This document shows positions 1 to 64,000 of a stretch of DNA of 64,000 nt, one piece after another. Source of the stretch: Limnothrix sp. CACIAM 69d (GTDB lineage: Bacteria; Cyanobacteriota; Cyanobacteriia; CACIAM-69d). The notes below the pieces were generated by a model. It did not search any database and was not told where the DNA came from. It saw only the letters and a program-made list of their open reading frames with translations. The stretch is taken from NCBI GenBank assembly GCA_001913845.2, contig MKGP02000007.1, positions 1 to 64,000 on the forward strand, read 5' to 3'. The position numbers were made by a program, and so were the translations under genes. Positions within the stretch are counted from its first letter, which is position 1. Each line of letters opens with the position of its first letter.

Positions 1-57
1 TCCTTTTTCGTAAGCTTCTACAATTTTCTGGCGCAAGTCTAGAGAATAACAACCCAT
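1..57 (-). CDS. IS630-family transposase, N-terminal 19 codons (cut by the window edge)
   Basis: Read on the minus strand from an ATG at 57-55, the frame gives MGCYSLDLRQKIVEAYEKG and runs off the left edge. This matches the usual opening of IS630/Tc1-mariner transposases, a YSLDLRxKVVxAYExG helix that begins the helix-turn-helix DNA-binding domain. Only the start is visible, so it is unknown whether the transposase is intact or truncated. The family call rests on this short motif and general knowledge of the family. The insertion-sequence end should lie between here and about position 110, but I could not fix the terminal repeat or the TA target site. Confidence 0.6.
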   Translation of the reverse strand, partial: MGCYSLDLRQKIVEAYEKG

Positions 58-390
58 AAATTTTCCTGACGATAGCCCAACTGCACTTATAACTATATCG
101 TACTGATCGTTCTAGGTAAAGGCTGTATCCTTCCCTGAGGCGATCGCCTGGTCAGCGCCCCCGATTCGCAAACAACGGAACTGAAGTTCCACCTCGGGAA
201 GTGCGAAATCCGAAAAACTCGAAACCCAAAAACTCGAAACCCAAAAAACTCGAAACAAAATCGGCTAGACCGGTTGTATTGCCTCAGGTCTAGCCGATTT
301 CGTTTGTTTGAATGCAACTGAATTACGGGTCGGTTTTGATGATCAATCACTGGGGGTGCGAAACAACAGGGAGCCGGCGAAACCATCCTG
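58..390. other. Gene-free stretch: insertion-sequence end, short tandem repeat, hairpin
   Basis: This interval holds the presumed outer end of the IS630-type element, then a short tandem array near 211-256 with units like AAAACTCGAAACCC. Directly after it lies a perfect inverted repeat. No convincing gene was seen; a minus-strand reading frame across it is compositionally poor and is built from the repeats. Confidence 0.6.
258..300. terminator. 14-bp perfect stem with 15-base loop
   Basis: AAATCGGCTAGACC (258-271) is exactly complementary to GGTCTAGCCGATTT (287-300). It lies just downstream of the minus-strand gene at 391-708 and could end its transcript. There is no clear T-run on that strand's exit side beyond the A/T-rich repeat, so terminator is an inference; a repeat-element hairpin is the alternative. 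Confidence 0.45.
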
Positions 391-708
391 CTATTGCAGA
401 GGCTCCACCAATCGATCCCAATCGGCGAGGATGGCGGATTGGCGCATCCCGGCTAAAGGATCGCTAGCGGTGACGGGCACGTTATAGGTGGCATAGGCAT
501 TGCGATCGACCGAGAGCAAGTAGCGCAGCGAACTGTTGCCCAGGAAGTAGACCACCACCAGGGCTGCCGCTGCTGAAGCAACGAGGGTTCCGGCCAGCAT
601 CAGCGAAAACTCCCTGTTGCTGAGGGCCTGTTGCATCAGGTGCAATGACCAAGCTACTAGGGCGATCGCCAGCAGCAGAACGACAACCATGGACAGAGTG
701 CAGATCAA
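391..708 (-). CDS. Small two-helix membrane protein, unknown function
   Basis: A 105-residue protein with two hydrophobic segments, roughly residues 7-27 and 36-55, followed by a soluble tail of about 50 residues ending LAGMRQSAILADWDRLVEPLQ-like acidic/aromatic sequence. An internal ATG seven codons in (690) is an equally good start. I do not recognise a family. It lies tail-to-tail with nothing on the left (IS end) and downstream of hisF on the same strand, with a gap of 77 bases. The function is unknown; the two helices and short cytosolic or periplasmic tail suggest an inner or thylakoid membrane protein. Confidence 0.5.
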   Translation of the reverse strand: MICTLSMVVVLLLAIALVAWSLHLMQQALSNREFSLMLAGTLVASAAAALVVVYFLGNSSLRYLLSVDRNAYATYNVPVTASDPLAGMRQSAILADWDRLVEPLQ

Positions 709-785
709 GATTTATGAGTGTGTTTTTACGTATTGTAAAGGAAATCTTGACAATCTGCCAGCAATTTATCGTTTCCTAAGGTTTT

Positions 786-1586
786 CTACAGAGTTGCGAT
801 CGCCCCAGTGTGACGCACCGGTAAGCCCGCTTGCTGTAAATCGGTCTTAATCTCGTCAATGCTGAGTTGACCGTAATGTAACAAGGACGCTAGCAGGGCG
901 GCTTCGGCCTTGCCTTCGGTCAGGGCTTCGCGGATATGTTGACAGTTGCCTGCGCCGCCGGAGGCAATCACCGGCACGGCCACGCGATCGGCGATCGCCC
1001 GGGTCAGCTCCAGGTCATAGCCCGCCTGGGTTCCGTCCGCATCCATGCTGGTCACCAGCAATTCTCCCGCGCCGCGCCGCACCACTTCTTCGGCCCAGGC
1101 GATCGCATCCAAACCCGTATTTTCCCGGCCGCCGCGCACATACACATCCCAAGCGCTGGGCACACCATTTTCGCCGGTTCCGGGGCGGCGGCGGGCATCG
1201 ATCGCCACCACAATGCATTGATTACCAAACCGGGCACTGGCGCGATCGATCAAGTCCGGATCTCGCACTGCCGAAGAGTTGATGCTAATTTTATCGGCTC
1301 CGGCCCGTAACAGTTTTTTAATCGTTTCTAAGTCACTAATGCCGCCGCCCACGGTTAGGGGAATGAACACCTGCTCGGCGGTTTCGTAAACCACATCAAA
1401 AATAATCCCGCGATCTTCGTGGGTGGCCGTGATGTCCAAAAACACCAGCTCATCGGCCCCGGCGCGATCGTAGGCCCTGGCCAGCTCCACCGGATCGCCT
1501 GCATCTTGCAGATTCACAAAGTTCACGCCCTTGACGACGCGACCGGCTTTGACATCGAGGCAGGGAACGATCCGTTTGGCGAGCAT
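786..1586 (-). CDS. hisF: Imidazole glycerol phosphate synthase cyclase subunit HisF
   Basis: HisF takes PRFAR and ammonia delivered by HisH and makes imidazole glycerol phosphate plus AICAR in histidine biosynthesis. The protein opens [20 protein letters not shown], the HisF signature with the catalytic Asp of the first beta strand (CLDV). Other TIM-barrel phosphate-binding motifs follow, including GGGIS and VIASGGAGN. The second catalytic Asp lies in the [14 protein letters not shown] segment. The length of 266 residues fits the family. The reading frame extends 13 codons upstream, but the start chosen here is where homology begins. hisH is not adjacent, so the his genes are scattered, as is normal in cyanobacteria. 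Confidence 0.95.
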
Positions 1587-1772
1587 AGGGCGGAGGAGGG
1601 AAGGTGAACAGCCGTGAATAGCCACAGATCAAACTACGCGATCGCGATGAACCTTGGCCCCGGTGGTCTGAGCAGATGCGTCAATATAAATAATACAAAT
1701 AAATCAGGAGTTGATTTATAAGATTCCCATAATCAAAATAAGAACAGCCCGCAGCAAGCTGGAGAAACCGCC

Positions 1773-2312
1773 ATGAACCTGTCCTCAGCCCCCTCCCGTC
1801 GATTGCCCCCCGTCCAGTTGTTGCCCGCCAGCGATCGGCCCACGGAAACCGGCGGATTTCGATCGCGCTTGGTTTGGATGTTGGAACGGGTGCAAGACGC
1901 GATCGCCGTGTCCCTTTGCTTGGGGCTGTTTGGCGTGATGGTGGTGCAACTGCGTGTCATTTTCATCTCCCTGCTGGAACCCCCAAACTTTCACCTGATT
2001 ACGGCGGATATCCTATCGGTGCTGATTTTGGTGGAAATGTTCCGGCTGCTGATCATTTACTTGCAAGAACAGCGCGTGTCGATCGGGGTGGCCGTGGAAG
2101 TGGCGATCGTTTCCGTGCTTCGAGAGTCGATCGTGCGAGGCGTGTTGGAAGTGCCCTGGCAGCAGCTTTTGGCCACGGGTGTATTTCTGCTGGTTTTGAC
2201 CCTGATCCTGTTGGCGCGGGTTTGGTTGCCGCCCACCTTTGAGGGCATTGACCCCGAAAAGCGGATCATGGAGCGCTATCGCCATGCCGCCAGTCCTGAG
2301 CTGGTTGACTAA
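1773..2312 (+). CDS. PsiE-like phosphate-starvation-inducible membrane protein
   Basis: This 179-residue protein has an N-terminal cytosolic stretch of about 40 residues, then four hydrophobic helices at roughly 48-70, 78-98, 110-125 and 135-160. A short charged tail follows. The layout and the DILSVLILVEMFRLLIIYL and RVSIGVAVEVAIVSVLRE segments match the PsiE family (PF06146), membrane proteins first found as phosphate-starvation-inducible in E. coli. The biochemical role of the family is unknown. The start ATG is preceded by CTGGAGAA at good spacing. It is divergent from hisF across a gap that includes an AT-rich, promoter-like stretch near 1680-1735. Confidence 0.75.
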   Translation: MNLSSAPSRRLPPVQLLPASDRPTETGGFRSRLVWMLERVQDAIAVSLCLGLFGVMVVQLRVIFISLLEPPNFHLITADILSVLILVEMFRLLIIYLQEQRVSIGVAVEVAIVSVLRESIVRGVLEVPWQQLLATGVFLLVLTLILLARVWLPPTFEGIDPEKRIMERYRHAASPELVD

Positions 2313-2440
2313 GCCGTTGTGAAGAGGCAAAACCCGATCGCCCGATCGCTGATTTCTCTCCAAATCTCTCAAGCGCGGCGATCGGGTCAAAATGCAGTAG
2401 TCTTATTAGCTGTGGATTCAGTTTACTAGAGACGGTTCCA

Positions 2441-2644
2441 GTGGTGATTGAGCTAGGTCAGCGCGTCAAAGTGCGCCGGATTCGCGATCGCATGTCCACC
2501 GCGATGGTTGAAAAAATTAAACAAAATCCGGTTGGTACGGTTAAGGAATACAAAATGGTTGACGGCAGCGGCATCGGCGTTGTCGTTGAGTTTACGGGTG
2601 GTTTGGCAACTTGGTTTTTTGAAGACGAACTCGAAGCGGTCTAA
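2441..2644 (+). CDS. petP: Cytochrome b6f-associated protein PetP (DUF2862)
   Basis: A 67-residue soluble protein with the run ELGQRVKVRRIRDR, then VGTVKEYKMVDGSGIG and TWFFEDELE, the pattern of the DUF2862 family. Synechocystis Ssr2998 of this family was described as a peripheral cytochrome b6f subunit (PetP) that influences linear electron flow and the stability of the complex. The fold is expected to be a small SH3-like beta barrel on the cytoplasmic side of the thylakoid. The start is GTG, with a second GTG one codon later. It is a single-gene unit followed by a clear hairpin terminator. The family call is confident; the function is taken from the studied homologue. Confidence 0.85.
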   Translation: MVIELGQRVKVRRIRDRMSTAMVEKIKQNPVGTVKEYKMVDGSGIGVVVEFTGGLATWFFEDELEAV

Positions 2645-2663
2645 GCAACGAGTGAATAAATTG

Positions 2664-2694
2664 CGCCAGGGGATTTGTTTCCGCTGGCGTTTTT
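2664..2694 (+). terminator. Rho-independent terminator after petP
   Basis: CGCCAG (2664-2669) pairs with CTGGCG (2684-2689). The stem is extended inward by GGGGA against TTTCC and is followed at once by a run of five T residues. It lies 20 bases after the petP stop. This is one of the few textbook terminators in the window. Confidence 0.8.
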
Positions 2695-2809
2695 GCTTGG
2701 CCGAATGATTTGGTCAAAAATTCTGGTGACCGAAATTGTAGGTGAGTAGATACTGGCTCACCACTTGCTAGGCTATGGGTAGTGGCCTTCTGTCACTCCC
2801 GATCGCCCC

Positions 2810-3304
2810 ATGAGCACCGAAACCCGCCTCAACACTCTCGAAGCCCAGCTCCAGCAACTGACGATCAACGTCACCACCCTGGCCAGCGTCACCACGCAGC
2901 AGTCCTTTGATTGGAATCAGCGGTTTAGCCACCTCGCCGAACTGACCGCCGCGAATACCCAGGCGATCGCCACTAACACACAGGCGATCGGGGAATTACG
3001 CTTGGCGATTAGCAGTCTGCAACAGGCCATCGAAGGGTTAAATAACCGGATCGCCCAATTGGAGCAGGTCGTAGACGATCGCACCGATACGTTTCTGGGC
3101 CTATTTGACCAAACCTTTGCTCGCATCGATCAACTCCAAGCCGCTAGCTTTGCCCGCATGGATCAGATGCAAAGTGACATCACCGCCCTCAAAGCAGATG
3201 TCACGGGCCTGAAAGCAGATGTCACGGGCCTAAAAACAGATGTCACAGGCCTGAAAACAGAAATTCAGCGGGTGATCGAAATTTTGGGCGAGATGCGGCA
3301 GTAA
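2810..3304 (+). CDS. Coiled-coil protein of unknown function
   Basis: The protein is 164 residues of almost continuous heptad-type sequence (for example LNTLEAQLQQLTINV, IGELRLAISSLQQAIEGLNN) rich in Q, A, L and T. It should form a long coiled coil. The C-terminal third contains three near-identical seven-residue units (ADVTGLK/TDVTGLK) encoded by 21-bp tandem repeats at 3194-3256. No catalytic domain is visible. Proteins of this type are often annotated only as hypothetical or chromosome-partition-like coiled coils. It is followed 62 bases later by the NosAFP-type ATPase, so co-transcription is possible. Copy number of the repeat is likely to vary between strains. Confidence 0.7.
   Translation: MSTETRLNTLEAQLQQLTINVTTLASVTTQQSFDWNQRFSHLAELTAANTQAIATNTQAIGELRLAISSLQQAIEGLNNRIAQLEQVVDDRTDTFLGLFDQTFARIDQLQAASFARMDQMQSDITALKADVTGLKADVTGLKTDVTGLKTEIQRVIEILGEMRQ
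3194..3256 (+). repeat. Three 21-bp in-frame tandem repeats
   Basis: Units start at 3194, 3215 and 3236 and share GCAGATGTCACGGGCCTGAA with few changes. Each encodes one heptad of the coiled coil, so gain or loss of a unit keeps the frame and the heptad register. Confidence 0.85.
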
Positions 3305-3366
3305 ATACACGCCGGTCGGCGATCGTTGGCACAATGGGGGGCGACTAACGATAGAGGAGTGCGATC

Positions 3367-4473
3367 GTGGCTTTCACGCTGACGCTGTTGGGAAAAGGGG
3401 GATCGGGGCGATCGACCCTGGCGATCGCGGCGGCGATGGCCCTGGCCAACCAAGGCAAGCGGGTGCTGCTGTTTGGGCAAGATGCGGGGCCCACCCTGGG
3501 CATGATGTTGGGAACGGGGGCGATCGGTTCGGATCCCCAGGCGATCGGCTCTAACCTTTGGGCCGTGCAACCGGCCGCCACCACCCTGCTGGAACGGGGC
3601 TGGGATGAAATTAAGCGCCTAGAGTCGGAATATTTGCGCCAACCCTTTTTCCGCAATGTCTACGGCGAAGAGCTGGCCGTGCTGCCGGGGATGGATCGGG
3701 CGCTGACGTTGAACACCCTGCGGCAATACGAAGCCTCGGGCAATTACGACGCGATCGTCTATGACGGCAACAGTGATCGAGCCACCCTGCTAACCATCGG
3801 CGCACCGGAGGTGTTGTCCTGGTATGTGCGCCGGTTCCAAAAGGTGGTGGCCGAGTCGGATTTTGCCAAGGCAATTTCGCCCTTTGTGCAACCAATTTCC
3901 ATGGCGGTGTTGAGCAGTGGCGGCATGTCTAGCACGCCGTGGGAAGGCCCCTTGGGTGAGTTTCAGGACTTGCTCGATCGGGGACGAAACTTGCTGGCCG
4001 ATCCGCGCCGGGTGGCGGGCTGGCTGGTGGCCAATGGCGATCCAGTTTCGCAGGCCTTGGCTCAATACCTCTGGGGCAGCGCCCAACAGGCGGGCTTAAC
4101 CGTGGGCGGTGTGTTTTTGAATCGATCGAGCGATCCAGGGGCAGTGGGTTCAGAGTTCAACCCGCTGACCGTGACGGCGATTCCTGAGCAAACCACCTCC
4201 CCCAATTGGGATGCGTTGATCCCATTGATGCCGGACTTTGCCACCTTAGCCCAGCAGGCTCCCCGCCCGATCGAGATCGACTTGACCACCCAACAGGTGA
4301 AGCTGTTCCTGCCGGGATTCACCAAGGAGCAAATCCACCTGACCCAATCGGGGCCGGAGGTGACGATCGAGGCAGGCGAACAACGCCGCAATATCTTCCT
4401 ACCGCCAGCCTTGGCCGGGCGATCGGTCAAGGGCGCAAAATTCAGCGATCGCTACCTGATCATTTCCTTTTAA
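3367..4473 (+). CDS. Get3/ArsA-fold ATPase with C-terminal small-heat-shock-like domain (NosAFP type)
   Basis: A 368-residue protein starting at GTG. Residues 4-20 read TLTLLGKGGSGRSTLAI, a deviant Walker A of the Get3/ArsA/MinD class. The first signature lysine (K10) is present, but the second P-loop lysine is arginine (R15). The last 65 residues (TTQQVKLFLPGF through KFSDRYLIISF) look like an alpha-crystallin/Hsp20-type beta sandwich, as also seen fused to plant and cyanobacterial Get3 relatives. This architecture is annotated in cyanobacteria as NosAFP, a putative tail-anchored-protein-targeting ATPase. Its real client is not established. It follows a coiled-coil gene and precedes a Uma2 nuclease on the same strand. 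The family assignment is good; the targeting role is inference from homologues. Confidence 0.8.
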   Translation: MAFTLTLLGKGGSGRSTLAIAAAMALANQGKRVLLFGQDAGPTLGMMLGTGAIGSDPQAIGSNLWAVQPAATTLLERGWDEIKRLESEYLRQPFFRNVYGEELAVLPGMDRALTLNTLRQYEASGNYDAIVYDGNSDRATLLTIGAPEVLSWYVRRFQKVVAESDFAKAISPFVQPISMAVLSSGGMSSTPWEGPLGEFQDLLDRGRNLLADPRRVAGWLVANGDPVSQALAQYLWGSAQQAGLTVGGVFLNRSSDPGAVGSEFNPLTVTAIPEQTTSPNWDALIPLMPDFATLAQQAPRPIEIDLTTQQVKLFLPGFTKEQIHLTQSGPEVTIEAGEQRRNIFLPPALAGRSVKGAKFSDRYLIISF

Positions 4474-4538
4474 GCCCCACACCCCCCTCGATCGTGCAAG
4501 ACAATGGGAGCGGCTGACTCCCTGGAGGCAATGGGGCT

Positions 4539-5105
4539 ATGACGCTGCCAACCCTTACCCCTGCGTTGACCCTGGCGGACTTTTTGCAGCGGCCGGAGAT
4601 TGACGAATCGCCCGCTTGGGAATTTCACAATCACCTAGCCCAGCAAAAACCCAGGCCTGGAGTGCAACACAGTCGGCTACAAATTCGGTTGGTGGCGGCG
4701 ATTAATGCGATCGGGTCGGGCTGGGAAGCTTTGCCAGAGTTGCGTTGTACTTTTGGCGATCGGTCGATCGTGCCGGATCTATGCGTCCTGAAAACCGCTG
4801 AGTTGCCGATCGACTCCCAAGGAAACGTGGTTGCCGAAGGCATCGAGTTTGCGCCGGCTTGGGCGATCGAAATTCTGTCGCCGGCCCAGGGCGAAACCCG
4901 CGTGATTCGGAATCTCACCCATTGTTTGGCCCATGGCAGCCAGTTGGGATGGTTGGTGTTGCCGCGCGATCGGGTGGTGGTGGTGTTTTTGCCCGATCGC
5001 GCTCCGGTGGAGTTGGCCGGGGGCGATCGGTTGCCGGTGTTGCTGGATTTGGAGCTGGATTTGACGGGCGATCGGCTCTTTGGCTGGCTGGCGGGTGCTG
5101 CGTAG
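4539..5105 (+). CDS. Uma2-family (DUF820) restriction-endonuclease-fold protein
   Basis: A 188-residue protein of the Uma2/DUF820 family, a PD-(D/E)XK-fold group hugely expanded in cyanobacteria, often with dozens of copies per genome. Motifs visible are EFHNHLAQQKPRPGVQHSRLQ, the strand SIVPDLCVL carrying the active-site-type Asp, and WAIEILSPAQ carrying the Glu of the ExK-like motif. The usual lysine is not obvious after EILSP, where the typical sequence is EILSPSQ. Function is unknown: the family has been linked to transposon-like mobility but rarely tested. It starts at an ATG preceded by GGAGG at good spacing. Confidence 0.85.
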   Translation: MTLPTLTPALTLADFLQRPEIDESPAWEFHNHLAQQKPRPGVQHSRLQIRLVAAINAIGSGWEALPELRCTFGDRSIVPDLCVLKTAELPIDSQGNVVAEGIEFAPAWAIEILSPAQGETRVIRNLTHCLAHGSQLGWLVLPRDRVVVVFLPDRAPVELAGGDRLPVLLDLELDLTGDRLFGWLAGAA

Positions 5106-5223
5106 ACACTTTTTGGAGTATATGGAGAAAGGTTTTAAATAAGTCAAAGATTGTTGTAAATGCGTCATCGGTGGCTACATTCGCCATTGACGAGGCAAGA
5201 GACACCAAAACCGATCGATTCCC

Positions 5224-5327
5224 GTAGGGGCGCATCGCCATTCGCCCTCCGATAAGCAAGATCTACGAGAGCAGCTTCATGGCAACCGATCGACCCTGGC
5301 GGAGGGCGTACAGCAGTACGCCCCTAC
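5224..5327. repeat. MITE-like dispersed repeat with GTAGGGGCG/CGCCCCTAC ends
   Basis: GTAGGGGCG (5224-5232) is the exact inverse of CGCCCCTAC (5319-5327), bounding a 104-bp unit. Inside the right end lies a hairpin, GGGCGTAC-AGCA-GTACGCCC (5304-5323). Related palindromes occur at 7121-7140 and 50822-50841. It fits a small non-autonomous repeat of the cyanobacterial type and has no coding potential. Confidence 0.65.
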
Positions 5328-5375
5328 CTGTTCGTTGTTTTTGTGAAAAAACAGCCTGATGATCGCGAAGGGTGA

Positions 5376-5825
5376 TCAACGCATGAAAAAGATGACCCGC
5401 AAGCAACGTGATAGGAACATCCAAAAGCTCTTTCCGCCAATTGCCGACAGTAAGCCGATGATGCTGCCGGACACGAGCATAATTGTGAGCAGGCTGCTGC
5501 CAGTGGTTGCACCGCCAACAACGCCCAAGGTAATGGCTAAAAGTGGCCCAAACAATGCCCCTGCTAAAAAGCGTGCCAAAAACATGACCCATGGAGCGGT
5601 TGGTTTCTGTTCTGGTGGGGGAGCTGCAACGCTGGGGGAAGCGAGAACTGTTTTGGGGAGCGATCGTGTCGGTGACAGGTGCTTGGGCGTTGTCCGCGCT
5701 GCCATGCTGTCAGCAAGGGATGGCAATTCACGGTGAGTTGACAAGGGATTAGAGGAATCATTGGGGGATGACTCTGAAGAAGATGGCGGGGGAGGTTCGG
5801 CCATAGGGCGATCGATCTCATCCAA
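5376..5825 (-). CDS. Small membrane protein with proline/serine-rich N-terminus, unknown
   Basis: A 149-residue protein. Residues 1-80 are Pro/Ser/Thr-rich and likely disordered and cytosolic. Residues 82-140 hold two hydrophobic segments with glycine zipper-like spacing (FLAGALFGPLLAITLGVVGGATTG and LTIMLVSGSIIGLLSAIGG). The protein ends in a short basic tail (RCLRVIFFMR). I do not recognise the family. It is divergent from chlG, sharing a 215-base promoter region. A later in-frame ATG at residue 8 is a possible alternative start. Confidence 0.55.
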   Translation of the reverse strand: MDEIDRPMAEPPPPSSSESSPNDSSNPLSTHRELPSLADSMAARTTPKHLSPTRSLPKTVLASPSVAAPPPEQKPTAPWVMFLARFLAGALFGPLLAITLGVVGGATTGSSLLTIMLVSGSIIGLLSAIGGKSFWMFLSRCLRVIFFMR

Positions 5826-6040
5826 TCCAAATTGCGTGAAGATTACGTCCGATTACAACACCCAATCAGGCGCTCCTCTGTTCTAGCGCAATTAGTATTA
5901 ATAGGAACTGGGTGCAGTCTGTGTGCCAAGAATCGGCAGTCTTGCTCTTTAAATTCCACGCTGACTGCGGGTTGAGTGGGAGAGCAGACGCGATACCATG
6001 GCTCCCAACGACAAGCAAGATCCAACCGATCGATCGAACC

Positions 6041-7042
6041 ATGACCACCGAACCCAACACCGAGGCGATCGAAACGCCCGCCCCCGCCGAAGAGAGCGGC
6101 TCCAAAACCCGGCAAATGCTGGGCATGAAGGGAGCCGCCAGCGGGGAAACCAACATTTGGAAAATTCGCCTGCAATTGATGAAGCCGATCACCTGGATTC
6201 CCCTGATTTGGGGCGTGGTCTGCGGGGCGGCTTCCTCGGGGCACTACGAATGGACGCTCGAGAATTTCCTGAAATCGGCGCTTTGTATGTTGATGTCGGG
6301 GCCGTTGCTGACGGGCTACACCCAAACAATCAACGACTACTACGATCGGGAAATTGACGCGATCAACGAACCCTATCGCCCCATCCCCTCCGGCGCGATT
6401 TCGATTCCGCAGGTGGTGACGCAAATTTTGGTGTTGCTGTTCGGTGGCATCGGTGTGGCCTACATTCTCGATCGCTGGTCGGGCCACGAATTCCCGATCA
6501 TCACAATCTTGGCGGTCGGCGGTTCGATCGTCTCTTATATCTATTCCGCGCCGCCCCTGAAGCTGAAACAAAACGGCTGGCTCGGGAACTACGCCCTCGG
6601 CGCGAGCTATATCGCCCTGCCTTGGTGGGCGGGCCAAGCGCTGTTTGGTACCCTGACTCCGACGGTAGCGGTGGTGACGCTGATCTATAGTTTGGCGGGC
6701 TTGGGCATCGCGATCGTCAATGACTTCAAGAGCGTGGAGGGCGATCGCACCTTGGGTCTGAAGTCGCTGCCCGTGATGTTCGGGATTGGCACGGCCGCTT
6801 GGATTTGTGTGGCGATGATCGACACCTTCCAAATCGGTATTGCGGGCTATTTGGTTAGCCTGCATGAGAATTTGTACGCCTCAATTTTGGGTCTGCTGAT
6901 CATTCCGCAAATTGTGTTCCAGGATATGTATTTCCTGCGCGATCCGCTGAAGAATGATGTGAAATATCAAGCGAGTGCTCAGCCCTTTTTGGTGTTGGGA
7001 ATGTTGGTGGCTGGCCTAGCCATGGGTCACGCTGGAATTTAG
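6041..7042 (+). CDS. chlG: Chlorophyll a synthase ChlG
   Basis: ChlG is a UbiA-type prenyltransferase that attaches geranylgeranyl or phytyl diphosphate to chlorophyllide a in the thylakoid membrane. The 333-residue protein carries the first Asp-rich motif NDYYDREIDAINEPYRPIPSG (split here for clarity: NDYYDREID then NEPYRPIPSG) and the second DFKSVEGDRTLGLKSLPV motif. Eight or so hydrophobic helices are present. The frame is open 43 codons further upstream, but the ATG at 6041 opens the typical acidic N-terminus (MTTEPNTEA). The gene stands alone, ahead of the palindromic repeat and CRR7. Confidence 0.95.
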   Translation: MTTEPNTEAIETPAPAEESGSKTRQMLGMKGAASGETNIWKIRLQLMKPITWIPLIWGVVCGAASSGHYEWTLENFLKSALCMLMSGPLLTGYTQTINDYYDREIDAINEPYRPIPSGAISIPQVVTQILVLLFGGIGVAYILDRWSGHEFPIITILAVGGSIVSYIYSAPPLKLKQNGWLGNYALGASYIALPWWAGQALFGTLTPTVAVVTLIYSLAGLGIAIVNDFKSVEGDRTLGLKSLPVMFGIGTAAWICVAMIDTFQIGIAGYLVSLHENLYASILGLLIIPQIVFQDMYFLRDPLKNDVKYQASAQPFLVLGMLVAGLAMGHAGI

Positions 7043-7072
7043 GTTCAATCACCGATCCAAGCCAGCACCAGA

Positions 7073-7092
7073 CAAGGGGCTTAAGCCCCTTG
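7073..7092. repeat. Palindromic repeat family A, copy 1
   Basis: Perfect 20-bp palindrome CAAGGGGCTTAAGCCCCTTG, 30 bases after chlG. It is one of nine copies in this window and may serve as a bidirectional hairpin at the gene's 3' end. Confidence 0.9.
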
Positions 7093-7120
7093 CCCCCAAG
7101 CATTGGGTCATGAATGGTAG

Positions 7121-7140
7121 GGGCGCACCGCCGTGCGCCC
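7121..7140. repeat. Palindromic repeat family B, copy
   Basis: GGGCGCACCGCCGTGCGCCC is palindromic except at the centre and is preceded by GTAG, as in the unit at 5224-5327. It sits between chlG and CRR7. Confidence 0.7.
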
Positions 7141-7193
7141 TTTGCATTTTGGGATGTTAAAAACCATTTTTTGTGAGTAGGAGAAAGCGATCG

Positions 7194-7454
7194 ATGGCCG
7201 ATGCAATGCTATATCAAGAGAATGAATACTTTGTGGTGCTAGAAACGAATCAGCCCGAGGTGATTTTGTCCGTGGAAGAGTTGCGTGAAAAGCTAACCGG
7301 CGTGGTGGAATCCTTGGGCGATCGCCTGCCGCGTGACTTGCAACGGTTGGCCACCACAGAAGCGCGGGTGCGATCGCTCATTGAAGAAGCCTGCGAGCTG
7401 GACTTGGGCCCCGATCGATTCTTGCAGTGGTATGCCGTTCGCCTGGCAAAGTAA
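7194..7454 (+). CDS. Chlororespiratory reduction protein 7 (NDH-1 assembly factor) homologue
   Basis: An 86-residue soluble protein matching CRR7: MLYQENEYFVVLETNQPEV, the central LPRDLQRL, and CELDLGPDRFLQWYAVRLAK at the end. In Arabidopsis CRR7 is needed to accumulate the hydrophilic subcomplex of chloroplast NDH. The cyanobacterial protein is presumed to help assemble NDH-1, used in respiration, cyclic electron flow and CO2 uptake. The frame opens with a GTG at 7173, but ATG 7194 has TAGGAGAA upstream and starts where homology starts, so it is preferred. Confidence 0.85.
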   Translation: MADAMLYQENEYFVVLETNQPEVILSVEELREKLTGVVESLGDRLPRDLQRLATTEARVRSLIEEACELDLGPDRFLQWYAVRLAK

Positions 7455-7529
7455 ATTGGAGATTCAGGGATGGCCCGGGAGCAGTGTGCTCATCACTGAA
7501 AACCATGGCCCGCAGGTGGATAAGCACTC

Positions 7530-8180
7530 ATGATTCAGGCAGCAATCTTGGCAGGTGGTCAAAGTCGCCGAATGGGGCGCGACAAGGTGTTGCTGCCTTG
7601 GAATGGACAGCCCATGCTCCATCGGGTCTGTGAGGTGGCCATTTCGGTGACGGAACGCCGACCGATTATTTTTTCGCCCTGGCCGGAACGCTACCAAACC
7701 CATCCCGCCACGGCTGCCTTGCCGGTGGATTGGTGGCGGGAGTCGGCGGCCGATCGGGGGCCGCTGTTGGCTTTTTCGGAGTTGCTCGATCGCGCGGCCC
7801 GAGACCTAACCGACATTAATTGGGTGTGGCTGCTGGCTTGCGATTTGCCCTGTTTGGATGGGCCCGTTTGTCGTTCCTGGCTCGATCGCCGCCACGCCCT
7901 CAGTTCCAAGCAAGTGGCGTTGGTTCCACGCACCGATCGTGGTTGGGAACCCCTGTGCGGGCTGTATCGACCCGCGATCGCGCCCCAACTGCGGACTTTT
8001 ATTGATCAAGGCGGGCGATCGTTTCAGGCCTGGTTAGACCAACTGGCAACGGAACAGCGAGCCATTTATCTACCGCTGACGACGCTGGAGGCGGCTACCT
8101 TGCGCAACTGCAACAGCCCTCAGGATCTGCAAGATTTCTTGCGCCACCGGGCCCCAGCCTCAGAGAATCCAGACAACTAG
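7530..8180 (+). CDS. mobA: Molybdenum cofactor guanylyltransferase MobA
   Basis: MobA transfers GMP from GTP to molybdopterin, giving the MGD cofactor used by bacterial nitrate reductase and related enzymes. The 216-residue protein has the nucleotidyltransferase N-terminus AILAGGQSRRMGRDKVLLPW, with the LAGGxSxRMGxDK signature. It also has the DLPCLDGPV segment, where the metal-binding Asp sits in the ACDLPCL strand. The length is in the family range. It lies alone between CRR7 and the UmuD-like gene. It would serve molybdoenzymes encoded elsewhere. Confidence 0.9.
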   Translation: MIQAAILAGGQSRRMGRDKVLLPWNGQPMLHRVCEVAISVTERRPIIFSPWPERYQTHPATAALPVDWWRESAADRGPLLAFSELLDRAARDLTDINWVWLLACDLPCLDGPVCRSWLDRRHALSSKQVALVPRTDRGWEPLCGLYRPAIAPQLRTFIDQGGRSFQAWLDQLATEQRAIYLPLTTLEAATLRNCNSPQDLQDFLRHRAPASENPDN

Positions 8181-8325
8181 GATCAGGAATTGCGCAGCAC
8201 CTTCGCGATTCACGCGATTTTAATGAACGCCATTCAAGCATCCAACTCAAACCCATCAAGCGAGTCCACCCCAACCCAACATTGTCCCTGAGCCACCTGG
8301 AATTGGCCAATCTGATTGATCTGAC

Positions 8326-8925
8326 TTAACGGAATTGGTGAATGGCGCTGGCCACAATCCCCAAAATCTTAAACACCATTCCTTCGGTGATTTGCAAAGG
8401 GGCATAGATCGGGTTTTCGGAATGCAGAAAAATGCGACCATCCAGCACTTGCAGCCGCTTGACCGTTACCTTGTCATCCACCAGCGCCAGCACAATTTGT
8501 CCCGTTTGGGCGTTGTCCGCCTCGGAGGCATCAATCACCAGCAGATCATCGGGATAGATGCCAATACCGATCATAGAATCCCCCGTGACCCGCACCAAAA
8601 AAGACTCGCTGGGATGCCGACTGAGATAGGTGTTCAGGTCGATCGCGTCGGGTTCCGTGTCCTCTTGGGGCGCAAAGGCGTGTAATCCAGCGGCCGCCGG
8701 CATTTCATAGAGGCGCAGGGGTGGCGTGGGATGGTCTTCAATGCGTTGGAGCCGGCCATCGGCGATGGCTTCCGTTTCCAATTGATCGAGCTGCCATTGG
8801 GCCAGGAGTTCCGGCAGGCGATCAACAAAACTGATGGGCAGTCGAACCGCTTTGGTGGGTTCGCCATATTTACCTGTGCCTTTGGGACGACCCGCGCCCG
8901 GACGGCGACCGCCTCGACCGGTCAT
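8326..8925 (-). CDS. UmuD/LexA-like S24 autoproteolytic protein with AT-hook-like N-terminus
   Basis: This 199-residue protein has a C-terminal S24 serine-lysine peptidase: GDSMIGIGIYPDDLLVIDAS holds the catalytic Ser and DDKVTVKRL the catalytic Lys. A probable Ala-Gly self-cleavage site lies in MPAAAGLHAF, near residue 80. The N-terminus TGRGGRRPGAGRPKGTGKYG resembles an AT-hook, then a short helical region follows rather than the LexA winged helix. This layout is common in cyanobacteria and is annotated as UmuD-like or as a LexA-family regulator. No umuC lies next to it. It may act with an unlinked polymerase V or as a RecA-responsive DNA-binding switch. Confidence 0.8.
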   Translation of the reverse strand: MTGRGGRRPGAGRPKGTGKYGEPTKAVRLPISFVDRLPELLAQWQLDQLETEAIADGRLQRIEDHPTPPLRLYEMPAAAGLHAFAPQEDTEPDAIDLNTYLSRHPSESFLVRVTGDSMIGIGIYPDDLLVIDASEADNAQTGQIVLALVDDKVTVKRLQVLDGRIFLHSENPIYAPLQITEGMVFKILGIVASAIHQFR

Positions 8926-9253
8926 AGTGACTCCTTGGATTGAATATGCTGAATTTTGAAGATGATCGGTAAGCTAAGAAAGCAGCGGTGGGCCATGGGT
9001 TTGTTGGCGATTTTGCTGCCCCAATCGGATTCAGCGCTAGGGCCAAAACTTGCCCGAACATTTGCCAGTTTGCCGATTGGACGCTGCTGATTTTAGGTTG
9101 CTGAAATCTTTGCTTGGGTTTTCTTGCTTGGATTTCTGTACCTGGATTTCTTTGCTTGGTTTGCGGAATTGCTATCAACGCATTGATTGCAGTACACGAA
9201 TTTAGACTAGCACGATCGCCCGAAAGAGTTACTCCACAGAATTGAGAAGAATT
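8926..9253. other. Gene-free stretch between divergent genes
   Basis: A 328-base divergent promoter region between the S24 peptidase and the DUF3122 gene. It contains a degenerate tandem array near 9105-9165 built from TTTCTTGCTTGGA-like units. I saw no gene, and no clear LexA-type operator could be assigned by eye. Confidence 0.6.
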
Positions 9254-9868
9254 ATGAGAATTTGGGAAAGCATTATGAATTGCCAAAAGAGTCAAAATAT
9301 CCAAACAGACCGGGGAAGCGTTCGATCGCCCCAATTGCCCGGGTGGTGGATGGGGTGGCCTACGTTGACCAAGGCTTTGGGGTTGTTGTTGGCGGTTGTG
9401 CTTTGGGGTTGGTGGCTAATGCCGGAACCGGCGATGGCCAGTCTGCATCCCTACCCCCTTCCGGGCGATCGGGTCTTGTGTCGATCGTTGCAATCCCTGC
9501 GAGATCAGCGCGATCGCAGTTGGCAATTGGTGTTGTTTGGCGAAGCGGCCAAAGGACAACCACCCACAACAGGATTTCGGTTGCGGGTGGTTGGGTTTCC
9601 CAGTTTGCGGGTCAATCGCGATCGATCTTTAATCATCACCAATTCCACAGGGGCCGTTGCCCAGCTTGCGGATCAGTTCCCGATCGATTCATTAGCCCTC
9701 AACACCGGAGAATATGAATTTGATTCCGTGGCAGGTCGGTTAAATCAATTGGGTATTTTGCGATTAACCATCCCCGTCGGTGATGCTGATCAGGCAGAAA
9801 TTCCCGTACCGCCTTTTGTTTTACAAGAGTGGAAAATGCTTCAAAAATCAGGATGTCCCAAGGCTTGA
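9254..9868 (+). CDS. Exported DUF3122 protein
   Basis: The protein is about 204 residues, with a Trp-rich hydrophobic signal segment near residues 38-58 (LTKALGLLLAVVLWGWWLM) followed by EPAMAS, a plausible signal peptidase I site. The mature part begins LHPYPLPGDRVLCRSLQSLRDQ and continues with WQLVLF and LRVVGFPSL. This matches DUF3122, a cyanobacterial family of small secreted or lumenal beta-rich proteins of unknown role. The N-terminus is unusually long before the hydrophobic core; a later ATG at 9275 or even further in is possible. The frame also extends to a TTG at 9242. Confidence 0.75.
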   Translation: MRIWESIMNCQKSQNIQTDRGSVRSPQLPGWWMGWPTLTKALGLLLAVVLWGWWLMPEPAMASLHPYPLPGDRVLCRSLQSLRDQRDRSWQLVLFGEAAKGQPPTTGFRLRVVGFPSLRVNRDRSLIITNSTGAVAQLADQFPIDSLALNTGEYEFDSVAGRLNQLGILRLTIPVGDADQAEIPVPPFVLQEWKMLQKSGCPKA

Positions 9869-10058
9869 GGCAGTCAAAATTGTGGTGGCATAGGATACTC
9901 AATAGACCCTAATTGCAAGTCTGAATTGTCCAAAGATCGTTCAACAAATTGCTGCTGAATCGATTACCCATGAGGGAGTAATCTTCAGTTTGCTAATTCA
10001 GCCTCAGCGGGTGTCTAAAAAGCGAAATTTGGTAGGCAGCTTGCTCAGTCTACAACAA

Positions 10059-10078
10059 CAAGGGGCTTAAGCCCCTTG
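10059..10078. repeat. Palindromic repeat family A, copy 2
   Basis: Perfect CAAGGGGCTTAAGCCCCTTG in the 264-base gap between the convergent DUF3122 and lrtA genes, where it could terminate both transcripts. Confidence 0.9.
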
Positions 10079-10132
10079 TCCCTAAGGGCTACGATATTTA
10101 GCAAGCGCTTCCAGATGCTTTTCAAGCAACCT

Positions 10133-10732
10133 CTAAGCGGCGGAAGAGTTCTCGGCAAAGCGCTGGGCCTTGCGGGGTTGAATCACGCCGTAACCACCAT
10201 GGTTCCGTTCATAAATCACGTTGATTTCACCCGTTTCTGAGTTGCAGAACATGAAGAAATCGTGATCAACCAGCTCCAGTTGCTCCAGGGCCTCCGCGAT
10301 CGTCATCGGGGCCATTTCAAAGTATTTCGTCCGCACCACATCCGCCGGCAACTCGGGTTCTCGGGGCGGAATAATGGTTCCGACTGGCATTTCGCCCAGC
10401 ACTTCGGCGGTTTTCACCGGCTCGCGGCGACGTTCTTGATGTTTTTCCTTATACTTACGAAGTTGACGGGCAATCTTGTCAGCAACCATGTCAATGCTGG
10501 CATACAGGTTCTCGCTGCTTTCTTCAGCTCGAACAACTGTGCGGTTCGCGTAAATGGTCACCTCAGCCGTTTGGTTAGAATCAATCCGGGGGTTGCGAGC
10601 TACCGACAGGTGCACATCCACTTCAAGCGTTAAGTGTTGAAAATGGCTGACGGCCTTTTCAATTTTTTGCTGAACATAGTCACGCAGTGCATCGGTAATC
10701 TCGATGTTTTTACCCTGGATGACAAGCTTCAT
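10133..10732 (-). CDS. hpf: Long-form ribosome hibernation promoting factor (light-repressed LrtA)
   Basis: A 199-residue long HPF. Residues 1-100 form the S30AE/YfiA-like domain ([36 protein letters not shown]). The C-terminal dimerisation domain ([20 protein letters not shown], then [15 protein letters not shown]) follows a charged linker. Long HPF binds the 30S decoding site and pairs 70S ribosomes into inactive 100S dimers. In cyanobacteria the homologue is the light-repressed transcript product LrtA, which rises in the dark or under stress. It is divergent from lipB across 191 bases. The ATG is preceded by GGGGAGGAAGCT. Confidence 0.95.
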
Positions 10733-10923
10733 AGAGCTTCCTCCCCTTCGAGATGGGTGATACTTTCAACGTAGCACTTTGGGATCGGGGGAAGAATTTC
10801 CTTTAAAATCTTTTGCATCTGTTGATGATTCTTGACCTTTTCTTCAGTGATTCCCCACAAACCATCACCAAACTCCCCTTGGCAATTCTCAATCTTTATG
10901 GTTAGGGCATTTGGCTAGAGTCT

Positions 10924-11652
10924 ATGGTTTGTGATGCTGCTACTGGAACCAATGGGGAATATGCCGGGCCGATCGCCCTCTGTTGGCACTTGAATTTGCA
11001 AACCACAGCTTACGAAGTGGCTTGGGGTTGGCAGCACCAGTGGCAGGCCGATCGAATCTCAGATCCAACGCTGCCCGATGGGTTCATGCTGTTGGAACAT
11101 CCGCCGGTTTATACCCTGGGGCGTGGGGCCGATCGCGCCTTTGTGCGGTTTGACCCCGCAACCCATCCCGTGCCGTTGGTGCCCATTGAGCGCGGAGGCG
11201 AGGTTACCCACCATTGCCCCGGACAGTTGGTCGGCTATCCGATTTTGAATTTGCGCCGTCACCAACCGGATCTCCATTGGTATCTGCGCCAGTTGGAGGA
11301 GGTGTTGATTCGGGCGATCGGGACTTGGGGTTTGGCGGCGGAACGGCTGCCGGGCCTGACGGGGGTGTGGCTAAAGGGGTGCAAGGTGGCGGCGATCGGG
11401 ATTCAGGTCAGCCGTTGGGTGACCATGCACGGCTTTGCTCTGAATGTGGATTGTGAGCTGGCGGGCTTTCGGGAAATCGTGCCCTGTGGAATTGCCGATC
11501 GCCCCGTGGGCCGACTGGTGGATTTTGTGCCCGGTTTGACGGTGGCCCAGGTGCGATCGGTGGTGGCAGAGCAGTTTGCGGCGGTGTTTGGCCTGCGCTT
11601 GGAACCCTGCCCCCCAACCCACCGACCGGCGGGCGCATTGATTTTGCCCTAG
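10924..11652 (+). CDS. lipB: Octanoyl-[acyl carrier protein]:protein octanoyltransferase LipB
   Basis: LipB moves the octanoyl group from acyl carrier protein onto lipoyl domains, the first step of protein lipoylation. The lipA gene later in this window does the second. The 242-residue protein shows the family motif [18 protein letters not shown] and the catalytic pair of Lys ([15 protein letters not shown]) and Cys (CEL/EIVPCGI). The stop codon overlaps that of hypB on the other strand: both stops fall within CTAG at 11649-11652, so the two genes converge with no spacer. Confidence 0.95.
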
Positions 11653-12632
11653 GGAGCCAAGCTGGCGGCCGAAGTGGAGCAGGCGCGATCTCGCTGAACC
11701 AAAAGCCAGTCGTACCAATCGGTCAACCCTTCGCCGGTCAGAGACGAAAGGGGCAAAATTCGCGCCTTGGGGTTCACCTGCTTCACGGCGGCGATCGCCC
11801 GGTCTAGATCAAAGGGCAAATAGGGGAGCAAATCAATTTTGCTCAGGAGCACCAAATCGCAGGCCCGAAACAGGTGTGGATACTTCAGGGGTTTATCTTC
11901 ACCCTCAGTGACCGAAAAAATCCCGACCCGGGACGCTTCTCCCAAATCAAACAGCGCAGGACAAACCAGGTTGCCCACGTTCTCGATCGCCAAAATGCTG
12001 CCCGGTGGCGGTTGCAGTTGCTGACAGCCTCCTTGCACCATGGCCGCGTCCAGATGGCAACCCGTGCCCGTGTTGACCTGAACCACGGGGCAACCGGTGG
12101 CCCGCACCCGTTCCGCATCGTTCAAGGTGGCCTGATCTCCTTCAATGACGGCGAAGGAGACCCGATCGGCCAAATCCGTCAGGGTTTTCACCAGCAGCGT
12201 TGTTTTGCCGGCCCCGGGCCCGCTCATCAGGTTCAGAGCCCAAATGCCCTGGGTTTGGAACCATTGGCGGTTGGCGGCGGCCAGTTGGTTGTTTTTGTCT
12301 AGTAGCCGCGCTTCGAGGTGCAGGGTTTGGGTGACCGGATCCGTTGCCGTCAGAGAGGGGCGATCGGCTGGGTGAGGATCCCGATCGGTAGGGGGATGAT
12401 CGTGATGATGACCGGGAGGATGGGCATGGTGGTGAGGAGCAGGGCTGGGTGTTGCGGGCCCGTGGCGATGCACTACCACCGAACCATCGGGATGTTGGTG
12501 ACTGTGCCAATCGGAGCCGATCGGGGGGGGGCCCAACGCTGGATCGATCGCCGCTGATGGGGGGCGCTCAGTTAGGGATAGGTTGGTGATCGTGACCGAT
12601 GCCCCCTCATCACAACCGCAGGTTACGCACAT
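11649..12632 (-). CDS. hypB: Hydrogenase nickel-incorporation GTPase HypB
   Basis: HypB is the SIMIBI GTPase that, with HypA, loads nickel into the large subunit precursor of [NiFe]-hydrogenase. The 327-residue protein starts MCVTCGC, the conserved N-terminal metal-binding motif. A long histidine-rich segment follows ([23 protein letters not shown], about residues 50-90), probably a nickel store. Then comes the GTPase domain with P-loop [10 protein letters not shown] and switch residues [17 protein letters not shown] eight bases before the chosen ATG supports the start; the longer frame runs 26 codons upstream into hypA. It is the last gene of the hypFCDEAB operon and overlaps hypA by 10 bases. 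Confidence 0.95.
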
Positions 12633-12964
12633 GGGATGATCTCCAAGGTTTTTAAAATCAAGTCTTGGCCCGCCTCGATCGCCCAATCCAAGCTGTTGCA
12701 ATGGGGGCAAATCCCCACCACATCATCCAGGGGGAAATCCCGGCCGCAATGGTGGCAGCGGGCCAAGCCAGGCACGATCGTGATGTCCAACTCCGCCCCC
12801 TCCAGGGCCGTGCCCATGGCGCAGGGGCCAAAACAAAAGGCGATCGCCTCCGTGGAAATGCCCGACAGGGCCCCCACGGCCAAACCCAGTCGGCGGATGG
12901 GGGCCCCTTGGGCCTGAGCCAGCGCCAACCGTACCAGTTCCTGAGTAATGCCTAGTTCGTGCAT
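12623..12964 (-). CDS. hypA: Hydrogenase maturation factor HypA (nickel metallochaperone)
   Basis: A 113-residue protein beginning MHELGI, where Met1-His2-Glu3 form the nickel site. A zinc site of two CxxC motifs follows (CHHC and CPHC, about residues 69-87). Residues 5-55 form the family's helix-sheet nickel-binding part (ITQELVRLALAQAQ). HypA delivers nickel in partnership with HypB, whose gene it overlaps by 10 bases, indicating translational coupling. The ATG has a strong Shine-Dalgarno, AGGAGG, five bases upstream. Just upstream lies a four-unit 14-bp tandem repeat in the gap to hypE. Confidence 0.95.
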   Translation of the reverse strand: MHELGITQELVRLALAQAQGAPIRRLGLAVGALSGISTEAIAFCFGPCAMGTALEGAELDITIVPGLARCHHCGRDFPLDDVVGICPHCNSLDWAIEAGQDLILKTLEIIPCA

Positions 12965-12990
12965 TGCATTCCTCCTGTGCTCGATTAGCT

Positions 12991-13046
12991 CAAACCAATT
13001 AGCCCAAACCGATTAGCCCAAACCGATTAGCCCAAACCGATTAGCG
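12991..13046. repeat. 14-bp tandem array, four units, between hypE and hypA
   Basis: Units at 12991, 13005, 13019 and 13033 follow CAAACCGATTAGCC with one or two changes. The array lies in the 96-base gap inside the hyp operon. Confidence 0.9.
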
Positions 13047-13060
13047 CTAACCCACCGGCT

Positions 13061-14176
13061 CTAACAAATTCGGGGCAAGGGATCGCCCATCGGCCACTCA
13101 ATAATTCGTTCAGAACCAAAGCGCGTTTGCAAAATCACCACGGGCGGATCCGCCTTGGTCACATGGCCCACCAAACAGGCCTCCCGTCCTTCCGGCAGCA
13201 TTTGCATGGCCATCAGGGCCCGAGCTGCAAATTCCCCCGGAACCACCGCCACTAACAGACCTTCGTTAGCCATGTGCAAAGGATCGAGACCCAACACTTC
13301 GCAGGCGGCGGCCACGGGCGGCCGCACGGGCAACGCCGCCTCCTCGATCACCATGCTGACGCGGCTGGTTTGGGCAAATTCATTCAGCACGGCCGCCACG
13401 CCGCCCCGAGTGGCATCGCGCATGGCCCGCACGGTGGGACAAGCTTCACAGAGGGCCGCCGCCAGATCATGCAGGGGCTGGCAATCGCTGGTGATGTCCG
13501 CTTCGAGGGCCAAGTCTCCTCGGGCTAACAAAATAGCCGTGCCATGGTCGCCCATGGGGCCACTGAGCAGAATGGCATCACCCGGTTGCAGGTAGCGCGG
13601 CCCGGGCACTTGGTTCGATCGCGCCACGCCCACTCCGGCGGTGTTGATATAGATTTGGTCACCTTTGCCCCGAGGCACAACCTTTGTGTCGCCGGCCACC
13701 ACCTTGACGCGGGCCGTGTCGGCGGCCAGTTTCATGCTCTGGGCAATGCGGCGTAGCAGGGCGATCGGGGTGCCCTCTTCGAGGATGAACCCACAGGAGA
13801 GATAAAGCGGCTGGGCCCCGGTCACGGCCAAATCATTCACCGTGCCGTTGATGGCCAGGCTGCCGATGTCGCCGCCGGGAAAAAACAGCGGATCCACCAC
13901 GAAGGAATCGGTGGTGAAGGCCAATCGATCGCCCCGGGCCATGAACAGGGCTAAGTCCAGCCGCGCACTGTCATCCAGCGCATTGAGGGCATCGCTGCGA
14001 AAGGTTTCTAGGAAAATATCCGTGATCAGGTTATGGGTGGCCCGGCCGCCGCTGCCGTGGGCCAGGGTGATGTAGCCTTCGTCGCTCGATCGGGTGCGGT
14101 GCTGGGGTTGCTGAAACTCGAGCACGTTGGATGGGGGGGTGGCGAGGGAATCGGACGGATGATTAGAAGAAGCCAT
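13061..14176 (-). CDS. hypE: Hydrogenase maturation dehydratase HypE
   Basis: HypE dehydrates the carbamoyl group on its own C-terminal cysteine to thiocyanate, the cyanide donor for the Fe(CN)2CO centre. The 371-residue protein ends PLPRIC, the required terminal Pro-Arg-Ile-Cys. The PurM-like ATPase core shows LAHGSGGRATHNLI, SAR-like DSARLDL, the FTTDSFVVDPLFFPGGDIG metal/ATP motif and KVVPRGKGDQIYINT. The N-terminal 34 residues before GYITLAHGSGG are Ser/Pro-rich and longer than in many homologues. No clear Shine-Dalgarno marks the chosen ATG, so a later start is possible. Confidence 0.95.
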   Translation of the reverse strand: MASSNHPSDSLATPPSNVLEFQQPQHRTRSSDEGYITLAHGSGGRATHNLITDIFLETFRSDALNALDDSARLDLALFMARGDRLAFTTDSFVVDPLFFPGGDIGSLAINGTVNDLAVTGAQPLYLSCGFILEEGTPIALLRRIAQSMKLAADTARVKVVAGDTKVVPRGKGDQIYINTAGVGVARSNQVPGPRYLQPGDAILLSGPMGDHGTAILLARGDLALEADITSDCQPLHDLAAALCEACPTVRAMRDATRGGVAAVLNEFAQTSRVSMVIEEAALPVRPPVAAACEVLGLDPLHMANEGLLVAVVPGEFAARALMAMQMLPEGREACLVGHVTKADPPVVILQTRFGSERIIEWPMGDPLPRIC

Positions 14177-14223
14177 AGCATCAGGAGTTTAGGGCGGAAA
14201 TCACGGCGATCGGGCCAACGCGG

Positions 14224-15402
14224 CTATCGGGCCAATTCTGATTGCAGCGGGGGGCGGGCGGACGCTTCGGCAAATCTGCGGGGGGCGGCCATGGGTGATC
14301 GGGGGCCCCCGTGACCGTACTTGTAATAGGCAGCGCAGGCCCCTTCGGAGGAAACCATGCAAGCGCCTAGGGGATGGTCAGGGGTGCAACCGCGACCAAA
14401 GGCGCTGCATTCCCAGGGTTTCAGCTTGCCCTGCAAAATGAGGCCACATTGGCAAACGGGTGAATCCTCACTGGCTTGGCTGGGTAGGCAATAGCGCTGT
14501 TCCGCGTCAAAGGCCGCAAAGGCCGGAGCGATCGCCAAACCCGATCGGGGCAAGGATCCCAAGCCGCGCCACTCAAATTGCTCCCGCACTGTGAACACCT
14601 GAGCCAGGGCGGCCAGCGCTGGACTGTTGCCCTCGGGCTTCACCAGCCGGTGATATTGGTTTTCCACAGCGCAGCGCCCTTCAACCAACTGCAACAGCAA
14701 CATCCAGATCGATTGGAGCAGGTCGATCGGCTCAAACCCCCCCACCACCACGGGTTTCTGATAGCGATCGACCACCGCTTGATAGGGATCGGTGCCAATG
14801 ACGGCGCTCACGTGGCCGGGGCCAATGAACCCATCCAAGCGCAAGCCGCTGGCCTGGAGCAGAAATTCCAGAGCCGGGACAACGAGCACATGGTTACAAA
14901 ACACGCTGAAGTTGGCTTGCTGGGCGCGGGCCGCCGCCAGGATGGTCATGGCAACGGCGGGAGCAGTGGTTTCAAAGCCCAAGCCAAAAAAGACCACGGG
15001 CCGATCGGGATGGGTTTGGGCCAAGGTCAGCGCATCGAGGGGCGAATAGACCACGCGCACATCGGCTCCTCGCGCCTTGGCCTGCATGAGGCTGCCCCGC
15101 GCTCCGGGCACTCGCAGGGCATCACCAAAGGTGGCAAAGATCATGCCCGGTTGTTCTGCTAGGGCGATCGCGTCGTCAATTCGGCCCCGAGGCATGATGC
15201 AAACGGGGCAACCGGGCCCATGGATTAGCTCCACGGTTTCTGGCAGCAGGGCTTCGAGGCCATGTTTAAAAATGGTGTGGGTCTGGCCGCCGCAGACTTC
15301 CATCAGGGCCACGGGGCGATCGAGCCGTTGCGCTAGATGGGCAATTTCCCGCACCCAGCCCGCCACCGATGCGGGATCACGAAATTCCGTCACAAATTTC
15401 AT
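14224..15402 (-). CDS. hypD: Hydrogenase maturation iron-sulfur protein HypD
   Basis: HypD, a 4Fe-4S protein, forms with HypC the scaffold on which the Fe(CN)2CO unit is built. The 392-residue protein has the conserved blocks MEVCGGQTHTIFKHGL, HGPGCPVCIMPRGRID and FFGLGFETTAPA. The C-terminal cysteine-rich iron-sulfur region (CQCGLILQGKLKPWECSAFGRGCTPDHPLGACMVSSEGACAAYYKY, listed here in parts) is also present. The start at MKFVTEFRDP is supported by AGGAG seven bases upstream, although the frame continues 42 codons higher. The gap to hypC holds a short tandem repeat. Confidence 0.95.
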   Translation of the reverse strand: MKFVTEFRDPASVAGWVREIAHLAQRLDRPVALMEVCGGQTHTIFKHGLEALLPETVELIHGPGCPVCIMPRGRIDDAIALAEQPGMIFATFGDALRVPGARGSLMQAKARGADVRVVYSPLDALTLAQTHPDRPVVFFGLGFETTAPAVAMTILAAARAQQANFSVFCNHVLVVPALEFLLQASGLRLDGFIGPGHVSAVIGTDPYQAVVDRYQKPVVVGGFEPIDLLQSIWMLLLQLVEGRCAVENQYHRLVKPEGNSPALAALAQVFTVREQFEWRGLGSLPRSGLAIAPAFAAFDAEQRYCLPSQASEDSPVCQCGLILQGKLKPWECSAFGRGCTPDHPLGACMVSSEGACAAYYKYGHGGPRSPMAAPRRFAEASARPPLQSELAR

Positions 15403-15519
15403 CGCACACTCCTGAAACGGCTCTTCAAAAGGCTTTTTGGTAATGACTGCTTCAGCAAATGACTTCTTGCAATGACTTCTTAAAACACCGTTTCTGGAAC
15501 AGGGGTTGAGACAGCCAGA

Positions 15520-15568
15520 CTGGATCACGCGGGAACTGAATCATGCGGGAATCTGGATCACGCGGGAG
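15520..15568. repeat. 16-bp tandem array between hypC and hypD
   Basis: Three degenerate units of CTGGATCACGCGGGAA start at 15520, 15536 and 15553. The last unit overlaps the 3' end of hypC. Confidence 0.8.
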
Positions 15569-15803
15569 TGGTCAGGCGATCGATCCAAGTCAGGGTTTCT
15601 GTGGCTGCGGCCACATCTAACTCCTCCAAGGCAAAACCCGCGTGAACCACCACCCAGCGCCCCACCCACTGCTCGATCGGGCGATCGGGCGTGACCAAAC
15701 AGGCCAAGCTGACCGATCGCCGAACACCGCTCAAATCAACCGTGGCGAGTTGTTGATCCCCATCGACAATGGCCACCACTTGGCCCGGAACCGCTAAACA
15801 CAT
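15558..15803 (-). CDS. hypC: Hydrogenase maturation chaperone HypC
   Basis: An 81-residue HypC/HupF chaperone. It starts MCLAVPGQVV, with the invariant Cys2 that binds iron together with HypD. An OB-fold-like barrel (QQLATVDLSGVRRSVSLACL) and the terminal helix containing ALEELDVAAATETL follow. It carries the Fe(CN)2CO group to the hydrogenase large subunit. The frame opens five codons higher; the ATG before CLAVPG is required by the family, and GAGAGG upstream supports it. It lies between hypF and hypD in the operon. Confidence 0.95.
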   Translation of the reverse strand: MCLAVPGQVVAIVDGDQQLATVDLSGVRRSVSLACLVTPDRPIEQWVGRWVVVHAGFALEELDVAAATETLTWIDRLTTPA

Positions 15804-15836
15804 CCTGAAACCTCTCAATGACTCCTAAGGGCTGGC

Positions 15837-15884
15837 TTTGAATGGCTTGTGATTGATGGCTCGTGATTTGAATGGCTTGTGATT
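15837..15884. repeat. Direct repeats between hypF and hypC
   Basis: TTTGAATGGCTTGTGATT occurs at 15837-15854 and 15867-15884 with a partial copy between. It is another short repeat in a hyp operon gap. Confidence 0.75.
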
Positions 15885-15927
15885 CTCGGTGATTTCCAGT
15901 GGCGACCAGCACGGGATCACCGAGGCC

Positions 15928-18900
15928 CTAAACATGGCCCAACTGGAGCCAAGCGGCGGCGATCGCCGTTTGCCCCAACGCCAAGCCCCCGTCGTTTACG
16001 GGCACCTGTTGTGGCAACAGCAGCGGATCGTGCAGATTGCTGGCCATCAGGGCGGCTTCCAAGCATTGCAACAACAGCCGATTTTGGAAGACTCCACCCC
16101 CACAGGCGATCGCCCCAAAGTGCAATCCCTGCTGCTTCAAGGTTTGGGCCGCTTGCACCAGGGCTTGGGCCAAGCCGCGATGGAACCGCAGGGCCATCAC
16201 CGCCTCGGGCAGCCCCAATGACCGATCCAAAATCAGGGCTTCCCAAAGGGGTTGGGGATGCAGCCACAGCAGCGATTCCGATCGCAGCTCGATCGGGTAA
16301 GCCTGTTGATCTTGATCCCAAGCTTGGCGGGCTAGGTTTTCGAGGGCGATCGCCGCTTGGCCTTCATAGCTCAAGCAATCGGGCGCACAGCCCAAAAAGG
16401 CCGCCACCGCATCAAACAGCCGTCCGCAGGATGAAGACCAAGGGCTGTTGAACCCCGTTTGGGCCATGCCCGTCAGCAGATTCAATGGCTTTTGGGCAAA
16501 CCAAGCCTCCGAGTCCACCCGATCGAGCAGGCCCGTGGCGTGGAACTGGGCGTATAGATTCCGCCAAGGCTCCTGAGCAGCGCGGTTGCCCCCCAGTAAC
16601 CGCGCCGGCCACAGGGCCCCGACTCGGTGATATTGCTCGTAGGTAGTCCACAGCAGCTCGCCGCCCCAAACCGTGCCATCGCTGCCCCAACCGAATCCAT
16701 CCAGGGCAATGCCCAACACGGGCGGGCGATCGAATCCCCATTGGTTATCGGCCAAGCAGGCGGCAATGTGGGCATGGTGGTGCTGAATGCGCAGCAATGG
16801 CACTTCCAAAGCCTTGGCCAAGGATTCACCCACCTTCACGGCTTGGCCATCCGGGTGCAAGTCCACGGCGATCGCACTGGGGCGGTGGTCAAACAAGTTG
16901 CGCAAGTCCGCAATCGCGGTGCTGTAGGCCTGGAGGCAGGCGGGTGAGTCCAAGTCTCCAAGGTGAGGCGAGAGGATCGCTTGTCCGTCCCGCGAGAGGC
17001 AAATGGTGTTTTTCAGATCGCTGCCCAGGGCCAAGATCGGCGGGCTGCTGGTGAGGCCCGGCGGCAGGTTAATGGAACTGGGAGCGTAGCCGCGCGATCG
17101 GCGAATCACCTGCACCGAAGTGGGCAACACCCGCACCACCGAGTCATCCACCCGATTGAGGATCGATCGGTTGTGGAGCAAAAAGGCATCGGCGATCGAC
17201 TGCAACTGAAGATGGGCTTCGTGGTTGTCAATGCATTGGGGATTGCCGGCCCGGTTGCCACTGGTCAGCACAATGGGCCGATCCACCGCACTCATCAGGA
17301 GATGATGCAGGGGAGAGTAGGGCAACATCACCCCCGCCTCCGTCATGTCAGGAGCCACCGACGGGGCCAAGTAATGGGGATCGTGGATGTTGAGCAGCAC
17401 GATCGGGGCAGCCCCCCCCAGCAGGAGTGATCGCTCGTGATCACTCACTGTGCAAAACTGCCGCACGGACTCCAAATTGCGGGCCATCACTGCCAAAGGC
17501 TTGTGGGGGCGATGTTTGCGGGCTCGCAGCCGTTGCACCACGGCCTCCTGGGTGGCATCGCAGGCTAAGTGGATGCCGCCTAAGCCTTTGATGGCCACGA
17601 TCGCCCCCTGGCGAATGGCTTCCGCCGCCTGGGCGATCGCCTGCTCATCCTTCACAATCGGCCGTTGCTGGCTGGGGCGCTCAAACCAAATGCGTGGTCC
17701 GCATTCCGGGCAGGCCGTGGGCTGGGCATGGAAGCGACGATCGCCCGGATTGTCGTAATCGCGCTGGCAGTCGGGACAGAGCTGAAACCCCACCATGCTG
17801 GTGCGCACCCGATCGTAGGGCAGGGAGCGAATCACCGTCAGCCGCGGCCCGCAATGGGTGCAGTTCACGAAGGGATAGTGATAATACCGGCTGTGGGGAT
17901 CGTGCAAATCCCGCAGACAGGCGGCACAGGTGGCCGTGTCCGGTGCAATTTGGGTGCGCACCGGGCCTGACTGGCTCTCCAAAATCCGAAAAGATAAGGG
18001 CGATCTCCCTAGGAGTTCCGCCGAGGACAAATCCAGGGCGTGGCTGCGATGGGAAACCGGCAAAGGGGCCGATCGAGACACGATCGGGGTTGGGGGTTGC
18101 AGCGGCGTATATAATGCGGGCCCCGGATCCGCATCGTCCACCACCACCGGCACAATCGGCCCCAGGGGAGTCGTGGGCGGCTCCGTCGGTTCCAAGGGCC
18201 GCAACCGATCGATGGCCGGCTCCAAGAGTTCCGCCAGTTCCTCCGCCAAGGAGTTGGACAGTTCTGGATCCAGGGGCTGATGTAAGTCTTGAGCGAAATC
18301 CTGATTGAGACCGTGATCCTCCCGATCGTGATCCACCCGATCGTGATTTATCAGATTGTGATCTAAATCTTGAGTGGAATCTTGATGCCAATCCTGGTCA
18401 AACCCCAACGATGGAGGATGATCTCGCCAATCTTGATCGTTGGGTTCTGCCCGATCGCCCGATCGCCGATCTGAGATGCCAGGACGGACATCAGGACGGA
18501 TGCCAGAACGCGGCCCCCAATCGCCCGATGGTTCGCTGGGAGCAGCCGTGGGTGAGCTATCAAACAACTGATCCAAGCGCGATCGAGACAGGGAATCGCT
18601 GGCGGGGGCTGTGACTCCGTTGCCATCAACGGCCGAGCGGGGATCATCCCGATCGCCTAAATCCGTCTGATCCACACCGGAATGCCCATCCAACTCCGTC
18701 CGCACCGGATCGACCTGATCCAACTGCCTAGCGCTCTCGAATCCCGCGCCATGCTCAGGGTCGATCGGGGACGGCCGCTCACCTTCGGGGCCCCTGTCTA
18801 ACCAGCGCGATCGTCCATGGTTACCAGCTTCCCCTTGCCCCACGCTTGATCCTTCCCGGGGATCCATCGCCATCACTTCTCCGTAGGTTTTCCCAGCCTG

Positions 18901-19656
18901 CCGCTCGATCGGGCCGTCATCGGCAACCGCCACGGCACTCCATGGGGCCGGCTGCGCGGCTTCCTCCGTCACCGCTGACCCCTCCGCCAGTGACTCCGCC
19001 ACTGGATCATCGGCATAGCTGGAGCGATGTTCTGGTCGCAAATGCAAAGGGCAGCGCGGGCCCTGGAGTTGGTTCTCGGTTGATTGCCCTTGGGAACTGT
19101 GGGTGCGGGTGGCCTGGCGATTGCGCTGAATTTGCATCGCCGTTTGTTGCCCCAGGGCGATCGACTGTTCATCCCAAGTGAGGTCGTCGGATCCAGACTC
19201 AAAGGTCGCTGTGAACCTGGATGGCCCTGTGGGCAAGTTTGTTAGCCGTTCTGTCGTGGATTTGGTTGCTGATTCTGCGGGTAATTGCTCAGGGGCCGCC
19301 AGCTCGCCCAATGCGCCAGATTCCAATGGAGAAACAGCAGGCAGGTTGCCACTCGGCAATGGCAGTCCTGGCTCCATCAATTCCGACAGGGCGATCGGGG
19401 TTCGGATCAGCGTATCAATGCGGGAAAGGGGCGGTTTTTCCTGATAAAGCCGTTGTAAAAAAACATCAATTTGATCCGGATATCCTGCAATCCGAATCAC
19501 CACGCCAACTCCATCATTCGCCACCGATCCCATCAGTCCACATTCGATCGCTAATCGATAAACCGTGGGACGAAAGCCGACTCCTTGGACAACGCCAACG
19601 ACCCGAATTTCTTCGGCTCTCATCGTCAACGATTGCTCGTCTTGAGTGCTGGCCAT
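15928..19656 (-). CDS. hypF: Carbamoyltransferase HypF with a ~460-residue low-complexity insertion
   Basis: HypF turns carbamoyl phosphate and ATP into carbamoyl-AMP and passes the carbamoyl group to HypE. At 1242 residues this is about 60% longer than usual (roughly 750-800). All standard parts are present: acylphosphatase domain (VQGVGFRPTVYRLA, residues 22-35); two zinc fingers (CAAC/CTHC and CPDC/CPEC, about 577-660); YrdC domain (KGLGGIHLACDA); and the Kae1/HypF C-terminus (HHHAHIAACLAD, LALDGFG-like GIALDGFGWGSDGT, CGGGVFQNRLL). Between acylphosphatase domain and first zinc finger, about residues 92-554, lies a Pro/Asp/Gln/Ser-rich insertion with no recognisable fold. One part of it is very Asp/His/Gln-rich. 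The start has GGGAG eight bases upstream; the frame extends 11 codons higher. First gene of hypFCDEAB. Confidence 0.93.
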   Translation of the reverse strand: MASTQDEQSLTMRAEEIRVVGVVQGVGFRPTVYRLAIECGLMGSVANDGVGVVIRIAGYPDQIDVFLQRLYQEKPPLSRIDTLIRTPIALSELMEPGLPLPSGNLPAVSPLESGALGELAAPEQLPAESATKSTTERLTNLPTGPSRFTATFESGSDDLTWDEQSIALGQQTAMQIQRNRQATRTHSSQGQSTENQLQGPRCPLHLRPEHRSSYADDPVAESLAEGSAVTEEAAQPAPWSAVAVADDGPIERQAGKTYGEVMAMDPREGSSVGQGEAGNHGRSRWLDRGPEGERPSPIDPEHGAGFESARQLDQVDPVRTELDGHSGVDQTDLGDRDDPRSAVDGNGVTAPASDSLSRSRLDQLFDSSPTAAPSEPSGDWGPRSGIRPDVRPGISDRRSGDRAEPNDQDWRDHPPSLGFDQDWHQDSTQDLDHNLINHDRVDHDREDHGLNQDFAQDLHQPLDPELSNSLAEELAELLEPAIDRLRPLEPTEPPTTPLGPIVPVVVDDADPGPALYTPLQPPTPIVSRSAPLPVSHRSHALDLSSAELLGRSPLSFRILESQSGPVRTQIAPDTATCAACLRDLHDPHSRYYHYPFVNCTHCGPRLTVIRSLPYDRVRTSMVGFQLCPDCQRDYDNPGDRRFHAQPTACPECGPRIWFERPSQQRPIVKDEQAIAQAAEAIRQGAIVAIKGLGGIHLACDATQEAVVQRLRARKHRPHKPLAVMARNLESVRQFCTVSDHERSLLLGGAAPIVLLNIHDPHYLAPSVAPDMTEAGVMLPYSPLHHLLMSAVDRPIVLTSGNRAGNPQCIDNHEAHLQLQSIADAFLLHNRSILNRVDDSVVRVLPTSVQVIRRSRGYAPSSINLPPGLTSSPPILALGSDLKNTICLSRDGQAILSPHLGDLDSPACLQAYSTAIADLRNLFDHRPSAIAVDLHPDGQAVKVGESLAKALEVPLLRIQHHHAHIAACLADNQWGFDRPPVLGIALDGFGWGSDGTVWGGELLWTTYEQYHRVGALWPARLLGGNRAAQEPWRNLYAQFHATGLLDRVDSEAWFAQKPLNLLTGMAQTGFNSPWSSSCGRLFDAVAAFLGCAPDCLSYEGQAAIALENLARQAWDQDQQAYPIELRSESLLWLHPQPLWEALILDRSLGLPEAVMALRFHRGLAQALVQAAQTLKQQGLHFGAIACGGGVFQNRLLLQCLEAALMASNLHDPLLLPQQVPVNDGGLALGQTAIAAAWLQLGHV

Positions 19657-20423
19657 GGCATATTCTCCCAAAGGAGCGGCATCAAACATACAGGTTTACT
19701 TAGGTTGGTTTCCTTAACAGGGACTAGGAACCTAGTGCAAAGGTTCAAAATTCCCTATGTCAGATGTAGCGCGTTTGCCATGAAAATAGAGGAATCTTTT
19801 TGTTTTTTTAGCTTTTACTATCAGCAATCTTTAGAAACCTCTGTGTTTTTTAAAGATCATCAACAATGGTTCTTGAATCCGGATTCGATCAAGGGTTCAA
19901 ATCCATACTCGAATTTCTCGGATCTTTAAGAAAGATTTAATATTTCGATTGTTTTTGAGAGGAGTCTTAGGTCTGATCTGGGTAGATTTTGGATATGTTT
20001 TCAGTATATTTCAGATCCTCTGTCTGTGTATTGTAAAGATTGCGTAATATTGTTGTAAAAATGATCGCAAAAATAACAGAAAAGTGTTTTGCAAATGGTT
20101 CAAAAAAACTTAAAGATGCTTTAGAGATAATTTTAAAAATATTTAGAAATGATCTAAAAAATTCACTTTTTGAGCCAACTTGAAGCGTAATGTTTTGAAG
20201 AATAAAGTGAAAGAAATCAGAAAACAGTCTGATCTGCTGCCTGCCAGGTTTTATGAGGAACTCAAAAAAGATTTGTACCTCGATCTGAACTTCGACTTAG
20301 AAACAAAATTCAAAAAAATTTGTACTGTTCTCTAGATTTGGATTGCGGCAATTACGTTCAGCTCTCAGGGGATGTCTGAAAGGCCTAAACGGCTACCTTG
20401 CGGATCTCACCAACTGATCCAGA

Positions 20424-20443
20424 CAAGGGGCTTAAGCCCCTTG
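20424..20443. repeat. Palindromic repeat family A, copy 3
   Basis: Perfect CAAGGGGCTTAAGCCCCTTG followed by TTCCGACGA, a variant of the TTACGACGA right flank seen at other copies. Confidence 0.9.
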
Positions 20444-20490
20444 TTCCGACGATGATGATTGCTTGATTTGTGCTGAAAACTATTCTTCAG

Positions 20491-20550
20491 ATATCCCTTC
20501 AAACATCCCTTCAAACATCCCTTCAAACATCCTTTCAAATACTCTTTCAA
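20491..20550. repeat. 12-bp tandem array, five units
   Basis: Units of ACATCCCTTCAA start at 20491, 20503, 20515, 20527 and 20539, the outer ones degenerate. The array lies 40 bases beyond the 3' end of the aldo-keto reductase gene. Confidence 0.9.
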
Positions 20551-20590
20551 ATATTGCCTGAAACCCTTCACGATACCGATACTCCGTTGC

Positions 20591-21718
20591 CTAATCCCAA
20601 AGGCGACGACCCCAACGGCCGCTGAGTCGATCGTGGGTGTCTTGTAACAGGTCGGGAATGTTTAATTGTTCGGGGCAACGGGGCAAGCAATCACCACATT
20701 CCGTGCAGCGATCGCCCCGTTGGCCTGGAAACCAATGCCCAGCATTTTCAAACATGCCGTAGCGGTAGCGGCCAAAGTCCACCATTTTGAAAGCCACCGC
20801 CAAATTACGCAGCCGCAACACCTCTGGAATTTGAATTTCCTCGGGACAGGGCAAGCAGGCATAGCATTGGGCACAACGATCGGTTTCGAGGGCCGCAATT
20901 TGGTGTCGATCGAGCCGATTAAAAATCGCCTGCTCTTCCGCGCTGAGGGGTTCGGTGCGCTCAATCCAGGGTTCGATCGCCCCCAACTCTTCCACCTTGG
21001 CGGGGCCAACGCTCAGGGTGGTGATCCCCGGTTGGGCCAGCAGCCAACGGTAACCGGCTCCCAAAGGCGACAGGGGCGCACAGAGTTGGCTCAAGGTGGG
21101 CGGCGGGGTGTAGAGCTGTCCCCCTTTGTCGGCGGGGGAAATGATGAAAATGCCCAAATCCCGATCGAGGGCCGCTTGAACAGCGGTGGCATTGCGTTGA
21201 AAAAAGTAATTGAAATGTAAATTGACAAACTCAAATTGATCGGTGGCAATGGTCTGCAAAATCAAAGCCAAGGACCCATGGGTGGAAAATCCCAAGTGGC
21301 GAATTCGACCATCAGCCAAGGCCCGATGCAATGCGGCCATGCCCGATTGTTGGTCTTGAATCCAATCTAAATGTTCTGGCAGATTTACCCCATGAATGGC
21401 TAAGCAATCTAAATAGGGTGTTTGTAGGCGCTCTAGGGATTCGGTCAGTTGCCGATCGATCTCTTCTGGGCTGCCGGTGGGTAATAGTTTGCTGGTGAGA
21501 ATGACTCGATCGCGCGGCACAATTCCTTGGGCGATCGCCTGGCCCACAAAAACTTCGCTGGCTCCATAACCCCGGGCGGTTTCAAAATGGTTAATTCCCA
21601 GCTCGATCGCCCGAGCGAACACTTCGGCCGCCTGCTCAGCAGAATCCAAACACCGCATTGTCCCCAAGGAAAAGACGGATAGTTGAAGATTAGTTTTGCC
21701 AAATCGTCGGTATTGCAT
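20591..21718 (-). CDS. Aldo-keto reductase with C-terminal ferredoxin-type 4Fe-4S domain
   Basis: The protein is about 375 residues. Residues 1-270 form an aldo/keto reductase barrel: MQYRRFGKTNLQLSVFSLGTM, then GINHFETARGYGASE with the Asp position replaced by Glu-Thr-Ala, LTSKLLPTG and LHGVNLPE-type AIHGVN. The last 90 residues carry two ferredoxin-like cysteine clusters, CAQCYACLPCPEEI and CTECGDCLPRCPEQL. The family is widespread in anaerobes and cyanobacteria and is annotated as an oxidoreductase of unknown substrate. A link from NADPH to iron-sulfur electron transfer is likely. The start was placed at MQYRRFG, seven codons inside the frame. Confidence 0.85.
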   Translation of the reverse strand: MQYRRFGKTNLQLSVFSLGTMRCLDSAEQAAEVFARAIELGINHFETARGYGASEVFVGQAIAQGIVPRDRVILTSKLLPTGSPEEIDRQLTESLERLQTPYLDCLAIHGVNLPEHLDWIQDQQSGMAALHRALADGRIRHLGFSTHGSLALILQTIATDQFEFVNLHFNYFFQRNATAVQAALDRDLGIFIISPADKGGQLYTPPPTLSQLCAPLSPLGAGYRWLLAQPGITTLSVGPAKVEELGAIEPWIERTEPLSAEEQAIFNRLDRHQIAALETDRCAQCYACLPCPEEIQIPEVLRLRNLAVAFKMVDFGRYRYGMFENAGHWFPGQRGDRCTECGDCLPRCPEQLNIPDLLQDTHDRLSGRWGRRLWD

Positions 21719-21814
21719 GAGCCAGCTTGCATGAGCCATAAAAATGGGCGGAATTGAATCCGCCCACCCCGTGTAATTTTTGGATGGGTCAGAGTTCCTA
21801 ACCCGATCGCCCGT

Positions 21815-22105
21815 TTAGCTGTTCAAGATCTTAGGCACTTTGAAGAAATCTTCATCGCGATCGGGCGCACATCCCAACAGACCTTCCCGATCGGTGTAGC
21901 GATCGAGTTGATCAGGACGCATCACATTATTCACATCGATCGCCCGGGTGGTGGGTTCCACATCGGTCACGTCCAACTCGCTCAACTGTTCCACATAGGT
22001 CAGGATGTTGTTGAGTTGAGCGGCGAATTTTTCTTCCTCTTCAGCGGTCAGTTGAATTCGCGCCAAATGGGCAACTTTGCGAACTTCGTCCAAACTGAGG
22101 CTCAT
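21815..22105 (-). CDS. gatC: Asp/Glu-tRNA amidotransferase subunit C (GatC)
   Basis: GatC stabilises the GatCAB amidotransferase that converts mischarged Glu-tRNAGln to Gln-tRNAGln (and Asp-tRNAAsn), needed in cyanobacteria, which lack GlnRS. The 96-residue protein has the full family pattern: LDEVRKVAHLARIQLTAEEEE, LNNILTYVEQLSELDVTDVEPT, then VMRPDQ and the C-terminal FFKVPKIL. gatA and gatB are not adjacent. It sits downstream of ycf3 on the same strand. Confidence 0.95.
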   Translation of the reverse strand: MSLSLDEVRKVAHLARIQLTAEEEEKFAAQLNNILTYVEQLSELDVTDVEPTTRAIDVNNVMRPDQLDRYTDREGLLGCAPDRDEDFFKVPKILNS

Positions 22106-22220
22106 AGCAGCTCTAATTGCGATGGTTTGCTTGTTGAAAGGTCAATTTCCAGGATCCCAACAGGTCGAGAAATTGAATCCTAAGTGGCAATCCTAGGCGA
22201 TCGCCCTAGGGCCTGTCGTC

Positions 22221-22256
22221 ACTGATCAGTATTGATCAGTTCAGTATTGATCAGTC
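22221..22256. repeat. Nested TGATCAGT direct and inverted repeats
   Basis: ACTGATCAGTATTGATCAGTTCAGTATTGATCAGT-type sequence (three TGATCAGT palindromes spaced 11-17 bases) in the gatC-ycf3 gap. The symmetric spacing could bind a dimeric regulator or be a repeat relic. Confidence 0.5.
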
Positions 22257-22314
22257 TAGATCTCAACCCGGAAATTGCTCCCCAATCGGTTGAAAAACGA
22301 TGGGAAAAATCGAC

Positions 22315-22836
22315 CTAGAAGAAGATATCCATGTTCGATCGACCGGTGGTTTTTAACCAGTTTTGGGCCTCGATGTAGTTGTTGGGTGCTAAGCGAATGG
22401 CCCGCTTCCAATATTCCGCCGCCTTATCGAACCAACGCTCGGCTGCTTCATCTTCGCCGCTGGCTTGGGCTTGCTCGCCGTTGTAGTGATAAATCACGGC
22501 AATGTTATTCAAGGCCTGGGGCATTCGCGGATTCTGATCAAGGGCTTGATGATAGTAATCAACGGCTTTTTCCCGTTCGCCATTGCTGGCAAAAATCAAA
22601 GCCATGTTATACAGGATGAAGCTGCGATCGTAGGGATCTTCTTCTAGGTTCAGGGCTTCTTCGTAGTTTTGCAAGGCTTCTGCATATTCACCTTCGCCTT
22701 GGGCAGACATGCCATCTCGGTAATAAACAAAAGCTTCTTTCGCTTTTTTGTTGGTGGGCAGCACTTTCAGAATCAAGTCCGCCATCACCGTAAAGGTTTT
22801 GTCAATAAAATTGTCGTTTTTTTGAGTTCGAGGCAT
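22315..22836 (-). CDS. ycf3: Photosystem I assembly protein Ycf3
   Basis: A 173-residue protein with three tetratricopeptide repeats at about residues 36-69, 72-105 and 120-153 (for example [66 protein letters not shown]). The N-terminus [28 protein letters not shown] is diagnostic of Ycf3. It is a peripheral thylakoid chaperone that helps bring together the PsaA/PsaB/PsaC core of photosystem I. It is divergent from the pentapeptide gene across 110 bases. It belongs with the PSI-related IsiA genes further along only functionally. Confidence 0.97.
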
Positions 22837-22946
22837 GGGTCAAGCTGCTTTTGAAGCCAAAATAGGGAACGATTGCTGATGGAGTCTGCTCCATAGCTTA
22901 ACGCCATGGGTTGCCGCATTGCGCGGTAGGGGGATGATTCGTTGCC

Positions 22947-24194
22947 ATGGAGTTGTCGGAGTTTCAATTGGCGCTCGATCGGGGACGGCGCGACTTTCCT
23001 TGGGTGAGCCTGGAAGGGCAATGTTTGCGAAAGCTGTCGTTGGTGGGGCTGTCCCTGCGCCAAGCCAAGCTCGATCGGGCTGATTTGAGCGAAACGGATT
23101 GCAGCGGGGCCACGTTGCTGAAGGTGTCGGCCACGGAAAGCCAGTGGCGTGCGGCCCGGCTTGATCGAGTCAATGCCCAGAAGGCGAATTTTAGCCGAGC
23201 CAGCTTTGTCAATGCCCAATTGTCGGCAGCCCAACTGCAAGGGGCGGATTTGTCGGCGGCTGACTTTCGGCAGGCAAATTTGCGGGGGGCGAACTTAACC
23301 GGCGCAATTTTGACCGGGGCTTGTTTTGCGGCCGCGGACTTGACCGATGCGATCTTCGACTGGGACTCGGAACCGATCGCCCAAGGGGATTTCACCGCCG
23401 CCACCATGCCCGATGGACAACCCTTCAGCGCCGATTGGCAACCGGGCCCCGTTGATCCCTTGCCCAAGGTGCAACCGGCCACCGATCGGGCGATCGATTC
23501 AGTCCAGTCGAATCCTGTTGATCGGGCGGTGAGCGGGGCGATCGAGTCCACCGATGCACCAACGAACGCACCCCCGCCCGATCGGCCCCATCGCTATCTG
23601 ATGAGCAATCCCAGCTTTGCCGTTCCCAACGCGGGCCCGCCGCCGCCACCCCCCAGGCCCGGGAACCTTTGGGAAGCCGGCCAGCGCCTGCCATGGCCAC
23701 TGCTAACCCTCTGGCTTTTGGGTTATGCACTCTGGGGCAGCAGTCTAGCGGTTTTGGATCCGCCGCCCCAAAGTTGGTTGCTGCTGGCCCTCAGTTCCCT
23801 GGCGGGGATGGCCGGGTTGCAATGGGGTTTTTTGGCCTTAACCGGCGGGGCCATGGCGATCGTCCTGGCGGTTCCGCTGCCTCAGCAGGTGTTGAGCATT
23901 CTGCTGGGTGGGGCCACCGGGCTAACCGTTGGCCTGCTCACCAAATTTCTGATGCATATTTCCTGGGTTGGGGCCCTACGCAACGCCCTGTTGGCCTTGG
24001 CTTCCGCTGTCACGGTCATTAATTTGACATTGGGGTTTGTGTGGCTGGGGATGCTGGGAGCTTTGGCCTTCACCTTTTCCGCCATGCCCCTTTGGACAAT
24101 TATGGTTGAACAAAATTTGTCCCCAACCCAACGCCTGTTGGTGATGGCGGGGGTGTCCACCTTAGGCGTGGCGATCGGGCGCTGGGTTGCCTAG
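22947..24194 (+). CDS. Pentapeptide-repeat protein with C-terminal membrane domain
   Basis: A 415-residue protein in three parts. Residues 1-135 form pentapeptide repeats of the A(D/N)LxX type (LDRADLSETDCSGATLL, LQGADLSAADFRQANLRGANLTGAIL), which fold as a right-handed quadrilateral beta helix. Residues 140-240 are a Pro/Asp-rich linker. Residues 250-415 have four or five hydrophobic helices (LLTLWLLGYALWG, LLLALSSLAGMAGL, AIVLAVPLP, LLALASAVTVINLTL). Pentapeptide proteins are numerous in cyanobacteria and mostly of unknown role. Here the beta helix would be anchored to a membrane. The start ATG follows GGGGGATGATTCGTTGCC. Confidence 0.85.
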   Translation: MELSEFQLALDRGRRDFPWVSLEGQCLRKLSLVGLSLRQAKLDRADLSETDCSGATLLKVSATESQWRAARLDRVNAQKANFSRASFVNAQLSAAQLQGADLSAADFRQANLRGANLTGAILTGACFAAADLTDAIFDWDSEPIAQGDFTAATMPDGQPFSADWQPGPVDPLPKVQPATDRAIDSVQSNPVDRAVSGAIESTDAPTNAPPPDRPHRYLMSNPSFAVPNAGPPPPPPRPGNLWEAGQRLPWPLLTLWLLGYALWGSSLAVLDPPPQSWLLLALSSLAGMAGLQWGFLALTGGAMAIVLAVPLPQQVLSILLGGATGLTVGLLTKFLMHISWVGALRNALLALASAVTVINLTLGFVWLGMLGALAFTFSAMPLWTIMVEQNLSPTQRLLVMAGVSTLGVAIGRWVA

Positions 24195-24271
24195 GGGCGA
24201 CTCTCTAGCTGCAATCGCCTAGTTTGCTCGCCTAGTTTGCTCGCCTAGTGCAGTTCCCTGGCCACGATCGC

Positions 24272-24517
24272 CTAGTGCAGTTGTTCCCAGGTGCGAGCCA
24301 CCACATCACTCAGCCAGCGCCGGGACTCGCCATCCAGCAAGTTATCATCCGCCAGCACTTCCGCCGTCAGATCTTCCAAGGATTGACCCTTGGCCCGGGC
24401 CGCCGCGATCGCCACGGTAATGGCATCCGCGATCGAATCGATCAACCCTTCACCGGAGGGAACTAACTCCGCCCGTCGGGGGCGCGGCTGGCCATAAGTT
24501 GGATTAAACGCATTCAC
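24272..24517 (-). CDS. Small conserved-looking protein, unknown function
   Basis: An 81-residue soluble protein beginning at GTG (MNAFNPTYGQPRPRRAELVPSGEGLIDSIADAITVAIAAARAKGQS in parts). It ends with LADDNLLDGESRRWLSDVVARTWEQLH. GGAG lies eight bases before the GTG; the frame is open 55 codons further up, but that part looks non-coding. The acidic, helical composition and low-complexity-free sequence suggest a real gene. I recall similar unnamed proteins in cyanobacteria but cannot assign a function. It converges with the pentapeptide gene, whose 3' flank holds CGCCTAGTTTGCTC repeats. Confidence 0.55.
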   Translation of the reverse strand: MNAFNPTYGQPRPRRAELVPSGEGLIDSIADAITVAIAAARAKGQSLEDLTAEVLADDNLLDGESRRWLSDVVARTWEQLH

Positions 24518-25369
24518 AACCGAAACTCCGAATCGAAAAGGTGTGTTGAGCGGGGAGCGATCGGGAAGTTTATTTCCCAAGGACAGCAAGCGAAACTGCA
24601 ACGGGCAACGAGCACTGGGGCCCATAGATTTGTCCGGTTTTGGGTTGGCAAGGGCAGGCGCGATCGGGGAGAAATAACCCAATTTGGGGTAGCCATCTCA
24701 TGCAGCGATCTCGCTGAAACCCCCATCCAACCCCAGTCAAAACCCAATTCAATTGGGCATCCTGGGGACAGGCGAGGTCGGCCATTCGGCGGCGCAGTGG
24801 GGCAACCCATCAACCATCCGGTTTGATCAAGCTCGCCTGTCCCCAGACCGCTTGCAGATCCAGGGAACCCGCAAGGTGTTTACAGACAGATCAATACAGA
24901 ACAGGTCAATACGGGCGGGTCAATTCCGAATCTTCAGGGAGCGATCTTGATTCGATCGGCCCTGTTAAGTCAGCCCTGTTAAGTCAGCTTAGGCAATTAC
25001 TCTCGATATTTGTAAACTTCTGTAAAGTTTATTAATTATTTTGAGTAAACGGAAGGATAGCGCATTTCTTTCGTCTGTCAAGGATATTTCCAGGATTGCT
25101 TAAGATCACAGGTGAAACCAGCTCGTCTCCGGGGTTCGTGGTCGCTGAGCGGAGATCCGCCGCTTGGCTAGGGCCTCGGAAACACGCGATGATGGGAACG
25201 ATCGCCAAAGCCTGAGATGCTTTTCAGGCGAGCCTTGCAGCGTCCACAGCACCCCAAGGGCTGAAAAACTTCACCCGAAAAAAGGAAACACTCCCGCTTT
25301 GGTTGCAAGTTTGTTGCAAAGCGCTTCTTTTTACGCCCGTTTACGATTTGAGTAATCAGAACCCAATCC
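24518..25369. other. Gene-free region upstream of the CruP-like gene
   Basis: About 850 bases with several structured elements but no supportable gene: the palindrome CCCAATTCAATTGGG near 24743, an 85-bp unit with perfect 15-bp inverted ends (24762-24846), duplicated CCCTGTTAAGTCAG near 24961-24988, and an AT-rich promoter-like stretch at 25000-25060. Confidence 0.6.
24762..24846. repeat. 85-bp element with 15-bp perfect inverted ends
   Basis: CTGGGGACAGGCGAG (24762-24776) is exactly inverted at 24832-24846, with 55 bases between. It could be a MITE-like insertion or a long-range hairpin in a leader transcript. No matching second copy was found by eye in the window. Confidence 0.6.
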
Positions 25370-27472
25370 ATGAAAGAACTGCTTTATCTGGAAGTGCCGA
25401 CTCCGGAAGCCGCAACGGTGCTGAACTGGTTGCAGCAAGAGTTTATGGTTCCCAGCGGGGTGAAGGTAGCGGCTCCCACGGGGTTTCGCTGGCAACCGGC
25501 GGGCGATCGGGATGGGGAAACCGTGGCGGGTTGCGTTTGGTCGTTGCAGCGCACCACCTATCTCAAGTTGTTTCGGTGGAGCGATCGCCCGATCGCGGGG
25601 GAAGGAGCCTTGGTGCGGGCCCTGCGGCAACAGGTGGCCGAAAAATTCCCCACCACCTACCCGGAACTTCCTGAGATTGACTTAACAAAGAGCAATATTT
25701 TCGAGGCCCTTGCGCCCAAATATCCGCAAACCGCTAAGTATTTTCAACGGATGCCCAATGGTGAACGGGATCTGCTGCGGGCCTATTGGTGGGAAAAGCG
25801 CTGGCGGGAAGCGGTGCGGAATCCTCAGCAACATAAGCAGGTTATTTTCCAGGGCCAAACTTCTCAGGGCCAAACTTCTCAGGGCCAAACTTCTCAGGGG
25901 CAAAACCCCGAAGCATTGCCGGCCATTACCTATGACTTGATCTATGTGGGCGGGGCCTTGGGGGTCATTCATGCGGCGATGATGGCGCGGTTGGGCTATC
26001 GGGTGTTGTTGCTGGAGCGGTTGCCCTTTGGCCGCATGAATCGGGAGTGGAATATTTCCCGGGAAGAGTTGCAAGTGCCGATCGACCTGGGCCTATTCAC
26101 GCCCGCTGAGGTGGAAGGGTTGATCGCCACGGAATATCGCGATGGATTTCACAAGTTTTTTGATGCCAACAATCCACCGCAAGCGCGGGCCAATGTGCTG
26201 CACACGCCGACGGTGCTGAATGTGGCGATCGCGGCCGATCGGATCATTCAGCTCTGTGGTCAAAAGCTGCGGGAAGCGGGCGGCGACATTTGGGACGAAA
26301 CGGAATTTGAGCGGGCGGACGTGACGGGCGATCGAATCACCATGACCGCCAACCACTTGCCCACGGGGGAAACTCGCCAAGTGGCCGGTCGGTTGCTGAT
26401 TGATGCCATGGGCACGGCTTCCCCGATCGCCTGGCAACTGAATGGAACCCGCGCTTTCGATAGCGTTTGTCCCACCGTGGGGGCCGTGATTGCCGACGGA
26501 ATTGATTGGCCCGTCTGGGATTTGGACTATGGCGATGTACTGTTCAGCCATGGGGACATTTCCCGTGGCCGGCAACTGATTTGGGAGCTGTTCCCCATTG
26601 GGGGCAAGGCCGTGACTGTTTATCTGTTCCACTACCACCAAGTTCACCCCGAAAATCCCGGCTCCCTGCTGGAAATGTATGAGGACTTTTTCAGTATCCT
26701 GCCGGAATATCGCCGCTGCGACCTGGACAAGCTGACCTGGGGCAAGGCCACCTTTGGTTATATTCCCGGTCACTTCAGCCAAAGCGAGGGCGAGCGGCGC
26801 GTCTCGTTCGATCGCCTCTTGGCTTTAGGGGATGCCGCTTCATTGCAATCTCCCCTGGTGTTCACCGGTTTTGGCTCCATGATTCGCAACTTGGGCCGGC
26901 TCACAGACCTGCTGGATACGGCCTTGAAGCATGACCTGTTAATGGAACAGGACTTGGGGGCAATTCGGGCTTACCAAAGCAACGTGGCGGTCACTTGGAT
27001 GTTCTCGAAGGGGATGATGGTGCCCACGGGCCGCACGCTGCCGCCCGAGCGGGTGAATTCCATGCTGAACACTTTCTTTGGTCTGCTGGCCGATGCCGAA
27101 GAGGATGTGGCCGATCGCTTCATTAAGGATCGGTTTGATTGGTGGTTGTTCAATCGCCTGGCCCTGAAGGCGGCGGTGCAAAACCCGATGCTGCTGTGGT
27201 GGATCTGGGATTCGGCGGGCCCTTGGGATCTGTGGCGCTGGATGGGCAGCTATGTCACCTTTACCCTGTCGAGCTTGGTGGCTTGGCTGCTGGGTTGGTT
27301 ACCGGTAATCGCCCGCCGAATTCAACCTTGGTTGGAGCAGCGCGCGCCGGGTTTGTGGTTGCGGGTGCTGGCCCGGTGCTATGCGATCGACCTCACTTGG
27401 GGACAGCGGGCCCGCGTGGCTCGCACGGTTTCCCGATCGTCCACGGAAGCGGTTTCCAGCAGCACGGTCTAG
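25370..27472 (+). CDS. cruP: CruP/CruA-type lycopene-cyclase-family flavoprotein
   Basis: A 700-residue flavoprotein. An N-terminal region of about 160 residues is followed by a Gln/Ser/Thr repeat linker. The FAD-binding Rossmann unit (YDLIYVGGALGVIHAAMMARLGYRVLLLER) begins near residue 187. Diagnostic CruA/CruP motifs follow: NREWNISREEL, LLIDAMGTASPIA and WELFPIGGKAVTVYLF. A flavoprotein-like SFDRLLALGDAASLQSPLVFTGFG and C-terminal hydrophobic segments complete it. CruA cyclises lycopene in some cyanobacteria; CruP is a paralogue tied to limiting carotenoid epoxidation in plants. The long N-terminal domain and FDANNPPQARANVLHTP segment point to CruP, so the symbol is moderately certain. The gene is monocistronic. 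Confidence 0.75.
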   Translation: MKELLYLEVPTPEAATVLNWLQQEFMVPSGVKVAAPTGFRWQPAGDRDGETVAGCVWSLQRTTYLKLFRWSDRPIAGEGALVRALRQQVAEKFPTTYPELPEIDLTKSNIFEALAPKYPQTAKYFQRMPNGERDLLRAYWWEKRWREAVRNPQQHKQVIFQGQTSQGQTSQGQTSQGQNPEALPAITYDLIYVGGALGVIHAAMMARLGYRVLLLERLPFGRMNREWNISREELQVPIDLGLFTPAEVEGLIATEYRDGFHKFFDANNPPQARANVLHTPTVLNVAIAADRIIQLCGQKLREAGGDIWDETEFERADVTGDRITMTANHLPTGETRQVAGRLLIDAMGTASPIAWQLNGTRAFDSVCPTVGAVIADGIDWPVWDLDYGDVLFSHGDISRGRQLIWELFPIGGKAVTVYLFHYHQVHPENPGSLLEMYEDFFSILPEYRRCDLDKLTWGKATFGYIPGHFSQSEGERRVSFDRLLALGDAASLQSPLVFTGFGSMIRNLGRLTDLLDTALKHDLLMEQDLGAIRAYQSNVAVTWMFSKGMMVPTGRTLPPERVNSMLNTFFGLLADAEEDVADRFIKDRFDWWLFNRLALKAAVQNPMLLWWIWDSAGPWDLWRWMGSYVTFTLSSLVAWLLGWLPVIARRIQPWLEQRAPGLWLRVLARCYAIDLTWGQRARVARTVSRSSTEAVSSSTV
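25850..25894 (+). repeat. 15-bp in-frame tandem repeat inside the CruP-like gene
   Basis: Three exact copies of CAGGGCCAAACTTCT start at 25850, 25865 and 25880, with a partial fourth. They encode QGQTS units in the linker between the N-terminal and FAD domains. Confidence 0.95.
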
Positions 27473-27614
27473 GCCAGGAGTCGCAGGGCGAAATTAGGGC
27501 GATCGCCCCATCTCGATCGCCCAATCCCATTGCAGTTATTAACACAGGCTTGCCCCACCGTTGGGATCGCGTACGATCGCCCATGAGCAGCGTTTGCATA
27601 AGAGATGCAATCCT

Positions 27615-28694
27615 ATGGGTGAGATAAAACGAATCGGAGTGCTGACCAGCGGCGGAGATTGCGCAGGGCTAAATGCTGCCATTCGAGGTGTGGTGATGCG
27701 GGCTGCCAGCTACGGCTGGGAAGTAATGGGCATTCGCCACGGGACGGAGGGGCTAACCCGGCAGCCCACCGAAGCCCTGCTGCTGACACCGGACAAGGTT
27801 GAGCGGTGGTTAACCTTGGGGGGAACCCTGCTCGGCACCATTAACCGAGGTCAACCCTTCCAGGTGACCTTGCCCGATGGCACGACGCACGATCGCACCT
27901 TGGACTTTGCCGAGGGCTGTCGGGAGTTGGAGCTGTCGGCCATTGTTGGCATTGGCGGCGATGGTAGCCTGAAAATTCTTCATGATCTGATGACGAAAGT
28001 GGGCGTTCCCTTTGTGGGGATTCCCAAAACGATCGATAACGATGTGGCCGCCACAGAACAATCGATCGGGTTTGACACCGCCGTGAACATTGCCACGGAA
28101 GCCCTCGATCGGCTCCACTTCACCGCCGCCAGCCACGATCGGGTCATGATCTTGGAAGTAATGGGGCGCGACGCGGGCCACATCGCCCTCCACGCCGGCA
28201 TTGCGGGCGGGGCCCATGTGATTTTGATTCCCGAAATTCCTTACAAGCTGGAAGCGGTGTCCCAGGCCATTCGCGATCGCCAGGCCGCTGGCAAGGCCTT
28301 TTCCGTGGTGATTGTGTCCGAAGCGGTCTGCACCAGCGGCGGTGACGTGGTGACGCAAACCCAGGCCTTTGGGGAATGTCGCCTGGGGGGCATTGGCCAA
28401 TATTTGGCCCAAGAGCTGGCCCAAAGCACCGGCGCTGAAACCCGCGTCACAGTGCTGGGCCATGTGCAGCGCGGTGGCGTGCCCTCGCCGCTCGATCGCC
28501 TGATTGCCTCGGCCTTTGGCGTGGAAGCGGTGGATCTGATTGCTCGGGGCGAGTTCGATCGGGTGGTGACTTGGCAACAGCGCCAGGTGGTGAGCGTGCC
28601 TGTACTAGAGGCCATTTCCCACTGTCGCATTGTTGACCCCAGTGATACCCTGCTGAAAACCGCACGGGGCCTGGGGATTTGCCTCGGGGATTAG
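27615..28694 (+). CDS. pfkA: 6-phosphofructokinase PfkA
   Basis: A 359-residue phosphofructokinase. The N-terminal phosphate-binding loop is RIGVLTSGGDCAGLNAAIRG. The nucleotide loop GIGGDGSLKILHDL has Gly at the position where pyrophosphate-dependent enzymes usually have Asp, favouring ATP. The catalytic segment is GIPKTIDNDVAATEQSIGFDTA, and EVMGRDAGHIALHAG with HVQRGGVPSPLDRLIAS completes the fructose-6-phosphate site. The lysine following GGDGSL is typical of the mixed cyanobacterial/actinobacterial clade, so phosphoryl-donor choice should be kept open. The start is the ATG before GEIKRIGV, 18 codons inside the frame. It pairs functionally with pgi at 54.9 kb. Confidence 0.93.
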   Translation: MGEIKRIGVLTSGGDCAGLNAAIRGVVMRAASYGWEVMGIRHGTEGLTRQPTEALLLTPDKVERWLTLGGTLLGTINRGQPFQVTLPDGTTHDRTLDFAEGCRELELSAIVGIGGDGSLKILHDLMTKVGVPFVGIPKTIDNDVAATEQSIGFDTAVNIATEALDRLHFTAASHDRVMILEVMGRDAGHIALHAGIAGGAHVILIPEIPYKLEAVSQAIRDRQAAGKAFSVVIVSEAVCTSGGDVVTQTQAFGECRLGGIGQYLAQELAQSTGAETRVTVLGHVQRGGVPSPLDRLIASAFGVEAVDLIARGEFDRVVTWQQRQVVSVPVLEAISHCRIVDPSDTLLKTARGLGICLGD

Positions 28695-28852
28695 TAGACA
28701 AACCAGGATAATAAGCGGTACAGCAGAGGATTAACAAAAAGACCAACAAAAAGGCAAGAAGTTACAACGGAAAGACAAGGGGCTTTAGGGGGCCTCGTCA
28801 TTTTTCGAGGTGATGCTGAAACGCTTGATCTTCCTTGCCCTAATGGTCGTAA

Positions 28853-28872
28853 CAAGGGGCTTAAGCCCCTTG
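28853..28872. repeat. Palindromic repeat family A, copy 4
   Basis: Perfect CAAGGGGCTTAAGCCCCTTG. Its right half is then repeated as part of a 68-bp tandem array. Confidence 0.9.
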
Positions 28873-29087
28873 TCCCCTACGATCCGATCCGCTAACGACC
28901 GATCGAGGGTTTTGTGCTCAACAACGACATGCCCTAAGCCCCTTGTCCCCTACGATCCGCTAACGACCGATCTAGGGTTTCGTGCTCAACAACGACATGC
29001 CCTAAGCCCCTTGCCCCCTACGATCCGCTAACGACCGATCGAGGGTTTTGTGCTCAACAACGACATGCCCTAAGCCCCTTGCCCCCA
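28862..29087. repeat. Tandem array of 68-73-bp units derived from the palindromic repeat
   Basis: TAAGCCCCTTG recurs at 28862, 28935, 29003 and 29071, giving periods of 73, 68 and 68. Each unit continues with CCCCTACGATCCGCTAACGA, then AGGGTTT and GTGCTCAACAACGACATGCC. The first unit has an extra GATCC. Confidence 0.95.
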
Positions 29088-29169
29088 TCATCAATGGCAC
29101 TGAATTTAGATTGAAAAACTGAATCAAGAGGTTTTCAGAACTAGTCTAAAAATCAGTCTTGAATCGCCC

Positions 29170-29517
29170 TCAGAACCACAGACAATCTGACCAAGAAGAG
29201 GTGAATTGTACTGTCCCAGCCGTGACTCCATTGCTAGGCTGATCCAAGCGCGTAATTCGCTGCAAAATTTCTAAGTTGGTGGGATCTCGAAAGGTGGCAA
29301 TTCCAATGAAAATTAGCCCCATCACCCAAAGCTGGCTGTTGTCCTTCGGTGGTGGTGCGGCATCCTTTAAGGTGCAGACTTTGACCTTCCCTTTTTTGGC
29401 CTTGGCGATCGCGGCGGCCTCGTCTTTGTCGGTAAAGTGGATTGCTTTGCAAGCATCGGGCACTGAACCGTTGGGAACATAGTAGGAGCCATCGGGCAAC
29501 TCGACAACGTAACACAT
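29170..29517 (-). CDS. Small protein with one membrane segment, unknown function
   Basis: A 115-residue protein starting MCYVVELPDGSYYVPNGSVP. A basic/alanine-rich region follows (DEAAAIAKAKKGKVKVCTLKDA), then one hydrophobic segment (QLWVMGLIFIGIATF, about residues 70-85) and a polar tail. The frame opens 33 codons higher, but the start chosen is where sequence becomes protein-like and has AGGG nine bases upstream. I recognise no family. It stands alone between repeat-rich DNA and an AT-rich gap. Confidence 0.5.
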   Translation of the reverse strand: MCYVVELPDGSYYVPNGSVPDACKAIHFTDKDEAAAIAKAKKGKVKVCTLKDAAPPPKDNSQLWVMGLIFIGIATFRDPTNLEILQRITRLDQPSNGVTAGTVQFTSSWSDCLWF

Positions 29518-29807
29518 GCTCAATTCCCTGATCGATGATCCTGAAAGAATGGAAATTTTAGACAGCACAAATCCGCACAGCTTTTGATCAAGAAAGCTGC
29601 GTTTGGCTGACCCCAAAGTTCAAGTCAATTCAGTGCAAAATAGAGGACGCAAATTGACGAAGACGACGCATCCTCATCCGTTTCGTTTTACGTCTTGTTT
29701 TGCATTCAAAAATTTGTACTAGTCATCTATCGAGAATGCTTAAAAAAATTATGCAAACCTGACCCGATCGGGATCATCTGTTGGGTTTTGGGCCTCGCCA
29801 AGATCAA

Positions 29808-31463
29808 CTAACCGAGGGCATAGAGCCAGCCATCGCGCCCACTCAGATAAACCGTTCCATCCCAGACGATCGGGGTGGCCTCGAAGGAAGATCCCGGGGC
29901 AAAGTGCGCCAACAGAGTGACCTCCAGGCGAAACCACTGGCCTCGGCCATTGGGCAAAGCGGCTGGGTCTTGGGACTGGGTGGGCAAAAAGCGCAACTGA
30001 AACAGCCGCACCCCGTCGTAGCTGGCGGCCACGAGTCGATCGCCCTCAGTGAAAATCGGGGTGGAAATGGTGGGGCCAATCCGGGTTTGAAAGGCCACGT
30101 AGGGCGAGTTGTGTGGCCCATCCCGCTGGGGCCCCCAGTGGGCCAGGCCGGTGGTGCGCAATTGGGAGCCAATGTAGAGAATTCCATCGATCGCCCCCGT
30201 GGCAAACAGGGGCGGCTGTCCCCGATCGCGATAGTCATCATTCAGGGCCGCTGAGCCGATAATCCCACCCTGCCAATCCTGGTAGCGCAAGGAGCCGGTG
30301 GGCAAAAACCATTCCACGGCCTCGGCGGGCGGCCTGGCCGGATTCAACTTAAAAAGACCGCCGGGCCCGGATGTGTATTGCCGCTCGATCGCGCAAAAGA
30401 GCTTGCCATCGCGGGAAACCACCGCCGTTCCGTCAATATCCGTACCGGTGAAGAAATCCCAGTCAATTTTCCGACTGTTCAGGTCAACGCCATAAATGTG
30501 ACCGGAGCCAGCCGCCACAAACAGCCGATCGCCCAGTCGCGATGGGGAAGATTCCGCTACTAGGTTTCCACCGTGGCGGGCCGCATCGCCCGGTGCATAG
30601 AACAGTAATTCCCCCGCGATCGCCGGTTGGGTGATGCCGTCCCGTTGGGTGACCGTGTTCAGCGCGGCCCCCAAAAAGGAGCCAACCCCGTTTTCGCCCA
30701 CATTAAACAGCAGCCCATTACGCAAATCGAGGGGGCTGCTGTCGTTGTCGCGGCTGTAGCTGTCGGTTTGGCGCACGTTCCACCGCCACAACTCTTGGCC
30801 CGTGCGAAAGGAAATGGCCCGCAAACTGGGAACTACCCGCGCCGTAAAGGGCACATTCACCCCCTGGCGACTGCCCTGAAGCACAATCACTTGATCGAGC
30901 GGTGGTGCGGTGCGATCGATATAAACCGTGGCTGTTCCCTTCAGCACATCGTCAAATCGATAGCGCCAAACCTCCTGCCAAGTTTGCAGGTCAATTTTGC
31001 GCAGGTGGTGGTCAAACGCGCCAATCAGCAAATAGTCCCGCCCCCGATCGCGCACGAGGGTGCATTGCCCGGTCCAGCCAGCACCGCTCCAAACCTCCAA
31101 TCGCCGCCCAATCCTTGTTGAGCCGGATCCCAAAAAGAACTTGCGCCGTACCTGCAATCCCTGGGGAATGCCTCGGCCATAGAACCGGCGGGCTTGGTTA
31201 CCCAAAAAGCTGGGAATCAGCAGTTCCACTTCGGCGCGGGGATCTTGGGCGGCGGCCAACTGTTCTTGGGCCAAGCGATCGGCCATCCGCAGGCGATCGG
31301 CCCAGGCGGCGGGTTGTCCGGGAATTAACGGTGCGGCCTCGGCCTGTTGCCGCAGCTCGCTGGCCCGCTGGCCCATGGCGGCTCCCATGGATCCCAACAA
31401 TCCCCCTTGGGCAATCCAGCGGGTGACGGTACGACGCGAGGGCACGATCGACTCCTGAAGCAA
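29808..31463 (-). CDS. Exported PQQ-type beta-propeller protein
   Basis: A 551-residue protein. The N-terminus VPSRRTVTRWIAQGGLLGSMGAAM resembles a twin-arginine or Sec signal. The rest has repeated propeller blades with the PQQ-repeat style: LLIGAFDHHLRKIDLQTWQEVWRY, LRAISFRTGQELWRWNV, LFVAAGSGHIYGVDLNSRKIDWDF, and the final TVYLSGRDGWLYALG. Such proteins can be alcohol dehydrogenases, BamB-like scaffolds or simple binding proteins. No obvious dehydrogenase cysteine pair or metal site was noted, so a structural or sensory propeller is more likely. It lies 92 bases downstream of the histidine kinase on the same strand. Confidence 0.8.
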   Translation of the reverse strand: MLQESIVPSRRTVTRWIAQGGLLGSMGAAMGQRASELRQQAEAAPLIPGQPAAWADRLRMADRLAQEQLAAAQDPRAEVELLIPSFLGNQARRFYGRGIPQGLQVRRKFFLGSGSTRIGRRLEVWSGAGWTGQCTLVRDRGRDYLLIGAFDHHLRKIDLQTWQEVWRYRFDDVLKGTATVYIDRTAPPLDQVIVLQGSRQGVNVPFTARVVPSLRAISFRTGQELWRWNVRQTDSYSRDNDSSPLDLRNGLLFNVGENGVGSFLGAALNTVTQRDGITQPAIAGELLFYAPGDAARHGGNLVAESSPSRLGDRLFVAAGSGHIYGVDLNSRKIDWDFFTGTDIDGTAVVSRDGKLFCAIERQYTSGPGGLFKLNPARPPAEAVEWFLPTGSLRYQDWQGGIIGSAALNDDYRDRGQPPLFATGAIDGILYIGSQLRTTGLAHWGPQRDGPHNSPYVAFQTRIGPTISTPIFTEGDRLVAASYDGVRLFQLRFLPTQSQDPAALPNGRGQWFRLEVTLLAHFAPGSSFEATPIVWDGTVYLSGRDGWLYALG

Positions 31464-31555
31464 GGCCTAAAAATCAGCCCCATCATCGCAAGATTTCCAG
31501 GGTTTTTCCGCCTGCTGTGGGGAAATGGCCGATGGGGGAGGGCGATCGAACCGAG

Positions 31556-33667
31556 CTACACCGCCGCCGTGGATCGGGGCCCCGGTTGGGCTGCATTTTG
31601 AGGCTTGCTGGATCCGCGAATCGGCAGCTCAATGTAAAACTCCGTCCCCCAATCGGGACTGGACTGGCAAGTCAGCGCCCCTCCGTGCTGTTCCACAATC
31701 ACTTGATAGCTAATGGACAGGCCCAATCCCGTGCCTTTGCCCGTGGGTTTGGTGGTGAAAAACGGCTCAAAAATTTGATCGCGTACCTCCGGCGGCATTC
31801 CTGGGCCATTGTCTCGAAATCGAACAATCACCAGTTGCTGATTCAACGTGGCTGTGGTGATTTCAATGCGGCTGGGATGTTGGCGCATGTCCGCAAGGGT
31901 TCGGCCCGCATCCCGCAGGTCGATCGCATCGATCGCATTCACCAACAAATTCATAAACACCTGATTCAGATGTCCCCCATAGCATTCCACCAATGGCAAT
32001 GGGCCATATTGCTTAATCACCTCAATAGCTAAGCGATCGGAGCGGCCCTTCAGCCGGTTTTGCAAAATAATTAATGTGCTATCAATGCCCTCATGTAAGT
32101 CAAACGTTTGCAACTCTGCTCGATCGATCCGAGAAAAAGTCCGCAACGATTGCACAATATCCTGCACGCGCCGCGCACCCAACTGCATCGATTGAAAAGT
32201 TTTTGGCAAATCTTCAACCAAGAAATCCAGCTCCAGCTCCTCTAAAGCTTCGCGCAAGGTTGGTTCTGGGTCTGGATAGAAAGTGTCAAACAAATTCATC
32301 GCCTTTAGCAGACTTTGAACATATTCTTCCGCGTGAGTTAAGTTGCCTGCAATGAAGTTAATGGGATTGTTGATTTCGTGGGCCACTCCTGCCACCAATC
32401 CTCCCAGGCTTGACATTTTTTCCGTTTGAACGAGCTGAGTTTGGGTCTGTTTCAGTTGGCTGAGGGTTGCTTCCAAGTCCTCCGTGCGCTCTGTTACTCG
32501 CTGTTCCAACTGCTCATTTGCCTGGTGAATTTCCAGAAATCTTTCCCGCAAACTTTCGGCCATTAACTGCCCATTGGTTGACAGTTGATCAAACTCCTGA
32601 ACTGGGCTTTGCGGCCAGTCCACCTCTTGGTGATCATTCACGCGATCGGGCAAGTCCGTGGTGATTTTTGCCAAAATTTGCAAGGGTTTAACCAAGGCCT
32701 TGCTCACCCAATAGGCCGCCAGCATACTGCCATAGACCACCAGCATCACAATCCCAAATCGCTGGTTATAGGCCACCTGCAAATCATCCATGTGGGGTTG
32801 TGCGGGGAATGAAATCCACAAATGCCAACCCAAATTGCCCGGCAGGATACTATCAAGCCAATAGGTTGACTGGCGAGCACGCACCATGGGCGGCCGAACG
32901 GGATCGTTGGTCAAAACCTGATAAAACTTGGTGCTGTCGGCTCCCAGTTGCCGCACCCAAACCTTTGGTTGCTGGAGCTGAAAAATATCCTGCGGTTCAT
33001 AGGCGGGGTTCAAGCTGCCCACCACTTGCTGGTTTTCATTCACCAACACCGCGCCCACCGCCTGATCGTAAATTTTCACCGGACTCGTGAGCGCATCCAT
33101 GAATCGATCGAACCGCAAATGGGCAATTAAAAATCCCGTGGACTCCAACCCCTGGGTTAGGGGCCGCACCAACCAAAGCTGATGCTCATCGCCAGTTTTG
33201 GCCTTCGGAATTGCCACAATTCGCCAGGACTGGAGCTGATTGGGTTGATTTTCACGTAGCTCCAACTGCGATCGGGATTGAAGGCTGAGAGACACGTCAG
33301 GATTATTGGTTGCCTGGGTCAGAAAACGTAGTTTGGAATCCAGCACCCACAGACCATCAATCAGCACATTCTGTTCCAGGGCCGTGATTAATTGAGCTTC
33401 GGTCAAGGACTCCGCTTTGAGTTGGGAAAAATCCGTGGCCGTTTCCCAAATTTGTCGTTGCCAATTGCGAATTTGCTCAATGATGGGCGCACTTGCCAGT
33501 TGTAAATCTGTCCTGACCGATCGCTCCAAATCCACCAACATTCGGTTGGCATCTAGGGTGAAGAGCAACATAATGGGCAGCAACACAAAAGCTACCAAAA
33601 TATCGTTCAAAACATCCCGTAATGGCCAACGAACCGATTGAAATTTTTTCGGAAATCGCTGTCCCAA
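31556..33667 (-). CDS. Membrane sensor histidine kinase (apparently separated from its N-terminal domain)
   Basis: A 703-residue kinase. A transmembrane helix near residues 20-40 (ILVAFVLLPIMLLFTLDA) is followed by a large extracytoplasmic sensor region of the dCache type to about residue 290. A second helix (FGIVMLVVYGSMLAAYWVSKAL), a HAMP-like region and a coiled coil (LEQRVTERTEDLEATLSQLKQTQTQL) come next. Then there is a HisKA with GVAHEINNPINFI holding the phospho-accepting His, and an ATPase with NLLVNAIDAI, DNGPGMPP and GTGLGLSISYQ. The frame begins at TTG with no Shine-Dalgarno, 61 bases inside the preceding gene. This suggests it was once one protein with the 5-helix domain upstream. 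Confidence 0.85.
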   Translation of the reverse strand: MGQRFPKKFQSVRWPLRDVLNDILVAFVLLPIMLLFTLDANRMLVDLERSVRTDLQLASAPIIEQIRNWQRQIWETATDFSQLKAESLTEAQLITALEQNVLIDGLWVLDSKLRFLTQATNNPDVSLSLQSRSQLELRENQPNQLQSWRIVAIPKAKTGDEHQLWLVRPLTQGLESTGFLIAHLRFDRFMDALTSPVKIYDQAVGAVLVNENQQVVGSLNPAYEPQDIFQLQQPKVWVRQLGADSTKFYQVLTNDPVRPPMVRARQSTYWLDSILPGNLGWHLWISFPAQPHMDDLQVAYNQRFGIVMLVVYGSMLAAYWVSKALVKPLQILAKITTDLPDRVNDHQEVDWPQSPVQEFDQLSTNGQLMAESLRERFLEIHQANEQLEQRVTERTEDLEATLSQLKQTQTQLVQTEKMSSLGGLVAGVAHEINNPINFIAGNLTHAEEYVQSLLKAMNLFDTFYPDPEPTLREALEELELDFLVEDLPKTFQSMQLGARRVQDIVQSLRTFSRIDRAELQTFDLHEGIDSTLIILQNRLKGRSDRLAIEVIKQYGPLPLVECYGGHLNQVFMNLLVNAIDAIDLRDAGRTLADMRQHPSRIEITTATLNQQLVIVRFRDNGPGMPPEVRDQIFEPFFTTKPTGKGTGLGLSISYQVIVEQHGGALTCQSSPDWGTEFYIELPIRGSSKPQNAAQPGPRSTAAV

Positions 33668-34155
33668 AAAAGAAAAATTCCAAGGATACCGCTAGCAATT
33701 AGAGCATTACAGACCCCATTCAGGGCTTGTTTCAGCAAAATGAGCTGCACTTGCAAAACGCCCACCTGCAAAACAGCCCCATAAAACAGGGCCACCAACA
33801 ACGATCCCACCACCAGCCAATAAAGACCATCCAGCAACAGCAAGCTTTGGCGATGGCGCTGGCGAACCCACCCCACCAGGGCCGCTTCCACCGTGAAGAT
33901 AATCATGGCGTAGGGATGGCTCCAAAGCACCCAGGTATAGCTCCCGATCGCTGCCCCGGCAAGGCCACCCCAAAAGGGCCCATAGAACCGTGCCGCCAGC
34001 AGAGCGGCCACGCTCCCAAAGATAAAATCAACGCCTAAAAATAACTTTGCTCGGTAGTAGTTACCGAGTAAGCCCAAAATAATTAGCCCAATAAAGCAAA
34101 CAATTTTGAGTCCTTGGGGATGGAACCCCCTTTTTGAAACTGCTATTTTGCCCAT
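33607..34155 (-). CDS. Multi-helix membrane sensor domain, probably the detached N-terminus of the kinase
   Basis: A 182-residue protein with about five hydrophobic helices (LKIVCFIGLIILGLLG, FIFGSVAALLAARFYGPFWGGLAGAAIGSYTW, MIIFTVEAALVGWV, LLLLDGLYWLVVGSLLVALF, LLKQALNGVCNALIASGILGIFLF), like the membrane domains that precede sensor kinases. After LGIFLF the frame leaves homology and ends in 16 odd residues. It overlaps the kinase frame by 61 bases. Inserting one T in the six-T run at 33666-33671 would join LGIFLF to LGQRFPKKF of the kinase. Whether this is a frameshift mutation, a sequence error, slippage, or two real coupled proteins cannot be decided here. Confidence 0.7.
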   Translation of the reverse strand: MGKIAVSKRGFHPQGLKIVCFIGLIILGLLGNYYRAKLFLGVDFIFGSVAALLAARFYGPFWGGLAGAAIGSYTWVLWSHPYAMIIFTVEAALVGWVRQRHRQSLLLLDGLYWLVVGSLLVALFYGAVLQVGVLQVQLILLKQALNGVCNALIASGILGIFLFWDSDFRKNFNRFVGHYGMF

Positions 34156-34374
34156 TGCTTGAGGAAAAATCTTATTTATCTACAGATATAGACTCAACCG
34201 TCACAGATTCCACAGATACAGACCCAATATGAATTTAATTTCATGGAACTGAGTTTGGGTCTCCTGGTGCGACGAACGAGACCGATCGCCCGCTGGGTGG
34301 CCGATCGGGTCGGGGAAGCCCGCTATGATGGAGAGGCTTAGAATTATGAAGTTTTTTTGCTAGAAACGTAATCA

Positions 34375-35865
34375 ATGGCCATTGCACCGAACCAAAACAT
34401 CAGTTCCGGCTCCGACGCGATCGCGCCCCAGGATGCGCCAACGGGGCGATCGTCTGGTCTGCGCTCGGTGATCGTAGAAAAGCTTTTCTTTGGCAACGAG
34501 CCAACCCCGGAACTGATTGCCATTTTGCTGGTGTATCTGGTGCAGGGCATTTTGGGGCTGGCTCGTTTGGCCGTCAGTTTTTTCCTGAAGGATGAGTTGC
34601 ACCTGAGTCCGGCGGAAGTGGCGGCCCTGATGGGGGTTGTGGCCATTCCCTGGATGGTGAAACCGCTGTTTGGGTTCATGTCCGATGGGTTGCCTATTTT
34701 TGGCTACCGGCGGCGACCCTACCTCATTTTGTCGGGCATTGGTGGGGCCTTGGCTTGGGTGGCGATGGCCACGGTGGTGCATACGGGCTGGGCGGCCATG
34801 CTGGCGATCGCCCTCTCTTCCCTGTCCGTGGCCGTCAGTGACGTGATTGCCGATTCCTTGGTGGTGGAACGGGCCCGCAACGAATCCACGGGCACGGCCG
34901 GATCCCTGCAATCCCTTTGTTGGGGGGTGTCGGCGCTGGGGGGCCTGTTGACGGCCTATCTCAGCGGCGTGTTGTTGGAGCAGTTCAGCGCCCAAACAGT
35001 GTTTTGGATGACCTCCATGTTTCCACTGTTGGTTTGTTTTGGGGCCTTTGCGATCCACGAAACCCCCTTAACCGCCCGTCCAGATCTGAGCGTGGTTCAA
35101 CAGCAGGCGCGGGATCTGTGGCAGGCGGTTTCCCAAAAGGCGATTTGGCTGCCCACGTTGTTTCTGTTCCTTTGGCAGGCCACGCCCTCCTCGGACACGG
35201 CGTTTTTCTACTTCACCACCAACGAGTTGCAGTTTCCGCCGGAGTTTTTGGGGCGGGTGCGATTGGTGACCAGTGTGGCGGCCTTGATTGGGGTTTGGGC
35301 ATTCCAGCGATTTTTCAAAACCGTGCCTTTCCGCAGGATTTTCCTCTGGAGCACGTTGGTTTCCACGGCACTGGGAATGACAACGCTGCTGTTGGTGACC
35401 CATGCCAACCGGGCTTTGGGCATTGATGACCGCTGGTTTAGCTTGGGCGATAGCCTGATTTTGACCGTGGCGGGACAAATTACCTTCATGCCGGTGTTGG
35501 TGCTGTCGGCGCGGCTTTGTCCGCCGGGGGTGGAGGCGACGCTGTTTGCGCTGTTGATGTCGGTTTATAACCTGGCGGGGGCGGTATCCAGCGAGTTTGG
35601 GGCCCTGCTGACCCATTGGTTGGGGGTGGATGAAACCCACTTCGATCGCCTGTGGTTATTGGTGACGATCGCCAACTTGTCAACCCTGTTGCCGCTGCCG
35701 TTGGTGGGTTGGTTGCCGCAGGATGATGCGACCGATGGCGATGCCCAACTATCGGAGTTGCCGCCGGAGGTGACAGCCGTGAAACATCGGGAACCAAACC
35801 TGGTGCCAACCTTTGTGCCGGAGATGTCTCCGCAGCCCGATCGGCGTGATCGCTCCAAAACTTAG
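34375..35865 (+). CDS. Folate/biopterin family MFS transporter (BT1/FBT)
   Basis: A 496-residue membrane protein of the folate-biopterin transporter family, a major-facilitator branch found in trypanosomatids, cyanobacteria and plastids. The cyanobacterial member Slr0642 and its plant counterpart transport folates. Visible motifs are the first-helix VYLVQGILGLARLAVSFFLKDEL, the loop PWMVKPLFGFMSDGLPIFGYRRRPY and DVIADSLVVERAR. Twelve hydrophobic helices are followed by a polar tail of about 50 residues. The N-terminal 40 residues are Ser/Ala/Asp-rich. It is divergent from the 5-helix protein and stands alone. Confidence 0.88.
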   Translation: MAIAPNQNISSGSDAIAPQDAPTGRSSGLRSVIVEKLFFGNEPTPELIAILLVYLVQGILGLARLAVSFFLKDELHLSPAEVAALMGVVAIPWMVKPLFGFMSDGLPIFGYRRRPYLILSGIGGALAWVAMATVVHTGWAAMLAIALSSLSVAVSDVIADSLVVERARNESTGTAGSLQSLCWGVSALGGLLTAYLSGVLLEQFSAQTVFWMTSMFPLLVCFGAFAIHETPLTARPDLSVVQQQARDLWQAVSQKAIWLPTLFLFLWQATPSSDTAFFYFTTNELQFPPEFLGRVRLVTSVAALIGVWAFQRFFKTVPFRRIFLWSTLVSTALGMTTLLLVTHANRALGIDDRWFSLGDSLILTVAGQITFMPVLVLSARLCPPGVEATLFALLMSVYNLAGAVSSEFGALLTHWLGVDETHFDRLWLLVTIANLSTLLPLPLVGWLPQDDATDGDAQLSELPPEVTAVKHREPNLVPTFVPEMSPQPDRRDRSKT

Positions 35866-35905
35866 GGGTCAAGCGGGCGATCGACTCCAAGACCCTCACC
35901 CTAAA

Positions 35906-35930
35906 TCCCTCTCCCAAGTCGGGAGAGGGA
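35906..35930. repeat. Hairpin repeat of the CCCTCTCCC/GGGAGAGGG type
   Basis: TCCCTCTCCC (35906-35915) pairs with GGGAGAGGGA (35921-35930) over a five-base loop. With the preceding CCCTCACCCTAAA it matches a dispersed repeat type common in cyanobacterial genomes. It lies 41 bases after the transporter gene and may act as a terminator. Confidence 0.75.
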
Positions 35931-36075
35931 CTTGATCACCAGCCCCGAGATCGCTGTAATGCAGTCGTTCTTGTCCCCCTTCGCCTCCCTCGGGAGAAGC
36001 GGTTGGGAGATGAATGCTTCTAGCAGATTCGCGCAAGCAGTCTATGGAATCATCAAAGCTGTTGGGCAATGGGGA

Positions 36076-36660
36076 CTATCGAGGCGATCGCAAAATCCAC
36101 TGCACCGCATCCAACAGATTATTAGCCACAAAATCCGGCTCAGTGGCATGTTGATAGTTGCCGGCCAATACCTGCTCGCCAAATCCGGTCGTTACCAAAA
36201 TGCCCGTACAACCGGCATTCTTGGCCAGGTCAATATCCGTCGCCTTGTCACCCACCATCACACTGCGCGACAAATCAAGATCCCAATCCCAAGCCGCCGC
36301 CACCAGCATTCCGGTGTTGGGCTTGCGCCAAGTGCTGTAGCGGGTGAACTCAGGATCTTTGCCACCCTCGGGGCCACTCAGATAAGGGCAGTAATAGAGC
36401 GCATCCAGCTTGGCCCCCGCTTCTTCATCCAGTAAGCGACAGAGCCGATCGTGCAGCGCGTCCACATGGGATTGGGGATAGTAACCCCGAGCCGGCCCGG
36501 CCTGGTTGGAAGCCAAGCAGCAAAACCAGCCCGCATCGTTCAGTTGCCGCACCGCTTGGGCCGTACCGGGGATCAGATGCAGATCTTCGAGGCGGTGAAT
36601 GTAGCCCGCCTCTTGATTCAGTACACCATCGCGATCGAGAAATACCGCCGGTCTAGACAC
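36076..36660 (-). CDS. gmhB: HAD-family D-glycero-D-manno-heptose 1,7-bisphosphate 7-phosphatase (GmhB)
   Basis: A 194-residue HAD phosphatase. RPAVFLDRDGVLNQEAGYI is HAD motif I with the nucleophile Asp and the DxD form. SNQAGPARGYY is motif II. CPYLSGPEGGKDPEF is the shortened zinc-loop region, here with a single Cys. KPNTGML and MVGDKATDIDLAKNAGC are motifs III and IV. GmhB acts in ADP-heptose synthesis for lipopolysaccharide core. The start is a GTG (36660) that overlaps the stop of the upstream glycosyltransferase gene, giving translational coupling. The heptose-binding zinc loop is atypical, so the exact sugar substrate is uncertain. Confidence 0.85.
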   Translation of the reverse strand: MSRPAVFLDRDGVLNQEAGYIHRLEDLHLIPGTAQAVRQLNDAGWFCCLASNQAGPARGYYPQSHVDALHDRLCRLLDEEAGAKLDALYYCPYLSGPEGGKDPEFTRYSTWRKPNTGMLVAAAWDWDLDLSRSVMVGDKATDIDLAKNAGCTGILVTTGFGEQVLAGNYQHATEPDFVANNLLDAVQWILRSPR

Positions 36661-37615
36661 CCAACTTCTCCAGAATGGCACTGGGAGGGATATCACTCAT
36701 CCGATCGGTTGGGGACTTGATGGCCACAAAGCGATCGTCACCGGGCGGTAACAGCTTGGCGGGATCGGTGGGGCCAAACAGGGCGATCGTGTAGGTGCCC
36801 AGGGCTACGGAAATATGCATCGGGCCGCTGTCGCCACAGAGCATCACATTCGCCCCCGCCGTGATTGCCGCGAGTTGGCCAATATTATTGGGGGCCACCA
36901 GCTTCAGACTCGGACAGGCCGCCTGCAAGGTGGCCACAAAATCCGTGTCATCGGGCCCCTTGACCAGCACGATCGGGAGTTCCGGCTTGGCCTGTTGCAC
37001 CTTGGTCAGCACCGCCTTCCAGGAGTCCACCGGATAGACCTTATCAAAGCCCTTCAGCTTGGCCATGGCACTGGAACCGCCATGCACTAGCAAATAGCCC
37101 TGACCTTTAATTCCTAAGCGGGCTTGCTCTGTCTCGGCCCAAGCCAATTCCTTTTGGGGCACTTGCAGCGACAGGGCGGGACGAGAATCCGTGATTCCAA
37201 AACCACGCACCAGGTCGTGATAAAGATCGCCCGCATATTGCTCCAGATTCAGGGGCACGGGATCGGTCAAAAACATCTTGCCGCCGGCCGCATAGCCCAC
37301 GCGCTTAGGAATTCCCGTCAGCCACAGCAGCAGCCCCACGGCCCACCGTCGCCCTAACGACAGCACCGCGTCATATTCCCGATCGCGGATGGTGCCCAGC
37401 AGGTTGCCCCAGTCGGCGGGACTGTTGCGATCTTTGAAGTCAAAGGCGATCGTGTCGCGCACCGAAGCACAGACTTGGTAGGCCGCAACCGATCGCGGCT
37501 CCACCACCACGTCAATCTGTGCCTTGGGGTAGGTCTGCTTCAGTTGGGTCAGGGCGGGGAAAAATAAGATCTGGTCGCCAATGCCACCAGGTACGAGGGC
37601 GAGGATCTGCATCAT
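36653..37615 (-). CDS. Family 9 glycosyltransferase (ADP-heptose:LPS heptosyltransferase-like)
   Basis: The 320-residue protein of GT9, GT-B fold, starts MMQILALVPGGIGDQILFFPALTQLKQTYP, the family N-terminus with the GGIGD acceptor/catalytic segment. It continues with YLLVHGGSSAMAKLKGFDKVYP and the nucleotide-sugar site CGDSGPMHISVALGTYTIALFGPTDPAKLLPPGDD. It probably adds a heptose-like sugar to an outer membrane glycolipid, consistent with its coupling to gmhB. The frame extends 55 codons upstream into the palindromic repeat (peptide GKGLKPLV), which is clearly not part of the gene. Confidence 0.88.
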   Translation of the reverse strand: MMQILALVPGGIGDQILFFPALTQLKQTYPKAQIDVVVEPRSVAAYQVCASVRDTIAFDFKDRNSPADWGNLLGTIRDREYDAVLSLGRRWAVGLLLWLTGIPKRVGYAAGGKMFLTDPVPLNLEQYAGDLYHDLVRGFGITDSRPALSLQVPQKELAWAETEQARLGIKGQGYLLVHGGSSAMAKLKGFDKVYPVDSWKAVLTKVQQAKPELPIVLVKGPDDTDFVATLQAACPSLKLVAPNNIGQLAAITAGANVMLCGDSGPMHISVALGTYTIALFGPTDPAKLLPPGDDRFVAIKSPTDRMSDIPPSAILEKLGV

Positions 37616-37743
37616 AAAACTCGCGGGGTTGCCAAGTAGCGGCGGTAAAACAATATCGAAATCCGTGAAATGAAGCCTTGGGGGGTCGTCATTTCTTGCA
37701 GTGAGGCTGAAACGGTTGGTTTTCCGTGCCTCAACCGTCGTCA

Positions 37744-37763
37744 CAAGGGGCTTAAGCCCCTTG
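37744..37763. repeat. Palindromic repeat family A, copy 5
   Basis: Perfect CAAGGGGCTTAAGCCCCTTG. The left flank (TCGTCATTT, GAGGCTGAAACG, GGTTTTCCGTGCC, GTCGTCA) resembles that of copy 4. Confidence 0.9.
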
Positions 37764-38019
37764 CCCCTGCGATCTATCAACGGTAGATCAGGGACTCAGG
37801 CGAAATGGCGATCATCCCTACATTACCGGTTGCGGGCAATGGCGCTTCGACCCGCGAGGACTTCGCAGGCGAATCCAAATCGCTACGGTAATGAATCGCT
37901 CTCAATTTTAAGAGGATCTGCTCTGGGGTCAACTCGATCGCCCAAATCCACTCCAGGGTTTAGGGAGTATCGTCAAATCGCCTGAAACCCTGATTCCACC
38001 GTTAGCAACTCGTGGGCGG

Positions 38020-38039
38020 CAAGGGGCTTAAGCCCCTTG
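38020..38039. repeat. Palindromic repeat family A, copy 6
   Basis: Perfect CAAGGGGCTTAAGCCCCTTG. The left flank has CTGAAACCCTGATTCCAC (37982-37999) and the right flank TTACGACGATT, shared with copy 7 near 52.2 kb. Confidence 0.9.
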
Positions 38040-38231
38040 TTACGACGATTGGGGCATGGAAAATCAACCATTTCAGCTTGCGCCCAACTAATGATGACAG
38101 CCCCTAGGGCCGCCCATCCACAGCCTTGCGAATTCCAGAGAAAGTCGATTGAATCTTGATCGGGCGATTTGCCCAATCACGATTTTGGCCAATCACAGTT
38201 CAGTCACAACATTATTTTTAGGAAACCGATT

Positions 38232-38915
38232 TTGTATCTCCTAATTCCGGCGGCCGGCTCCGGCAAGCGAATGGGCGCGGATCGCAACAAACTCCTGATC
38301 GATTTGGCGGGCGAAACGATTTTTGCTTGGACGCTGAAGGCCGCCCAGGCCAGCCCGTCGATCGCCTGGATTGGGATCATGTGTCAGCCGATCGACCGGC
38401 CCGAGTTTGAAGCGATCGCCCAGGGCCTGCGCCTGACCAAACCCGTGGTGTTCATCCAGGGCGGCGACACCCGCCAAGCCTCGGTCTACAACGGCTTGCA
38501 AGCCTTGCCCCCGGAAGCTGATCGCGTTTTGATCCACGACGGGGCCCGCTGCTTGGCCACGCCAGAACTGTTCGATCGCTGCACCGCTGAGCTGGCCACC
38601 TGTCCGGGATTGATCGCCGCGATCCCCGTCAAGGACACGATTAAGCAGGTGGACGCGAACCAAATCGTTAGCAACACGCCCGATCGCGCCACCCTCTGGG
38701 CCGCCCAAACGCCCCAAGGTTTTGAAGTGGCTACCCTCAAGGCCTGCCATGATCGGGGCTTGGCCGAAAACTGGGAAGTCACCGACGATGCGGCCCTGTT
38801 TGAGCGCTGCGGCCTGCCGGTGAAAATTGTGATGGGCGAAGAAACCAACCTGAAAGTCACCACGCCCCAGGACTTGGCGATCGCGGAATTTATCCTCCGC
38901 CAGCGCCAACCCTAG
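38232..38915 (+). CDS. ispD: 2-C-methyl-D-erythritol 4-phosphate cytidylyltransferase IspD
   Basis: IspD couples MEP to CTP in the non-mevalonate isoprenoid pathway that feeds chlorophyll phytyl tails and carotenoids. The 227-residue protein has the CTP-binding loop IPAAGSGKRMGADRNKLL, GGDTRQASVYNGL, VLIHDGARCL and TPQGFEVATL. The best start is TTG at 38232, giving MYLLIPAAG as in other cyanobacteria, with AGGA nine bases upstream. An ATG 21 codons higher would add a peptide without homology. The TTG start suggests low translation. Confidence 0.93.
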   Translation: MYLLIPAAGSGKRMGADRNKLLIDLAGETIFAWTLKAAQASPSIAWIGIMCQPIDRPEFEAIAQGLRLTKPVVFIQGGDTRQASVYNGLQALPPEADRVLIHDGARCLATPELFDRCTAELATCPGLIAAIPVKDTIKQVDANQIVSNTPDRATLWAAQTPQGFEVATLKACHDRGLAENWEVTDDAALFERCGLPVKIVMGEETNLKVTTPQDLAIAEFILRQRQP

Positions 38916-39028
38916 CCTTTCCCCCACAGCCCAACGCCGCAATCGCCAAAGCGGGCGCTACCATAGCGATCGCAGCCCCTACGATAGTCGTCAAGACCCT
39001 TGTTGGAGCGGCTTTCAGTTGATTCGGA

Positions 39029-39319
39029 GTGGTGAATATCTTGTCTAGCAATAACCCACCGGCTAAATCCGAACGCTCCGGCGTGCCGGCCAGCGACCAA
39101 GTGGTCAGCGATATTTTGCGACTGGGCGATCGGGGTAACCTCGTGCAGGTCATCCAGCATGAATTAAACATGCGTGGTTTTGACGCGGGACAACCGGACG
39201 GTATGTTTGGCCCCCAAACCGAAATTGCCGTCAAACAGGCCCAATCGGCCTACGGTCTCACGCCCGATGGCATCGTTGGGGCAGACACCTGGGAGCGTTT
39301 GGGCTTCACGTTCCGCTAG
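39029..39319 (+). CDS. Small peptidoglycan-binding-domain protein
   Basis: The frame starts with GTG-type codons and gives about 96 residues. Residues 27-93 form a PG_binding_1 domain: LRLGDRGNLVQVIQHELNMRGF, DAGQPDGMFGPQTEIAVKQAQSAYGL, then TPDGIVGADTWERLGF. This three-helix domain binds peptidoglycan and is often attached to cell-wall hydrolases, but here no catalytic domain or signal peptide is present. The N-terminal 25 residues are Ser/Pro-rich. It might work as a stand-alone wall-binding or adaptor module, or be exported by an unrecognised route. Confidence 0.8.
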   Translation: MVNILSSNNPPAKSERSGVPASDQVVSDILRLGDRGNLVQVIQHELNMRGFDAGQPDGMFGPQTEIAVKQAQSAYGLTPDGIVGADTWERLGFTFR

Positions 39320-39360
39320 ATCGCCGCGAGCACGCTTCACCCCAGAACCCACCAACCAAA

Positions 39361-39395
39361 AACCGACGCGGGGCCCGGCAGCCCCCCATCGGTTA
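39361..39395. terminator. Hairpin after the peptidoglycan-binding gene
   Basis: AACCGA pairs with TCGGTT around an inner GGGGC/GCCCC stem. It lacks a T-run, so termination is plausible rather than shown. Confidence 0.45.
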
Positions 39396-39464
39396 ACTCA
39401 AAACGGCACTACAGTCCACCGTTGGCAATTCAGGCGCAAAATCTGATCATTACTCGCCACTGAT

Positions 39465-39498
39465 CACCAGGGAGGAGCTAGGGTGCCCCTCTCTGGTG
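39465..39498. terminator. Hairpin at the 3' side of glnB
   Basis: CACCAGGGAGG pairs with CCTCTCTGGTG (10 of 11 bases) between the convergent genes, ending 13 bases from the glnB stop. It probably ends the glnB transcript. Confidence 0.55.
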
Positions 39499-39511
39499 CG
39501 GCGACGTTGCC

Positions 39512-40628
<1,117 letters not shown>

Positions 40629-42428
40629 ATGGGATTGGTATCTATTCGTAGGGGCGGCTTTGCCTCACCATCGATCGCGCCCGATCGCACCCAAACCTTC
40701 CGTGCCCTGGTTTTGATGACTTTGGTAACGGCGTTGATCGGATCCTTGGCGTTTCGCCTCAGTCGCTTGCAACTGGTGGAGGGGGCTGTGCAGCGCCAGG
40801 CCGCAGAGCGGAACCGACTGCGGGGGTTGCCCTTGGTTCCCGATCGGGGGGCCCTGTTCGATCGCAAGGGCCAGGTGCTCGCTCGGAGTCGCTTAATTCG
40901 CAGCGTGTATCTGTCGCCCCAGCGCCACAGCCCGGCCGAGTGGCAACGGATCCTGAAGCCGATGGAAAGCATTTTCGATCGCCCCGTTGCGGCCATTGCC
41001 GAACAGATTGCCACTCAGCGTCAGCAGGGCCGGGGCGATATGCCCATTCGGGTGGCCCGGGATCTGACCCCTGAAGGATTTGTCCGGCTGGCAGAACTGG
41101 ATCCGGGAGCAGGCATCCTCGCCGTGCGCGTGGAAGCCGAGCGGGACTATCCCCACGGTTCCACCGCCGCCCACGTGATTGGCTATTTGGGGGAAGCGAA
41201 TCCCGAGGATATTAAAAACAACCCCGATTTACCCATGGGAGCCACCGTGGGCAAGGCGGGCATTGAACGATTGGCAGAATCGACCCTGCGGGGCACTTGG
41301 GGCTACGACTGGATTGAAGCGGATGCCAAGGGCCGCCTCCTGCGGCCGGCGGGCCAACGGCCCCCAAAACCGGGTCAGCCCCTTCGGTTAACGCTAGATT
41401 TGGCCGTGCAACAGGCGGCGGAACGGGGACTTCAGGGCCGGCGCGGCGCAGTGGTAGCCATGGATCCCCGCACGGGGGCTATTTTGGCCATGGCCAGCAG
41501 CCCCACGTTCGACTCCAATTGGTTTACCCAGCGAATTACCAAAAACCAGTGGGCCCAACTCCAAGACCCCAGCCGCCCCCTGTTGAATCGGGCCCTCCAG
41601 GGCTATCCCCCGGCCAGCACGTTCAAGATTGTGACTTCGGTGGCGGCGATCGAGTCGGGAGCCTATAGCCCAAACGCCATGGTGGGCACTGCCGGGGCCC
41701 TGTCCCTGGGGGGGACGGTGTTTCGGGAGCATGGGGGCGGCGGCTACGGCACGATCGGTTTTGCCAGGGCCCTCGAGGTCAGTAGCAATACTTTCTACTA
41801 CCAGGTGGGAATGAAGACGGGCCCCGAGGCGATCGCCCAATGGGGCCAGGCTTTGGGCATTGGTCAGCCGCTGAAGTTGGGGCTGTTGGGCAGTCGTGGC
41901 ATGTTGCCCACACCGGCTACGAAACAGACTTTGTACCGTCAACCCTGGTACTTGGGCGATACGGTCAGTATGTCGATCGGCCAAGGATTGGTGCTAACCA
42001 CGCCCCTGGAACTGGCCACGGTCGTTTCCGCGATCGCCAATGGAGGAAAGCGCGTGGTTCCCCACCTGTTGGCTAACCAAACCAGCCAATCGGACTTTCA
42101 ACCCCAGTCGATCGGCCTGAAACCCGAAACCCTCAACGTGGTGCGCCAAGGACTCAATGCCGTGGTGCGTCAGGGAACCGCTAAAGTGCTCAACGATCCC
42201 AGTCTGCCCCCTAGCGCTGGCAAAACGGGAACCGCCGAAGTGCCCAGCGGCCCTAATAACGCGATGTATGTGGGCTATGCCCCGGTGGATCAACCGCAAA
42301 TTGCCCTGGCGGTGGCCGTGGAAAATGCTGGCTATGGGGGAGCTGTGGCGGCCCCGATCGCGAAGGAAGTATTCAAGGCTTACTTTGGCCCAACACCGCC
42401 CGCCTCTAATCCGCCCGCGAATCCGTAG
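40629..42428 (+). CDS. mrdA: Penicillin-binding protein 2 (MrdA), first copy
   Basis: A 599-residue class B transpeptidase that crosslinks septal or lateral-wall peptidoglycan, partner of RodA-type glycosyltransferases. There is one N-terminal membrane helix (ALVLMTLVTALIGSLAFRL, about residues 26-44). The PBP dimerisation region carries RGALFDRKGQVLA. The transpeptidase domain has the active-site Ser330 in YPPASTFKIV, the second motif SSN at 385-387, and KTGT at 532-535. All three motifs are canonical. A second mrdA-like gene lies 820 bases downstream in the same direction. Confidence 0.93.
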   Translation: MGLVSIRRGGFASPSIAPDRTQTFRALVLMTLVTALIGSLAFRLSRLQLVEGAVQRQAAERNRLRGLPLVPDRGALFDRKGQVLARSRLIRSVYLSPQRHSPAEWQRILKPMESIFDRPVAAIAEQIATQRQQGRGDMPIRVARDLTPEGFVRLAELDPGAGILAVRVEAERDYPHGSTAAHVIGYLGEANPEDIKNNPDLPMGATVGKAGIERLAESTLRGTWGYDWIEADAKGRLLRPAGQRPPKPGQPLRLTLDLAVQQAAERGLQGRRGAVVAMDPRTGAILAMASSPTFDSNWFTQRITKNQWAQLQDPSRPLLNRALQGYPPASTFKIVTSVAAIESGAYSPNAMVGTAGALSLGGTVFREHGGGGYGTIGFARALEVSSNTFYYQVGMKTGPEAIAQWGQALGIGQPLKLGLLGSRGMLPTPATKQTLYRQPWYLGDTVSMSIGQGLVLTTPLELATVVSAIANGGKRVVPHLLANQTSQSDFQPQSIGLKPETLNVVRQGLNAVVRQGTAKVLNDPSLPPSAGKTGTAEVPSGPNNAMYVGYAPVDQPQIALAVAVENAGYGGAVAAPIAKEVFKAYFGPTPPASNPPANP

Positions 42429-42613
42429 CAGATTCGCCAAGGATTCAGATTCGCAAAAATCCACGAAAAACCTGCTAAAAGCCCATCAAGACCACTCCCG
42501 CGAGCGGATCCTTCAAGGCCATCTGTAGTAGTCCCTGGCAAGGCCATCTGTAATCCCTAATCCCTGGATCTCAGAACAGTTAAGAGCAGGTCAATCTCAG
42601 CAACTCAGCAACG

Positions 42614-42650
42614 ATTTAGGGGCGATCGACTCGTGCGATCGCTCCTAAAT
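42614..42650. terminator. Strong hairpin after the first PBP2 gene
   Basis: ATTTAGGGGCGATCG pairs with the segment 42636-42650 over 15 bp with one G-U pair and a seven-base loop; the stem contains a HIP1-type GCGATCG core. There is no T-run, so it may also be a processing or stabilising structure. Confidence 0.55.
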
Positions 42651-42703
42651 TCATTGATTCACATCAATTCAGAAGGCTCATGAGGCTCAAGGCAGTCAGT
42701 TGC

Positions 42704-42788
42704 TCAAGATTTTGAGCCTAATGTCATCAAATCATCAGAATCCTGGGTTCAAGATTTTGAGCCTAATGTCATCAAATCATCAGAATCC
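42704..42788. repeat. 40-bp direct duplication
   Basis: TCAAGATTTTGAGCCTAATG and the following 20 bases occur identically at 42704-42743 and 42749-42788, five bases apart. Each copy contains the palindrome CTCAAGATTTTGAG-like core. Confidence 0.9.
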
Positions 42789-43251
42789 CTAATCAGCCTT
42801 GCGCCCCAAGCCACAAAACAGCGTGCCATCAGGTCTTTGCGGAACCCGATCGCTCCAAATGCCCAAAACTGGTTTGGTCACCCTCAGAATTTCCGGTAAA
42901 GTATTGGGCGACGGCCGATTGGGCAGGGGTGACAAACAGAAACCCCCATCAATGGGTCACTTAAGCGCCCGCCGCCCATCAACCAACCCCCGATCGAACC
43001 CCCAAAAGCCTAATTCTTGGGATTCCAAGGGTTGCCGTGTTCCTGGTTTTGTTTTCCCCGTCCCGTTGCTTCTTCCCTGTGCGATCGCCCCGAGCCATTG
43101 ACCCCGAGCCTATGCGTTGATGCTCAGAGCTAGACCAGTTAGCCCATGACCTGCACCTGTTGGTTCGATCGCTAACTGCTCTTGCGCTTGCTGATTGTTG
43201 TTCGCTTGGGATTTTTCCCCTTGCTCCCTCTTTCCATCGGCCGATCATCCT

Positions 43252-45108
43252 ATGACGCTGCTACAACCGCTGTACGATCGCCTCAACACCGATGGCCGCA
43301 CCATCGGGCGATCAAACCAAGGTTGGATTTTGATGGGTGTGGTTTCCCTGTTGATCTTTGGGGGACTGGCTCAGCGCCTAGTGCATCTCCAGCTCATGGA
43401 AGGAGAGGCCCTGCGGGCCCGGGCCGAGCGCAACCGCATTCAAACCATCCCCAAAATTCCTAGCCGGGGCAACCTGCTCGATCGCAACGGCAACTTGCTC
43501 GCGGGTAACCAGCTCACCCACTCCGTTTCCGTTTGGCGCACAGCGGTGAACCGGCCCAACTGGCCGCGGCTGCGGAATATCCTGGCCACCACCCTCAATA
43601 TTTCAGAAGACGATCTCCAGGCCCGGGCCGATCATCTAGATTTTGAATCTCGCTTTCTGATTCCTGTTCAGCACAATGTGAAACCCGAAGAGGTTGTGCG
43701 GTTGCGGGAATATGGCGTGGATCTGCAAGGGGTGCAAATTGAACGGGAAACCAGCCGCTCCTATCCCTACGGTGAAACGGCCGCCCACGTCTTGGGCTAC
43801 ATCGGCGAAATCAGCAAGGAAGAACTGGAAGGCAACCGATTTCGGGCCCAAAAAACTGCCAAAGGCTATCGCTACGGCGACATTGTGGGCAAGATGGGCC
43901 TTGAAAAATCCCTGGAATTTACCCTGCGGGGCCAGCCCGGTAGCGGTCGGGTTGAAATTGACGGCAAGGGCAACCTGATCAACATTCTGGACGATCGCCC
44001 CGCTCGCCCCGGTGAAGATATCCACCTCAGCTTAGATGTGGACTTGCAGCGGGCTTCGGAATCGGCCTTGGGGGGACGCAACGGGGCCGTGGTGGTCATG
44101 AACCCCAAAACTGGCGAAGTGTTGGCCCTGGCCAGCGAACCCCGATTTGACCCCAATATCTTCACCCGCAAGATTGACCAACGCACTTGGCAAGCCCTGC
44201 AAAAGCGCCGCCATCCCTTCGTGAACCGCGCTTTGCAGGCCTATCCCCCCGCCAGTACCTTCAAGGTGGTGACCACCGTGGCGGCGGTGGAGTCGGGTAA
44301 GCTTCCGCCCGATGCCGTTCTGCCCACCTATGCCTATTTGCCCGTGGATGGTACTCGGGTTTGGGATTGGAACAAATCCGGCTTTGGCCCCATGAGCTTC
44401 ATCAGTGCCATGGCCATGAGCAGCAACACCTTCTTTGGGCAAGCGGGCCTGCGGGCGGGCGAAAAAAACCTGATTACTTGGGCCCGAAAGCTGGGTTTTA
44501 GCTCACCGACGGGGATTGAGTTGCGGTTTGAAGAAGCCAAGGGGCTAATTCCCAGCGATGAGTGGAAGCGAAAGAATGACTTGGGGCCTTGGCATCGGGT
44601 GGATACGGTCAACGCTTCGATCGGGCAGGGCTATGTGCAAGCTTCCCCCCTGCAAGTGGCGGTGATGTTTTCAGCCGTAGCCAATGGGGGATATCGGGTG
44701 CAGCCCCGGTTGGTGCAGTCCACGCCGATTCAGCGGGAGTCTTTGGGTTTAAAACCCAGCACCTTGGAACTGTTGCGGAAATCCCTGCGCAGTGTGGTGA
44801 CGGCGGGCACGGGGAAAGCCCTGAATGGCACGGTGTCGGCGGCTGGCAAGAGCGGCACGGCGGAAGATCCCCCCCGGGAAACCCATGCTTGGTTTGGGGC
44901 CTATGCGCCCTATGAGAAACCGGAAATTGTGGTGGTGGCGTTTCTGGAAAATGGTGGCGGTGGTGGCAAGATGGCCGGCCCCGTTGCCCGATCGGTCATT
45001 GATGCCTATTTTGCCAAGGCTCGGCAACCCCAAAAGGGCAAATCCAACACCACCCAAGCGTCAACGGCTAACCGACCCACCGGCAACAATCGCCAATCTC
45101 AGGATTAG
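43252..45108 (+). CDS. mrdA: Penicillin-binding protein 2 (MrdA), second copy
   Basis: A 618-residue class B PBP, paralogous to the preceding gene. The membrane helix is at about residues 25-42 (WILMGVVSLLIFGGLAQRL). PSRGNLLDRNGNLLAGN, SYPYGETAAHVLGYIG and VGKMGLEKSLE are the dimerisation-domain motifs. The active-site Ser335 is in YPPASTFKVV and SSN at 390-392. The third motif reads KSGT instead of KTGT, a conservative change seen in some PBPs. The C-terminal 30 residues are Gln/Ser/Thr-rich. The start is the ATG at MTLLQPLYDR, 19 codons inside the frame. Confidence 0.93.
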   Translation: MTLLQPLYDRLNTDGRTIGRSNQGWILMGVVSLLIFGGLAQRLVHLQLMEGEALRARAERNRIQTIPKIPSRGNLLDRNGNLLAGNQLTHSVSVWRTAVNRPNWPRLRNILATTLNISEDDLQARADHLDFESRFLIPVQHNVKPEEVVRLREYGVDLQGVQIERETSRSYPYGETAAHVLGYIGEISKEELEGNRFRAQKTAKGYRYGDIVGKMGLEKSLEFTLRGQPGSGRVEIDGKGNLINILDDRPARPGEDIHLSLDVDLQRASESALGGRNGAVVVMNPKTGEVLALASEPRFDPNIFTRKIDQRTWQALQKRRHPFVNRALQAYPPASTFKVVTTVAAVESGKLPPDAVLPTYAYLPVDGTRVWDWNKSGFGPMSFISAMAMSSNTFFGQAGLRAGEKNLITWARKLGFSSPTGIELRFEEAKGLIPSDEWKRKNDLGPWHRVDTVNASIGQGYVQASPLQVAVMFSAVANGGYRVQPRLVQSTPIQRESLGLKPSTLELLRKSLRSVVTAGTGKALNGTVSAAGKSGTAEDPPRETHAWFGAYAPYEKPEIVVVAFLENGGGGGKMAGPVARSVIDAYFAKARQPQKGKSNTTQASTANRPTGNNRQSQD

Positions 45109-45317
45109 CCGTTGGGAATCCAAGGCCGATCGACTCAGAAACCGGCTGAGGTCGTCCCGCCCATGAGGTTGTGTTGTTCCCTTGGGCGCGAAATCAATGT
45201 GAATTTGTGAATTAGCGTTATGAATTAGCTCTAATTGATCAGCCCTAATTGATTAGTGTTAATTAATCAATAATGAATACATGCTCCAAAACTGGGTGAA
45301 ACCCAACCGGACTACTC

Positions 45318-46244
45318 GTGAACCCAAACTCCAACCCGATCGCCCAAAAACCTGAATGGCTCCGCGTCAAGGCTCCCCAGTGGGAGCGCGTGGGCAATGT
45401 CAAAGATATTTTGCGGGACTTGGCCCTGAACACGGTCTGCGAAGAAGCCTCCTGCCCCAACATTGGCGAGTGCTTCAATGCTGGAACGGCCACATTTTTA
45501 ATCATGGGGCCCGCCTGCACCCGCGCTTGTCCCTACTGCGACATTGACTTTGAGAAAAAGCCCAAAGCCCTTGACCCCACGGAACCAACGCGGCTGGCGG
45601 AAGCGGTGCGCCGGATGCGGCTGAACCATGTGGTGATTACATCGGTGAATCGGGATGACTTGCCCGATGGGGGGGCGGATCAGTTTCGCCAATGCATTGC
45701 GGCCGTGCGATCGGCCTCGCCGGGAACCACGATCGAGGTGTTGATTCCGGATCTCTGCGGCAACTGGGCGGCGCTGGATATCATCCTGTCGGCGGGGCCG
45801 GAGGTGTTGAACCACAACACGGAAACGATCGCCCGCCTTTATCGCCGGGTGCGCCCCCAGGGGGACTATCAACGCACCTTGGAACTGTTGCAGCGCGCCA
45901 AAACCCTTGCCCCTTGGCTCTATACCAAATCTGGAATCATGGTTGGGCTGGGGGAAACGGCGGCGGAAGTGGAACAAGCCATGGCCGACCTGCGATCGGT
46001 AGACTGTGACATTCTGACCCTTGGGCAATATCTCCAGCCTTCGCCCAAACATTTGCCGGTGCAGTCTTTTGTGACTCCGGAGCAATTTGAAGCTTGGCGA
46101 GTGGCCGGGGAAGCCATGGGCTTTTTGCAGGTGGTTTCTTCGCCGCTGACGCGCAGTTCCTACCATGCGGAACAGGTGCGATCGCTGATGGAACGTTATC
46201 CCCGATCGCGCCCGCAGGCCTCTGAGGCGCTTTCCGTAGGCTAG
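45318..46244 (+). CDS. lipA: Lipoyl synthase LipA
   Basis: LipA is a radical-SAM enzyme that inserts two sulfurs into octanoyl groups delivered by LipB. The 308-residue protein has both iron-sulfur clusters: the auxiliary cluster C-x4-C-x5-C ([12 protein letters not shown]) and the SAM cluster CxxxCxxC (CTRACPYC). [23 protein letters not shown] and the C-terminal RSSYHAE complete the family signature. The auxiliary cluster is the sacrificial sulfur donor. The start is a GTG at MNPNSNP. lipB lies 34 kb away, so the two are not an operon here. Confidence 0.96.
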
Positions 46245-46304
46245 GCAACGGTTAACGGATTCCTTGATGGGAATCCTTGACTCGAATCCTTTCGCTCCAG
46301 AACT

Positions 46305-47054
46305 ATGGTGCAGCTCATTGCCCATCGGGGCAGTTCCGCGATCGCTCCCGAAAATACCTTGGTGGCGATCGAACAGGCGATCGCGGATCGGGTGGATGCG
46401 ATCGAGCTGGATGTGCAGGAGCTGGCGGACGGCACGTTGGCGGTGCTCCATGACACGAACTTGCGACGGCTGGCCGGGGTTGATCGCCCCAGCCACCAAC
46501 TGACCGCTGCGGACTTAGCCCAATTGGACGTGGGATCCTGGTTCAGCCCCCGATTTGCGGGAACCCGGATTCCAACCCTGGCGGCGGTGCTGGCCCAAGT
46601 GGGCGATCGGGTGGCCCTGAATTTGGAACTGAAGTGCCATGGCCAGGAACGCCAATTACCAGAAGCCTTGGTGGCACTGCTGAGGGCGTTTCCCCAAGTA
46701 CAGGTCACGCTCACGTCTTTCAATTGGGCAATGCTGCAACGGGTGCGATCGCTCGCACCTGAATTACCGTTGGGCCCGATTGCGGCTGACCCGCTGGATT
46801 GGGCCGCGCTCGATCGGGACTTGGGGGCGGTGGCGGTGGTGTCGTTGCACCATGGCCAGCTCACCCCCGAAGCGGTGGCTCTGGCGCGATCGCGGCAGGT
46901 GGCCCTGTGGGTTTGGACAGTGGACGATCCCATCGAAATGGAGCGGGCCCTGCGCTTGGGGGTGGATGGCGTGATCACCAACGCTCCCGATCGGGCCCGG
47001 TTCGATCGGCTGGCGGCTGCGGTTCCTAGCCCGATCGGCTCGGACGGTCAATAG
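46305..47054 (+). CDS. Glycerophosphodiester phosphodiesterase (UgpQ/GlpQ-like)
   Basis: A 249-residue GDPD TIM-barrel enzyme that hydrolyses glycerophosphodiesters to glycerol 3-phosphate and an alcohol. VQLIAHRGSSAIAPENTLVAIEQAI carries the catalytic His and the metal-binding Glu-Asn-Thr. DAIELDVQELADGTLAVLHDTNLRR carries the remaining metal ligands and the second His. NLELKCHG and the terminal VDGVITNAPDRAR close the barrel. It has no signal peptide, so it is the cytosolic UgpQ type. It follows lipA after 60 bases and ends 50 bases from isiB (convergent). Confidence 0.92.
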   Translation: MVQLIAHRGSSAIAPENTLVAIEQAIADRVDAIELDVQELADGTLAVLHDTNLRRLAGVDRPSHQLTAADLAQLDVGSWFSPRFAGTRIPTLAAVLAQVGDRVALNLELKCHGQERQLPEALVALLRAFPQVQVTLTSFNWAMLQRVRSLAPELPLGPIAADPLDWAALDRDLGAVAVVSLHHGQLTPEAVALARSRQVALWVWTVDDPIEMERALRLGVDGVITNAPDRARFDRLAAAVPSPIGSDGQ

Positions 47055-47105
47055 CTCACCAGCACCCAACGGGAACCCCAGAATTTCAGGGCCAAACTTG
47101 CCCAA

Positions 47106-47618
47106 TTACAGGCCAAATTCGCGCTTAATCTGGGCCACCCAAGTGGCGATTCGCTCATCGGTCAAGTCCGGTTGGTTATCTTCATCCAGCGCCAACCCCA
47201 CGAACCGATCGCCCCGTTGGGCCTTGGATTCGCTGAAGTCATAGCCCGCGATCGGCCACATGCCCACGGTTTGACCGCCCAGGCTGGCGATTTTTTCTTC
47301 CAGCAATCCCATTGCGTCTTGGAAGTTGTCTGCGTAGCCCACCTGGTCGCCGGGGCCAAAATAGGCCACCTTTTTGCCCGCAAAGCTGATGTCGTCTAGC
47401 TCTCCGTAGAGGCCGTCCCAGTCGCTTTGGAGTTCGCCAATGTTCCAAGTGGGACAGCCCACAATCAGGTAGCTGTAGGGCGCAAAGTCCTCGACGCTGG
47501 CATCCGCCACATCGTGCAAATCCACCACGGAATCGCCGCCAAGGGCCGCTTGAATTTTTTCCGCCAAGGATTCCGTGTTGCCCGTTTGCGTGCCGTAGAA
47601 CAATCCGATCGTTGCCAT
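47106..47618 (-). CDS. isiB: Flavodoxin (IsiB)
   Basis: A 170-residue long-chain flavodoxin, FMN electron carrier that replaces ferredoxin downstream of photosystem I when iron is scarce. MATIGLFYGTQTGNTESLAEKIQ is the FMN phosphate loop. IVGCPTWNIGELQSDWDGLY and YFGPGDQVGYADNFQDAMG bracket the isoalloxazine ring. The long-chain insertion RGDRFVGLALDEDNQPDLTDERI is present. The start is the ATG inside the frame, 26 codons from its beginning. It is the third gene, on the same strand, after isiA and the isiA::psaL fusion, with a gap of 378 bases that may hold its own promoter. Confidence 0.97.
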   Translation of the reverse strand: MATIGLFYGTQTGNTESLAEKIQAALGGDSVVDLHDVADASVEDFAPYSYLIVGCPTWNIGELQSDWDGLYGELDDISFAGKKVAYFGPGDQVGYADNFQDAMGLLEEKIASLGGQTVGMWPIAGYDFSESKAQRGDRFVGLALDEDNQPDLTDERIATWVAQIKREFGL

Positions 47619-47996
47619 AGGTTCGATTCGTTGAAAGGTTGAGGTTGTTGAGGTCGGCCGGCCGAGTACCGATCTCGCTTCAGGGGCGATCGCCATGCAC
47701 TGCTGGTTACTGGCGATTGACCCTCAAGAGCTTATTTAATGAAATTAACTCTCAATAAATTAGCAATAGCAGCATAGCAAGCTTTTCTTAATTGAGAAAG
47801 AGTTTTAATAAACTCGAAATGCTTGTAAAACCAGAAAAAAGGGGATCGATCGCCACCCCCAGCGACGGAGCGGCCCCGAATCCCCCCAGTCCTCGTGATC
47901 GGCCCTCCACGACCGATTTCGATTTCTGTAAATGACTGACTTATGGATCAAAAACTCAAAAAACAGCTTGAACGATGCTGGCAGCGGGTTGATCGC
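47619..47996. other. Gap between isiA::psaL and isiB
   Basis: 378 bases without a gene. The stretch 47735-47835 is AT-rich, with a TTTCTTAATTGAGAAA hairpin near 47790. It could hold a terminator or attenuator for the upstream isi transcript, a separate isiB promoter, or both. No Fur site could be assigned with confidence. Confidence 0.55.
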
Positions 47997-49502
47997 CTAG
48001 AGCGCCAATAGGCCCGCCCCCTGGGTCAACAGCAGGAAGGCAAAGATCGCGCCGCCCATGCCGCCCACCAGGAACATGGCGCTGAACTGGCTCCAGCCAT
48101 CGGCCGATCGCAGGTTTTCGGGCAGCACAGCCGCATTTGCGCCCACGGCCTTGGCCATGCCCCGGAACTGATCCAGGGAGCGATCGCCCCGGTTCGGGAA
48201 GGTCACGGCCCCGTAGAGCGACAGGCACAGGGACAAAATCAACAGCAGCCCCATGGTGGCAATCAGCCCCACCAGTTCCGCCGACTGGCTCGATCGCATC
48301 GGCCCCAGCTTGATGAACGGCCCCACCAGGAAGTAGCCGTGGGCCATGCCAATTTCCAGTCCCCGCGACAGGGGCGACAGATTCGGGCGATAGATCGGCA
48401 GGTATTGCACCAGAGCCAGGGTCACATCGGACGCACTCACAGGCGTGTCCAAAGTGCCCGCTTCCGGGGAGCCGCCGCCGGGCCGGATAAAGCTATCGCT
48501 GCCAAACTTGAAGCCCACGGCCTCCGCCCGCACCCGCAGGGCGTGCCACAAATGCCCCGCCAAAAACAGGATCGCGAACACAAAGTGGAAGGTCGCCAAC
48601 CAGCCCCGAGCGGTTACCGTGCCGTCCTGGGTGACGATGCCCAGGGGCCCGTAAAACACTTCGGGATAGGCAAAATCATTCACCGACACAAAATAGGCCG
48701 CGAAGAAACCCATGTAGGCCAAGGCTCCCAGGCTGTAGGACAGGTAGGCTTCCCCCGTCCAATAGAACACCCGTTCCACCCAAGCCCAAGGACGGCTGAG
48801 GATGTGCCAGAGGCCGCCTGCGATGCAGAGGCCGCCGACCCACACATGGCCACCCACCAGGTCTTCCAGGTTATCGATCGCTGCCATCCCTTGGCTGCCA
48901 TGCGCTCCGACCAGATAGCCCCAAATCGTGCCGAACTCCAGGGTGGGGTGCTCAACCAAGCGCACGGAGCCGATCGCCGGGTCATAGAGACCGCCCCAAG
49001 CCATGGCCTTGGCCACCAACAGGAAGGCCCCAGATCCCAACAGCAGCAGGTGAATGCCAATGATCGTGGTCATTTTGTCCTTGTCGCGCCAGTCGTAGCC
49101 AAAGAAGCCACTGAAGTTGGCGCGATCGGTTGGCAGCACCTCGGGGCCCAGCACGGCGTGATAGATGCCGCCGGCCCCCAACACCGCCGCACTGACCAGG
49201 TGCAACATGCCCACCACCAAATAGGGATAGGTGTCGGCGATCGCCCCATCGGGCCCCAGCCCAAACCCCAAGGTGGCCAAGTGGGGCAACAGGATCAGCC
49301 CCTGAGTCCCCATCGGTTGCCCCGCATCGTAGCGAGACAACTCAAACAGGGTCATGGCCCCCGCCCAGAGCACAATCAGCCCCGCATGGGCCACATGGGC
49401 CCCCAGCAGCTTGCCCGACAGATTCACAAACCGCCCATTTCCGGCCCACCAGCCCAATTGCGGCATGGCGGGGGGCGCAGTCCGAGAGATTACGGCGCTC
49501 AT
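47997..49502 (-). CDS. IsiA-type chlorophyll-binding protein fused to a PsaL-like domain
   Basis: A 501-residue protein. Residues 1-335 form a six-helix CP43-prime antenna ([97 protein letters not shown]) with the histidines expected to bind chlorophyll. After a linker, residues 360-501 match PsaL, the photosystem I trimerisation subunit: [35 protein letters not shown] (in parts), then [12 protein letters not shown]. Such fusions are known as a separate class of IsiA-like proteins in some filamentous cyanobacteria, where they may replace PsaL and anchor IsiA rings. It overlaps isiA by four bases (ATGA). Confidence 0.93.
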
Positions 49503-50569
49503 GCGGCGGCCTCCTGGGTGGATTGGGTGGACGAATCAGCGGTGTTAGCGGTGGCCGGGGTGGTTTGCCCAAAGCCGAACCGCACGCCGGCCGCTTGCAG
49601 GGCATGGAAAATGTGCCCTTGCAGGAAGAAGAAGCCGAGCCAGAAATGAGCATTGGCCAACCAAACGCGGGAGGTCAAGGCTCCATCGGGGCTGAAGAAA
49701 TAGGGCACGCGATCGAATCCGATTTGCAACGTGGGGCCAAAGAACGCCTCGGGGAAGGCGACGGCATTCACGGACACAAACAGGGTGGCCACAAAGGCCA
49801 TCAGGGCCAGCGCCCCCAGGCTGTAGGACAAATAGGCCTCGCCCGACCAAATGAACAGGCGCTTCACGGCCGCGGACGGTTCCGAAACAATGTGCCAGAG
49901 GCCGCCCCCGATCAGGATTGCGCCTAACCAGGCATGGGCCCCGACAATCGTGGGCAGGTCATTGACGCTGGCCAGCCAGTAGCGACCGCCGGCCCCAAAG
50001 AAATAGCCGAAGATTTGCCCCAAATCCCAGTTCAGGTCGCTGACTAACTGGACGCGGCCCACCGCCGGATCGTAAAGACCGCCAAAGGTGGTGGCCTTCA
50101 GCACCAGCAGCCAAGCGCCCAACCCGAGCAACACCAGGTGAATGCCCAGAATTTGGGTCATTTTGTTGGCATCATCCCAGCGGTAATTGAAAAAGCCGGT
50201 GCGATCGAGCCGTTCGGGGCCCTTGAGGGCATGGAACAAACCGCCCGCCCCCAGGAAGGCGGCGCTGATCAGATGAATCGCCCCGATCGCAAACCAATCA
50301 TCGGTTTGGGCGATCGCCCCGTTGTTGCCCAGGCCCCAACCCAACCGGGCCAGGTTCGGCAACAAAATCAAACCTTGTTCGTACAGCGGCCGACTCAGAT
50401 CGCAGCGGGAGACCTCAAACAGGGTCATCGCTCCCGCCCAAAGCACGATCAGTCCCGCATGGGCCACATGGGCCCCCAACAATCGTCCCGACAGTTCCGT
50501 CAGGCGGGCATTCCCCGCCCACCAAGGAATCGCGATCGCCGTCTGTGGCGGCGTGGTGGTGACAGTCAT
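49499..50569 (-). CDS. isiA: Iron-stress chlorophyll-binding protein IsiA (CP43-prime)
   Basis: A 356-residue antenna protein that forms rings around photosystem I under iron limitation and dissipates energy. The sequence shows the six-helix core: [85 protein letters not shown] and [21 protein letters not shown]. The large lumenal loop of CP43 is missing, as expected. It is the first gene of isiA - isiA::psaL - isiB. A candidate iron-regulator site lies upstream at 50703-50717. A Pcb-type antenna is the main alternative name; linkage to isiB favours IsiA. Confidence 0.95.
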
Positions 50570-50702
50570 AGGAAGTTCCCAACAACAGCTTGCAGCGTTT
50601 GCAGTTTTTGCAGGTATGCGCCATTCGGTGCAGATTCGAGAAATCTCGAACCTTTATTGAAACTTTATAGCAATAAAGCCTGAATCAAGATTTGGAAAAT
50701 GT

Positions 50703-50717
50703 CAAGAATAATTTTCA
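50703..50717 (-). promoter_or_regulatory. Possible Fur-like operator upstream of isiA
   Basis: On the coding strand TGAAAATTATTCTTG fits the 7-1-7 Fur pattern TGATAAT-N-ATTATCA at about 10 of 14 positions. It is adjacent to TTGACA, a good -35. It is 134 bases from the isiA start. A match of this quality can arise by chance in AT-rich DNA, so it is only a candidate. Confidence 0.3.
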
Positions 50718-50821
50718 ATAAGATTTGAACAGGCAGATCCAACGGCTGGGGATCCAACGATTGACGATCGCCCCGTTTCGTCGCGCCGGTTTCAACCGCT
50801 GCTTTGGGTGGCCTGAAGCAG

Positions 50822-50841
50822 GGGCGTACGGCCGTACGCCC
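50822..50841. repeat. Palindromic repeat family B, perfect copy
   Basis: GGGCGTACGGCCGTACGCCC is a perfect 20-bp palindrome, related to the copies at 5304-5323 and 7121-7140. Confidence 0.9.
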
Positions 50842-50866
50842 GATCAAGGGTCAACGACGCGAACTG

Positions 50867-50908
50867 TTGAGCGAAAACCGTTGAGCGAAAACCGTTGAGC
50901 GAAAACCG
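50867..50908. repeat. 14-bp tandem array, three units
   Basis: TTGAGCGAAAACCG repeats exactly at 50867, 50881 and 50895, followed by a partial unit, just past the DUF58 stop. Confidence 0.95.
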
Positions 50909-50913
50909 TTGAG

Positions 50914-52092
50914 TTAAAGCGGATGGTTACCGGCCTGCAATTGCTCAGGAATTGGGCGATCGCGGGAAATAACCCGGCCTTGGGCATGGCGACCGAGCAG
51001 GCTCCCGGCCAACTCGCTGCCGGGAGGCAACCACAATAACCAGCGGCTGCGATCGGGCAGTTGACTGACCCGATCGACCGCTGACGTGAGCCACAGCACG
51101 GCCCGGGAAGGCGGTTCATGTTGGGCTAGCTCGCCAGCTTGGGTTCCGGCCAGGGTTTCCAACACCACCTGCCGCCCGCGCACCAGCCCCGTGGCCGCCG
51201 TCCACAGGAAGGGATCGAGATAACAGCGGCTGGCATAGACATACATGGAGGCGGCCGCTTCCACGGCTTGCTCGAAGTCTTCGGGATCCCAGACGATCGC
51301 ACTATCGAGGGCCACGATCAGATCGGGCCCCGTGGCGGCGGTTTCCAATTCGCGCACCTGAAGCTCCCCAAACCGGGCACTACTGCGCCAATGAATGAGC
51401 CGGGTGGAGTCGCCCCAACGGTAGGGCCGCAGGGAACGGGTCAGGCCTTCGGTTCCCAAACGCAAGGCCCGATCGCCCGCTGCGTTTTGGGCATCCCCTT
51501 CGCCCATCCAATCCACGATCGGGCATTGGGCCAGGGGCCAAACCCGAGGGTAAACCACCAGCTTGGCCGGTGCGGCGATCGGCTGTTGTCGCCAAAACAG
51601 GCCAAAGGGCGCACCCGATCGCAAGGTGAGACTCGGCCAACGGTAGATGCCGCGCCGCTGGGCCCGGAATTGAGCTTGGATGGTGATGCTGCCTTGGGCG
51701 GGAATCAGGGCGATCGAGCCGCTGGCAACGGGCAGGGGGGTCGGTGGTCGATCGACCCATTGCAGCAGGGAGCGGGCCGATCGGGCGTGGTTGGTGATCC
51801 GGCATTCCACCACGGCCAAATCGTCAACGCTGATGGGCTGAATGGGCGATCGGCTGGCGCTCAGGCCCCCGAGCGATCGCGCCGTCAGCACCGCCGCCAC
51901 CAACATCAGCGCCAACAGCACCCCACTCATCACGTAGAGCCAACCGGCCATGGCGTTGGTGGCCGCCCCAAACAAAAACAGGGCGATCGCGCCCAGCAAA
52001 GCCCCCTGAAACGAAGGACTCACCAAGCGGGTTTCCCAGCCCATCAGCCACATAACCCAGCGATGGCGCACCGTTGCCAGCAGTTTGAACAT
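50914..52092 (-). CDS. DUF58 membrane-anchored protein
   Basis: A 392-residue protein. Two hydrophobic helices (about residues 30-48 and 52-70: ALLGAIALFLFGAATNAMAGWLYVMSGVLLALMLVAAVL in parts) are followed by an all-beta region. Then comes the DUF58 core with LGTEGLTRSLRPYRWGDSTRLIHWRSSARFGELQVRELE, whose WRxSA-type motif is the family hallmark, and a von Willebrand A-like end. DUF58 genes are usually beside MoxR ATPases; none is adjacent here. The role is unknown and probably concerns assembly or chaperone functions at the membrane. Confidence 0.85.
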   Translation of the reverse strand: MFKLLATVRHRWVMWLMGWETRLVSPSFQGALLGAIALFLFGAATNAMAGWLYVMSGVLLALMLVAAVLTARSLGGLSASRSPIQPISVDDLAVVECRITNHARSARSLLQWVDRPPTPLPVASGSIALIPAQGSITIQAQFRAQRRGIYRWPSLTLRSGAPFGLFWRQQPIAAPAKLVVYPRVWPLAQCPIVDWMGEGDAQNAAGDRALRLGTEGLTRSLRPYRWGDSTRLIHWRSSARFGELQVRELETAATGPDLIVALDSAIVWDPEDFEQAVEAAASMYVYASRCYLDPFLWTAATGLVRGRQVVLETLAGTQAGELAQHEPPSRAVLWLTSAVDRVSQLPDRSRWLLWLPPGSELAGSLLGRHAQGRVISRDRPIPEQLQAGNHPL

Positions 52093-52166
52093 GATTGAAA
52101 GGGGTATGAGGGCCTATGGTCACATCGTCTGAAACCCTGATTCCACGGTGGCGCGATCGTGGGAGG

Positions 52167-52186
52167 CAAGGGGCTTAAGCCCCTTG
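52167..52186. repeat. Palindromic repeat family A, copy 7
   Basis: Perfect CAAGGGGCTTAAGCCCCTTG, with CTGAAACCCTGATTCCAC at 52129-52146 and TTACGGCGATTAGGG to the right, closely matching copy 6. Confidence 0.9.
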
Positions 52187-52260
52187 TTACGGCGATTAGG
52201 GTATGAAAGACCAACCATTGCACCCATCATAGGGCGATCGCCCCGAATCGCCAGAGCCGA

Positions 52261-53391
52261 CTATTGGCCGAGGGTTAGCTCTTCCTTCTTGCCCAAAATG
52301 CCCTGGGGCCGCCACATCATCAGCACCACCAAAATCAACCCAATTACCATCAACCGAAAAGCGCCCAAGCGGGCATCATCCAAGGGCAGCAGGGCCGGCA
52401 ACACAAACCGGGTGAGGGTGGTATATCCCCAAAACAGCACAGAACCCAACAGCGTGCCTGCATTGTTGCCCGCACCGCCCAAAACCACGATCGTCCAAGC
52501 TTGGAAGGTCATCAGCGGAATGAAGCCATCGGGGTTAATAAAAGTGAGGTTCCAGGCATAGAAGGAACCGGCGACCCCCGCGATCGCGCCGCCCAACATC
52601 AGGGATTGCAGTTTGTACCAAAACACGTTTTTGCCCAAGGCCCGCGCGATTTCCTCGTCTTCGCGGATTGCCTTGAGCACCCGGCCCCAGGGCGATCGGC
52701 CCAGTTGTTCCAGTTGCCAATACACCAGGCCCAAAACGGCCACCACCAGCAACATCAAGCCGCCTTTGTAGTTGAAATCCCAAAGGGCGATCGCCCCACA
52801 GCCATAGAGCAGCAGCCCCAATAGGGCCGAGATGCCACCCAACACCAGGCGACCCTTGGAGGGGGGCTGTTGGGTTGTGCCGGTGACTTGTCCTTGGGCG
52901 GCCTGTTGGCGCGATCTCAAGGCCTGCCGGAACCAGCGCCACAGGGACCAACCGGCCGCCCCAAAGATACCCGTCCAAAGGGCGATCGCCACCGGAGCCA
53001 CCCAAGGCGCGTCCGGCACTTGGGCCAAGGGCAGCGGGTAGCCATAAACGCCCCTTGCGCCTCGGGTCAGCCACTCTTCATTCAAAGCCACCAGCCGCAC
53101 CACCTCCGACACCCCGATCGTGACGATCGCCAGGTAATCTTCCCGCAGGCGCAGGGTGGAAATGCCCACCAACAAACCCAGCAGAGCCGCCAGTCCCGCC
53201 CCGATCGCCACCGCCAGCACAATCGGCCAACCCTGAAGCGACAGCAGAATGGTGGTGTAGGCCCCAATGGTCATGAAGGCCACATGGCCAAAATTAATTA
53301 AGCCCGTGAGACCCCATTGCAAATTCAGACCCAGACCAAAGAGGGCAAAGATGCCTGAAAAGATAATCAGTGAGGTGAGGTAAGCAATCAT
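52261..53391 (-). CDS. Branched-chain amino acid ABC transporter permease (LivM type)
   Basis: A 376-residue permease with about nine hydrophobic helices. FALFGLGLNLQWGLTGLINFGHVAFMTIGAYTT is the conserved LivH/LivM N-terminal motif. RLREDYLAIVTIGVSEVVRLV and RVLKAIREDEEIARALGKNV form the coupling loop to the ATPase. NPDGFIPLMTFQAWTIVVLGGAGNNAGTLLG is the C-terminal signature. In cyanobacteria such permeases belong to the N-I/N-II neutral amino acid or urea-type systems. The other subunits are not in the window, so the substrate is unknown. A charged insertion of about 30 residues (RSRQQAAQGQVTGTTQQPPSKG) lies mid-protein. Confidence 0.88.
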   Translation of the reverse strand: MIAYLTSLIIFSGIFALFGLGLNLQWGLTGLINFGHVAFMTIGAYTTILLSLQGWPIVLAVAIGAGLAALLGLLVGISTLRLREDYLAIVTIGVSEVVRLVALNEEWLTRGARGVYGYPLPLAQVPDAPWVAPVAIALWTGIFGAAGWSLWRWFRQALRSRQQAAQGQVTGTTQQPPSKGRLVLGGISALLGLLLYGCGAIALWDFNYKGGLMLLVVAVLGLVYWQLEQLGRSPWGRVLKAIREDEEIARALGKNVFWYKLQSLMLGGAIAGVAGSFYAWNLTFINPDGFIPLMTFQAWTIVVLGGAGNNAGTLLGSVLFWGYTTLTRFVLPALLPLDDARLGAFRLMVIGLILVVLMMWRPQGILGKKEELTLGQ

Positions 53392-53532
53392 GGGGGCGCG
53401 ATCGAGCCTCAGCGTAGGAATAGCCCAAATTTCACGCCCCATTGTAGGGCAGGGAGCTGATGGATCGATGGTTTAGGCATTGGTTTAGACGCTGATTTAG
53501 GCGCTGATTTAGCCTGGCGGGCAAGGGCTGGC

Positions 53533-54690
53533 TTAGGCACTGCCCAAGGCCGCATTCACCACCTGAGGAAACAGACCCGAGCACCACCAAACCCCCACGG
53601 CAGAACAGTAGGGCAAATGGCCCGCCGGGGCGCTGAGGCTGAAGTTGCGGCTCTTTTGGCTGGTCCAACCCAGGCGATCGCCAAACCGACACCAAGCCTC
53701 CACGGGGCTGGCTGTTTGGCTGGTGACCTCTAGCCAGATGTCGTATTGAATGCGGAAGCCAAAGTGATTGCTGCTGTGGACTGTCCAGAGGCGATCGATC
53801 TCGGTTAAATCGCCCTTGGGAAATTGCTCAATATCTTCTACCCGTAACCAACTGGCCCCCTCGCGGCCCACCACCTTCAGCATGATTCGCGTGGTTTCCC
53901 GATCGGCCTCCAGCCACTTTTGCGCTTCCAACAACTGGGACAGCCGCCCGTAGCGATCGACCGGGGCCGGAGTTGGCCCCGGCGAGGGCATCACAAACTG
54001 CAAAATGGTCACCTCCTCCTCCGTGGGCAGCCCGTGGGCCGGCGGCATGGGGGCAGAAGGGCGATGTTCCGGCAGGTGGAAAGGATTTTCGTTGCGATCG
54101 GGATTTGCCAAGGGCGGGCTGGGATTGACCGCCGAACTCGCATTGCCCGTGTTTTGCAAGGCGGCCGTGTCCAAGGGGCCCAAGTCAAATGGCAGGGGAT
54201 CGGATCCCGACCCGATCGGATGGGATTGTGCCTGGGATCCCGCCTGTGGCGATCCTGTCTGTGGCGATCTCGTCTGTGGTGATCTTTGGGGCCCCGCGCC
54301 CTGTTTCAGGGCTTGGATTTGTTGCTGGAGCTGACCCTGAAGCTGCTGCAACGTTTCCAGCCATTCCGGCGAAAGGGTTTGGAGCAGCAGTTTTTGCGAT
54401 TCTTGTAGCTGTGTTAGTTCCAAATACAGGTGCGATCGCTCCTGGCGGGCCCGTTTCAGTTGGCCTTCAATATGGTTTAACTTGGCATCCAAATTTAATC
54501 GCTGCCAAAACTCTCGGGCCCAAGTGGTGCGTACCTGGTCGCGGGCCCGCAACAGGGCAATGGTTGCCCGATCGCTCCCCGTGCCCACCAGCGCCTCCGG
54601 TAACGGGGAATTATCCCAACCACAGGTTGGGCACAGCACTTCGGTGTCTGACAACTCGGTGGAACAGATAGGGCAACGCACAGCAGCCAT
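53533..54690 (-). CDS. Zinc-ribbon, coiled-coil and GUN4-domain protein
   Basis: A 385-residue protein. The N-terminal zinc ribbon has Cys6, Cys9, Cys20 and Cys23 (CPIC...CPTC). A coiled coil spans about residues 65-130. A disordered Ser/Pro/Gln linker contains the repeat SPQTRSPQTGSPQAG. The C-terminal GUN4 domain (about 250-375) includes LLEAQKWLEADRETTRIMLKVVG, LTEIDRLWTVHSSNHFGFRIQYDIW and FGDRLGW. GUN4 binds Mg-protoporphyrin and activates Mg-chelatase. Cyanobacteria have several extra GUN4-domain proteins of unknown role, often with sensory or kinase domains. A tetrapyrrole-sensing role is possible but unproven. Confidence 0.85.
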   Translation of the reverse strand: MAAVRCPICSTELSDTEVLCPTCGWDNSPLPEALVGTGSDRATIALLRARDQVRTTWAREFWQRLNLDAKLNHIEGQLKRARQERSHLYLELTQLQESQKLLLQTLSPEWLETLQQLQGQLQQQIQALKQGAGPQRSPQTRSPQTGSPQAGSQAQSHPIGSGSDPLPFDLGPLDTAALQNTGNASSAVNPSPPLANPDRNENPFHLPEHRPSAPMPPAHGLPTEEEVTILQFVMPSPGPTPAPVDRYGRLSQLLEAQKWLEADRETTRIMLKVVGREGASWLRVEDIEQFPKGDLTEIDRLWTVHSSNHFGFRIQYDIWLEVTSQTASPVEAWCRFGDRLGWTSQKSRNFSLSAPAGHLPYCSAVGVWWCSGLFPQVVNAALGSA

Positions 54691-54891
54691 GGGTCAAAGG
54701 GGGGTGAGGGCAGGGGGATGCTACTGCCGTCCCTATTCTACTCAGCCGTTTGGCACTGTCGGGAACTGCGCTCTTGGCCCAGACGCAGGGGGGCCGGTGT
54801 CTGATGCAATCGTTACCGTGATCGGGGGTGGGAGCTGGGCTACACTCAAGGCGCGATCGGGACGATAAAAAGACGATAAGAAGGAGTGTTT

Positions 54892-56496
54892 ATGACCGGC
54901 ACTGCGTCATTGTGGCAGCGTTACCAAGACTGGCTCTACTATCACGAGGGCTTGGGGCTGTATCTGGACGTGAGCCGGATGCGGTTCGATGATGCATTTG
55001 TGGCTCAGATGCAACCCAAGTTGGCGAAAGCGTTTGGGGATATGACCGCTCTGGAATCGGGGGCGATCGCCAATCCCGACGAACAACGGATGGTGGGTCA
55101 CTATTGGCTGCGGCAACCGGACTTGGCCCCAACGCCGGAATTGCGGGACGACATCATCAACACCCTGAACCGCCTGGAAGCTTTCACAACGGCCATCCAC
55201 AACGGCCGGCTCACGGCCAACGGTCAGCCCTTTACCGATGTGTTGTCGATCGGGATTGGCGGTTCGGCCCTGGGGCCGCAGTTTGTGGCGGAGGCCTTGG
55301 CTCCCAATCAGCCGCCCTTGGCCATTCACTTTGTGGACAACACCGACCCCGACGGCATCGATCGAATTCTATCCAAGAGCACGGGCGGCTCCCCCCTGCG
55401 CGATCGCCTGGCCACAACCCTGGTGTTGATCATCTCCAAGTCCGGCGGCACACCCGAAACCCGCAACGGCATGGTGGAAATTCAAGCGGAATTTGGCCAA
55501 GCCGGTTTGCCCTATCACCGCAACTTTGTGGCCATTACCTGTGAGGGCAGCGTCTTGGATCAACGGGCGATCGCGGAAGGTTGGCTCGATCGATTCCCGA
55601 TGTTTGATTGGGTCGGTGGCCGCACCTCGGAACTGTCGGCGGTGGGGCTGTTGCCGGCGGCGCTCCAAGGAATCCAAATTCGGGAAATGCTTGTGGGTGC
55701 GCAAATGATGGATCAGGCCACCCGAGACCGTAACCTGAAAACCAACCCCGCCGCCCTGTTGGCCCTCTGCTGGTATTCCGTGGGCCGCGGCAAGGGCGAA
55801 AAAGACATGGTGGTTTTGCCTTACAAAGACCGGCTACTGCTGTTTTCGCGCTATCTCCAGCAGTTGGTGATGGAATCCTTGGGCAAGGAACGTGACCTGG
55901 ATGGCAACTTGGTTTATCAGGGCATTGCCGTGTATGGCAACAAGGGCAGCACCGATCAACATGCCTATGTGCAGCAGTTGCGCGAAGGGGTTCCCAACTT
56001 TTTTGCCACCCTGATTGAGGTGCTGGAAGATGGCGGCTCGGGCGTGGTGGTGGAAGACGGGGCGATCGAGTCCGGCGATTACCTCAGCGGGCTATTGCAA
56101 GGCACTCGCCAAGCGCTCTACGACAACGATCGCGAGTCAATTACCATCACGGTTCCCCGCGTCAACGAGCGAATTGTAGGGGCCCTGATTGCGCTCTATG
56201 AACGGGCTGTTAGCTTCTACGCCTCCCTGGTCAACATCAATGCCTATCACCAGCCGGGCGTTGAAGCCGGTAAAAAAGCCGCCGCCAACATCTTGGCGCT
56301 GCAAAAGCGGCTGGTGTCGGCCTTGCAAGATGCGGGGGAACCCCTGTTGATTTCGGAGTTGGCAACGCAGGTGGGGGCGATCGAGCAGGTGGAAACGGTC
56401 TATTGGATCCTGCGGCACTTGGCGGCCAATGGGCGTGGCCCGGTGCTGGTGGGTAATCCTGGACAACCGGCCAGCCTGAAGGTGTCTTGGAAATAG
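54892..56496 (+). CDS. pgi: Glucose-6-phosphate isomerase Pgi
   Basis: Pgi interconverts glucose 6-phosphate and fructose 6-phosphate in glycolysis, gluconeogenesis and the oxidative pentose phosphate route. The 534-residue protein has [19 protein letters not shown], the sugar-phosphate site [16 protein letters not shown], the catalytic Glu in [15 protein letters not shown]-adjacent [12 protein letters not shown], and [17 protein letters not shown]. The ATG at 54892 has AAGGAG seven bases before it; a GTG two codons higher is less likely. The length and motifs fit the cyanobacterial enzyme. Confidence 0.96.
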
Positions 56497-56698
56497 GTGT
56501 TTGGGAAATCTTGATTCATTACTGAATCCATTGCTGAGTTTGCGGTTGCCGGAATTCAATCGCAATTCAACCATTCTCCTGTTCAAACTAATACCCAACT
56601 AATGTCCAAAAGCGAGTCGGGGTAGATGCAAACCTGCCCCGATTTTTTGGGCGATCGATCCCCAATGCAGCTCGACGCAACCACTCGCCCCCACTGCC

Positions 56699-57763
56699 CT
56701 ATTCCGGTTCCCGCAGGCGATCGGGCCCCACCCACTCATCCCAATTTTCGTCGTAGTCGTCATAGCTGATGTGGTGCAGGCCATACCAAGCCTTTTTGAC
56801 CGTTGCGGGATACCAATCGCCCGCCTCATCCTGCACTTCCACCGCCGCTCCTAGGTCATACATCACCGGTTCGTAGGGACGGATGCGATCGGGCGTGACC
56901 CACTCTTCCGACTGATCCACCACGTATTGCACTCGATACTGTTCGTCACCGTCTTGATCGCTGACTTCCAAAATTTTTGCCCGATACCAATCCTCCTCAT
57001 ATTCCACCTCCACCCGGCGGCCCAATTGGGGATCAAATCGGTCTTTCACTCGCGATAGTTGCATTTGTGGATCAAAATCATGGGTTGTGAAAAACATTGA
57101 TTTTTGATCTTCAATGAATGCCACTTCCAATTCCGTGTAGCGGGCAAAATCGTAAAGTGTAATCACCCGATCTTCATCCAAATCAACAGTGGGATCGCCT
57201 TGTAATCCCTTCAGCAAAGAAGCTGTAAAAGTCCAAGCGCCCGTTGAAGTGTTGTGGGCATAGGCAGAGGTCACACAGGCGTAAGCAATTTCGCTTTCCC
57301 GCCGTTTTGCTTCATCAATCAGTCCTCCAGAGAAACAGCAGTCTGCCATCAGCAGGGCATGGGAACCATTGAAATTTTCTTCAATGTCGTCAAAAATGCT
57401 GGACACTTTCCAATAGGTTTCCGTATCTTCCGCATCGGCATCATAGTTGTAAAAATAATGTTCTCCCGATTCGGAATCCCAGCCACCATGGCCAGCAAAG
57501 TAGAGCATTAAGAGGGCATTTTCATCGGTGCTGGCCAAAAAATCCGGCAGTTTAGATTGAATGGCGGAGAGGGTGGCTTGACGATCCTGAAGATAAATAA
57601 TTTGAGATTTAGGCACGCCTTGGTTGCGGAAAAATTCCACTAACTGCGCGTCCGATCGATTGGGGACAGCATCCGGAAAAGGGGCGAAGGCTTCTGAGTC
57701 TTGCCACTCCAGCAAACCCACCGCAAAGATCCAAGTTGTTTCGGGATTCCATTCCATGGTCAT
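56699..57763 (-). CDS. Caspase-like (orthocaspase, C14) protein with two C-terminal Tudor/Agenet-like domains
   Basis: A 354-residue protein. Residues 10-240 form a p20-type caspase-like fold: WIFAVGLLEWQDS, the catalytic His92 in LYFAGHGGWDSESG and the catalytic Cys142 (or 143) in ALLMADCCFSGGLID. The specificity segment TSAYAHNTSTGAWTFTASLL follows. Residues 247-296 (GRRVEVEYEEDWYRAKILEV, then YVVDQSEEWVTPDRIRPY) and 304-352 (GAAVEVQDEAGDWYPATVKKAW, then YDENWDEWVGPDRLRE) are two Tudor/Agenet-like barrels. Orthocaspases are arginine/lysine-specific proteases linked to stress and cell death in cyanobacteria. The Tudor pair is unusual. Both catalytic residues are intact, so activity is likely. 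Confidence 0.88.
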   Translation of the reverse strand: MTMEWNPETTWIFAVGLLEWQDSEAFAPFPDAVPNRSDAQLVEFFRNQGVPKSQIIYLQDRQATLSAIQSKLPDFLASTDENALLMLYFAGHGGWDSESGEHYFYNYDADAEDTETYWKVSSIFDDIEENFNGSHALLMADCCFSGGLIDEAKRRESEIAYACVTSAYAHNTSTGAWTFTASLLKGLQGDPTVDLDEDRVITLYDFARYTELEVAFIEDQKSMFFTTHDFDPQMQLSRVKDRFDPQLGRRVEVEYEEDWYRAKILEVSDQDGDEQYRVQYVVDQSEEWVTPDRIRPYEPVMYDLGAAVEVQDEAGDWYPATVKKAWYGLHHISYDDYDENWDEWVGPDRLREPE

Positions 57764-58151
57764 GGGAATTCTAAGGGGTTGCAGTTAAGGGGTGATCAAA
57801 CTAGGGCTGGGGTCGATCGAACGGCTCTTGGCCGCCCTTGAACTCGGGACAATCGCGATCGAGAAATCCCTTGGGGGGATTAATCGAGCCATCCTCCGCA
57901 CATCGGGCCCATCTTAATCCTGGCGTTTGGGATCTGACCACGGGCCCTGTTCGGTTTTGGGTTGCCAGGGAATGATCCCCGCTACCGGGCGATCGCCCTG
58001 GCTTTCAGAATTTGGCTCGATTCCCACGTGATCTCTACTTGATCCCTGCCTGGTTCTTGCTTGAACCCTGTGGCTAGCGGGTAAACCGTAACAAAGACTA
58101 CAATTTAAACAGGAAGGTTGCTCCAACTACCTTCAAGGAACGACCCGAAGC
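57764..58151. other. Gap between the caspase-like gene and gdhA
   Basis: 388 bases. A possible short minus-strand gene lies at 57801-57941. A longer overlapping minus-strand frame (57914-58126) looks non-coding. The gdhA promoter should lie in 58060-58135, where the sequence becomes less GC-rich. Confidence 0.5.
57801..57941 (-). CDS. Possible 46-residue protein
   Basis: Starting at a GTG, this short frame reads like protein at its C-terminal end (DGSINPPKGFLDRDCPEF then KGGQEPFDRPQP) and contains two cysteines. There is only a poor Shine-Dalgarno (AGGG, too close). It follows no recognisable family. It lies downstream of nothing obvious and upstream of the caspase-like gene on the same strand. 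It may equally be chance. Confidence 0.25.
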   Translation of the reverse strand: MVRSQTPGLRWARCAEDGSINPPKGFLDRDCPEFKGGQEPFDRPQP

Positions 58152-59447
58152 ATGGAAAGCCAATCGCTGTTTGTGGGTGCGCGCCAAAATCTCGATTTGG
58201 CCCTGAAACATATCGCCATTTCGGAAGATGCGATCGAACATTTAAAACATCCCAAAGCCAGTCTGCAAGTTTCAATTCCCGTGCGGATGGATGATGGATC
58301 GCTGCAAGTTTTTCAGGGCTACCGAGTTCGCTATGACGATACGCGCGGCCCTGCCAAAGGTGGCGTTCGCTATCATCCTCAAGTGTCGTTGGATGAGGTC
58401 ACATCTCTAGCATTTTGGATGACCTTTAAATGTGCGGTTTTGGATTTACCCTTTGGCGGTGGCAAGGGTGGCATTACAGTTAATCCCAAGCAGCTTTCGC
58501 GATTGGAATTGGAGCGTTTAACGCGCGGCTATATTGATGCGATCGCGGACTTTATTGGGCCCGATGTGGATATTTTGGCCCCCGATGTTTACACCAACGC
58601 CACGATTATGGGTTGGATGATGGATCGCTACAACATCATTCAGCGCAAGTCCTGTCCGGCGGTGGTGACGGGCAAGCCGATTGCCCTGGGCGGCAGTGCG
58701 GGCCGCGAAACGGCCACGGCCATGGGGGCGTTTTTTGTGATGCAAACCATTTTGTCCAAGTTCGATCGCCCACCGGCTGAAACCACCGTTGCCATTCAAG
58801 GATTTGGCAATGCGGGCAGCTTTTTGGCGGAACAAATCCATCGGGCGGGCTATCGAGTGGTGGCGGTCAGCGATTCCAAGGGCGGGATCTATGCTCCGGC
58901 GGGGCTGGATATTCCTGCCATTCGCCAAAACAAAGAAGCGGGGCGGGGCATGGAGGCCCTTTACTGCCATGGCACGGTTTGCAACATGGCAGATCACCAA
59001 TCGATTACCAATGAAGCACTCTTGGAACTGCCCGTTGATGTGTTAATTCCGGCGGCGCTGGAGAATCAAATTACAACGGAAAACGCCGATCGAATTCAGG
59101 CTAAATTGATCTTTGAAGTGGCGAACGGGCCGATTACCTTTGAGGCCGATCGCATCCTGAATCAAAAGGGAGTTTATGTTTTGCCGGATATTTTGACCAA
59201 TGCAGGCGGTGTGACCGTTAGCTACTTTGAATGGGTGCAAAATCGGAGCGGTTTGTATTGGTCGGCGGCGGAGGTGGAACAGCGGTTGGCGGAACGGATG
59301 ACCCGCGAAACGGAGCAGATTTGGCAGCTTGCCCAATCACTGGATCTGTCCCTGCGGACGGCTGCCTATGTCCATGCGCTCGATCGCCTGCGGGCAGCGA
59401 TCGAGGTGAAGGGCACGCGCGACTATTACGCACAAGCGAAAGCCTAA
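58152..59447 (+). CDS. gdhA: Glutamate dehydrogenase (Glu/Leu/Phe/Val dehydrogenase family)
   Basis: A 431-residue amino acid dehydrogenase, reversibly converting 2-oxoglutarate and ammonium to glutamate. VRYDDTRGPAKGGVRYHPQVS and FKCAVLDLPFGGGKGGI contain the catalytic lysines. ILAPDVYTNATIMGWMMD holds the catalytic Asp. TVAIQGFGNAGSFLAEQIHRAGYRVVAVSDSKGG is the NAD(P)-binding Rossmann fold, ending in DSKGG. EVANGPITFEAD closes the cleft. Length and motifs match Synechocystis GdhA. AAGGA lies upstream of the ATG. In cyanobacteria it complements GS-GOGAT late in growth. Confidence 0.92.
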   Translation: MESQSLFVGARQNLDLALKHIAISEDAIEHLKHPKASLQVSIPVRMDDGSLQVFQGYRVRYDDTRGPAKGGVRYHPQVSLDEVTSLAFWMTFKCAVLDLPFGGGKGGITVNPKQLSRLELERLTRGYIDAIADFIGPDVDILAPDVYTNATIMGWMMDRYNIIQRKSCPAVVTGKPIALGGSAGRETATAMGAFFVMQTILSKFDRPPAETTVAIQGFGNAGSFLAEQIHRAGYRVVAVSDSKGGIYAPAGLDIPAIRQNKEAGRGMEALYCHGTVCNMADHQSITNEALLELPVDVLIPAALENQITTENADRIQAKLIFEVANGPITFEADRILNQKGVYVLPDILTNAGGVTVSYFEWVQNRSGLYWSAAEVEQRLAERMTRETEQIWQLAQSLDLSLRTAAYVHALDRLRAAIEVKGTRDYYAQAKA

Positions 59448-59478
59448 ACCCCCAATTCCAGTGAATTGGAGGGGCCGA

Positions 59479-60537
59479 TTATTCTCGGTAAGTGGCCACA
59501 ACTCGATCGCGCCATTGGTTGCGGGTTTCCGTGAGTTCGATCGCCCAATGGATTGCCTCAATCATGCTGGCGGGGTTGGCAAGGCCTTGGCCCGCAATGT
59601 CAAAGGCCGTGCCATGGTCGGGGGAGGTGCGCACAAAGGGCAGGCCGATCGTGGTGTTGACGGCGCGATCGAAGGCCATCAGCTTCACGGGAATCAATCC
59701 TTGGTCGTGATAAAGCGCTAGATAGGCATCGGGCAACCCGGCTGGCATGGTGGGCCCAAACCAAGCTTGGCCCGCTGTCACCCACATGGTGTCTGGGGGA
59801 ATGGGGCCACGCAGGGTGGCGTTGGGGTAGCGATCGCGTGCTTGGGCCAACCAGGGAATCAACCAATCGCGCTCCTCGGTGCCCAGTTGTCCCCCTTCGC
59901 CGCTGTGGGGATTCAGTCCGGCAATCGCGATGGTGGGGTGGGTGATCCCCAAGTCCCGATCGAGCATGGTGATCAGCAAATCTAGCTTGTGATCGAGCAG
60001 TTCCGGTGTGAGCACCACAGGAACCTGATGCAGGGGAATGTGAGTGGTGGCCAACAGGGCGCAAAGTTTCCAACCGGTTTGGGGCGATCGACCCACAAAG
60101 GCCATCCCAAACCGATCGACCCCGGCCCGTTCGGCACAAACCTCCGTTTGTCCGGGGAAGGCATGGCCCGCTGAATGCCAGGCGGCTTTGCTGATCGGCG
60201 CGGTGACCACTCCCGCAAACCGGCCCGCCGTTGTGGCCGCTAGGGCCGCATCAAGCCAAGTGAAGCTGGTGGCTCCGGCGGCCGCATTTTCAACCCCCCA
60301 GTGAATTGATCGTTCCAACAGCGGGTCGATCGGAATATCCAGGATCCTCAACTTGGCCGGATCAGCGATCGGCTGGGAACTGCGCGGCTGAAGTTGCGCA
60401 TAGGTGCGGCTGAGAATCGATCGGCTCCCCACCAGCACCGGCCGCAAAGCCGCCACCGCCGGATCCGCCAGCGCCTTCAGCACAACTTCCGGCCCAATGC
60501 CCGCCGGGTCGCCAATGGAAATAGCTAATCTAATCAT
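59479..60537 (-). CDS. pdxA: 4-hydroxythreonine-4-phosphate dehydrogenase PdxA
   Basis: PdxA oxidises 4-phosphohydroxy-L-threonine in the DXP-dependent pathway to pyridoxal phosphate. The 352-residue protein starts [23 protein letters not shown]. It has [38 protein letters not shown] and [17 protein letters not shown], where the three metal-binding histidines lie. [16 protein letters not shown] ends the active site. The ATG at 60537 lies within the 3' end of the ferritin-like gene (eight-base overlap), indicating coupling. The frame extends 37 codons upstream without homology. Confidence 0.95.
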
Positions 60538-61345
60538 CTTGGGATCTGGAGCGTTGTTGTCGAGAGATGGGCTGAACGATGGGGCGCGGCATCGCCCATG
60601 GCCTCGGGTCGATCGCTTGGTTGAGTTCGGCCATGGCCGCTCGGGCAACAGACCAAAACGTCCAACCCGCTGCCCGAAACACCGGCCGATGATCCAACCA
60701 CACGGCTCCTAAGGTCAGGGCCAAAAACCAGCGATGGGCCATATCGGTCAACTTTTGATGCAGGGGCGATCGACCCTGGCGCAATTGGGCCAATAACTGG
60801 CCCTGCATTTGTAGATGTTGACTTTCATCCCACTCAATTTGCCATGCAACCGCTTGGGCGATCGGGTGGGCCGTCGCCCCCTGCAAGGCTCGGGCATACA
60901 ACAACCCCATCACCTCCGCCGTTAACAACATTGCCAGCGCCAATTCCCAATTCATGCCCCCCCGCAGCCACCGAAAGGCCGCGTCGGCCCAGTGGTGTCG
61001 CAGGCGGGGAAGCTGTTCGCGATCGAGCAGTCGCCCCAAATCCGCCGCGTGGCGCTGTTCTTCCCGCACAAACCACTTGAACACATCCACCCAAACGGGA
61101 TCCGCCCCTTGAGCAACCCAGGCCCGCACCGTTCGCATCAGTCGATGGCCCTCGGAACTTTCCCCCAACTGAAAAATCGCGATCGATTGGCGAAACCGGT
61201 TTTGCTCCTGGGGTGTGAAGCCCCCGGCCTGTTGCCAATTAATCGGCAACAATTGGCTGTGATTCTGTTGGAAGTAAGCGAGCCAATCGGCGGCCGTGAC
61301 GCGATCGGTTGTTTGTGATCGCGCCAACGAAATTGGGTGCAACAT
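60530..61345 (-). CDS. Ferritin-like, probably diiron protein of unknown function
   Basis: A 271-residue helical protein. [22 protein letters not shown] and [15 protein letters not shown] carry ExxH-like motifs on paired helices, with more Glu in [22 protein letters not shown]. This is the pattern of a ferritin-like four-helix bundle with a carboxylate-bridged diiron site. A hydrophobic, aromatic C-terminal part ([27 protein letters not shown]) follows and may touch a membrane. The protein is not a true ferritin or acyl-ACP desaturase by length. Coupling to pdxA by an eight-base overlap is notable, but functional linkage is not proven. Confidence 0.7.
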
Positions 61346-61662
61346 AGGATGTTTTTGCCCATGCTAGCGCACCCATTTTTCTGTGGGGTTAATAACCGCC
61401 ATTGGGTCGATCGCCCTTTGGCTAACCGAAAAGCACTCTGATCCTTTGACTGGAGTTCTTTAGGCTATCCAAAATGCTTGAGGAATTGTTGCTAGATTGC
61501 CTAAAACCTTGATGCTGGTGTTTCGAGATCACGAGGAACAAGAGACCCAAGGGACAAGGGGCTTAAGCCCCTTGTTAAGACGATTGGAGAATCGATTACT
61601 AGCGATTTCCGCTTACGTTTAGGACATGGCAACAGTCCCCGATTTTTGTCTGATTGGGCAGC
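61346..61662. other. Gap between the S9 peptidase and ferritin-like genes
   Basis: 317 bases without a gene, containing palindromic family A copy 8. The ferritin-like gene's promoter should lie in 61350-61470. No other structure was recognised. Confidence 0.65.
61555..61574. repeat. Palindromic repeat family A, copy 8
   Basis: Perfect CAAGGGGCTTAAGCCCCTTG, flanked on the right by TTAAGACGATTGG, a variant of the TTACGACGATT flank. Confidence 0.9.
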
Positions 61663-63609
61663 TTAGTCACCCATCGAGTCACCCAAATTAGCAATTTCGA
61701 TCGGGTCGATCGCTTCCGCCGGTTCAAAGCCAAAAACCTTGGCATAGAAATAAAATTCTCCATCCAAGGCGCGACGGATATTTTCTGCCTTGCGGAATCC
61801 GTGCTGCTCTCCTTCAAAGGCCACATAGGCCACCGGAATTCCCTTTTCCTGAAGAGCATTCACCATCATTTCCGCTTGGTTAGGCGGCACAATTTTATCT
61901 TCAAGTCCCTGGAAAAAGGCCACGGGGCAATTGAGCCGATCGATGTGATGAATGGGCGATCGATCAATGTAGATATCCTGGCGCTCCGGGTAAGGGCCAA
62001 TCAGTCGATCGAGGTAGCGAGCCTCGAACTTGTGGGTATCTCGGGCCAGGGCTTCCAAATCGCTCACGCCGTAGTAACTGGCTCCGGCCTTGAACTGGTC
62101 GCGGAAAGCCAACGCGGCCAGGGTTGTGTAGCCCCCGGCGCTGCCCCCGGCAATGGTCAAGCGATCTCCATCCACCAATCCCCGATCGACCAAATATTGC
62201 GCACCATTCACGCAATCATCCACATCCACCAGCCCCCATTGGCCATCCAACCGGCAATGGTAGGCGCGGCCATAGCCTGTGCTGCCGCCATAGTTCACAT
62301 CCAACACCGCAAAGCCGCGACTCGTCCAATATTGAATCGACAAATTCAAACTACTGGAAGTTTGAGCCGTGGGGCCGCCGTGAATTTTGACTTTCAAGGG
62401 CGGCTTTTCGCCCTCCGGTGCTTGGAAATCACGATTTGTTGGCAAATACAAGAGCGCATAGGCCTCGCGATCGCCCGTGGTTGGAAATGCGATCGATTGC
62501 GGTTCTGACAAATAGCCCGGATCAATTTCTAAAGTGCTGCTGGTTTTTAAAACCTCGATCGCTTCGGTTGCCAAATTGAGCCGCACGATCGCCCCTGACT
62601 TAACGGCCGAACCACCCCCAAAAATGACAAAATCCTGCGCCACAAAAGGATCAGAAATTGAGGTATAGGGCTGGTTAATAACCGTTAGGTTTCCATCAGC
62701 AAGGGCCAATTTTGCCAATTGCCACAGACCATTTTGGGTATAGGCACAAACCAGGGTTTCCGCATCCACAAACCCATAGGTGCTCATCCCAAAAACCCAC
62801 TGGGGCAAGCCAAATTCCGCCTCCATGGGGCAAAGGTTCCGCGCCCCGTCGTCCGATTCCTGGCGATATAAATTCCACCAACCGGAGCGATCGCTCACAA
62901 AATGTAATCGGCCGTCAGGCGACCAACTGGGCTGAAACACGGATTCTTCGGCCCCGCCGGCCACGATGTGGGAATTTTGCAAGGAACCATCATCGGCAAT
63001 GGTCGCCACCCACAGAGTGGTGCTGTCCCAAGGCAAATTGGGATGGTTCCAAGTCAACCAAGCCAACTGCGACCCATCGGGACTGAGGGCCGGCGAGGCG
63101 TAAAAGTCCCAACCCGTTGCCAATAGGCTCACCTGTTGCGATCCATCCAGGGCGATCGCCACCAACTCGTTCACTGGCTCCCGATCGGGCTGGCTGTGAT
63201 CTTCGCGGATGCCAATCACCCGATCTCGCTGGATATCCACCACAAAATCCGCATAGCGCCAGGGTTGTTCAGGCGTGAGGGCGATCGGCTCCTGGCCCGG
63301 CCGAGTGCGATACAGTCGCTGATCGGCAAAGTTCACAAAATAAATCCAGCCCCGATCGACCGTCCAAGCACCGCCACCATACTCATGCACCCGACTGCGA
63401 GCATTCCAAGGAGCCGCAATCACATCTTGGGTTTGGCCCTCGGGCGATCGGGTCACAATCGCCACACGTCCGCCCTCGGCCGGCCGCGATTCACTCCAAT
63501 ACAACGTTTCGCCTTCCGCACAACCACCGCCCAGCCCGATCGTTCCCGCCACGATCGCTTCGGAAGTAATCGGCGATTTCCAAGTCCCGTAGGGCGCAAT
63601 TTGAGGCAT
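61663..63609 (-). CDS. S9-family prolyl oligopeptidase-type serine peptidase
   Basis: A 648-residue peptidase. Residues 20-390 form a WD/TolB-like beta-propeller (SPALSPDGSQLAWLTWNHPNLPWDSTTLWVATI in parts, FQPSWSPDGRLHFVSDRSGWWNLYR). The C-terminal alpha/beta hydrolase has PPLKVKIHGGPTAQ, the nucleophile in IAGGSAGGYTTLAAL (Ser), the Asp in FQGLEDKIVPPNQAEM and the His in FEGEQHGFRKAENI. It is a dipeptidyl aminopeptidase or acylaminoacyl peptidase. No signal peptide is visible, so it is probably cytosolic. The start was taken at MPQIAPYGTW, six codons inside the frame. Confidence 0.92.
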   Translation of the reverse strand: MPQIAPYGTWKSPITSEAIVAGTIGLGGGCAEGETLYWSESRPAEGGRVAIVTRSPEGQTQDVIAAPWNARSRVHEYGGGAWTVDRGWIYFVNFADQRLYRTRPGQEPIALTPEQPWRYADFVVDIQRDRVIGIREDHSQPDREPVNELVAIALDGSQQVSLLATGWDFYASPALSPDGSQLAWLTWNHPNLPWDSTTLWVATIADDGSLQNSHIVAGGAEESVFQPSWSPDGRLHFVSDRSGWWNLYRQESDDGARNLCPMEAEFGLPQWVFGMSTYGFVDAETLVCAYTQNGLWQLAKLALADGNLTVINQPYTSISDPFVAQDFVIFGGGSAVKSGAIVRLNLATEAIEVLKTSSTLEIDPGYLSEPQSIAFPTTGDREAYALLYLPTNRDFQAPEGEKPPLKVKIHGGPTAQTSSSLNLSIQYWTSRGFAVLDVNYGGSTGYGRAYHCRLDGQWGLVDVDDCVNGAQYLVDRGLVDGDRLTIAGGSAGGYTTLAALAFRDQFKAGASYYGVSDLEALARDTHKFEARYLDRLIGPYPERQDIYIDRSPIHHIDRLNCPVAFFQGLEDKIVPPNQAEMMVNALQEKGIPVAYVAFEGEQHGFRKAENIRRALDGEFYFYAKVFGFEPAEAIDPIEIANLGDSMGD

Positions 63610-63830
63610 AGAACCCACTACAACCAACAGTTTCTAAACAATTTCTCATCATCATCCAGCCTTGATCCTGTCGCAAGCAAGGGGAACCGTGACACCTGTA
63701 GTGGTGAGTCTTCATCAGTGAAAGTGAATAATTATGAAGAATAATCTTAATTAGTTTCAGAGGTTTACCTAACCCTAAACCTGGGCTAGGTTGGAATTTA
63801 TCCCTTTCTAGTTTTTGCCCTGGATAGCCG

Positions 63831-64000
63831 ATGGATAGTGGCCTGATTCTTTCCAATATTCTCAATCCTCCCATTCTGTTCTTTTTCTTAGGAATGTTGG
63901 CCGTTTTCTGTAAATCAGATTTGGAAATTCCTGCACCACTGCCCAAGCTATTTTCGCTCTATCTATTGGTGGCGATCGGGTTCAAAGGGGGCTATGAGCT
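63831..64000 (+). CDS. Sodium-dependent bicarbonate transport family permease (SbtA-like), 5' part
   Basis: An open frame starting at ATG 63831 runs off the right edge. It reads MDSGLILSNILNPPILFFFL, then GMLAVFCKSDLEIPAPLPKL and FSLYLLVAIGFKGGYE. The alternation of two hydrophobic helices with the PxPxPKLFSLYLLxAIGFKGG motif is that of the SbtA-like family (PF05982), sodium-coupled bicarbonate importers of the carbon-concentrating mechanism and their paralogues. Only 56 codons are visible, so whether it is true SbtA or a paralogue with other substrates cannot be judged. It is divergent from the S9 peptidase. Confidence 0.85.
   Translation, partial: MDSGLILSNILNPPILFFFLGMLAVFCKSDLEIPAPLPKLFSLYLLVAIGFKGGYE

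Follow-up and report, generated by a model that had tools for sequence, protein, structure and literature searches.

What are some 460 additional residues doing inside one domain of HypF, and does the enzyme around them still look orthodox? The question is raised by the hypF gene of Limnothrix sp. CACIAM 69d (genome G000), which lies in the window analyzed here, a stretch of 64,000 nucleotides of contig MKGP02000007.1. An initial annotation, based on the letters alone, had described a protein of 1242 residues with all HypF domains intact and a low-complexity insertion at 17995-19383, for which a long tether, a scaffold for the other Hyp proteins or a harmless expansion were proposed.

Size and position of the insertion in HypF

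The window HypF passed the TIGR00143 profile over its full length (771.9 bits, curated cut-off 466.1), and every HypF domain was matched by Pfam and NCBIfam, in agreement with the initial annotation. The reported 1242 residues correspond to a start at Met12, the open frame having 1253 codons, and the extra part was found very near its proposed position (Table 1). The cysteine pairs of the zinc fingers are invariant in the alignment. AlphaFold gave a good model of the core, resembling the solved HypFs 3vth and 3tsp, and comparison with the close strain G002 indicated strong purifying selection on this core (dN/dS = 0.049). The hypFCDEAB cluster is intact, with hypC, hypD, hypE, hypA and hypB downstream of hypF on the same strand, and HoxH (484 codons) is encoded elsewhere in the genome. 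At the level of genes, HypE, the partner in carbamoyl transfer, is present with its PRIC end, and so is HoxH. A second, divergent hypA/hypB pair was also noticed (G000:C8:12011-13462), as well as in the congener G001 (G001:C17:22511-23857), there despite the lack of a hydrogenase.

The distance from the acylphosphatase (ACP) motif to the zinc fingers was measured with two slightly different rulers. It is 549 residues in the window HypF against 89–95 (median 90) in 62 named HypFs. When measured up to the first zinc-finger Cys pair in all HypF loci read, it is 554 residues in the window, 535 in G002 and 585 in G001, against 94–105 in nearly all others; the next-largest spacings outside the genus, on this second ruler, were 119 (G010) and 126 (G182). 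In G010 and G182 the expansion is at the same loop position, but it amounts to about 24–32 residues instead of 460 and the conserved islands described below are absent.

Pfam PF00708 aligned residues 27–96 of the window HypF with positions 2–71 of its 85, and residues 9–84 of the HypF-N crystal domain 1gxt (91 residues) were aligned as well, in both cases entirely N-terminal to the insertion. Since the ACP model and the crystal domain are partly matched before the insertion and the last strand, β5 (SFRILES), comes after it, the insertion lies inside the ACP fold. As judged from these alignments, it interrupts the β4–β5 loop (loop L5) and not, as the initial annotation had it, exactly the ACP/zinc-finger junction. 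All the elements of a complete ACP fold are found, with VQGVGFRP intact, β1–β4 upstream and β5 downstream of the insertion, and the distance from β5 to the zinc finger is normal. We infer that β5 closes the ACP domain in cis, this strand being modelled by AlphaFold at moderate confidence. If it does, the ACP domain stays in place, the insertion is a side loop and the link from the ACP domain to the rest of the enzyme is not lengthened.

This topology bears on the proposal of a long flexible tether which would free the ACP domain and alter carbamoyl-phosphate channelling. The length and disorder of the insertion would suit such a tether. However, the insertion is N-terminal to β5, a strand which keeps its usual distance from the zinc fingers, and selection on the core is strong; moreover, the carbamate is shielded in an internal tunnel of HypF (PMC12134894), which requires the ACP domain in place. 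A tether is therefore improbable. The same topology could also serve a domain swap. HypF-N (1gxt) and E. coli acylphosphatase have the same ACP fold as the window HypF, whose β4–β5 loop is ~460 residues longer, and in the E. coli protein this loop is the hinge for the swap of β5 (PMC13044899). With the insertion in this hinge, β5 of one HypF might pair in the ACP sheet of the next and generate intertwined oligomers, but the sequence gives no reason to prefer closure in trans to closure in cis, and we regard this device as very unlikely.

Table 1. Features of hypF and of the downstream hyp genes in the window (G000).
Feature	Position	Strand	Residues	Basis or remarks
hypF	15928..19689	(-)	1253 codons; 1242 if start = Met12	One uninterrupted frame; TIGR00143, 771.9 bits
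ACP domain, β1–β4	19378..19620	(-)	24–104	VQGVGFRP catalytic motif intact; PF00708 and 1gxt alignment
Insertion	18001..19377	(-)	105–563, ~460 residues	ACP β4–β5 loop (L5); spacing analysis, AlphaFold pLDDT ~26 over most
Conserved island 1, QLQGPRCPLHLRPEHRSSYAD	19009..19071	(-)	207–227	Motif RCPLHLRPExRSxY; matches G001 insertion
Fast-changing segment	18280..18489	(-)	~401–470	63-nt indel vs G002; 14–15 nt direct repeats
Conserved C-terminal block of insertion	18001..18282	(-)	470–563, about 95 aa	dN/dS and match with G001
Predicted amphipathic helix, ELSNSLAEELAELLEPAIDR	18208..18267	(-)	475–494	AlphaFold helix 452–471 of modelled segment, block pLDDT 57–68
Island 3, HRSHALDLSSAELL	18010..18051	(-)	547–560	Aligns with RRSHPIDLSSGTIL of G001
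Last ACP strand β5, SFRILES	17974..17994	(-)	566–572	C-terminal to insertion; AlphaFold strand 544–546 of modelled segment, block pLDDT 76; alignment
HypF zinc fingers	17680..17937	(-)	~585–670	PF07503, 2 stretches; all Cys pairs present
YrdC-like domain	17095..17622	(-)	690–865	PF01300
Kae1-like carbamoyltransferase domain	15970..17049	(-)	881–1240	PF17788, PF22521; HHHAH and NDGG intact
hypC	15558..15818	(-)		Sequence and Hyp query match
hypD	14224..15528	(-)		TIGR00075, 491 bits; probable start near 15399
hypE	13061..14176	(-)		C-terminus is PRIC
hypA	12623..12964	(-)		Hyp query match
hypB	11649..12710	(-)		His-rich N-terminus

Composition, occurrence and conservation of the insertion

The insertion is rich in Pro, Asp and Ser, as described initially, and also in Ala and Leu. 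It is predicted to be disordered, but with only short and weak repeats it is not strictly low-complexity. The absence of a recognisable fold was supported: AlphaFold modelled most of it at a pLDDT below 30 (about 26), with helices at a few places, and it had no Pfam match. The charge-hydropathy rule of Uversky classed the insertions of G000 and G002 as disordered and that of G001, narrowly, as ordered. The predicted amphipathic helix has a similar counterpart in G001, LADALANELASLLDPLLDPL. Long disordered loops are often protease-sensitive, and the insertion might be cut in the cell, which would release the ACP part from the remainder of HypF; such a cut would leave β5 on the remainder and the ACP domain incomplete, which makes this outcome hardly probable.

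All three genomes of the genus that were examined (G000, G002, G001) carry the insertion and no other sampled cyanobacterium does, the comparison among relatives having been called for by the initial annotation. The HypF of G002 is 95% identical to that of the window. In a TIGR00143 survey of 291 genomes of the class, the longest HypF frames were those of G000 (1255 aa as counted there), G002 (1236 aa) and G001 (1296 aa), and the other full-length frames were mostly of 743–899 aa. Two outliers, G004 (993 aa) and G254 (1101 aa), have ACP spacings near normal (96 and 105, respectively). The G004 frame, from the same family (L033:7331-10309, 993 codons), shows a Pro-rich N-terminal stretch, its start being uncertain, and an Asp-Pro repeat between the YrdC and Kae1-like domains. 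A scan of genome contigs for named HypF loci covered 80 loci, this genus not being among them, and peptides picked from the whole HypF protein gave no match in the contig scan. An assembly error is excluded by the presence of the insertion in the G002 and G001 assemblies, and a fused gene or a frameshift artefact is next to impossible, as no insert-like gene was found elsewhere and the indels are multiples of three.

A search of 96 genomes with the insertion as a whole gave no homologue outside the genus, and a PHROGs search gave only insignificant matches; with no Pfam match either, capture of a separate gene or domain was rejected. The RCPLHLRP motif occurs once in each genome of the genus and at control or chance level elsewhere in the 291 genomes. 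It was rejected as a widespread element, its matches outside the genus numbering 3 against 6 for a reversed-pattern control. Antisense ORFs across the insertion were also rejected, since the one of 335 aa in G002 is shorter in the window and in G001 and substitutions favour the third positions of the sense frame.

The insertion was then compared at two distances, between the close strains G000 and G002 and with the divergent G001 (insertion of 507 aa), using 500 shuffles. Between G000 and G002 it differs by five indels (12, 12, 15, 63 and 3 nt), each a multiple of 3, and substitutions at codon positions 1, 2 and 3 are distributed as 35/30/55, against 13/5/69 in the core. Together with a dN/dS of 0.39 over the whole insertion, these data bear out the earlier view that it is in frame and protein-coding. 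Constraint is uneven along its length: island 1 and the C-terminal block are constrained, and the middle drifts. Island 1 matched the G001 insertion by BLASTP (E = 9e-7), and in the shuffle comparison its score of 85 was reached by 0 of 500 shuffles (maximum 47). The C-terminal block (residues 471–563) has a dN/dS of 0.023 between G000 and G002, with 15 synonymous changes vs 1 nonsynonymous, and its match with the G001 insertion scored 90, also reached by 0 of 500 shuffles but by a narrow margin (maximum 87). The middle was indistinguishable from shuffles (75/500 reached its score) and the N-terminal part borderline (9/500). Because the whole-insertion query missed the G001 insertion, homology to G001 is limited to patches, and as G001 is one divergent genome, the conservation of the islands amounts to one independent comparison. 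A dN/dS >1 was obtained for residues 301–400 of the insertion, resting on just two synonymous changes. Synonymous divergence between G000 and G002 was unusually low in this part (about 18490-18790) and in the ACP part (19378-19689), where recombination is possible.

The drifting middle suits the harmless expansion initially proposed, but the two conserved patches do not. In this explanation, a loop at the surface, remote from the active sites, would have grown by slippage and small duplications and be tolerated as (nearly) neutral. Selection would act only to keep the loop open and soluble and of sufficient length for ACP folding to go undisturbed, the end patches serving this folding. The dN/dS of 0.39 with its unconstrained middle, the direct repeats of 14–15 nt and the 63-nt indel in the fast-changing segment, and the modest enlargement of the same loop in G010 and G182 (spacings of 119 and 126) all speak for it. 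On the other hand, island 1 lies ~100 residues into the insertion, far from both anchors, yet is the stretch best conserved with G001, and the C-terminal block has a dN/dS (0.02) as low as that of the enzyme core. We give neutral expansion considerable weight, as the main rival which comes close behind the docking loop considered below.

HypF in genomes without hydrogenase

No match to PF00374 ([NiFe]-hydrogenase), no HypC and no HypD were found in the G001 genome. In the window and in G002, hypF is separated from hypE by hypC and hypD, and hypE from lipB by hypA and hypB. The G001 order is hypF (1296 aa, with the insertion), a hypE frame (382 aa) and lipB; the locus has lost hypC, hypD and the adjacent hypAB, the hypF and hypE frames being intact (G001:C72, L031:1093-6293). 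G001 HypF has lost catalytic residues (RHHAQ instead of HHHAH, NDGS instead of NDGG), and the cysteine of the C-terminal PRIC of HypE is absent in all three frames. Evolution is fast, with identities to the window of 60% for the HypF core and 49–50% for HypE, vs 65–91% for four reference proteins. Both insertion patches, island 1 and the C-terminal block, are retained. A plain pseudogene was rejected for G001 hypF, as a neutral frame of 1252 codons would be stop-free with P <0.01 at 0.05 substitutions/site, yet hypF (1296) and hypE (382) are both open. On this one genome, hypF and hypE may have an altered function or be under recent relaxation.

HypF or HypF-derived frames without detectable hydrogenase or HypD were found in six genomes of five genera (G001, G003, G005, G120, G158 and G192). 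G003 (L034:8533-10674) and G005 (L035:5023-7158) have frames of 712–714 aa with YrdC and Kae1-like domains and with neither ACP domain nor zinc fingers, in genomes where no hydrogenase and no convincing HypC, HypD, HypE or HypA were found. The dN/dS between these two frames is 0.124 (dS ~1.0), indicating purifying selection, and in the tree the G003 protein was placed beside the genus with moderate support (80/82) and a long branch. Degenerate or truncated frames were found in G120 (885 aa, L166:1256-3910), G158 (490 aa, L168:2665-4134) and G192 (476 aa, L170:2271-3698), whose genomes showed no hydrogenase, no HypD and no convincing HypC or HypE. G063 and G032 were rejected as hydrogenase-less carriers, their assemblies being fragmented and hypE/hypC or hydrogenase present. 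Paralogues of 451–472 aa with the Kae1-like domain only stand beside a canonical HypF in G007 (L169:3319-4734), G031 and G058. The degenerate HypFs of the six genomes are, like the window protein, HypF-derived, and the insertion is common to it and G001; unlike them, the window HypF has its catalytic residues and a full adjoining hyp set.

Possible roles of the insertion

Taken together, these results firmly establish a real, genus-restricted and disordered insertion in loop L5 of the ACP domain of an otherwise orthodox HypF. With all its domains and checked motifs, an intact hypFCDEAB cluster and HoxH in the same genome, the window protein resembles known HypFs (TIGR00143; 3vth, 3tsp/3tsq, 4g9i). 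It differs from them by the roughly 460 residues added within the ACP domain, in a class where most frames have 743–899 aa, and by an ACP to zinc finger spacing of 549 instead of about 90, a value that is typical of HypF and not defining. No HypF insertion of such kind came up in full-text searches of open-licence papers.

We tentatively prefer, at a little under an even chance, to see the insertion as a docking loop particular to this lineage and carried by a working HypF, in which the ACP fold would close in cis and CN-ligand synthesis would be normal. The disordered loop would hang from the ACP edge as an appendage, with the two conserved patches as putative docking motifs for a partner protein. 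The insertion combines disorder with conserved short motifs, as a docking loop should, and this reading is preferred because the patches are common to a distant congener and were retained where hydrogenase maturation is gone. Conservation of the C-terminal block might instead serve the return of β5 to the ACP sheet. Since both patches persist in G001 without HypC, HypD or hydrogenase, neither these two Hyp proteins nor the hydrogenase large subunit would be as likely a candidate partner as HypE or some protein with no part in hydrogenase maturation. For the same reason the proposed scaffolding of other Hyp proteins is weakened as regards HypC and HypD; HypE could still be its target.

The insertion shows the extent to which a domain of an essential maturation enzyme tolerates interruption and is yet retained. 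In a survey of cyanobacteria, hyp genes always accompanied hox or hup (PMC5186783), a rule with which the HypF-derived frames of the six genomes lacking hydrogenase and HypD contrast. The retention of HypF and its loop in G001 without a hydrogenase hints at a second job for HypF. That HypF and HypE have such a hydrogenase-independent role in this lineage, with docking sites in the insertion, and that this role outlived the hydrogenase in G001, is conceivable but rather unlikely. Should HypF indeed act in a second role, the patches conserved in the insertion would be handles to find its partner.

Follow-up and report, generated by a model that had tools for sequence, protein, structure and literature searches.

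Bacterial chromo-like domains have been described as the source of the chromatin readers of eukaryotes. The report of Kaur, Iyer, Subramanian and Aravind (2018; PMC5906684) places the caspase-like peptidase among the commonest partners of these bacterial chromo-like (Tudor/Agenet) domains, with fusions of the two in planctomycetes, cyanobacteria, Bacteroidetes and Chloroflexi; in its main text the bacterial proteins are consistently secreted and keep their aromatic cage in part, and the ligands suggested for them are methylated lysine-like moieties in peptides of murein or of the matrix. That report thus makes the caspase-barrel fusion, and with it the idea of a methyl reader, already known. 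The cyanobacterial protein described here resembles those fusions in having both domains in one chain, in its tandem barrels and in its aromatic cage. It differs in belonging to a branch without a signal peptide, the published fusions being secreted, and in having one full and one half cage: measured against the main text of Kaur et al., it is the signal-peptide-less orthologue group and this one-full, one-half arrangement that set it apart.

Other known proteins resemble it only in part. The orthocaspases of cyanobacteria (PMC8283722) share the Peptidase_C14 domain, the His-Cys pair and the possession of an accessory C-terminal domain, but a survey of 473 of them has no Agenet among its 35 accessory Pfam domains (PMC8283722). 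Arabidopsis metacaspase-4 is the best solved sequence match, extending to the motif SGGLIDEAK after the catalytic Cys; the match is limited to the p20-like core, however, and the Tudor barrels have no counterpart there. Barrel 2, for its part, finds its best solved matches in the MRG/EAF3 chromodomains and the Tudor domain of PHF20L1, with the same cage spacing, but these are eukaryotic chromatin readers with no caspase attached.

The gene lies in a 64,000-nucleotide stretch of DNA (the window: positions 1 to 64,000, forward strand, of contig MKGP02000007.1 of Limnothrix sp. CACIAM 69d), where the open reading frame and homologue alignment define a 354-residue coding sequence running from 57763 to 56699 on the minus strand. 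Translation could start at ATG codon 1 or at codon 3, the one that aligned close orthologues use. The plus-strand neighbours, at 54886-56496 and 58152-59447, are presumably a glucose-6-phosphate isomerase-like and a glutamate dehydrogenase-like gene (names recognised from the translations). Scans for promoters and terminators gave no excess over shuffled sequence. Comparison with a 97%-identical congener (dN 0.015, dS 0.233) indicates purifying selection. Genome profile scans find four caspase-like genes in this host in all; its only Agenet matches are the two barrels of this protein.

The preliminary description, made from the DNA alone, had proposed a caspase-like protease fused to two Tudor/Agenet-like domains, and this architecture is borne out by matches above the Pfam cut-offs, by Foldseek, by a structural model of barrel 1 and by sequence profiles for barrel 2. 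The caspase-fold domain spans residues 8-238 (57050..57742, minus strand). Its Peptidase_C14 match scores 34.3 bits (Pfam cut-off 21.4), a profile search of solved structures finds metacaspase-4 (E 3.8e-9), and Foldseek matches MALT1 and metacaspases, even with a low-confidence full-length model. (A technical note: the full-length AlphaFold model is poor past residue 160, and only the caspase core was used from it.) Influenza haemagglutinin matches that came up in a single-sequence search of the PDB are taken as spurious, since they disappeared once a profile was used. The protein falls short of the threshold for the EACC1-associated caspases (NF047832; 47.6 bits against an NCBIfam cut-off of 140), and a PADLOC run returned a generic caspase match only.

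Alignment with metacaspase-4 and seven homologues places the catalytic pair. His92 (57488..57490, minus), already singled out in the preliminary description, is invariant. The nucleophile put forward there, Cys142, has to be moved by one residue: position 142 is Phe in one homologue, while Cys143 (57335..57337, minus) is invariant, occupies the third position of a D-x-C motif and aligns with the metacaspase-4 cysteine. The catalytic cysteine of the metacaspase TbMCA2 is Cys213, with Asp211 two residues ahead of it, which is the place of Asp141 here. The S1 pocket of metacaspases contains two aspartates, Asp95 (in helix 1) and Asp211 of TbMCA2, which mark basic P1 specificity (PMC4357240, PMC6426788). 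Asp141 (57341..57343, minus) is invariant at the position of the second (PMC4357240), and Asp38 (57650..57652, minus), a candidate for the first, is likewise invariant and stands at the start of a helix (residues 37-47) in the predicted model; it was equated with Asp95 by motif and helix position rather than by superposition of structures. The two acidic S1 residues that go with metacaspase- or orthocaspase-like basic P1 specificity are present, and their invariance supports cleavage after Arg or Lys, which had been assumed from the outset, as the natural prediction for the caspase half. An acidic EF-hand-like loop, DLDEDRVITLYD (residues 194-205; 57149..57184, minus), is conserved across homologues, with D194 and D198 invariant, and may have a role in Ca2+ binding.

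The tail consists of two barrels. The whole protein matches Agenet at 44.9 bits (Pfam cut-off 27), and each barrel clears that cut-off independently in the genome scan: barrel 1 (residues 247-297; 56873..57025, minus) at 28.2 bits and barrel 2 (residues 299-352; 56708..56869, minus) at 29.3 bits. The tandem repeat claimed at first reading is readily located, with V-E-V at residues 251 and 308, W-Y-x-A at 259 and 317 and the closing (D/E)EWVxPDR(I/L)R at 286 and 342; the local score of one repeat against the other, 70, is reached by none of 2000 shuffles (maximum 57). Structure prediction for the tail, the check originally suggested, answers for one barrel better than for the other. When the tail was modelled separately, one model of five was confident: barrel 1 forms a five-strand, SH3-like Tudor/chromo barrel, with a pLDDT of about 87 over most of model residues 8-54, and superposes on the MRG2 chromodomain (Z 9.3, 1.6 Å over 54 residues), its closest solved structures being the MRG2 and RBBP1 chromodomains and the PHF1 Tudor domain (Z about 9). 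Barrel 2 is modelled with low confidence, and its fold is assigned through sequence profiles (Pfam, and the PHF20L1 and MRG701 chains). For the tandem as a whole, the Foldseek top match is the Agenet repeats of Arabidopsis AGDP3.

What distinguishes the two barrels is the aromatic cage, whose absence, if joined by a failure to bind, the preliminary description had regarded as fatal to a methyl reader. The cage of MRG701 is formed by H37, Y42, Y62, W65 and W69 (PMC5084153). In profile alignment, Y42, Y62, W65 and W69 fall on Y318, Y334, Y337 and W341 of barrel 2, with a common Y-x2-aromatic-x3-W spacing; H37 has no aromatic counterpart, so that four of the five MRG701 positions are represented. 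The stretch concerned, which also includes W317 (W317, Y318, Y334, Y337, W341; 56741..56815, minus), is conserved in the intact orthologues: it is identical in G033, L007/G645, G008 and G428, and G261 differs by Y318L alone. It persists in orthologues whose barrel 2 shares just 59-74% identity with that of the window. Barrel 1 has only two cage positions. A two-residue shortening has removed the last two from all close orthologues, where Asp and Ser/Thr stand instead. Barrel 1 is also the less conserved: its identity is below that of the protease in 10 of 10 pairwise comparisons and below that of barrel 2 in eight of the 10. (Another technical note: an alignment of the two barrels only and a pairwise alignment of the repeats both misplace the cage segment, and cage positions were consequently taken from multiple alignments.) The cage is thus present in barrel 2 and half lost in barrel 1, and because of that loss the view of the two barrels as equal readers does not hold: barrel 2 is a candidate full-cage reader and barrel 1 is not.

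Is the protein secreted, as its published relatives are? By hydropathy, neither the window protein nor its close orthologues have a hydrophobic signal-like N-terminus; their N-terminal region has the hydropathy of a core beta strand. The open frame extends upstream of the matched start by seven codons in the window, six in L007, nine in G261 and 16 in G428, too short a stretch in each case to accommodate a signal peptide. G033 has 26 extra N-terminal codons, and they are not hydrophobic. The frame of G008 runs on farther before it closes and crosses hydrophobic stretches found in no other orthologue; starting at its nearest ATG this protein has no signal, but by way of the upstream frame it could conceivably have one. 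The branch appears, then, to be intracellular (cytosolic). Three distant homologues (L012, L030 and L036; 29-33% identity), all from one metagenome-assembled genome (G053), have hydrophobic signal-like N-termini and would conform to the picture given in the main text of Kaur et al. (2018); with 9% contamination in that genome, their origin is not certain.

Other Agenet proteins of cyanobacteria were also encountered. A conserved protein of about 435-450 residues (L015, L018, L044, L046, L049) has tandem Agenet barrels, no signal peptide and an unassigned N-terminal region of the form KSIVQLVDELP..DNITVKVLKA; one member was scanned with Pfam and gave no match outside the barrels. These proteins may be read as another indication that not every Agenet protein of cyanobacteria is secreted. 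Small open frames of 131-150 residues (L020, L014, L040, L041, L045) combine a signal-like N-terminus with two Agenet barrels, and a 328-residue frame (L042, in G056) joins two Agenet-like stretches to a signal-like N-terminus and, by eye, to a CAP/SCP-like C-terminal region.

Besides that of the window, five intact genes, in scattered genomes, were found among about 760 cyanobacterial genomes (an estimate of different genomes, because the genome draws overlap): G033 at 97% identity, G645 at 72-73% (its protein identical to that of L007, a metagenome-assembled genome of the Oscillatoriales), G008 at 69%, and G428 and G261 at 64%. A sixth genome, G193, has a remnant (L057, about 7470-7665) in which codons 2-26 directly adjoin codons 313-352. 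Only the congener G033 is syntenic with the window at the gene; the G008, G261 and L007 loci share no neighbours with it, and no conserved operon or defence-type neighbours were found, hence none that would suggest a partner for the protein. The patchy distribution, the remnant and the lack of a constant neighbourhood are in keeping with a mobile accessory gene that is prone to loss. Among viral contigs neither the whole protein nor the tail has a relative (one weak match is to the caspase only), phages yielded no relative, and plasmids gave only two weak matches, both owed chiefly to the caspase. (An observation in passing: the remnant-bearing contig carries a homologue of the window gene at 38169-38915, and so does L007, with its intact gene.)

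What we infer from the sequence about enzyme activity, P1 specificity, cage ligand and docking can be put together as follows. The protein would be a cytosolic protease of caspase type, with His92 and Cys143 as its catalytic pair, cutting after Arg or Lys; its tandem Tudor/Agenet tail would dock substrates or an activating partner, with barrel 2 as the reader. Surrounded by acidic residues, the four-aromatic cage of barrel 2 would hold the side chain of a cationic residue, most plausibly a methylated Lys or Arg, and an unmodified Arg or Lys elsewhere in the docked partner would be brought to the active site; a P1 residue that was itself methylated would be expected to fit poorly. Barrel 1 would be mainly structural, or a degenerate reader. 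The computed pI of both halves, 4.2, suits cationic ligands. We give this proposal an even chance of being right. The narrower claim, that methyl-Lys or methyl-Arg reading sets the choice of substrate in a bacterial cytosolic protease, one barrel reading while the other drifts, we regard as rather unlikely. PrmA, present in this genome but nearly universal, could supply methyl-lysine from within. A search of the genome turned up no SET-domain writer, which makes a plain peptide-docking or autoinhibitory role for the barrels nearly as likely as methyl reading.

Such a role, in which the barrels simply mediate protein-protein or intramolecular contacts (for autoinhibition or oligomerisation) with no preference for methyl groups, their aromatics packing against a peptide or the enzyme's own linker, is a serious contender, if one we would not bet on. 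ZapC, a bacterial Tudor-like protein, offers a precedent in binding the FtsZ tail without methyl marks (PMC4686002), and the degenerate cage of barrel 1, like the undetected writer, is in keeping with it; packing alone, however, would not predict that barrel 2 should keep the positions of a methyl-lysine cage. It is improbable that the protein is instead an enzyme of the cell wall or matrix, secreted so that its barrels can attach to peptides of murein or the matrix and its caspase can cut there, as the generalisation in the main text of Kaur et al. (PMC5906684) would have it: the signal-like N-termini of the three distant homologues agree with that generalisation, but the close orthologues have no signal peptide, and in the window, L007, G261 and G428 there is no space for one. 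More improbable still is a tail that recruits the protease to DNA or RNA by binding nucleic acid; certain Tudor and chromo domains do bind nucleic acids, according to the main text of the same report (PMC5906684), but this tail is strongly acidic.

The original reading is, on balance, partly supported. If the proposal of a docked, methyl-reading protease is true, methyl-mark-directed proteolysis would exist outside eukaryotes. A signal-less branch with methyl-cage positions on a protease would be a small model for intracellular methyl reading in bacteria, and the same protein would allow one to ask whether methyl reading can steer proteolysis.
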